Positions 1-33,754 of a stretch of DNA of 33,754 nt are shown here, piece after piece; the stretch's first letter is position 1; each line of letters begins with the position of its first letter. This DNA is from Rhodobacterales bacterium (GTDB lineage: Bacteria > Pseudomonadota > Alphaproteobacteria > Rhodobacterales > Rhodobacteraceae): contig JAUZRV010000149.1 of assembly GCA_030950105.1 (NCBI GenBank), positions 1 to 33,754 on the forward strand, given 5' to 3'. The translations under genes and the position numbers were made by a program. The notes beneath the pieces are model-generated. The model was not told the DNA's origin. It did not search any database and saw only the letters and a program-made list of their open reading frames with translations.

Positions 1-747
1 GCCCTCGTAGATGTCGCCATTGGCATAGGTAACGCGGCCCTGTCCGTCGCGTTGGCCGCCGCTCAATGCGCCCTCGTAGACGTCGCCGTTGGGTTGGGTA
101 AGCTTGCCGGTGCCATTGATCTGCCCGTCTTTCCACAGCCCGTCATAGACCAGACCATCGGGCATATGCAGCGTGCCCTGACCTTCGCGGGATCCGCGCA
201 CAATCGCGCCGTTATAAACCGCGCCATCGGGATAGGTGATTTTGCCGGTGCCTTCTTTGACGCCATTTACCCAATCGCCATCATAGGTATAGCCACCCGG
301 CGATTGCATAACACCGCGCCCGTGGTGCATGGCATTGCGAAACCCGCCCTCGTAGCGCACGCCATTGGCATAGACCGCGACACCGGAGCCGACAATTTTA
401 CCGGCGAGCCAGTCACCTTCGTAGGTGCCGGCATCGGTAAAGGTGATTTTGCCAAAGCCTTCGGGTTTGCCTTTGACGAATTGCCCCTCGTAGACCGATC
501 CGTTGGGGAAGCGCGCGACACCTTTGCCGCGAATTTCGCCGTCAACCCATGTGCCGGTGTATTCATATCCATTTGGCAGGCGATAGGTGCCAAGCCCGTG
601 TTGCAGCCCCCCCCGAAAGGTGCCCTCGTAAACGCCGCCGTCATCATATTGTTTGGTGCGTGTGTTGCTGTCTTGTGCCTGGGCGGTGCCAAGGCTTGCC
701 ATCACAAATGCAGTGCCAAGCAGCAATGTTCGTATTGATGAAGTCAT
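1..747 (-). CDS. MORN-repeat protein with N-terminal signal peptide (C-terminus truncated by window edge)
   Basis: Reverse-complement translation from ATG at 747: MTSSIRTLLLGTAFVMASLGTAQAQDSNTRTKQYDDGGVYEGTFRGGLQHGLGTYRLPNGYEYTGTWVDGEIRGKGVARFPNGSVYEGQFVKGKPEGFGKITF..., with many YxGxxxxGxxxGxGxxxxxxG MORN units at ~23-aa period, open through base 1. Not in the supplied ORF track because it runs off the edge. Confidence 0.93.
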   Translation of the reverse strand, partial: MTSSIRTLLLGTAFVMASLGTAQAQDSNTRTKQYDDGGVYEGTFRGGLQHGLGTYRLPNGYEYTGTWVDGEIRGKGVARFPNGSVYEGQFVKGKPEGFGKITFTDAGTYEGDWLAGKIVGSGVAVYANGVRYEGGFRNAMHHGRGVMQSPGGYTYDGDWVNGVKEGTGKITYPDGAVYNGAIVRGSREGQGTLHMPDGLVYDGLWKDGQINGTGKLTQPNGDVYEGALSGGQRDGQGRVTYANGDIYEG

Positions 748-940
748 AATTTCAACGTCCCCGGTTCCAACCCATACTGAAATCTAGTGCACCGCTGGCC
801 AACTGACAATGCGAATTTGCGAGACTTGCGTATTCTCGCGGGTGTGAAATTGTGTGATAGGTCTTTCGCTTGGGCGGGGTTCTGCTAAATCTGGGGCAGG
901 ACGTGACGGGATGATTGGATTTTCCCCACAGGAGCGAGCG

Positions 941-2599
941 ATGAGTGATAAATTTCGACTGACTTTGGCACAGATGAACCCGACGGTGGGCGATATTGAA
1001 CGCAACGCCGAAATGGTGCGCAAGGCGTGGTTCATGGGGCGGGTCGGGAAATCCGATATGGTGGCGATGCCCGAGATGTTTATCACCGGTTATAATACGC
1101 AGGACCTGGTGATGAAGCCGGCGTTTCATCGTGCGGCGATTGCGATGATTGAAACGCTGGCGGCGGAATTTTATGACGGGCCGGCGGTGGGTGTGGGCGG
1201 GCCGTATGTCGAGGATGGCAAGCTCTATAACGCGTATTATATCCTGAAGGGCGGCAAAATCACCGCGCGGGTGTTGAAACACCACCTGCCCAACGAGACG
1301 GTTTTTGACGAGGTGCGGATTTTTGATTCCGGTCCTTTGGGCGGGCCATATGCGGTGGGGGATATGCGCATTGGCACCCCGATTTGCGAAGATGCGTGGC
1401 ACGAAGACGTGGCCGAGACCTTGGCGGAAACCGGCGCCGAAATCCTGTTGGTGCCCAATGGATCGCCGTATTTTCGTGACAAAATGGACGTGCGGTATAA
1501 CCATATGGTGGCGCGGGTGGTCGAGACCGGCCTGCCGCTGGTCTATCTCAATATGGTGGGCGGGCAGGATGATCAGGTGTTTGACGGTGGCAGTTTTGTG
1601 CTCAATCCGCATGGCGGGTTGGCGGTGCAATTGCCGGTTTTTGACACTGAAATTGCCCATGTCGATTTTATCCGTGGGGATGATGGATGGCGCGCGGTGA
1701 CCGGCACCAAGGCCGCGATTCCTGATTCGATGGAACAGGATTACCGCTGCATGGTCGAAGGATTGCGCGACTATATCGGCAAAACCGGATTTTCGTCGGT
1801 GGTTCTGGGGCTGTCGGGCGGGATTGACAGCGCGATTGTGGCGACGATTGCGGCGGATGCGTTGGGACCGGACAATGTGCGCTGTGTGATGTTGCCGTCT
1901 GAATTTACCTCGCAAGACTCGTTGGATGATGCCGAGGAAATCGCGCAAAACCTGCATTGTCGATATGATTTTGTGCCCATCAAAGAGGGGCGCAGCGCGA
2001 TTTCCAACACACTTGCCCCGTTGTTCGAGGGCACCGAAGAAGGATTGACCGAGGAAAACATTCAGTCGCGATTGCGCGGTTTATTGTTGATGGCGCTGTC
2101 CAACAAATTTGGCGATATGTTGCTTACCACCGGCAACAAGAGCGAAGTCGCTGTGGGCTATGCCACGATTTATGGCGATATGGCAGGCGGATATAACCCG
2201 ATCAAGGACATGTATAAGACCCGTGTTTTCGAGGTCTGCCGCTGGCGCAATGCCAATATTCGCGATTGGATGATGGGCCCCGAGGGCGTGGTGATCCCGC
2301 CGCGGGTGATCGACAAGCCGCCAACCGCCGAGTTGCGCGCCGATCAGAAAGACAGCGATAGCCTGCCGCCTTATGATGTTCTCGACGGGATATTGACCCT
2401 GCTGGTGGATGGCGATGCCTCGGTCGCCGATTGTGTGGCGGCGGGGTATGACCGCGACGTGGTCAAACGGGTCGAGCATCTGATTTACATCAGCGAATAC
2501 AAACGGTTCCAGTCGGCGCCGGGACCGCGTTTGTCACCGCACGCATTTTGGTTGGATCGGCGCTATCCTATGGTCAACCGGTGGCGGGATGACGGATAA
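941..2599 (+). CDS. nadE: NAD+ synthase, glutamine-hydrolysing (nitrilase-type amidase domain + NAD synthase domain)
   Basis: MSDKFRLTLAQMNPTVGDIERNAEMV... N-terminal nitrilase-like domain; SGGIDSAIVATIAADALG P-loop of NAD synthase; TTGNKSEVAVGYATIYGDMAGGYNPIKD. Start at 941 preceded by ggagcgagcg; the track ORF begins upstream at 854. Confidence 0.96.
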   Translation: MSDKFRLTLAQMNPTVGDIERNAEMVRKAWFMGRVGKSDMVAMPEMFITGYNTQDLVMKPAFHRAAIAMIETLAAEFYDGPAVGVGGPYVEDGKLYNAYYILKGGKITARVLKHHLPNETVFDEVRIFDSGPLGGPYAVGDMRIGTPICEDAWHEDVAETLAETGAEILLVPNGSPYFRDKMDVRYNHMVARVVETGLPLVYLNMVGGQDDQVFDGGSFVLNPHGGLAVQLPVFDTEIAHVDFIRGDDGWRAVTGTKAAIPDSMEQDYRCMVEGLRDYIGKTGFSSVVLGLSGGIDSAIVATIAADALGPDNVRCVMLPSEFTSQDSLDDAEEIAQNLHCRYDFVPIKEGRSAISNTLAPLFEGTEEGLTEENIQSRLRGLLLMALSNKFGDMLLTTGNKSEVAVGYATIYGDMAGGYNPIKDMYKTRVFEVCRWRNANIRDWMMGPEGVVIPPRVIDKPPTAELRADQKDSDSLPPYDVLDGILTLLVDGDASVADCVAAGYDRDVVKRVEHLIYISEYKRFQSAPGPRLSPHAFWLDRRYPMVNRWRDDG

Positions 2600-2639
2600 A
2601 GGGCGCGCGCGTTCCGTAAAGACAGAGATTGAGGCGGGG

Positions 2640-2894
2640 TTAACGGGGGCGGCGGCGTGAACGCCCATCCCGCCCGCCGCGCCGCGCGTTTTTCAACAGG
2701 GGTTTGCGGCTTGGCAATTCGGCAATCAGAGTGCTACCGGCGGCGGGGGTCATGCGGGACCAGCCGCTAATTTCATCCGTTGTGCGCAGGCATCCAATGC
2801 ACAGTTTGGCATCGGGATGGATCACACAGATTTTGGTGCAGGGACTTTGGATTTCGTCGCGCTGCCAGATCTCGCTACCGTTAAAATCGTTCAT
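2640..2894 (-). CDS. DUF1289 domain-containing protein
   Basis: 84 aa with SPCTKICVIHPDAKLCIGCLRTTDEISGW, the Cys-rich DUF1289 signature. Confidence 0.88.
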   Translation of the reverse strand: MNDFNGSEIWQRDEIQSPCTKICVIHPDAKLCIGCLRTTDEISGWSRMTPAAGSTLIAELPSRKPLLKNARRGGRDGRSRRRPR

Positions 2895-2904
2895 GGTGTG
2901 GCCC

Positions 2905-3381
2905 TCAGCTGGAAGCGCGCAAATGTGCCAGACGATCCAGCACCCCTTGCAGGATATACGAGGCGGCGACGTGGTCGATCACCTCTGCGCGACGTTTTCG
3001 GGACGTATCCGCCTCTAATAACGCGCGTTCGGCGGCCACGGTGGACAGGCGTTCATCCCAATAGCCAATCGGCAGTTCGGTCAGCCGGGCAAGATTGCGG
3101 GCAAACGCACGGGTGGATTGGCAACGCGGCCCTTCCGAGCCATCCATGTTGAATGGCAGGCCAAGGATAATGCCGCCAATCGCGCGTTCGGTTATGATCT
3201 CTTGCAGGCGGGCGGCATCTACGCCGAATTTCTTGCGACGCACGGTTTCCAAAGGCGTCGCCACCGAAAGAATACCGTCCGAGACCGCGACACCGATGGT
3301 TTTGGTGCCCAGATCAAGACCGATCAGGGCGCGCATTGGCGGCAATGCAGCGGAAAAATCCGGTATGGTTTCATAAATCAT
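2905..3381 (-). CDS. ruvX: Holliday junction resolvase-like RuvX/YqgF
   Basis: ALIGLDLGTKTIGVAVSDG ... GGIILGLPFNMDGSEGPRCQSTRAFARNL ... YWDERLSTVAAERALLEAD ... KRRAEVIDHVAASYILQGVLD, YqgF family motifs. Confidence 0.95.
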   Translation of the reverse strand: MIYETIPDFSAALPPMRALIGLDLGTKTIGVAVSDGILSVATPLETVRRKKFGVDAARLQEIITERAIGGIILGLPFNMDGSEGPRCQSTRAFARNLARLTELPIGYWDERLSTVAAERALLEADTSRKRRAEVIDHVAASYILQGVLDRLAHLRASS

Positions 3382-3386
3382 CGGCG

Positions 3387-4646
3387 TTATTCGGCAAGAC
3401 CGGCACGCAGGGCGGCACTTCTAATGGCGGCAAGAGCGTCGGAATTTCCGGCAAACACGGTTTTTGCTTCGCCCCAGATTGCGGTGGCGCGGTCGACCTC
3501 GCCCAACACACCCAAGGCCCCGATCAGGCGCGCCCATTCGGCAGGCGATCCGCCTTCGTCGGCAAGACGGGTTGAAAGTTGTTCCACCATGCCACGGATC
3601 ATCTGTTGACGGTCCTGAGTATCCATTTCGGCGGCATTTGCGACGTCCTCGGCGCTTGGTCCGGTAAGGGCGTCGCCACCAAGGGCACCGCGGTTCGGGG
3701 TGCGGGACGGCGCGGGCAGGTCATAGTCAACACCGGCGCGAATCGACATATCGACGATCTGGGCGCGGATCGGGGCGATCCAGAGCGCATCGGCAGGACC
3801 CCGTTCAAGCAGGTCACGCCACATGCGGAACGTGGCATCGGGGCGGTCGTTCTGAAAGAACATCAGGCCCATATAATAAAGCGATGCACCATCTTCGGGA
3901 TCCCGCGCAAGGGCGGCGCGCAACGCGGTTTCGGCCTCGGGAGAGACATAGCCGCCCGCCGCAAGGATCAACATATTGGCGTATTCGGCGTAATCGCGGC
4001 CGGTCGCCGCGTCGCCTTTGATCTTGAGAACTTGTTCCTGTGCGGCATAGGCGGCCTTGTAATTGCCCATCGTCATCTCGTTGCTGGCGAGCAATTGATG
4101 GCCCTGAAGATCATCGGGACGCGTAGCAACAGCCGTGCGCAGCCGGTTCATCAGATCGAGAAATTCTTCGCTGGGTTGTTCAAGCACCGGACGCGGCGGC
4201 AATTGTGATTCCACAGTTTCCTGAGACGGGCGGTTTTTATGGGCCTCGGTCGAGGCGGCAATGCGGTCTTTGAGGGCAAGATCGGGATATCCGGGCGCGC
4301 CGAGCGTATTATAGAGCAAAAGCGCGCCGCCGATCAGGGAAATTACAGTGATCGCAGCCATGACCAAGGCCGCACCACGTGGTTGCGCGGTGCCGTCATT
4401 CCCCGCAGCCAATTCCGCATCCGCCGTCAGAACACGACGTGATATTTCGGCTTTGGCGCGCTGCCCGTCTTCTGCGGAAATCACCCCGCGTGCCAGATCC
4501 TTTTCAACTTCCTTGAGTTGATCACGATAAACCCGCAAATCATATGCTGCCGGATTTTCGCCCGAATTGCGCCCGCGTATCAAAGCAACAGCGAGCAATA
4601 CCGATACAACGGCGGCGGTAAGGGCGATGATAATCCAGAATGTCAC
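3387..4646 (-). CDS. ccmI: c-type cytochrome biogenesis protein CcmI
   Basis: N-terminal TM, AAYDLRVYRDQLKEVEKDLARGVISAEDGQRAKAEISRRVL (CcmI signature), then TPR-like helices. Confidence 0.92.
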   Translation of the reverse strand: MTFWIIIALTAAVVSVLLAVALIRGRNSGENPAAYDLRVYRDQLKEVEKDLARGVISAEDGQRAKAEISRRVLTADAELAAGNDGTAQPRGAALVMAAITVISLIGGALLLYNTLGAPGYPDLALKDRIAASTEAHKNRPSQETVESQLPPRPVLEQPSEEFLDLMNRLRTAVATRPDDLQGHQLLASNEMTMGNYKAAYAAQEQVLKIKGDAATGRDYAEYANMLILAAGGYVSPEAETALRAALARDPEDGASLYYMGLMFFQNDRPDATFRMWRDLLERGPADALWIAPIRAQIVDMSIRAGVDYDLPAPSRTPNRGALGGDALTGPSAEDVANAAEMDTQDRQQMIRGMVEQLSTRLADEGGSPAEWARLIGALGVLGEVDRATAIWGEAKTVFAGNSDALAAIRSAALRAGLAE

Positions 4647-4859
4647 GGTTTTTCCTGTCGTCTTTGAAACGGGCTTGTCGTCTGTGTTCCGATCCCATGT
4701 ATAGGCGCGCGGTCCCTATAAAAAGGTCAAATCGACGAGATGCCACCGGATGTCGCAACTATTATCAAATATGACGCTTGGAAACGGGGGGCGCGCGGCG
4801 GTTGGGGGCAAAGATCGGGGCGAGATTCCCGAACACTGCGGATAGGACCTATAAAGCCA

Positions 4860-6107
4860 ATGAAACGATATTCTGTCTTTGCCATTGCGCGGGAAGCGGC
4901 GCGCTATCATTCGGGTTGGTCGCGGGCGTGGAAGTCGCCGGTGCCCCAAAAAAAATATGATGTGGTGATCATCGGGGCCGGTGGCCATGGTTTGGCGACC
5001 GCGTTTTACCTTGGCAAGAATTTCGGCATCACCAATGTGGCGATTATCGAAAAAGGCTGGCTTGGCGGGGGCAATACCGGACGTAATACCACGATTATCC
5101 GCAGTAATTATTTGCAAGATCCGTCGGCGGCGATCTATGAAAAGGCGCGCTCGCTTTATGAAACCATGTCGCAGGACCTTAATTACAACGTGATGTTTTC
5201 CCCGCGTGGCGTAATGATGCTCGCGCAGACCGAACACGAGGTGCGCGGCTATAAACGCACCGCACACGCCAATGCGTTGCAAGGGGTGTCGACCGAATTT
5301 ATCTCGGCGGATCGGGTCAAGGAACTCGCCCCGATTATCAATATTTCCGGCCCGCGTTATCCGGTTCTCGGCGCTCTGTGGCAGGAACGCGGCGGCACCG
5401 CGCGCCATGATGCGGTGGCATGGGGCTATGCGCGGGCGTGTTCCGACATGGGCATGGATATATTGCAGAAATGCGAAGTGACCGGCGTGCGATCGATTGG
5501 TGGCAAGGTCGTCGGCGTTGATACCACCAAGGGCGCGATTGATTGTGAAAAACTCGCCATTGTGGTGGCGGGGAATTCTGGCGATATCGCGCGCATGGCC
5601 GGGTTTCGGTTGCCGATGGAGAGCGTGGCCTTGCAGGCATTGGTGTCGGAACCGATCAAACCGGCGCTTGATGTGGTGGTGATGGCCAACACGGTGCACG
5701 GCTATATGTCGCAATCCGACAAGGGCGAAATGGTGATTGGTGGCGGCACCGACGCCTATAACAACTACACCCAACGCGGCGGTTTCCACCATATCGAAGA
5801 AACCGTGCGCGCGCTTGTTGAAACATTCCCGATGATTTCACGGCTTAAAATGCTGCGCCAATGGGGCGGGATTGTTGATGTGACCGGCGATCGCTCACCG
5901 ATTATCGGCACCACGCCATTGGGCAATTGTTTCATCAATTGCGGCTGGGGCACCGGAGGTTTCAAATCCATCCCCGGCGGCGGTTGGGCCACCGCAGAAC
6001 TCATTGCCAAAGGCACACCAGGGCCACTCTGCGCCGAATTTGGTTTGAACCGTTTCACCGAAGGCCGCTTTATCGACGAAAGCGTCGCGGCGGGGGTGGC
6101 GCACTGA
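4860..6107 (+). CDS. soxB: Sarcosine oxidase subunit beta
   Basis: MKRYSVFAIAREAARYHSGWSRAWKSPVPQKKYDVVIIGAGGHGLATAFYLGKNFGITNVAIIEKGWLGGGNTGRNTTIIRSNYL; FAD GxGxxG; C-terminal CGWGTGGFKSIPGGGWATAELIAKG; followed by soxD/soxA/soxG. Confidence 0.96.
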   Translation: MKRYSVFAIAREAARYHSGWSRAWKSPVPQKKYDVVIIGAGGHGLATAFYLGKNFGITNVAIIEKGWLGGGNTGRNTTIIRSNYLQDPSAAIYEKARSLYETMSQDLNYNVMFSPRGVMMLAQTEHEVRGYKRTAHANALQGVSTEFISADRVKELAPIINISGPRYPVLGALWQERGGTARHDAVAWGYARACSDMGMDILQKCEVTGVRSIGGKVVGVDTTKGAIDCEKLAIVVAGNSGDIARMAGFRLPMESVALQALVSEPIKPALDVVVMANTVHGYMSQSDKGEMVIGGGTDAYNNYTQRGGFHHIEETVRALVETFPMISRLKMLRQWGGIVDVTGDRSPIIGTTPLGNCFINCGWGTGGFKSIPGGGWATAELIAKGTPGPLCAEFGLNRFTEGRFIDESVAAGVAH

Positions 6108-6436
6108 TGGATAGTACGACTACTAATAAGCTGCATAATCAGTTTACCGCCACCCTCAAGGATATGGCTTCGCGCGCTAAGTCCGAAGCGACCTATAGTG
6201 CAACGCGTTTTCTACAGATGCTTGGTGAAAAAGGCGGAGTTGAAACTGCAAAGCACTTGCTCAGTCTACCAACTCCATCTGATGGTTTTACAAATATGGT
6301 TCTCGCCGAACGAATTGACTTAACCCTTGAGTGGGTTGTGCAAGATGACCCGTGGAAAACGTTGTTCACAGATGCAGAACTAAAAGTTGCGCGCGGTCGC
6401 ACCGGATCTAGAGGGAAATCAAAATGCTCATCCTAG
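6107..6436 (+). CDS. Small protein of unknown function embedded in the sox operon
   Basis: 109-aa ORF whose ATG overlaps the soxB stop (TGATG at 6105-6109) and whose end overlaps the soxD start (6424); MDSTTTNKLHNQFTATLKDMASRAKSEATYSATRFLQMLGEKGGVETAKHLLSLPTPSDGFTNMVLAERIDLTLEWVVQDDPWKTLFTDAELKVARG... Resembles, from memory, a widespread small hypothetical family (FLxMLxExGGVETAKxLL..SDGFTxLW..xRLDLTVE). Confidence 0.8.
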   Translation: MDSTTTNKLHNQFTATLKDMASRAKSEATYSATRFLQMLGEKGGVETAKHLLSLPTPSDGFTNMVLAERIDLTLEWVVQDDPWKTLFTDAELKVARGRTGSRGKSKCSS

Positions 6437-6753
6437 AATGTCCCTATTGCGGCGTTACCGCCGAAGAAACCGAATTTCACGGCGGTGGCGAGGCACACCT
6501 CACGCGCCACGGGCCTGACTCCTCTGAACAGGATTTCGAGGACTACCTGTTCCAGCGCGAAAACCCCAAAGGCGTGCATTTTGAACGCTGGCGGCATGTG
6601 AATGGCTGCGGAAAGTGGCTGCACGCGGCGCGTTGCACCCTGACCCTCGAAGTATTCGGCACCTATAACGCGCAAACGTTTGAACCGCCAAAACACATCA
6701 AAGACGCCATCACCGCCAAACGCCCTGGTTGGACATGGAGAACCTTCTCATGA
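6424..6753 (+). CDS. soxD: Sarcosine oxidase subunit delta
   Basis: MLILECPYCGVTAEETEFHGGGEAHLTRHGPDSSEQDFEDYLFQRENPKGVHFERWRHVNGCGKWLHAARCTLTLEV; zinc-binding SoxD motif. Confidence 0.95.
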   Translation: MLILECPYCGVTAEETEFHGGGEAHLTRHGPDSSEQDFEDYLFQRENPKGVHFERWRHVNGCGKWLHAARCTLTLEVFGTYNAQTFEPPKHIKDAITAKRPGWTWRTFS

Positions 6754-6814
6754 GATTTCATCTTGCCAAAAATACTCAAAAGAACAGCGTTTCAACCCGC
6801 GCAGGAACACGATA

Positions 6815-9800
6815 ATGAGCACACGTCTCGCCACCCACGGCCGCCTTCTTGATAAATCGCGCCCGCTGACCTTCACCTTTAACGGCAAATCCTTCAAAGG
6901 GGTCGAGGGCGATACCCTTGCCTCGGCGTTGTTGGCCAATGACCAGATGATGATCGGGCGCAGTTTCAAATACCATCGCCCGCGCGGGCTTGTCGCAAGT
7001 GGCGCAGAGGAACCCAATGGCCTTGTCAATATGGGCGAAGGCGGCAAGTTCGAGCCAAACCAACGGGTGACCACCACCGAATTGTTTGACGGGCTGACCT
7101 GCAAGAGCCAGAACCATTGGCCAAGCCTCGACTATGATATCGGCGCGATCAACAACCATATGGCGCGCTTTATGCCCGCCGGTTTTTACTACAAAACCTT
7201 CATGTTCCCGCGGTTTGCGTGGAAACATGTGTTTGAACCGGTGATCCGCATGTCTGCCGGTCTCGGCAATGCGCCAAAAGACCGCGACGCCGACACTTAT
7301 GAACATTTTTACGCCTTCGTTGACGTCTTGGTGATCGGCGGCGGTGTTGCCGGGCTGCAAGCGGCCAAAGCGGCAGGAGATGCCGGTGCAAAGGTGTTGT
7401 TGATCGAACAAACCGCGCATTGGGGCGGACGGGCCGCGGTTGATGGCGGCACGGTTGACGGCGTTCCGGTGCAGGCGTTTATCGACGCCACGATTGACGC
7501 GCTTGACGCGATGCCAAATGTGCAAATGCGCCACCGGATGATGGGGGCGGGGGTCTATGATCACGGCTATGTCCTTGGCTATGAACGCCTTACGGATCAC
7601 GCGCCGAAAACTGCGGGGCCGCGGCATCGTTTGTGGCGTATATGCGCGGCGCAAACCATCACCGCGACAGGCGCCCTTGAACGAGGATTATCCTTTGCAG
7701 GCAACGATATACCTGGCGTTCTTCTGGCGTCAGCCGTGCGTGACTATGCGGTCAATTTCGGGGTGTCGGTCGGGGATCGCACCGTGGTTGTGACCAATAA
7801 CGACGATGCCTATCGCACCGCAATTTCCCTCAAGGAAGCCGGCCTTGATGTGCCGGTTATTCTGGACGCGCGACCAACGGGCGGGGGCGCATTGGCGGAT
7901 GCGGCGCGCGCGCTCGGAATCCGCGTTGAAAATGGCAAGGCGATTGCGTCGGTTCAGGGCGGAAAACGGGTCACAGGTGTGGCGATTTGCGATCAGGCCG
8001 GCGAGGGTGCGGTTCTGGAAGAAATCCGGTGCGATTGCGTGGCAATGTCGGGCGGTTGGTCGCCGGTTGTGCACCTGTGGTCGCATTGTGGCGGTAAATT
8101 GAACTGGGATGATGATGCGGTGCATTTCCGCCCCGACCCAGACCGCCCGCCAACCGGTGCCAAAGGTGAGGCCTTTGTGATCACGGCGGGCAATGCCAGC
8201 GGCGAAATGGACCTTCATAGTGTCCTGCAAGATGCGGATAAAGCAGGAAAATCAGCCGCCAAGGCGAGCGGGCATGCGCCCACACGCACCGCCGCGCCAA
8301 CCGGCGAGAGTGCGCCGGAGGCGGTGATGATGGCGATCTGGTTGATGCCTCATGGTGCACCAATAAAATTGCGCGCCAAATCATGGCTCGACTATCAAAA
8401 CGACGTCAAAGTCAGCGATATTCAACTGGCGGCGCAAGAAGGATACGAAAGTGTCGAACACGCCAAACGCTATACCACATTGGGCATGGCAACAGATCAG
8501 GGTAAATTAAGTAATATCAATGGATTGGCGACGCTTGCCAATGCATTGGATGCAGAGATACCGCAGGTTGGCACCACCACGTTTCGCCCGCCCTATACCC
8601 CGATTTCCATGGGGGCGATTGGTGGCGAGGCGCGCGGTGATATTTTTCAACCGATCCGGCGCACCCCGATGCAGGGCTGGCACGAGGCCAACAACGGTGA
8701 TTTTGAACCTGTGGGCCATTGGCGGCGGGTGTTTTGCTATCCGAAAGCCGATGAAACCCGCGAACAGGCCGCCCACCGCGAGGTGCTGGCGACGCGCGCG
8801 TCACTTGGGCTTTTGGATGCGTCGACCCTGGGCAAAATCATCGTCAAAGGACCGGATGCGGGGAAATTCCTTGATATGCTCTATACCAATATGATGAGCA
8901 CGCTAAAGCCTGGGCGCTGTCGGTATGGTCTTATGTGTAGCGAAAACGGATTTTTGATGGATGATGGCGTGGTGGCGCGGATCGACGACGATACGTTCCT
9001 GTGCCACACCACCACCGGTGGTGCCGAACGGATCCACGCGCATATGGAGGAGTGGCTGCAAACCGAATGGTGGGATTGGCAGGTCTATGCCGCAAACGTC
9101 ACCGAACAATATGCACAGATCGCGGTTGTTGGACCTAATGCGCGGAAACTATTGCAGAAACTCACCGATGAAGATGTTTCAAACGACGCCTTTTCGTTCA
9201 TGGGCTGGTCCGACTTGACCCTAGGTCACATCAAGGCGCGAGTGTTTCGCATATCTTTCTCGGGAGAGTTGAGTTATGAAATAGCGGTGTCTGCCAGCCA
9301 AGGTCGCGCCTTATGGGATAGGTTGCTGGTGGCAGGAAAAGAGTTTGGCGTGACACCCTACGGGACCGAGGCGTTGCATATTATGCGCGCTGAAAAAGGG
9401 TTTATTATGATCGGGGACGAGACCGACGGGACGGTGATTCCGCAGGATCTCGGGCTGAATTGGGCGATTTCAAAGAAAAAAACCGACTATCTTGGCAAAC
9501 GGGCGCAGCAGCGATCGCATATGGCCGATCCGGACCGTTGGAAGCTGGTGGGGTTGAAAACGCTGGATGGCGGCACCTTGCCGGACGGGGCCTATATTGT
9601 TGGCGAAGGCGTGAACGCCAACGGACAGCGCCGGGTGATCGGGCGGGTGACATCGACGTATCATTCGCCAACTCTGGGGTATGGAATTGCGTTTGCATTG
9701 CTGTTGCACGGACCTGATCGCATGGGCGAGGTGGTCAATGTTGCGATGATCGACGACGTAGATGTGCCGGCGCAAGTGTGCGATCTGGTGTTCTTTGACA

Positions 9801-9826
9801 AGGACGGGGAGAAGCAAAATGTCTAA
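6815..9826 (+). CDS. soxA: Sarcosine oxidase subunit alpha
   Basis: MSTRLATHGRLLDKSRPLTFTFNGKSFKGVEGDTLASALLANDQMMIGRSFKYHRPRGLVASGAEEPNGLV; NAD/FAD domain VLVIGGGVAGLQAAKAAGDAGAKVLLIE; C-terminal aminomethyltransferase (GcvT-like) domain. Start at 6815; the track ORF starts upstream at 6680. Confidence 0.96.
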   Translation: MSTRLATHGRLLDKSRPLTFTFNGKSFKGVEGDTLASALLANDQMMIGRSFKYHRPRGLVASGAEEPNGLVNMGEGGKFEPNQRVTTTELFDGLTCKSQNHWPSLDYDIGAINNHMARFMPAGFYYKTFMFPRFAWKHVFEPVIRMSAGLGNAPKDRDADTYEHFYAFVDVLVIGGGVAGLQAAKAAGDAGAKVLLIEQTAHWGGRAAVDGGTVDGVPVQAFIDATIDALDAMPNVQMRHRMMGAGVYDHGYVLGYERLTDHAPKTAGPRHRLWRICAAQTITATGALERGLSFAGNDIPGVLLASAVRDYAVNFGVSVGDRTVVVTNNDDAYRTAISLKEAGLDVPVILDARPTGGGALADAARALGIRVENGKAIASVQGGKRVTGVAICDQAGEGAVLEEIRCDCVAMSGGWSPVVHLWSHCGGKLNWDDDAVHFRPDPDRPPTGAKGEAFVITAGNASGEMDLHSVLQDADKAGKSAAKASGHAPTRTAAPTGESAPEAVMMAIWLMPHGAPIKLRAKSWLDYQNDVKVSDIQLAAQEGYESVEHAKRYTTLGMATDQGKLSNINGLATLANALDAEIPQVGTTTFRPPYTPISMGAIGGEARGDIFQPIRRTPMQGWHEANNGDFEPVGHWRRVFCYPKADETREQAAHREVLATRASLGLLDASTLGKIIVKGPDAGKFLDMLYTNMMSTLKPGRCRYGLMCSENGFLMDDGVVARIDDDTFLCHTTTGGAERIHAHMEEWLQTEWWDWQVYAANVTEQYAQIAVVGPNARKLLQKLTDEDVSNDAFSFMGWSDLTLGHIKARVFRISFSGELSYEIAVSASQGRALWDRLLVAGKEFGVTPYGTEALHIMRAEKGFIMIGDETDGTVIPQDLGLNWAISKKKTDYLGKRAQQRSHMADPDRWKLVGLKTLDGGTLPDGAYIVGEGVNANGQRRVIGRVTSTYHSPTLGYGIAFALLLHGPDRMGEVVNVAMIDDVDVPAQVCDLVFFDKDGEKQNV

Positions 9827-10394
9827 TGCTGTCAGCGCCTTGGAGGGCGCAGAATTCAATGGATTTGCCGAAGTGCGCGAAATCGGCCTGCAAGGGATGA
9901 TCACCCTGCGGGGCGATCTCGGATCAAAGGCGATGGCGGGTGCGGTGAAATCGGCCACCGGATTGAAGTTGCCTGAACTGCGCCGGATTGAACAGGCCGA
10001 GGGGCAGGCGGTGGCGTGGATGTCACCGGATGAGTTGCTGGTTATGGTGCCGTATGAGGACGTTCAAAAAACCTTGGTTGCGCTTGATAAGGCGTTGAAA
10101 GGGACCCATTATATGGCGGTAGATGTGTCGGATGCACGCGCGGTTTTCCAGGTGACGGGTCCTGCGGCGGGCGACGTGATTGCCAAACTGGCCCCGATAG
10201 ATATGGGTGCGCTTGCAACGGGTGAAATCCGCCGGTCGCGATTGGCGCAAATTCCGGCGGCGTTTTGGTTGGTGGGCGATGATACAGTGAGCGGAACGGT
10301 GCAGGTGGTTTGTTTCCGCTCGGTCGCGCAATACGGGTTTGATTTGCTGAAAACAGCGGCGGAAAATGGCACAGAAGTCGGGTTTCTTGCCTGA
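9819..10394 (+). CDS. soxG: Sarcosine oxidase subunit gamma
   Basis: MSNAVSALEGAEFNGFAEVREIGLQGMITLRGDLGS...; directly downstream of soxA, with an 8-nt overlap. Confidence 0.93.
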   Translation: MSNAVSALEGAEFNGFAEVREIGLQGMITLRGDLGSKAMAGAVKSATGLKLPELRRIEQAEGQAVAWMSPDELLVMVPYEDVQKTLVALDKALKGTHYMAVDVSDARAVFQVTGPAAGDVIAKLAPIDMGALATGEIRRSRLAQIPAAFWLVGDDTVSGTVQVVCFRSVAQYGFDLLKTAAENGTEVGFLA

Positions 10395-10549
10395 TTGCGT
10401 TGTTCAATTTGCGTGCGGGTGCTATTTTACGAATTATTAACCCGGTGAACCATAGACCTTTGATAAGGCATGTTCCGTGACGTTGGCGGCAATTGGTGGC
10501 ATTTGTTGCCGGATCGGGACAGGCGCAAATATTTGCGAAAGGAATTTTT

Positions 10550-10966
10550 ATGCGAGTGCTCATAATTTCGGCTTTTGTGGCTCTGTTTTCGGCCGGCACG
10601 GCCACGGCGACGATTTATCGCTGTGAGGTGCGCCAATCGGTTGGCAAAGAGTGGATTACCGCCAATTACACCATCGACCACAACCCGATTTCCAATGAAA
10701 TTCAAGTGTTCGACAGTTTTATCAACTCCATTTACCAAGGGCCGATCGCGGTGCGTAAATACAATAAAACCCGCCGTAAATTGCGGGTAAACTGGACCGT
10801 GGAGGGCAGTATTCAACACGCCACAGGCGCGGCGGCGGGCACCGGATACCAAGAACCGATTTTGTTTGAAGCGGTGGTTAAAATCAATTCGGGCAAGATG
10901 CAGTTGCGGGCCTATGGTCCCAATGGGGAACGGGTAAGCGGGCGCGGGAATTGCACAATAAGGTAG
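10550..10966 (+). CDS. Small secreted/periplasmic hypothetical protein
   Basis: MRVLIISAFVALFSAGTATATIYRCEVRQSVGKEWITANYTIDHNPISNEIQVFDSF... Signal-peptide-like N-terminus; SD-like aaagga upstream of ATG at 10550. Confidence 0.8.
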   Translation: MRVLIISAFVALFSAGTATATIYRCEVRQSVGKEWITANYTIDHNPISNEIQVFDSFINSIYQGPIAVRKYNKTRRKLRVNWTVEGSIQHATGAAAGTGYQEPILFEAVVKINSGKMQLRAYGPNGERVSGRGNCTIR

Positions 10967-11299
10967 GGTATTGGGCGGGTGTTGCCGCTGTGTTTTATAT
11001 ATCTGATTGCATAACATTTTGACGAATCGACAGAAATTTTTTCTGAATAGCCCTGTCGTTCACGAATCGCGCCTGTAATGTGCATTTGTGGCGCGGCGCT
11101 TTGCTCATTTGAAATCTGCATGAAATCAGCCTGAAATTCGGGGCAAAAACGCGGGCAGATTTGCAGGCAGATTTGCAGGTGCGTGTATTTTTGGGTTGAC
11201 CTTGGCCCCCCGTGGGCAGCATCTACTGTTTATATACATCGCACAGGTATCTTTGTGCGGACACCGATTTTCGAAACCAATCAAAGGGGGCCTGAACAA

Positions 11300-11908
11300 A
11301 TGGCTTTTGAACTTCCTGATCTTCCTTATGCCCATGATGCGCTTGCGGCGGGTGGCATGTCCAAAGAGACCATGGAATACCACCATGATCTTCATCACAA
11401 CGCCTATGTGACCAACGGAAACAAACTGGTTGCTGGCACCGAATGGGACGGGAAATCCCTCGAGGATATCGTGCGCGGCACCTATGACGCGGGTTCTGTG
11501 GCGCAAAACGGCATTTTCAACAACGCCAGCCAACATTGGAACCACGCCCAGTTTTGGGAAATGATGGGGCCAAACGGGCGCACCATGCCCGGTGATCTGG
11601 AAAAGCGGATTGTCGATGCATTCGGGTCGGTTGACGAAATGAAATCGCAATTTGGTGCGGCGGGCGCGGGTCAATTCGGTTCTGGCTGGTGCTGGTTGGT
11701 GGTTGATACCGATGGCACATTGAAAGTGACCAAAACCGAAAACGGGGTGAACCCGCTTTGCTTCAATCAAACGGCACTGTTGGGGTGTGATGTTTGGGAA
11801 CACTCCTATTACATTGATTTCCGCAATGCGCGGCCCAAATATCTGTCGAACTTCCTCGACAACCTGGTGAATTGGGAAAACGTGGCCGAACGGTTGGCCA
11901 ACGCCTGA
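11300..11908 (+). CDS. sodB: Superoxide dismutase (Fe/Mn family)
   Basis: MAFELPDLPYAHDALAAGGMSKETMEYHHDLHHNAYVTNGNKL...; NNASQHWNHAQFWEMM; DVWEHSYYIDFRNARPKYLSNFLDNLVNW. Confidence 0.96.
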   Translation: MAFELPDLPYAHDALAAGGMSKETMEYHHDLHHNAYVTNGNKLVAGTEWDGKSLEDIVRGTYDAGSVAQNGIFNNASQHWNHAQFWEMMGPNGRTMPGDLEKRIVDAFGSVDEMKSQFGAAGAGQFGSGWCWLVVDTDGTLKVTKTENGVNPLCFNQTALLGCDVWEHSYYIDFRNARPKYLSNFLDNLVNWENVAERLANA

Positions 11909-11945
11909 TTTGAAATTCGGCAGTTGTCGGGTTAAACAATTACCG

Positions 11946-11975
11946 CAGCCCCTTGCCAATTATTGGCGGGGGCTG
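11946..11975. terminator. Stem-loop, likely sodB transcription terminator
   Basis: CAGCCCC-tTGCCAA-tta-TTGGCg-GGGGCTG followed by a short T stretch (gtttac); between the sodB stop and the rarD start. Weak T-tract. Confidence 0.55.
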
Positions 11976-12016
11976 TTTACGTTCGGGATACGATTTTCCG
12001 AAAAGGACCTTCTGAT

Positions 12017-12904
12017 ATGCGTGAGCCGGCAAAAGGTGTCTGGGCGATGATTGGCGCCTGCACGATCTGGGGCTTTGCGCCGATTCTGTATAAAGAACTG
12101 TCGCATGTGCCCGCGATTGAGGTGTTGGCGCATCGCACATTTTGGTCGCTGGCATTTTTTGCTGCGATTTTAACGGTGCAGGGGCGGTTAGGGGTATTGC
12201 GCGCCGCGTTTTCACAGCCGCGCGAGGTGATGTTGATGGCAGTAGCTGCCGGATTTATCACGGTGAACTGGTTTTTGTTCATCTGGGCGGTGCAGAATAA
12301 TTATGCGGTCGAGGCCTCGCTTGGCTATTATATTTTTCCGCTGGTGGCGGTGTTGATCGGGCGGGTGGTATTTGGTGAGCGCCTGTCCCGGGTGCAGTGG
12401 GGCGCGGTTGCGTTGGCGGCGGTGGCGGTGATGTTGTTGACCTATGGATTGGGTGCGCCGCCGTGGATCGCATTGGTATTATCAACCAGCTTTGGCATGT
12501 ATGGCCTTGTAAAGAAACGCATAACTATCGGCCCTGTGGTGTCGGTCACGGCCGAGGTGGTGATCCTGTTTCCGCTAACGCTTGCGGTTCTTTGGTGGAC
12601 CAACAAGGACGGCAACGGGGCGTTTGGGGGCAATGTTTATGACACCGTGCTGTTGACGTTTTCGGGGCCGGTGACGGCGATCCCTCTCATCCTGTTTTCC
12701 TTTGCCGCCAAGCGGATAAGCCTCGCCACGGTGGGGTTGGTGCAATATCTTAACCCGACGTTGCAATTTTTCTGTGCGGTGGCGATTTTCGGAGAACCCT
12801 TCGGGGTTTGGCATGGCGGGACCTTTGCCATTATCTGGCTGGCACTGGCGATTTATTCGGTGGCAACGCTGCGTGCACAAAAGGCGGCCCCGTTGCAAAC
12901 CTGA
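12017..12904 (+). CDS. rarD: EamA-family transporter, RarD type
   Basis: MREPAKGVWAMIGACTIWGFAPILYKELSHVPAIEVLAHRTFWSLAFF... with about 10 TM helices; LGYYIFPLVAVLIGRVVFGERLSRVQWGAV; RarD hallmark. Confidence 0.93.
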   Translation: MREPAKGVWAMIGACTIWGFAPILYKELSHVPAIEVLAHRTFWSLAFFAAILTVQGRLGVLRAAFSQPREVMLMAVAAGFITVNWFLFIWAVQNNYAVEASLGYYIFPLVAVLIGRVVFGERLSRVQWGAVALAAVAVMLLTYGLGAPPWIALVLSTSFGMYGLVKKRITIGPVVSVTAEVVILFPLTLAVLWWTNKDGNGAFGGNVYDTVLLTFSGPVTAIPLILFSFAAKRISLATVGLVQYLNPTLQFFCAVAIFGEPFGVWHGGTFAIIWLALAIYSVATLRAQKAAPLQT

Positions 12905-13024
12905 GGCGTTGCAGCAATGCGGCAGTTTACGGAATGTGACACCAAGTGTTTTGACCCTTGAAATCCTTATTGATATGGTCTTTGCAGTGTTGTGGCGATC
13001 AAACGTCACATTCCGGGGGGAAGC

Positions 13025-14695
13025 ATGAGCAAATTGGCAACTATGGTCGGCGGACATGGCGTCGCGGTCGCAAGCGTGGCAGCGGTGGCGGTGGTTGCCA
13101 TCGGGGTTTATTCGTCCGGTGTTTTTTCGCCCGAGGTGCTGCCCAATCCGGTTGTTGTGGACGCCCCAAAATCGAAACCTGTTACCGCAGTTGCCGTTGT
13201 GGAAGCGGAGGCGCCGGCGGGCGCGGCCCTGGTTATATCACAAGTCACTCCGGAGGAGATTCAAACGCAACCGGAATCCGAATCCGGTATAGACGCGACG
13301 GCCATTGCCCCGCCGGTGTTTGATGTGGTGCGGGTCGAGAGCGACGGAACCGCGCTTATCGCCGGAAAAGGCACGGTCGGGACAACAATTGCGGTTTTGT
13401 TGGATGGCGCGCAGATCGACAGCACGGAAATTGACAATTCCGGCGGATTTGTCAGCTTTTTGAACATCGCGCCCAGTGATCAGGCGCGGGTGTTGACCCT
13501 GTTGATGAGTGGCGCGGGGATCGACGCGGGAATTGCTTCGGCGCAGACGGTTATTCTGGCCCCCGCACCAGAATCCACACCCGAAGCGGCCCCTGCAACG
13601 CCGCAAGTTGAGCCGCCGGTTGTTGTGGCGCAAATGGAACCGGAAGCGCAGGTCGCACCCGCGACAGCATCCACCATTCAAGCCGCAATCCAAGACATAA
13701 CCGTTTCCGAGGATACCGCTGAAGATGCCGCAACGGTGGCGAAACCTGCGGCGCCACCTGTGGTTATCGCCGCACTTGAGCCGGAACAAACGGATGCGCC
13801 AGAACCGCCGGTAGTGAGCGTTGCACCTGTTGTTACTCCGGATGAGAGCGTCTCTGTGACACCGATGCAAGAGGCGGTGAAAGAGAGCGAAACCGCCATT
13901 GTGGTCGCGCCTGAAACAATGCCGGAGCCAGAACCAAATGCCGCGTCAAGCGAGAGTGTTGCGACCGAACCCGAGATCGCCGCACAAGAGCCTGCACCGG
14001 ATAATATCGTTGACGAAGCCGGCGAAGATACAGGCGCTGTTGCACAAGATAGCGCGCCGGTTGTGGCCGCGCAAATACCCCCCGCAGCGCCGGTTATTCT
14101 ACTTGCCGACGACACCGGCGTGCGGGTGTTGCAAGCACCGGAACCGATAGGCGCGGCGCCGGATGTGATGTCGACGGTGGCGCTTGATGCGATCACATAC
14201 ACGCCAACAGGCGTGGTGCAGATTGCCGGTCGTGGCCAAGGTCGCGGGTTCGTGCGGGTCTATCTCGACAATACGCCGATCACCACGTCGCGGATCGCGG
14301 TGGACGGCAATTGGCGCACCGAATTGCCGGATGTGGATACCGGAATTTATACGCTGCGGGTGGATGAAATCGACAGCAAGGGGGCGGTGGTGTCGCGCAT
14401 TGAAACCCCGTTCAAACGCGAAGAAGCGGCGCATGTGGTGGCCGCACTTGCCAGTTCTCAACAGCCCGTAAAAGCGGCGGATGCGGTGCGCGCGCCTGCG
14501 GTTGATCCGATTACTTCGGTCAAGGTGATAACGGTGCAACCGGGATCAACCCTCTGGGCGATTGCGCGCGATAGCTATGGCGATGGTCGCCAATACGTGC
14601 GGGTTTTTCAGGCCAATCGTGACCGGATCCGCAATGCCGATCTAATTTATCCCGGGCAGGTGTTTAGCGTGCCACAGGAGGACGATTTGCAATAG
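13025..14695 (+). CDS. LysM-domain envelope protein with N-terminal TM and long Ala/Pro/Glu-rich linker
   Basis: N-terminal hydrophobic segment (HGVAVASVAAVAVVAIGVYSSGVF); two beta-sandwich-like modules; low-complexity APVVxxxxPE linker; C-terminal SVKVITVQPGSTLWAIARDSYGDGRQYVRVFQANRDRIRNADLIYPGQVFSVP (LysM). Confidence 0.9.
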   Translation: MSKLATMVGGHGVAVASVAAVAVVAIGVYSSGVFSPEVLPNPVVVDAPKSKPVTAVAVVEAEAPAGAALVISQVTPEEIQTQPESESGIDATAIAPPVFDVVRVESDGTALIAGKGTVGTTIAVLLDGAQIDSTEIDNSGGFVSFLNIAPSDQARVLTLLMSGAGIDAGIASAQTVILAPAPESTPEAAPATPQVEPPVVVAQMEPEAQVAPATASTIQAAIQDITVSEDTAEDAATVAKPAAPPVVIAALEPEQTDAPEPPVVSVAPVVTPDESVSVTPMQEAVKESETAIVVAPETMPEPEPNAASSESVATEPEIAAQEPAPDNIVDEAGEDTGAVAQDSAPVVAAQIPPAAPVILLADDTGVRVLQAPEPIGAAPDVMSTVALDAITYTPTGVVQIAGRGQGRGFVRVYLDNTPITTSRIAVDGNWRTELPDVDTGIYTLRVDEIDSKGAVVSRIETPFKREEAAHVVAALASSQQPVKAADAVRAPAVDPITSVKVITVQPGSTLWAIARDSYGDGRQYVRVFQANRDRIRNADLIYPGQVFSVPQEDDLQ

Positions 14696-14705
14696 GCAAG
14701 GCGCA

Positions 14706-16946
14706 TTAGGTCAGCAGATCAAAGTCATGCATCAATGGCAGGCTGCGGGCGCGTTTGCCAGTGAGATCAAACAAGGCATTGCCAAGGGCAGGCATCGCGG
14801 GCGGGGTGCCCGGTTCACCGACGCCGCCGATATGGGCGTTGCTGGCAAGAATCTGAACCTCGACAGCGGGGGCATTGTGCATCCGCAGGGCGTCATAATC
14901 GGGGAAATTACTTTGTTCGACCGCGCAGTCGGCAAAGGTGATTTCACCGTGCACCGCCGCCGAAAGCCCATAGATCATGCCGCCAAACATTTGCGCCTCG
15001 ATGATGGACGGGTCAAGGATCACGCCAACATCGCAGGCAATCCACGCGCGGGTGATAGCGATACCGTCATCGGTTTGCTGCACTTCAATGACCTGTGCCA
15101 CCGGCGTGCCGAATGAATAGGTGAAGGCAACGCCGCGCCCGATACCGTCGGGGGTTTTGCCGGTCCAGTCCGACATGTCGCGCACGGTTTCCAAGGTGGT
15201 CGCAGACGGGGCATGTTCATCGCGCATCATTTCAAGGCGAAATTCGAGCGGGTCACGGGCGGCAGCATGGGCGAGTTCGTCGATGAAGGTTTCATGGAAA
15301 AAACCGTTGAACGAATTGCCGACCGCGCGCCAGAAACCGATGGGAACGCCGACCTCGGCGAGGTGGCCGGTGATGCGGTAATTGGGGATGGCATAGGGTT
15401 GGTCATAGGCGCCTTCGACGTGGCCTTTGTCGGGACCGGCGGCGGGCAATCCCATAAGGCGCGCGGGCACTTCGCGGGTGGTGGATTGTGCGGCGATTTT
15501 GCCATCCATCAACACCGCGCGCCCGTCTTTGACCGCACCGCGAAAACGGGCGGCGGCGGCGGGGCGATAGAAATCGTGGCGCATGTCTTCTTGGCGTGAC
15601 CAAGTGAGCTGAACCGGCGTGCCTTGCATCGCCACCGCCACTTTGGTTGCATAGATCGAGTAGTCGATTTCAACGCGACGCCCGAATCCGCCGCCCATAA
15701 ATGTCGTGTGCACAGAAACGGCCGAGGGGCCCAATCCGGCGATTTCGGCGCATTTATCGCGGGTCAGAACTGGCGCTTGATTACCGCACCAGATCTCTAA
15801 CCTGTCGCCGGTGAAATGGGCGGTGGCGTTCATTGGCTCCATCGTGGAATGGGCCAGATAGGGCACCGTATAATCGGCGCGAATTTCCGTGGTCCCCGCA
15901 GGAAGGTCATCGGCATCGCCCTCGTTGCGCAGGGTCGAATTGGGGGAATCGTCCAGCGCGCTGTTCACTTTGGCGAGGATACCGGCCATGTCGGCAGGAT
16001 AGGGTGCGTCGCCCCAGGTGATGTCAATCGCATCCACCGCCTGTTGCGCGAGCCATGTATTGCTGCCCACCACCGCAACGCCGTTGCCCAGATCAATCAC
16101 CCGATCCACGCCCGTCATTTTTTCGGCCTCGGTGGCATTAAACCCGATCATTTTGCCGCCCAAGCGCGGATTTATCCGCAAAGCGGCGAATTTCATACCG
16201 TCCACGCGGGTATCAATGCCGAACCGCGCCGTGCCGGTGGATTTGGCAACCATATCAACACGGGGCATGGATTTTCCGAGGTATTTCCAGGTCGCGGCGT
16301 CGCGCAGGCCCGTTTGGGGCGCTTTGATTTTGGCGGCGGCGACGGCAAGATCACCATAGGGGATTTTGGTGCCGTCAGTGGCGATGACATGGCTGTTTTC
16401 GGTGCTGAGCGTGGCCCGATCAACGCCAAGCCGCTCGGCTGCGACCTGTTTGAGAGCCTCGCGCGCCGACGCCCCGGCATGGCGCATTTTTTCATACCCG
16501 TCGCGGATCGAGGTCGAGCCGCCAGTGATTTGCAAACTGACCATTTTGGCAACAAAATCAAGATTTTGCCCCATGCCGTGTTGAAATTCGGTGATGGAAT
16601 AATCTTTGAACGGCAGGCCGGCGGCTATGGCGGCACCGTTGTAATAGGCCTGCGCGGCGGGACCATGCAGCACGGTGATATCGTCCCACGCAACATCAAG
16701 TTCCTCGGCAACCAGAGCGGCGAGAGTGGTGCGGATGCCTTGGCCCATTTCGGCGCGTGGTGCGATCAAGGTAACGCCGTTCTGGTCGATAAGAACAAAC
16801 GGGTTAAGGGCCGCGCCACCTGTCGGGGCGGTCAATGGATTGGGCGGGGTTTTGCGGTCTTGATAGACGCCAAATGCGACGCCACCGGCAATCGCAGCGG
16901 AAGAAATCAGAAACGTGCGGCGGGTGATGGTTTTGAGTTTGGACAT
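14706..16946 (-). CDS. Xanthine dehydrogenase-family molybdopterin-binding subunit (isoquinoline 1-oxidoreductase beta-like)
   Basis: Tat-like signal TRRTFLISSAAIAGGVAFG; PRAEMGQGIRTTLAALVAEELDVAWDDITVLHGPA; FMGGGFGRRVEIDYSIYATKVA; GGVGEPGTPPAMPALGNALFDLTGKRARSLPL. Confidence 0.93.
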   Translation of the reverse strand: MSKLKTITRRTFLISSAAIAGGVAFGVYQDRKTPPNPLTAPTGGAALNPFVLIDQNGVTLIAPRAEMGQGIRTTLAALVAEELDVAWDDITVLHGPAAQAYYNGAAIAAGLPFKDYSITEFQHGMGQNLDFVAKMVSLQITGGSTSIRDGYEKMRHAGASAREALKQVAAERLGVDRATLSTENSHVIATDGTKIPYGDLAVAAAKIKAPQTGLRDAATWKYLGKSMPRVDMVAKSTGTARFGIDTRVDGMKFAALRINPRLGGKMIGFNATEAEKMTGVDRVIDLGNGVAVVGSNTWLAQQAVDAIDITWGDAPYPADMAGILAKVNSALDDSPNSTLRNEGDADDLPAGTTEIRADYTVPYLAHSTMEPMNATAHFTGDRLEIWCGNQAPVLTRDKCAEIAGLGPSAVSVHTTFMGGGFGRRVEIDYSIYATKVAVAMQGTPVQLTWSRQEDMRHDFYRPAAAARFRGAVKDGRAVLMDGKIAAQSTTREVPARLMGLPAAGPDKGHVEGAYDQPYAIPNYRITGHLAEVGVPIGFWRAVGNSFNGFFHETFIDELAHAAARDPLEFRLEMMRDEHAPSATTLETVRDMSDWTGKTPDGIGRGVAFTYSFGTPVAQVIEVQQTDDGIAITRAWIACDVGVILDPSIIEAQMFGGMIYGLSAAVHGEITFADCAVEQSNFPDYDALRMHNAPAVEVQILASNAHIGGVGEPGTPPAMPALGNALFDLTGKRARSLPLMHDFDLLT

Positions 16947-16950
16947 GGGT

Positions 16951-17415
16951 TTACCCCTCTCTCATATCGGCGGCGGCGGTGTGGATGGCGGCGCGGATGC
17001 GCGGGTAGGTGCCACAGCGGCACAGGTTGCCCTGCATGGCGTCGTCGATATCGGCATCATTTGGCGCGGGGTTTTCGGCCAACAGGGCGGCGGCCTGCAT
17101 GATTTGGCCGGATTGGCAGTAACCGCATTGCGCCACCTGATGGGTGACCCATGCGGTTTGCAGTTTTGACAATGCGTCGGGGGTGCCGATGCCCTCGATT
17201 GTGGTGATGTCACCATCGACATCTTCCAATGCGGTTTGGCACGAACGCACCGCTTCGCCATTGATATGCACGGTGCACGCACCGCAGGACCCGACGCCGC
17301 AGCCGTATTTGGTGCCGGTCAAACCCACCGCATCGCGCAACACCCACAATAGCGGCACGTCGCCGGGCAAATCGACGGTGTAGGATTGGCCGTTGATGGT
17401 GAGGGGTGTGGACAT
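16951..17415 (-). CDS. (2Fe-2S)-binding subunit (isoquinoline 1-oxidoreductase alpha-like)
   Basis: [24 protein letters not shown] ... [21 protein letters not shown] ... [18 protein letters not shown], two 2Fe-2S motifs. Confidence 0.95.
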
Positions 17416-17436
17416 GGTCGCCTCCGGTTTGGGTTT

Positions 17437-17496
17437 CTGACATAATTGTCGAAAAATGTCAGGGTGTCAATTGACAAAATTGGCAAATACTGTCAG
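17437..17496. promoter_or_regulatory. Putative TetR operator cluster in divergent promoter
   Basis: Perfect 12-bp palindrome TGTCAATTGACA at 17465-17476, inverted pair CTGACAT (17437-17443)/ATGTCAG (17456-17462), and another TGTCAG at 17491-17496, all between the divergent TetR gene and the 2Fe-2S/Mo-hydroxylase operon. Confidence 0.6.
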
Positions 17497-17506
17497 ATCA
17501 TCCAGC

Positions 17507-18112
17507 ATGGCAGGTGAGAGCACAGAAAAAACGGGTGATACCGGCAAATCCGAGGCAATTTTGCACGCGGCATTTGCGGCGTTTGCGCAATACGGGTTCC
17601 GGCGCACCTCGATGCAGGATATTGCGGCGGGGGCAGGGATGTCGCGGGCCGCGCTTTATCTGCATTATCGCAACAAAGAAGATATATTCCGGTCACTGGC
17701 CCAGTATTATTACGAGCGCGCGCAACAGGCGGTTTTGGCGGCGCTGACGCCGGTTTTGCCTGCCCATGCGGCGTTGTTGGCGGCGTTTGAGGCGCAGGGC
17801 GGCGAGGTGATGCAAACGATGTTAACATCGCCGCACGGGGCCGAATTGATGGACACCAAATATGCGTCGAGCGGCGATATCGCGATTGCGGGCGAGGCGC
17901 GGATTGCCACGATTTATGCCGATTGGTTGCGCCGCGAGGCGGCCGCGGGGCGGGTTGATTTGGCGGGGTTTGGTGATGACGCGACGGGGGTGGCGGTTAC
18001 GATGATCACCGCGTTGCATGGTCTTAAACAAGGGCCGATGCCGTCTTATGCGGCGTATTGCGCGTCGGTGCAGCGGCTGGCGCTGTTGTTCGGGCGGGGC
18101 TTGGCGGTTTAG
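17507..18112 (+). CDS. TetR/AcrR-family transcriptional regulator
   Basis: N-terminal HTH: SEAILHAAFAAFAQYGFRRTSMQDIAAGAGMSRAALYLHYRNKEDIFRSLAQYYYERA. Confidence 0.93.
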   Translation: MAGESTEKTGDTGKSEAILHAAFAAFAQYGFRRTSMQDIAAGAGMSRAALYLHYRNKEDIFRSLAQYYYERAQQAVLAALTPVLPAHAALLAAFEAQGGEVMQTMLTSPHGAELMDTKYASSGDIAIAGEARIATIYADWLRREAAAGRVDLAGFGDDATGVAVTMITALHGLKQGPMPSYAAYCASVQRLALLFGRGLAV

Positions 18113-18128
18113 GAATGACGGTTGAGGA

Positions 18129-18191
18129 ATTGTAAACGGGCCGCGCCTCGTGCGAGACTTTCCGCGAGGTCCGGCGCTGCCCGTTTACAAT
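18129..18191. repeat. Palindromic element with 13-bp perfect inverted termini
   Basis: ATTGTAAACGGGC (18129-18141) and GCCCGTTTACAAT (18179-18191), with further inner complementarity GCGCC/GGCGC; between convergent TetR and kynA genes. Confidence 0.8.
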
Positions 18192-18203
18192 GCTAATGAC
18201 GCC

Positions 18204-19046
18204 CTACAAATCAGTGCGCAAATGCCAGAGTTCGGGGAACAGTTCCACGTCAAGCATCCGGCGCAGGTAACTTACCCCGCTGGTGCCGCCCGATCCGCGT
18301 TTGAAACCGATGATGCGTTCCACGGTGGTGACGTGGTTGAACCGCCAGCGGCGAAAGTAATCCTCAAGATCAACGAGTTTTTCGGCCAGCTCATAAAGTT
18401 CCCAATTGTTATCAGGGTCTTGATAGACCTTGATCCACGCCGCCTTGACACTGTCGTTTTCGGCATAGGGGGCGCTCATGTCGCGATTTAGCACCGCGTC
18501 ATCCACCGGAAACGAGGCATGAAGCGCGCGGATTGCCACATCGTAAACCGACGGGTGGGCGAGTTCATCGGTGAGAAGTCTGGTCAAATCTTCGCGGTGG
18601 GCATGGGGGCGCATCATTGCCTTGTTGCGGTTGCCAAGGGTGAATTCAATCAGCCGGTATTGATAGGATTGAAACCCCGAAGACTGGCCCAATGCCTCGC
18701 GGAAACGGGTGTATTCGGCCGGTGTCATGGTGCGCAGAACATCCCACGCATTGTTCAACTGTTCAAAAATGCGGGTCACACGGGCCAGCATTTTGAATGC
18801 TTGGCGGGTTTTACCGGCCAACATGGCATCGCGCGCGGCCGCGACTTCGTGCAGGGCGAGGCGCATCCATAATTCTGACGTCTGGTGTTGAATGATGAAC
18901 AGCATTTCGTCATGCGCATCCGACAGCGGGTTTTGCGCATCAAGGATTTTTTCAAGCGACAGATAGTCGGAATAGGACATGCGCCCGTCAAACGACATTT
19001 GCGCGCCATCATTGGCAGGATCGTATGCTTTTGGTGTATTGGTCAT
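18204..19046 (-). CDS. kynA: Tryptophan 2,3-dioxygenase
   Basis: [53 protein letters not shown] ... [24 protein letters not shown] ... [31 protein letters not shown]. Confidence 0.96.
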
Positions 19047-19061
19047 TTTGGTTTCTCTAAA

Positions 19062-19166
19062 GCGTTTCGCCCTGCATCTCCTTCAGGGAATGTGGTGAAA
19101 CGCGTGCTCCTTATCAGTAGGGTGGGCGTTTCGAATTCAATTGTAATCCAAATTGAACGCGAAACG
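19062..19166. repeat. Two adjacent imperfect palindromes with GCGTTTCG/CGAAACGC ends
   Basis: GCGTTTC (19062-19068)/GAAACGC (19097-19103) with inner CCCTG/CAGGG; CGTTTCGaaTTCAATT (19127-19142)/AATTGAAcgCGAAACG (19151-19166), 14 of 16 positions complementary. Confidence 0.7.
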
Positions 19167-19634
19167 TCTTAAATCAATCGACATGGCGAACCTTTCAAAG
19201 GATTGCCCGTCGCGGGATACGGTTTCTGGATGGTCCACGGTCCAGCCATTGCGCGCGAAAAACGGGCGGGCAAAATGTGAGGCGTGGGTGCGCAGATGCG
19301 TCAGCCCGTGGTCGAGCGCCCATTCAACGAGGCGCTCATAGAGAGTTTGCGCCACAGAGCGACCCATCCAGCGGGGCAGCACAAAGGCAAGGTCGAGATA
19401 CCCCGCAGAGGTGAGAGACATAAAGCCGATGATTTCCCCGTCATGCGTGGCGACAAAGACCTGTTGATCCTCGAGTTTCTGACAGAACGCAGGCGTGGGC
19501 GGGCCAAGCGGTGCCCAGACCGCGCGTTGTTCAAGGGTGTAGTGTTTGGCCGTGCCTTCGCGGACCGATTGGACAAAAACCGCGCGACATGCGGCGCAAT
19601 CATCACGGTGGTAGGGGCGTATACGGAAGGGCAT
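19137..19634 (-). CDS. GNAT-family N-acetyltransferase
   Basis: MPFRIRPYHRDDCAACRAVFVQSVREGTAKHYTLEQRAVWAP ... VFVATHDGEIIGFMSLTSAGYLDLAFVLPRWMGRSVAQTLYERLVEWALDHGLTHLRTHASHFARPFFARNGWTV. Confidence 0.92.
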   Translation of the reverse strand: MPFRIRPYHRDDCAACRAVFVQSVREGTAKHYTLEQRAVWAPLGPPTPAFCQKLEDQQVFVATHDGEIIGFMSLTSAGYLDLAFVLPRWMGRSVAQTLYERLVEWALDHGLTHLRTHASHFARPFFARNGWTVDHPETVSRDGQSFERFAMSIDLRRFAFNLDYN

Positions 19635-19643
19635 ATCACCGGA

Positions 19644-20837
19644 TCATGTGACCGCATTGCGGATTTTGTATTGCGGTGCGTCCCACAGGCGGTTGTTCAT
19701 CACATCGCTGATGATTTCGACGGCTTTGATCACGTCCGCCTCGTCGATATAAAGCGGGGTAAACCCGAAGCGCATGATATTCGGGGCGCGGAAATCACCG
19801 ATCACACCGCGCGCGATAAACGCCTGCATGGCGGCATAGCCGTCTTCAAAGGCAAACGAGACCTGCGAACCACGGGCATTGCCATCGCGGGGCGAGGCGA
19901 GTGTGACCATATCACAGGCGGCTTCGACCTCTTGGATAAACAGGTCGGTCAGGGCGATGGATTTGGCGCGCACGTCGTTCATGTCGACCATATCCCAGAT
20001 ATCAAGCGCGACCTCCAAAGCCACCAGTTGCAGAACCGGCGGGGTGCCGACGCGCATCCGTTCAATACCAAATCCGGGGCGGTAATCGGGATCAAAGGCA
20101 AACGGTGCCTCGTGACCGAGCCAACCGGAAAGCGCGGGTTCAACCGTATCAACATGGCGTGGCGCGACATAGATGAATGCCGGTGCGCCGGGACCGCCGT
20201 TGAGGTATTTATAGGTGCACCCCGCCGCGAAATCGGCATTGGCATCGACCAGATCGACGGGAATGGCACCGGCGGAATGGGCCAGATCCCAGACGGTGAT
20301 CGCGCCAACCGCATGGGCCTTGGCGGTAAGCGCCTTCATGTCGTGGATACGGCCGGTGCGGTAATCGACCTGGGTGATCATGGTCACCGCGACCTCATTG
20401 GTGATGTTGGCCGCGACATCCTCGGGGGCGACAACGCGCAATTCGTAATCGCGATCCAGCAGCCCGATAAGGCCTTGCGCCATATAAAGGTCGCTGGGGA
20501 AATTGCCGCTGTCGGACAGGATCACCCGCCGGTCGGGGTTCATCTTGAGGGCCGCCGCCAAGGCCTGATAGATTTTGATCGACAGGGTGTCGCCCATCAC
20601 CACATGGCCCGCTTCGGCCCCGATCAGGCCTGCGATGCGATTTCCCACAGTGCCCGGCTTGTCGTTCCAACCGGCCTTGTTCCAGCCGGTGATCAACATC
20701 TCGCCCCATTCATCCGACAACAGGGTTTCGAGACGCTGCGTGGTGGCCTTCGGGCGCGCACCAAGCGAGTTGCCGTCGAGATAAATCAGCCCCTCGGGCA
20801 ATTGAAACAGGGCTTTGGTGGCGGCGAAATCTGACAT
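19644..20837 (-). CDS. kynU: Kynureninase
   Basis: PEGLIYLDGNSLGARPKATTQRLETLLSDEWGEMLITGWNKAGW ... VDYRTGRIHDMKALTAKAHAVGAITVWDLAHSAGAIPVDLVDANADFAAGCTYKYLNGGPGAPAFIYV (PLP Lys). Confidence 0.96.
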   Translation of the reverse strand: MSDFAATKALFQLPEGLIYLDGNSLGARPKATTQRLETLLSDEWGEMLITGWNKAGWNDKPGTVGNRIAGLIGAEAGHVVMGDTLSIKIYQALAAALKMNPDRRVILSDSGNFPSDLYMAQGLIGLLDRDYELRVVAPEDVAANITNEVAVTMITQVDYRTGRIHDMKALTAKAHAVGAITVWDLAHSAGAIPVDLVDANADFAAGCTYKYLNGGPGAPAFIYVAPRHVDTVEPALSGWLGHEAPFAFDPDYRPGFGIERMRVGTPPVLQLVALEVALDIWDMVDMNDVRAKSIALTDLFIQEVEAACDMVTLASPRDGNARGSQVSFAFEDGYAAMQAFIARGVIGDFRAPNIMRFGFTPLYIDEADVIKAVEIISDVMNNRLWDAPQYKIRNAVT

Positions 20838-21037
20838 AAGGGGATCCTCGGTGTATTTTAAGCCTAAAGTATATCCGGAATTCCCACCTGTCCAGTGTTG
20901 ATTGCGGATATTCGGTATTCATTTGTATGCGGAAACCCGTTAGGAAAAAGGCGCAATCGGGCGAAATGGCGCGTAAACTCTATAGACATTCTGGGGTTTG
21001 AATGTGTAGGGTCGCGGGAAGCACTCTGGGAGGGACT

Positions 21038-21490
21038 ATGCTGAAATGGATTGATTTACCGCCGGTTTGGCTTGCGCTGGCGGCGCTGGGGGCCTGGGGG
21101 CAGGCGACATATTTTCCGATGGACCTGTCATTTGGCGGAGCTTGGGCAGATTTTGCCGGCGGTATTTTCATCGGCGGCGGGTTGATTTTAATGGCGCTGG
21201 CATTCGTGGAGATGCGTAAACATCGCACCACGGTTATCCCGCATCTTAACGCAAACGCTCTGGTCTCCAGTGGCATCTTTAGCCGCACCCGCAACCCTAT
21301 TTATGTGGGGGATGCGCTGGTTTTGGCGGGGCTGATATTGCGCTGGGACGCGGTGCTGGCGCTGCCTTTGGTGCCGATATTCATCCTTGTGATCGAAAAG
21401 CGGTTCATCATCGGGGAAGAAGACCGGCTGCGGCGCAAATTCCGGTCGCAATTTGCCGCCTATTGCGAGAAAACCAGACGTTGGGTATGA
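21038..21490 (+). CDS. Isoprenylcysteine carboxyl methyltransferase (ICMT)/PEMT-like integral membrane methyltransferase
   Basis: 150 aa, about 4 TM; NALVSSGIFSRTRNPIYVGDALVLAGLIL ... IEKRFIIGEEDRLRRKFRSQFAAYCEKTRRWV, typical of this family. Confidence 0.87.
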   Translation: MLKWIDLPPVWLALAALGAWGQATYFPMDLSFGGAWADFAGGIFIGGGLILMALAFVEMRKHRTTVIPHLNANALVSSGIFSRTRNPIYVGDALVLAGLILRWDAVLALPLVPIFILVIEKRFIIGEEDRLRRKFRSQFAAYCEKTRRWV

Positions 21491-21632
21491 GATATTTCAA
21501 CAAAACATAGGATTTCACTCAAGATGCGACGTTCTGTGCGTCGCGCTTGGGTTTAAAATGTGAGATATGGTTTCCGATTGGAAACAGGACCAATGGCCGG
21601 GTGATTCTGGCCTGAACTACCGAAAAGGGGAC

Positions 21633-23210
21633 GTGAACGTGAAAATCGGAACGCCAAAGGAAACGTTTGAAGGCGAGGCCCGCGTGGCCATGACGCCGGA
21701 ATCAGCCAAGCATTTGCAAAAGCTCGGCTATGATTGCGTGATTGAAACCGGGGCCGGGGCTGCTGCGGGTTTTTCGGACAAGGCCTATAAGGACGCCGGT
21801 GTTTCGGTGGTGAAAACCGCCGCTGCATTGTGGAAAGCGTCCGATGTGGTCACCAAAGTGCGCCAACCCAATGATACAGAAGCCAAGCGCCTGCGCGAGG
21901 GGCAGTTGTTGATTTCGTTCTTTAACCCGGCTGCCAATGACAAATTGATGGAGGTTGCGCGCGCCAAAGGGGCTAATGTGATTGCCATGGAAATGGTGCC
22001 GCGGATTTCACGGGCGCAGAAAATGGATGCGCTGTCTTCGATGGCCAATATTGCGGGCTACCGCGCGGTGATCGAGGCGGGGAACAACTTTGGCCGCTTT
22101 TTCACCGGACAGGTGACGGCGGCGGGCAAAGTGCCGCCTGCCAAGGTTCTGGTGATCGGGGCCGGTGTGGCGGGATTGGCCGCAATTGGCACCTCGACAT
22201 CACTCGGCGCGATTACCTATGCGTTTGACGTGCGCCCCGAAGTGGCCGAGCAGGTCGAATCCATGGGCGCGGAATTTGTGTTCCTCGATTTTGAAGAAGA
22301 ACAGGCCGATGGCGCGGTAACCGGTGGCTATGCCGCTGTGTCGTCCCCCGAATTCCGCGAGGCGCAATTGGCGAAATTCCGCGAATTGGCACCGGACATC
22401 GACATCGTGATCTGCACCGCGTTGATCCCCAACCGCGAAGCGCCCGAATTGTGGACGCCCGACATGGTCGAGGCAATGAAACCGGGTTCGGTGATCATTG
22501 ATCTGGCGGCGGAAAAAGGCGGCAATTGCAAATTGACCGTGATGGACGAAAAAATCGTGACCGATAATGGCGTGACTATTGTCGGCTATACCGATTTCCC
22601 GTCGCGTATGGCGGCACAGGCATCAACGCTTTATTCCAACAATATCCGGCACATGATGTTTGATTTGACCCCTGAAAAGGACGGTCAGGTCAATCACAAC
22701 ATGGAAGATGACGTGATCCGCGGCGCGACCGTGACCTTTGATCACGAAATCACTTTCCCGCCACCGCCGCCCAAAATCGCGGCGATTGCGGCCAAACCAA
22801 AAGAGACGGTTCCAGAGCTGACGCCGGAAGAAAAGCGCGCTGTTGAAGTCGCCGCCTTCAAGGCCGATACCAAACAGCAAGTCGGCACATTGGCGATTGG
22901 CGCGGTGGTCATGTTGATCATCGGTGCCTTCGCCCCGGCGAGCTTTATGCAACATTTCATCGTGTTCGCCTTGGCCTGTTTCATCGGTTTTCAGGTGATC
23001 TGGAATGTGGCGCATGCGCTCCACACCCCGTTGATGGCGGTGACCAATGCGATCTCGGGCATCGTGATCCTTGGCGCATTGCTGCAAATCGGATCATCCA
23101 ACTGGCTGGTGGTGGTTTTGGCCACGATCAGTGTTCTCATTGCGACTATCAACATCGTCGGTGGCTTTATGGTCACCCGTCGTATGTTGGCAATGTTCCA
23201 GAAATCTTAA
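21633..23210 (+). CDS. pntA: NAD(P) transhydrogenase subunit alpha
   Basis: [54 protein letters not shown] ... [46 protein letters not shown]-terminal TM helices. GTG start at 21633 or 21639; the track ATG at 21567 is less likely. Confidence 0.94.
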
Positions 23211-23225
23211 GGGGAGGATACGCAC

Positions 23226-24659
23226 ATGAGCATTGGTATCGTAATGGCCGCCTATATCGCGGCATCGGTTCTTTTCATCCTGTCTTTGGGTGGCCTGAGC
23301 AATATGGAAAAGGCCAAACGCGCGGTTTGGTATGGCATTGTCGGTATGGGCGTCGCGGTGGTTGTGACCATCTTCGGGCCTGACAGCGGCAACTATTTGT
23401 TGTTGCTTCTGGCGATTGCGATCGGGGCCTATGCGGGTTTTTACGTCGCTGGCAAAGTGCAGATGACGGAAATGCCACAACTGGTGGCGGCGCTCCATTC
23501 ATTCGTGGGTCTGGCCGCAGTGTTTATCGGTTTGAACGCCGAACTGGAATTGCAAACGGTTCTGGGAATGGACGATGCCGCACGTGAAACCCTCACCGGT
23601 TTCGGGGCGGTTCTGGCCCATAAAACCGGCGTTGAAATCTCGATTTTGAAGGTCGAAGTGTTTCTCGGGATCTTCATCGGGGCGGTGACATTTACCGGAT
23701 CAATCATCGCGTTTGGCAAACTCGCGGGCAAGGTCGACGGCGGCGCCAAGAAGCTTCCTGGTGGGCATTATCTCAATGCCGGTGCGCTTGTCGCGTCCCT
23801 GATCCTCGGTATCATGTTCTTTAATGGTGCGGGCATCTGGACCATGGTTGCGGTGATCGTCATCGCCGGTTTCATTGGCTATCACTTGATCATGGGCATC
23901 GGCGGCGCGGATATGCCGGTGGTGGTTTCCATGCTCAATTCATACTCCGGTTGGGCAGCGGCGGCGATTGGGTTTACCCTCGGCAATGATCTGTTGATCG
24001 TTGTTGGCGCGCTTGTCGGGTCGTCCGGTGCGATCCTGTCCTATATCATGTGCAAGGCGATGAACCGGTCGTTCATCAGCGTGATTTTGGGCGGTTTTGG
24101 CGGTCCTTCCGGCCCACAGATGGAGGTGAGTGGCGAGCAGGTTGCCATTGGTGCCGACGGTGTTGCGGCCGCGTTGGAAGACGCCGACAGCATCGTGATT
24201 ATCCCCGGTTACGGGATGGCCGTCGCGCAAGCGCAGCAATCGGTTTCCGAACTGGTCAAACGTCTGCGTGCCAAGGGTAAAAACGTGCGGTTTGCGATCC
24301 ATCCGGTGGCCGGACGTTTGCCGGGCCATATGAATGTTCTGCTTGCCGAGGCGCGTGTGCCCTATGATATCGTGCTGGAAATGGACGAGATCAACGATGA
24401 TTTCCCCACCACGGATGTGGCGATTGTGATCGGGTCCAACGACATCGTGAACCCCGCGGCACAGGACGATCCCAACAGCCCGATCGCCGGAATGCCGGTG
24501 TTGGAATGTTGGAAAGCGAAACAGGTGTTTGTATCGAAACGTGGCCAAGGCACCGGATATTCCGGCATCGAAAACCCGTTGTTTTACAAGGAAAACACCC
24601 GGATGTTTTATGGCGATGCCAAGGCGTCACTGGATAAATTGCTGACAATGATCGAATAA
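23226..24659 (+). CDS. pntB: NAD(P) transhydrogenase subunit beta
   Basis: Multiple TM then [90 protein letters not shown]. Confidence 0.97.
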
Positions 24660-24689
24660 TTTTCAGAAAACCCTAAACGTAATATCTGT

Positions 24690-24715
24690 AAAAGGCGCCT
24701 TTCGAGGCGCCTTTT
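24690..24715 (+). terminator. Intrinsic terminator downstream of pntB
   Basis: AAAAGGCGCC-tttcga-GGCGCCTTTT: perfect 10-bp arms ending in T4. Confidence 0.88.
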
Positions 24716-24805
24716 GTATGAATTAGGCCCATTTCTTAATCCAAACCCTGTTTACCGGATTGCAGAAACAATTCGGGGCCGCCATGTGCTTGGCGGAAAC
24801 TCAAG

Positions 24806-25888
24806 ATGGTCCAAAACACATTTCAAACGATTTATCTGGGGCAGATGCGGGATCTCGACCCGGATGAGGAAAACTATACATCGGAGTATTCCGGGAAACT
24901 TGAAGGCATGACTTTCGGAGACAAAAGTAATCCGCTTCATGATGATATTGGAAAACTCACGCTGGACGATGCCGATGGAAACAAGATTATTGTTGCCAAT
25001 GATCGGGGAAACAAAGCCGAAGATTTGATATTTGAAGGCAAGGCCGCCGCTTTGGATACGGAGCTCGCGGTGAAGGTTGAAATAACGTTTTCGGATGGGT
25101 CAACCGGCGAAACGATCATGATGGTTTTGCAAGACACCGATGGCCGGGTGTTTTTGACGCCATGGGACAAAGAAGGCGCGGCGGAAAACGAAGTGTTGGA
25201 TGATGGGAAAATTCTATCAATCAAGATTGTTTCGGTGGGGGATGTCTCCTATGGCATCTATTCCGATGTAGAAGCCGAAGCCTTTATTTGCTTTGCGGGT
25301 GGCACGTTGATTGACACCGATCAGGGGCAGGTCGATGTGGCACGGGTGTCGATCGGGGATCGCGTGCGCACCATGGATCATGGATATCAGGAAATTCGCT
25401 GGATTGGCGGGCGCCGCGTGTGCGCGGTGGGCAACGTCGCGCCGATCCGGATCAGGGCCGGGGCGCTAGGCGAGGGCGTGCCTGCACGCGATTTACGGGT
25501 GTCGCCACAACACCGGATTTTGGTACGCTCGAAAATCGCCAAACGGATGTTTGATACGCCCGAGGTGTTGATACCGGCCAAGAAATTGCTTGGCTTGCAG
25601 GGGGTGACGATTGACACTTCGTGCCGTTATATCACCTATTGGCATTTCCTGTTTGACCGCCATGAAATTGTGTTTGCCAACGGGACCGCGAGCGAGAGCC
25701 TGTTCACGGGCAAAGAGGCGCTTAAGGCGGTGGGGAACAAGGCGCGCGATGAAATACTGACGCTTTTCCCCGAATTGGCAGCGACTGATACAGATCGGGA
25801 GGCCGCGCGTCCGATCCTGCCGGGGAAAGTGCAAAGCCATATGGTTGCGCGTCATGCCAAGAATGCACAGCCGATTTATCAAAATTAG
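24806..25888 (+). CDS. Hint (Hedgehog/intein)-domain protein
   Basis: CFAGGTLIDTDQGQVDVARVSIGDRVRTMDHGYQEIRWIGGRRV ... RVSPQHRILV ... SCRYITYWHFLFDRHEIVFANGTASESLFTG. Confidence 0.88.
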   Translation: MVQNTFQTIYLGQMRDLDPDEENYTSEYSGKLEGMTFGDKSNPLHDDIGKLTLDDADGNKIIVANDRGNKAEDLIFEGKAAALDTELAVKVEITFSDGSTGETIMMVLQDTDGRVFLTPWDKEGAAENEVLDDGKILSIKIVSVGDVSYGIYSDVEAEAFICFAGGTLIDTDQGQVDVARVSIGDRVRTMDHGYQEIRWIGGRRVCAVGNVAPIRIRAGALGEGVPARDLRVSPQHRILVRSKIAKRMFDTPEVLIPAKKLLGLQGVTIDTSCRYITYWHFLFDRHEIVFANGTASESLFTGKEALKAVGNKARDEILTLFPELAATDTDREAARPILPGKVQSHMVARHAKNAQPIYQN

Positions 25889-25970
25889 GCAGGCGTGCCG
25901 GTTTTGACGGGGCGGGTGAACCTGTATATCAGGGAGAGGCACGAATATGCACCTCTGAAAGGCGCGCCTG

Positions 25971-26729
25971 ATGACCGTTTTAATCGCCACCAGCACCGAT
26001 GATTTTGACCCCACCGAGGTTTCTGTGCCATGGGAAATATTGCGCGCGGGCGGGGTGGATGTCAGATTTGCCACCGACACCGGCACGGCAGGACGGGCCG
26101 ATCAACGGATGTTGGACGGGCAGGGGTTTGGCATTCTGAAACCGGCGCTTATTGCACAGCGCCCCGCTCGTGAGACCTACCAACGGATGCTGTTGGACAC
26201 AGCATTCCAAAACCCGATGTCCTATGCGGATATCAATGTGGCGGATTTTGACGCGCTGCTGTTGCCCGGTGGTCATGCCAAAGGCGTTATTCCCTATCTG
26301 GAATCGCCGGTTTTACAGCGCGCGATTGTCGGTTTTTTCAAGACCGGAAAACCGGTGGGCGCGATTTGCCACGGGGTTGTGGCGGCATGCCGCGCGATTG
26401 ACCCCGCGACCGGAAAATCGGTGCTGTATGGGCGTAAAACCACCGCACTTTTGAAACGGCAGGAACGCCTCGCCTATCACCTTACCCGCCGCAAGCTTGG
26501 TGATTATTACCTGACCTATCCGGTGACAGTCGAGGATGAGGTCACGGCATGTTTGCGATCAGCGGATGATTTTGCGCAGGGACCAACGCCGGTTTTGCGT
26601 GATAACCCGCAGCATATGAACCGCGGGTTTACCATGCGTGACGGCAATTATCTCTCGGCGCGCTGGCCCGGGGATGTTTATCGGTTTTCGACCGCGTTTC
26701 TTGAAATGGTCCGCCAAGCGGCCCGCTAA
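25971..26729 (+). CDS. Type 1 glutamine amidotransferase-like / DJ-1/PfpI-family protein
   Basis: DFDALLLPGGHAKGVIPYLESPVLQRAIVGFFKTGKPVGAICHGVVAACRA, nucleophile-elbow Cys (AICHGV). Confidence 0.88.
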   Translation: MTVLIATSTDDFDPTEVSVPWEILRAGGVDVRFATDTGTAGRADQRMLDGQGFGILKPALIAQRPARETYQRMLLDTAFQNPMSYADINVADFDALLLPGGHAKGVIPYLESPVLQRAIVGFFKTGKPVGAICHGVVAACRAIDPATGKSVLYGRKTTALLKRQERLAYHLTRRKLGDYYLTYPVTVEDEVTACLRSADDFAQGPTPVLRDNPQHMNRGFTMRDGNYLSARWPGDVYRFSTAFLEMVRQAAR

Positions 26730-26874
26730 GGCGGAAATTGTCACCGCTACGACCAAATACCACCCGTATTTAGCGTCACAATATTACCGCATATCTGCCC
26801 ACAGCTTGGCCATAATCTGGCCCGATCCAGCCGTATTGCCCCGTTAGGTATTCCTTAACAAAGGGAATGTGGGC

Positions 26875-27756
26875 ATGTCGAAAACACCGAATAAATTTGC
26901 GCAAATCGCCGCGATTGCCGCGAAATCCGGCTTTACTCACGCGATGGAACAACATTTTGCAGTGTTTTTGAAACGCTCCAACAGCCGCCTGATTGTGACC
27001 TTTGATAATATGAAAAGCCGCGATATGGCGGGGCCGCGTATGCCGTGGGGCTATGGATTCGTGAAATCGCAAGGCGCGTCGCATCTGTCGGTGATGATGG
27101 GCGGGCGCAACGACTGGTTTCGTCATGCTCAGGTGGCCGAAATGTTTGACACCCTGAAAACCGAAGGTTTTTTTAACCAGTTTAGCGATGTGGTTTTTTA
27201 TGGCAGTTCGATGGGGGGCTATGGTGCCTTGGCCTATTGTTCGGCGGCCCCGGGTGCGCGGGTGATTGCCGCGACCCCGCAAACCTCGCTTGATATGGCG
27301 CTGGTGCCTTGGGAAACCCGTTATGATGCGGCACGCGCGCGCGGCGATTGGTCCGGTGCCTATGCCGATGCCGCCGTTGAGGCCCGTTCGGCGCGCAAGG
27401 TTACAGTGCTCTATGATCCCTATTTTGAACCGGACCAACGCCATGTGGCCCGTCTTGACCCAACCAATCTGGTGGCGCTGCGTTGCCCGTGGATGGACCA
27501 CAAAGTGATGCCTCGGTTGAATTATATGGGGTTGTTAAAACCGGTGATTAACGGCGCAATTTCCGGCGATCTTGATTCTAACGGCTTTACCCGCATGTTT
27601 CGCCAGCATCGCGCCAATAAATCGCGCACCCGCACCGTGTTGCAAACCGCCTTGGCGCGCGGTCATAAACAGCGGGTCGCACGCGCCCTTCATAGCCTGA
27701 ATTCAACCAATCCCAATTGGAATTTCCGCCGTCTGCGCATCGAAGCGCAGGCCTGA
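26875..27756 (+). CDS. Alpha/beta-hydrolase-like protein of unknown substrate
   Basis: VVFYGSSMGGYGALAYCSAAPGARVIAATPQTSLD contains a GxSxGG nucleophile elbow. ATG at 26875; the track uses GTG at 26869. Confidence 0.75.
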   Translation: MSKTPNKFAQIAAIAAKSGFTHAMEQHFAVFLKRSNSRLIVTFDNMKSRDMAGPRMPWGYGFVKSQGASHLSVMMGGRNDWFRHAQVAEMFDTLKTEGFFNQFSDVVFYGSSMGGYGALAYCSAAPGARVIAATPQTSLDMALVPWETRYDAARARGDWSGAYADAAVEARSARKVTVLYDPYFEPDQRHVARLDPTNLVALRCPWMDHKVMPRLNYMGLLKPVINGAISGDLDSNGFTRMFRQHRANKSRTRTVLQTALARGHKQRVARALHSLNSTNPNWNFRRLRIEAQA

Positions 27757-27762
27757 CAGGGG

Positions 27763-28173
27763 CTATTTCTTGATCGGCACCCCGTAGAGTTCAAGCTTGT
27801 GCCCCTTGAGACGATAGCCGAGCTTTTCAGCGATTTTATCCTGCAAAGCCTCGATTTCGGGATCGCAAAATTCGATCACCTCGCCGGAATTCATATCAAT
27901 CAAATGGTCATGGTGTTCGCGTTCGGCATCTTCATACCGCGCGCGCCCGTCGCCAAATTCATGTTTGTCCAGAATACCGGCTTCTTCAAATAATTTCACC
28001 GTGCGATAAACCGTTGCAATCGAAATTTTCGGATCGCGCGCCGACGCCCGCGCATAGAGTTCCTCAACGTCGGGGTGGTCATCGCTGTCTTGCAATGTTG
28101 TGGCAATGGTGCGGCGTTGATCGGTCATCCGAAGACCGGACGCCGTGCAACGCATTAGGATAGTTTCGGGCAT
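27763..28173 (-). CDS. Fur-family metal-responsive regulator (alphaproteobacterial Fur/Mur-like)
   Basis: LRMTDQRRTIATTLQDSDDHPDVEELYARASARDPKISIATVYRTVKLFEEAGILDKHEFGDGRARYEDAEREHHDHLIDMNSGEVIEFCDPEIEALQDKIAEKLGYRLKGHKLELYGVP. Confidence 0.94.
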   Translation of the reverse strand: MPETILMRCTASGLRMTDQRRTIATTLQDSDDHPDVEELYARASARDPKISIATVYRTVKLFEEAGILDKHEFGDGRARYEDAEREHHDHLIDMNSGEVIEFCDPEIEALQDKIAEKLGYRLKGHKLELYGVPIKK

Positions 28174-28561
28174 GATCCGCGGCCTTTATAAATGTTGCAC
28201 CTGTTTTAAACCAATTGCCGCGCTTAGAAAACCCGTCAAACCATCTGCGGTGATATTGCCACCTGCGGTGATTTGGCATGTGCACGCGGGGTTGACTTTT
28301 GGCGCGCCATATCCCATCTGGTGCCTTGACGTGATGTTTTCATGCCGCGTGAGCAATCAAGAGTGACCCGGAATACGACCGAGGTCCCCAAAACATCACT
28401 TTCGTTCCCAAAATCACGCGTGGGTTCAAGTGTAAGTCGGCGATCGGGCAATGATGTCTTGGTGGCTTTGGTCTGGCACAACCCCGTTCGTGGCGTCCCT
28501 CAGTTGGGGGCGTCGTGATATTTATGATGTGCGCAACTGTTTGCGCCGAAGGAAAAAGAAA

Positions 28562-29863
28562 TTGAATCAATTTGAAGAAATGGGTCTGCCCAAACATCTG
28601 GTCACGCGTTTGACCACACTTGGCATGACCGAACCGACCCCGATTCAGGGCCGCGCCATTCCCTATGCGCTTGACGGGCGCGATGTGATGGGGCTGGCCC
28701 AGACCGGCACCGGAAAAACCGCCGCTTTTGGCCTGCCGCTGATTGCGCAGATGCTCGAAGATGGCAAACGTCCCCAGAGCAAAGTGGTGCGTGGGCTGGT
28801 GCTTGCGCCAACCCGCGAACTTGCCAATCAAATCGCCGAATCCCTGCGGGATCTGGTGATGGGTACCCCGCTCAAGGTGGGTATTGTTGTGGGCGGCGCC
28901 GGAATTGGCGGGCAAATCAAACGGCTCGAACGCGGGCTTGATTTGTTGGTGGCAACACCGGGGCGGTTGCTCGATCTTTTGGATCGCCGCGCGCTGACCT
29001 TGGACCAAACCACGTTTCTGGTGCTGGACGAAGCCGATCAAATGCTTGATCTCGGGTTTATTCATGCCCTGCGCAAAATTGCCGGTCTGCTGCCGGAAAA
29101 ACGTCAAACCATGTTGTTTTCCGCCACCATGCCGAAAAATATGGCCGAATTGTCGAAATCCTATTTGACCAACCCGATGCGGGTCGAAGTGGCCCCACCC
29201 GGTAAAGTCGCTGATAAAATCACCCAATCGGTGCATTTCATCGCCAAGGCCGAGAAAATGAAACTGCTGATCGAATTGCTCGATGCGCACCGCGATGAAT
29301 TGGCGTTGGTCTTTGGGCGCACCAAACATGGCTGCGAAAAAATGAAACGCACCTTGGAAAAGGCCGGTTACGCCGCCGATTCCATCCACGGCAACAAATC
29401 CCAAGGTCAACGTGAACGCGCCTTGCGCGCCTTCAAAGCCGGTGAAACCCGGGTGTTGGTAGCCACAGATGTGGCGGCGCGGGGTCTTGATATCCCGCTG
29501 GTGCGTCATGTTTATAACTACGATCTGCCCAATGTGCCGGAAAACTATGTCCACCGTATTGGCCGCACCGCGCGTGCCGGTGCCGATGGCGCGGCGGTGG
29601 CATTTTGTGCGCCTGATGAAATGGGCGAACTAAAAGACATCCAGAAAACCATGGGCATTTCAATCCCGATTGCCTCGGGTCGCCCTTGGGAAGCGATTGA
29701 TGCCCCAAGCAAACCCAAAGGTCGCGGCGGTCGCCGTGGCACAGGTGGCGGTGGTGGCCGTCCGGGCGGCGCATCTAGCGGCAAACCCGCTGGCAAACCC
29801 GGCGGCCAACGCAATCGCCGTCGCGGCCCCGCGCGCGGCAAAGGTGGCCCAAAAGCCGCCTAA
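28562..29863 (+). CDS. DEAD-box RNA helicase (RhlE-like) with Gly/Arg-rich tail
   Basis: NQFEEMGLPKHLVTRLTTLGMTEPTPIQGRAIPYALDGRDVMGLAQTGTGKTAAFGLPL; VLDEADQMLDLGF; SATMP; HRIGRTARAG. Likely TTG start at 28562 after aaggaaaaagaaa (alternative ATG at 28583); track start at 28451 is unlikely. Confidence 0.93.
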   Translation: MNQFEEMGLPKHLVTRLTTLGMTEPTPIQGRAIPYALDGRDVMGLAQTGTGKTAAFGLPLIAQMLEDGKRPQSKVVRGLVLAPTRELANQIAESLRDLVMGTPLKVGIVVGGAGIGGQIKRLERGLDLLVATPGRLLDLLDRRALTLDQTTFLVLDEADQMLDLGFIHALRKIAGLLPEKRQTMLFSATMPKNMAELSKSYLTNPMRVEVAPPGKVADKITQSVHFIAKAEKMKLLIELLDAHRDELALVFGRTKHGCEKMKRTLEKAGYAADSIHGNKSQGQRERALRAFKAGETRVLVATDVAARGLDIPLVRHVYNYDLPNVPENYVHRIGRTARAGADGAAVAFCAPDEMGELKDIQKTMGISIPIASGRPWEAIDAPSKPKGRGGRRGTGGGGGRPGGASSGKPAGKPGGQRNRRRGPARGKGGPKAA

Positions 29864-29871
29864 ACCACAAT

Positions 29872-29908
29872 AAAAAAGGGGCGTCGCACATCGCAACGCC
29901 CCTTTTTT
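29872..29908. terminator. Intrinsic (bidirectional-capable) terminator after the helicase gene
   Basis: AAAAAAGGGGCGT-cgcacatcgca-ACGCCCCTTTTTT, perfect 13-bp arms with A6/T6 flanks. Confidence 0.92.
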
Positions 29909-29992
29909 CATGCCATGCCACAAGTGAAACGCAAATGGGGCGCGCCGCTTGGGGTTTCTTTTTCGTCTAAATATCCAAATCCCGACCGCCCC

Positions 29993-30882
29993 TCAGGTGC
30001 TTGGTTTACGGTTGATAAACACCAATCCCAACGCCACCAAAACCAATCCGCCAAATATCTCGCCACCGATGTCTTCACCCAATAACATCCACCCCATCAA
30101 GACGCTAAACGCGGGCGATAGAAAACTAAAACTGGCCACGCCGGACGCCGGATAACGCTTCATCAGGAAGAACCAGAACAAATAGCCAAAACTGGCCACG
30201 GCAAACACCTGAAACAACAATCCGGCGAAATGGATCGGGGCAAGGTCGCGCAAAAGCGGTCCGAAAAACGGCGCAAACACCATAAGCAGGACCGAAGACA
30301 CCGCCAATTGCCACAACAACTGCACCTCGGGTTTTTCTTGCGCCAACGCGGTCACCCGCACCGTCAATGCAATCCCGCCCCAGCCAAGTGCGGCCCCCAA
30401 TGCCGCCAAATCCCCAATGAGATTGGCCTCGCCGTTGTCGCGATCCACCAAAACCCAGATCACGCCGGCCATCGCCAACAACAGACCAAACCCGCGCACC
30501 CGCGTCAGGCGCTCGCCCTCGATCCAGAAATGCGCAGCCAAAGCCAGAAACACCGGCATCGAATAGAAAATAATGCTGGCGCGCGACACCGCCGTAAGAT
30601 CAAGCGCAATATAGAGACAGACAAATTCTGCGGTGAACAACAGCCCCGCCAAAACGCCCGCCATCGCCAACGCACGTGACGGGCGGGTGATCACAATGCC
30701 GCGTATCCGCATCCAGACCAGCAACACACACACAGCGCCAAAACCGACCGCAACGCAGCAAGAAACACCGGCTGAAATCCGGCATTGGTGGTTTTGATCA
30801 CCACTTGGTTAAAGGCTAGAACCACCGCGAACCCGATAAGGGCGATTGCGCCGATGCCGTCTATTTTGTCTTTGCGTTCCAT
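29993..30882 (-). pseudogene. EamA/DMT-family transporter interrupted by a frameshift at a (TG)5 tract (pseudogene, phase-variable gene or sequence error)
   Basis: N-terminal frame MERKDKIDGIGAIALIGFAVVLAFNQVVIKTTNAGFQPVFLAALRSVLALCV|CCWSGCGYAAL* and C-terminal frame ...LLVWMRIRGIVITRPSRALAMAGVLAGLLFTAEFVCLYIALDLTAVSRASIIFYSMPVFLAL... join into one EamA protein if 2 nt are removed (or 1 added) at the CACACACACA tract, 30725-30734. Confidence 0.85.
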
Positions 30883-30922
30883 CTCGCCACTTGGCGACAC
30901 ATCGGGCAAGGCGTCAAGCGCC

Positions 30923-31570
30923 CTATTTGCGAAACCGGCCAAAGAACCGCGGGAAAAAGCGCGGATTGCGCCGCACAAAATCGCCAATCACCCCCGGTAA
31001 TCCGCTTCTGTCGCGTCCTTTTAAATATATATACCCCGATCCGGCCCCGATAAACGCCCCAAGCATATCCATGATCAAATCACCCATCGTATCCAAAAGA
31101 CCGGATTTCTGCATGTTAAGGCCAAAGGACTGATCCATCAAAAATTCGAAAACTTCCCAAATCACTCCGATGGCTATGGCAAAGCAAAACGCAAATACCG
31201 CAATGGCAAAATGCGGGGCGGCAAAACGGTCGCCTTGGAACATCATGAACACCAGAACAAACCCGATCAACCCGAACCCCGCGGCCGACCCGCCGTGCAG
31301 CATGATATCCCACCACCAGAACCTGTTATAAAAATCATAGGCCTCGCCAAGGAAAAGCGTGCCGGCGACAAACAGAACCACCGCCGCGATAAACACCGGC
31401 GGCACCGTAATATTGGCCCAACGCGCCACCAGAAGCGGGGCCACCGAAACCGCCAACGTGATCAACGCCAAAAATCCGAGCGAATAATGCCCCGTAACCA
31501 GCGCCCCGAAAGCCAGAACCGCCAGCAACGTCCAGATAATTTGGGTAAGCAGGCTTTGCGTGCGAAACAC
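30923..31570 (-). CDS. Integral membrane protein, DUF2238/YjdF-like
   Basis: WWWDIMLHGGSAAGFGLIGFVLVFMMF ... GVIWEVFEFLMDQSFGLNMQKSGLLDTMGDLIMDMLGAFIGA. Start uncertain: GTG at 31570 chosen; the track's TTG at 31627 would overlap the divergent gene. Confidence 0.75.
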   Translation of the reverse strand: MFRTQSLLTQIIWTLLAVLAFGALVTGHYSLGFLALITLAVSVAPLLVARWANITVPPVFIAAVVLFVAGTLFLGEAYDFYNRFWWWDIMLHGGSAAGFGLIGFVLVFMMFQGDRFAAPHFAIAVFAFCFAIAIGVIWEVFEFLMDQSFGLNMQKSGLLDTMGDLIMDMLGAFIGAGSGYIYLKGRDRSGLPGVIGDFVRRNPRFFPRFFGRFRK

Positions 31571-31607
31571 CGATGACAACCTCTCTGATTGGTCCCATAT
31601 AGACTGT

Positions 31608-32327
31608 ATGAAGGACGCCTCGGTCAAAATAGCAAGCTATAACCTGCAAAAATGTGTCGGACTGGATTTACGCCGCCGCCCGTCGCGGTCTTTGCAAGTG
31701 ATTGACGCAATCGGGGCCTCGATTGTGGTGCTGCAAGAGGCCGACAAACGGTTGGCCCCGCGCCCCGCCGCCTTGCCCGCCGATATGGTGACCGATGCCG
31801 GTTGGGATATCATTCCCTTTGCCGCGCAGGCCAATACCGGCGGCTCGCTTGGGTATCACGGCAATGCGATGTTGATCCGCCCCGATATAACGGTCGAAAG
31901 CTGCGGCCATATCGCCCTACCGGGGTTAGAGCCGCGCGGCGCGATATTTGCCGATCTGGACACGCCGATCGGGGCGTTGCGGGTGGTTGGTTTGCACCTT
32001 GGATTGATCCGGCGGTTCCGTCTGTTACAGGTCGCTGCCATTGTCCGGCATCTGCGCGACCTTGCGCCACGGCCCACCCTTCTTGCCGGTGATTTCAACG
32101 AATGGGGAAATGGGCGCGCTATGGACACAATGGCGCAAGGTGTTGATTTCCTTCCCGCAATGGCAAGTTTCCCGGCCCCGCGCCCGATTGCGGCGCTTGA
32201 CCGGTTTGCTATCAGTGACGATTTGCGCGCCACCGCCCAAGGCGTGCATATTGCGCGCCCCGCCCGCGTTGCATCGGACCATCTACCGGCGTGGGTTGAT
32301 CTGGGGCGATCCGGCGCGCCACAGTAA
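31608..32327 (+). CDS. Endonuclease/exonuclease/phosphatase-family protein
   Basis: MKDASVKIASYNLQKCVGLDLRRRPSRSLQVIDAIGASIVVLQEAD ... LRVVGLHLGL ... PTLLAGDFNEWG ... ASDHLPAWVDL. Confidence 0.92.
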   Translation: MKDASVKIASYNLQKCVGLDLRRRPSRSLQVIDAIGASIVVLQEADKRLAPRPAALPADMVTDAGWDIIPFAAQANTGGSLGYHGNAMLIRPDITVESCGHIALPGLEPRGAIFADLDTPIGALRVVGLHLGLIRRFRLLQVAAIVRHLRDLAPRPTLLAGDFNEWGNGRAMDTMAQGVDFLPAMASFPAPRPIAALDRFAISDDLRATAQGVHIARPARVASDHLPAWVDLGRSGAPQ

Positions 32328-32399
32328 CCGGATCACAGCTGGAAGCGATGCGCCTTCCGTGATAGATTGGTTGAAACGCGCATAAAACAGGGCAGGCAC

Positions 32400-33656
32400 A
32401 TGAGCATTTTGCAAATTACTTCTCTTCTCATCGTGCTTGCGGGCGTGTTTGGGTCGATCAACTATCTTTTTCTGAAACTGCCGTCTTCTATCGGTATCCT
32501 GATCGTGGCTTTGTTTGCCTCTTTCGGGGTTTTGGGGGTCGATTATTTTTTTCCGGCGCTTGGCATGGCCGACGGATTGCGCAGCGTCGTCTACAGCATT
32601 GATTTTTCCGATGCGCTGCTTGAAGGCATGTTGGGCCTGCTGCTGTTTGCCGGTGCCTTGCACGTCAAATTATCGGATTTGCGGCGTGAATGGGTGGCGG
32701 TATTTCTAATGGCGACCATCGGCATTGGCCTGTCCACGGCGGTGGTCGGGTTCGGGTTTTCATGGCTCACCGGCATGCCGTTGATTGTGGCGCTGGTGTT
32801 TGGCGCATTGATTTCGCCGACCGATCCGGTGGCGGTTCTGGGGGTGTTGCGCGAGGCCAATCTGCCCAAATCCCTCGAAACCAAGATCGCCGGTGAATCG
32901 CTGTTCAATGACGGTGTCGGCTATGTGGTGTTTCTGGTTCTGGTCGGGATTGCCTTTCCGGTGATGAACCACGGGGCGGGCGACGAAAGCGTGCTGTTTT
33001 CTGCTGGAAAACTATTCCTGCAAGAGGCGGGCGGCGGCGCGGTTCTCGGGCTTGTTCTTGGCTGGTTGACGTTTCGGGTGATGCGCCGGATTGACGATTA
33101 TTCGCTTGAGGTGCTGATTACCTTGGGGTTGGCGTTTGGCGGTTACGAACTCGCGGTGTTCCTGCATGTGTCGGCACCGATTATGGCGGTCTGTGCCGGA
33201 TTGTTGATCGGCGACATTGGCACCAAACATGGCATGTCCGAAGAAACCCGCAAATATGTCGAGGCGTTTTGGAAATTGATTGATGAAATCCTCAATGCGG
33301 TGCTGTTCCTGTTGATCGGGTTTGAAGTGTTCGCCGTGGCGTTCAAGGCCGAATTCATGACCTCGGCGATACTGGCGATTGCGTTGGCGTTGACGGCCCG
33401 ATTGATCGCGGTGGCGGTGCCGGTTATGATTCTAAAACCGTTCCGCACGTTCTCGCAAGGGGTGGTGCCGATTATGACATGGGGCGGCCTCAAGGGCGGG
33501 ATTTCGGTGGCTTTGGCGCTGTCCTTGCCTGAAGGCGAATGGAAGCCGCTGATCCTGACGTCGACCTATGTGATCGTTATTTTCTCTATTGTTGTGCAGG
33601 GGTTAACCGTGGCACGGGTGGCAAATCGTATGGGGCGCGAACCGGATTTGATGTGA
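32400..33656 (+). CDS. CPA1/NhaP-type sodium:proton antiporter
   Basis: MSILQITSLLIVLAGVFGSINYLFLKLPSSIGILIVALFASFGVLG; ALISPTDPVAVLGVLREANLPKSLETKIAGESLFNDGVGYVVFLVL, typical CPA1 motif. Confidence 0.95.
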   Translation: MSILQITSLLIVLAGVFGSINYLFLKLPSSIGILIVALFASFGVLGVDYFFPALGMADGLRSVVYSIDFSDALLEGMLGLLLFAGALHVKLSDLRREWVAVFLMATIGIGLSTAVVGFGFSWLTGMPLIVALVFGALISPTDPVAVLGVLREANLPKSLETKIAGESLFNDGVGYVVFLVLVGIAFPVMNHGAGDESVLFSAGKLFLQEAGGGAVLGLVLGWLTFRVMRRIDDYSLEVLITLGLAFGGYELAVFLHVSAPIMAVCAGLLIGDIGTKHGMSEETRKYVEAFWKLIDEILNAVLFLLIGFEVFAVAFKAEFMTSAILAIALALTARLIAVAVPVMILKPFRTFSQGVVPIMTWGGLKGGISVALALSLPEGEWKPLILTSTYVIVIFSIVVQGLTVARVANRMGREPDLM

Positions 33657-33754
33657 TATAGGGCGATTTGGCCGCATTTACCGACGTGGCGTGCGCTGAT
33701 AATTCATATGCTATGGACAGGGCGATTTACTGAAGGTTAGAAAGTTGTTGCAAA

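Follow-up and report, generated by a model that had tools for sequence, protein, structure and literature searches.

Our analysis places a captured helical domain in a hypervariable slot of a sarcosine oxidase (sox) operon. Occupants of this slot usually preserve a single reading frame that opens on the soxB stop and closes on the soxD start, probably so that ribosomes can be relayed between the two genes. Such a domain fills the slot in the window, i.e. the whole 33,754-nt stretch of DNA analysed here. We infer that ribosomes pass through this bridge and that their passage is the selected benefit.

The bridging ORF and its operon

The features of the operon are listed in Table 1. The 109-codon ORF that the earlier note had placed between soxB and soxD lies exactly there, and both of the overlaps claimed for it are present in the sequence. 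At its 5' end the soxB TGA (6105-6107) and the ORF ATG (6107-6109) meet in TGATG; at its 3' end the ORF stop codon (6434-6436) falls behind the soxD ATG, which begins at 6424. With both neighbours overlapped the ORF would indeed be poised for translational coupling, as had been suggested. The soxB orthologues of the family stand at 80-89%.

Table 1. Features of the sox operon in the window, with positions, strand and basis of the assignment.
Feature	Position	Strand	Basis
soxB (beta subunit of sarcosine oxidase), partner on the upstream side of the slot	4860..6107	+	Pfam DAO, 5.9e-66
TGATG, overlap of soxB stop and ORF start	6105..6109	+	sequence
Bridge ORF of the slot, read as a standalone nuclease-associated helical domain (P0001)	6107..6436	+	sequence, homology, model
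AGAGGG, Shine-Dalgarno-like, inside the ORF, putative site for soxD	6410..6415	+	sequence; function inferred
13-nt overlap of ORF end and soxD start (ATGCTCATCCTAG)	6424..6436	+	sequence
soxD, delta subunit	6424..6753	+	Pfam SoxD, 2e-28
mini-ORF, 21 codons, from soxD (ATGA) to soxA (TAATG)	6750..6815	+	sequence
soxA, alpha subunit	6815..9826	+	Pfam SO_alpha_A3, GCV_T
soxG, gamma subunit	9819..10394	+	operon position, without library match

Further downstream, the mini-ORF begins on the soxD stop and finishes on the soxA start, and soxA runs 8 nt into the beginning of soxG (ATGTCTAA). The steps along the window operon are -1 (soxB/ORF), 13 nt (ORF/soxD), -4 and -1 (around the mini-ORF) and 8 nt (soxA/soxG). 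Each of them shows the overlap of start and stop by which termination-reinitiation coupled pairs are recognised, and judged by these overlaps the sox operon reads as one continuous relay. The mini-ORF also contains TTCATCTTGCCAAAAATACTC (6757-6777), an interspersed repeat now located in this short frame, of which the genome holds nine copies at up to two mismatches versus none for the reversed control.

The composition of the ORF is unlike that of its flanks, in agreement with the earlier note. Its GC content is 0.471 and its GC3 is 0.422, compared to means of 0.571 and 0.650 across the genes of the window; none of 679 window coding segments of 327 nt has a GC3 as low, and against the same equal-length segments its codon usage is the least typical. 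One of the two hand counts of G+C given earlier was exact (24/60 at 6241-6300), while the other was off by one base (42/60 at 5941-6000, instead of 43/60).

Homology and origin of the captured domain

A chance ORF is ruled out by homologues that match over nearly the full length at ~40-53% identity. The 109-aa protein belongs to no curated family in Pfam, NCBIfam or PADLOC, has no significant match by sequence in PHROGs or PDB, and no significantly matching paralogue within its own genome. The AlphaFold2 model is a confident all-helical domain (pLDDT 88, pTM 0.79), for which no fold counterpart was found in PDB (best E 3.5). Relatives of the ORF are carried by plasmids of Rhizobium, Shinella, Vibrio, Streptomyces, Hydrogenophaga and Acinetobacter, and also by phage or viral contigs. 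Others are parts of larger proteins, and their homology to the window protein shows in tblastn matches (E as low as 1e-22, L171-L178 and L009) and in a common alignment. The domain is joined to an HNH region on L171/L173 and L174 (and, judged by eye only, on L172/L176), to a PLD-type region on L178 and to NOV_C on a Hydrogenophaga plasmid (L009). By PADLOC, the regions joined to the domain score as mREase_IV (type IV restriction; 3e-20, L174) or DrmC (7e-4, L178), and also as PD-T4-1 or TmtA. The expectation that homologues would be found in mobile or defence settings is hence borne out by plasmids, viral contigs and defence-type nucleases alike. On the Hydrogenophaga plasmid the NOV_C fusion (4134-7266) adjoins genes annotated as ABC-three component system. 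A Rhizobium-type relative of the ORF, shortened by a TAG, was seen in another genome (G089, L022 ~7462-7764) directly upstream of a gene read as dihydropyrimidinase-like.

The window protein shares a homologous helical domain of ~100 residues with the type IV restriction-like HNH, DrmC-like PLD and NOV_C proteins, and differs from them in being housed in a metabolic operon and in lacking a catalytic domain. Since no catalytic HNH, PLD or PD-(D/E)XK domain was found within the 109 aa, it does not qualify as a restriction nuclease itself. We take it to be a nuclease-associated helical module that here stands alone; that it binds nucleic acid or a nuclease partner is our guess at the role of the peptide. 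The domain recurs in defence-type nucleases and yet has no curated family model.

A single-sequence search of 61 genomes returned the ORF in the window's own genome only. By profile search, 8 of 397 genomes of the family match, six of them strongly, and five of these six carry the match directly between soxB and soxD; soxD itself was found in 242 of 249 genomes. The TGATGG junction is common to all five carriers. The 3' end of the cargo overlaps soxD in the window, G371 and G190, while in G212 it still finishes on ATGCTAA with soxD located 1.2 kb further on, which suggests a second insertion in the slot of that genome. The cargo of G220 has a degenerate look. Compared with 17 relatives, the five sox-slot proteins form one clade (support 96/94), and the soxB genes of the carriers are scattered over a weakly resolved soxB tree, by which vertical inheritance with soxB is not demonstrated. 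This picture fits a single arrival in the slot, after which losses, replacement or transfer took place. Synonymous sites were saturated in the dN/dS comparison of the cargo.

It had also been proposed that the protein is a new accessory subunit or regulator of sarcosine oxidase. Its place between two subunit genes, overlapping both, and its sox-specific clade in five genera speak in favour of this idea. A subunit should be present with most soxBDAG operons of the family, and the protein is found at sox in only 5 of 397 genomes; away from this site its homologues have no link with sox, and several are joined to nuclease regions. A role as accessory subunit or regulator is not supported by our data and appears highly improbable. 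The ORF is acquired cargo: the five proteins form one clade, but the soxB genes that accompany them are scattered. Foreign composition and the relatives on plasmids, on viral contigs and in defence nucleases partly uphold the earlier reading of a horizontally acquired cargo gene in a one-carbon operon. The ORF is no one-off, for five genera carry the sox-specific clade at the exact same spot. Wide conservation with host-like composition, named beforehand as the outcome that would speak against acquisition, was not seen.

A hypervariable slot with a preserved frame

Distances between soxB and soxD were taken from a first set of 107 genera and subsequently from 38 held-out genera (145 in total). 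In the 107-genus set the gap ranges from 11 to 2648 nt with a median of 439 nt, and the soxD-soxA median in the same loci is -4. The soxB-soxD junction is thus a hypervariable slot in which many unrelated genes have settled; among its occupants are TfoX_N proteins (10 loci), a membrane family with a QWGFGD-like end (10 loci), small one-span membrane proteins, a Trypco2-like protein and glycosyltransferases. Several low-GC occupants begin on the soxB stop, just as the window ORF does. Proteins with the TfoX N-terminal domain occupy the slot in ~10 genera (including L079, L103, L133, L141 and L163) and usually end just 5' of soxD. The membrane family with a TLQWGFGD-like end is likewise present in the slot of ~10 genera (including L107, L154, L099, L116, L155 and L128), and neither of the two members scanned has a Pfam match. 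Trypco2 is a domain of conflict systems; the Trypco2-like protein (L167) starts on the soxB stop, and its similarity is weak (E 6e-4, below the Pfam cut-off).

The slot is by no means a general property of sox operons. A gap of at most 42 nt was found in 27 of 30 junctions of divergent sox paralogues and in 18 of 20 outgroup junctions, so that most paralogues and outgroup families are without it. The earlier statement that soxB and soxD are normally adjacent is accordingly correct for divergent paralogues and outgroup families and fails for the family's own orthologue group, with its median gap of 439 nt. Chromosomal insertion hotspots are known sites for accessory genes, and the slot resembles them as one fixed site with unrelated and often low-GC occupants across related genomes. 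It differs from them in lying inside an operon, between two subunit genes, and most of the occupants seen are small genes with the orientation of the operon.

The frame opening on the soxB stop codon, here termed the bridge frame, is preserved far beyond expectation. In the 107-genus set it is bridged to soxD in 60 of the 94 gaps of at least 60 nt, compared to 9.2 expected from shuffled gaps, and 53 of the bridges finish exactly 7 nt inside soxD, on ATGCTGA or a similar sequence. At 300-699 nt the bridge frame of this set is stop-free in 25 of 38 gaps and the other forward frames in 0 and 1; at 700 nt or more the figures are 9 of 30 versus 0 and 0. The 38 held-out loci are the cleaner test, because the bridge idea came from the first 107 loci. 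Among them the bridge frame is stop-free in 20 of 34 gaps (other frames 5 and 4), and 23 of the 38 gap lengths are 1 modulo 3. With both sets combined, 77 of the 128 gaps that reach 60 nt are stop-free in the bridge frame (other frames 15 and 17), as are 49 of the 96 that reach 300 nt (2 and 2). The baseline for this excess is given by the other frames and, in the 107-genus set, by shuffled gaps. Of the 145 gap lengths, 92 are 1 modulo 3 (p 1.2e-13; here and below, p-values overstate independence, as genera are related). About 40% of the gaps from 60 nt upwards lack a single stop-free bridge frame, most commonly among the longest gaps, and some of these unbridged gaps contain another gene ending near soxD.

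An ATG-type overlap (stop + TG) is present at 75 of 99 junctions with gaps of at least 27 nt. Where no TG follows the stop, soxB has CAT as its final codon in 29 of 34 TGA cases (Fisher p 4e-4), and CAT before TGA yields TTGA, a -4 start. At junctions below 27 nt, soxB ends with TAA or TAG in nine of nine cases. Between soxD and soxA, a -4 overlap is found in 81 of 140 loci, and 39 of 56 gaps of at least 20 nt are 1 modulo 3 (p 3.5e-8).

In most cases examined the bridge frame is open across small other-frame or antisense genes, and its mean GC by codon position does not follow the pattern of genes (0.58/0.57/0.60 in bridge frames versus 0.67/0.53/0.78 in soxB tails). Because of these two properties, openness rather than the peptide appears to be kept in many genera. 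In L060, L107, L154, L120 and L139, as in the window, the bridge has instead the look of a real low-GC gene; in the window, where it is a real gene, its frame would therefore be open in any case.

Two other accounts of the slot have to be weighed against these data. If the ORF were plain horizontally acquired cargo, its overlaps would reflect compactness only and the slot would be free of any relay constraint. Foreign composition, sporadic distribution and relatives on plasmids and viral contigs all agree with this scenario, which we nevertheless regard as unlikely, for it leaves unexplained the stop-free bridges in genera without a recognisable gene in that frame, as well as the modulo-3 bias and its replication. 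In the other account the slot encodes a fast-evolving real protein, an orphan-like sox accessory, in every genus, and the frame is open because the peptide matters. Such a protein would account for a frame that is open and overlaps both neighbours, and genuine protein occupants do exist in several genera (L107, L154, L120, L139). Yet the occupants come from unrelated families, and the bridge frames often show no genic GC pattern and cross other-frame or antisense genes, so that a real protein of this kind in every genus seems quite improbable.

Proposed ribosome passage and its consequences

The relay that we favour would work as follows. The slot occupant is usually held as a single open frame between the soxB stop codon and the soxD start codon; ribosomes ending soxB would reinitiate first at the bridge ORF and next at soxD, and selection would act on the openness of the frame, i.e. 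on ribosome passage through whatever DNA fills the slot. The likely benefits are matched amounts of the oxidase subunits and an mRNA shielded from Rho-dependent polarity. Reinitiation is reported to need overlaps or very short distances, and coupled overlapping pairs are enriched among the subunits of complexes (PMC10666635); untranslated RNA exposes operons to Rho (reviewed in PMC12548453). Because reinitiation requires overlaps and untranslated RNA is open to Rho, a bridge ORF would serve both needs.

As in known termination-reinitiation coupling (PMC12548453; PMC10666635), -1 (TGATG) and -4 (NTGA) overlaps connect genes of one complex. Unlike there, hundreds of bases separate the two sox subunit genes, and it is a reading frame lying between them, for the most part unconserved, that supplies the overlaps. 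The literature searched holds no directly matching description of a bridging frame between distant subunit genes, or of insertion in operons of this kind.

The bridge pattern, rather than the cargo, is the larger finding. It seems to us an evenly balanced proposition that insertions are tolerated mainly if one frame stays uninterrupted all the way between the soxB stop and the soxD start; arbitrary DNA would then be forced into translation, and the slot would be a landing site for cargo and a nursery of new proteins at once. If the relay holds true, a long unconserved stretch kept open for coupling would show how operons survive insertions. An open slot would also help to explain orphan ORFs within operons, and would give new genes a natural place in which to arise.
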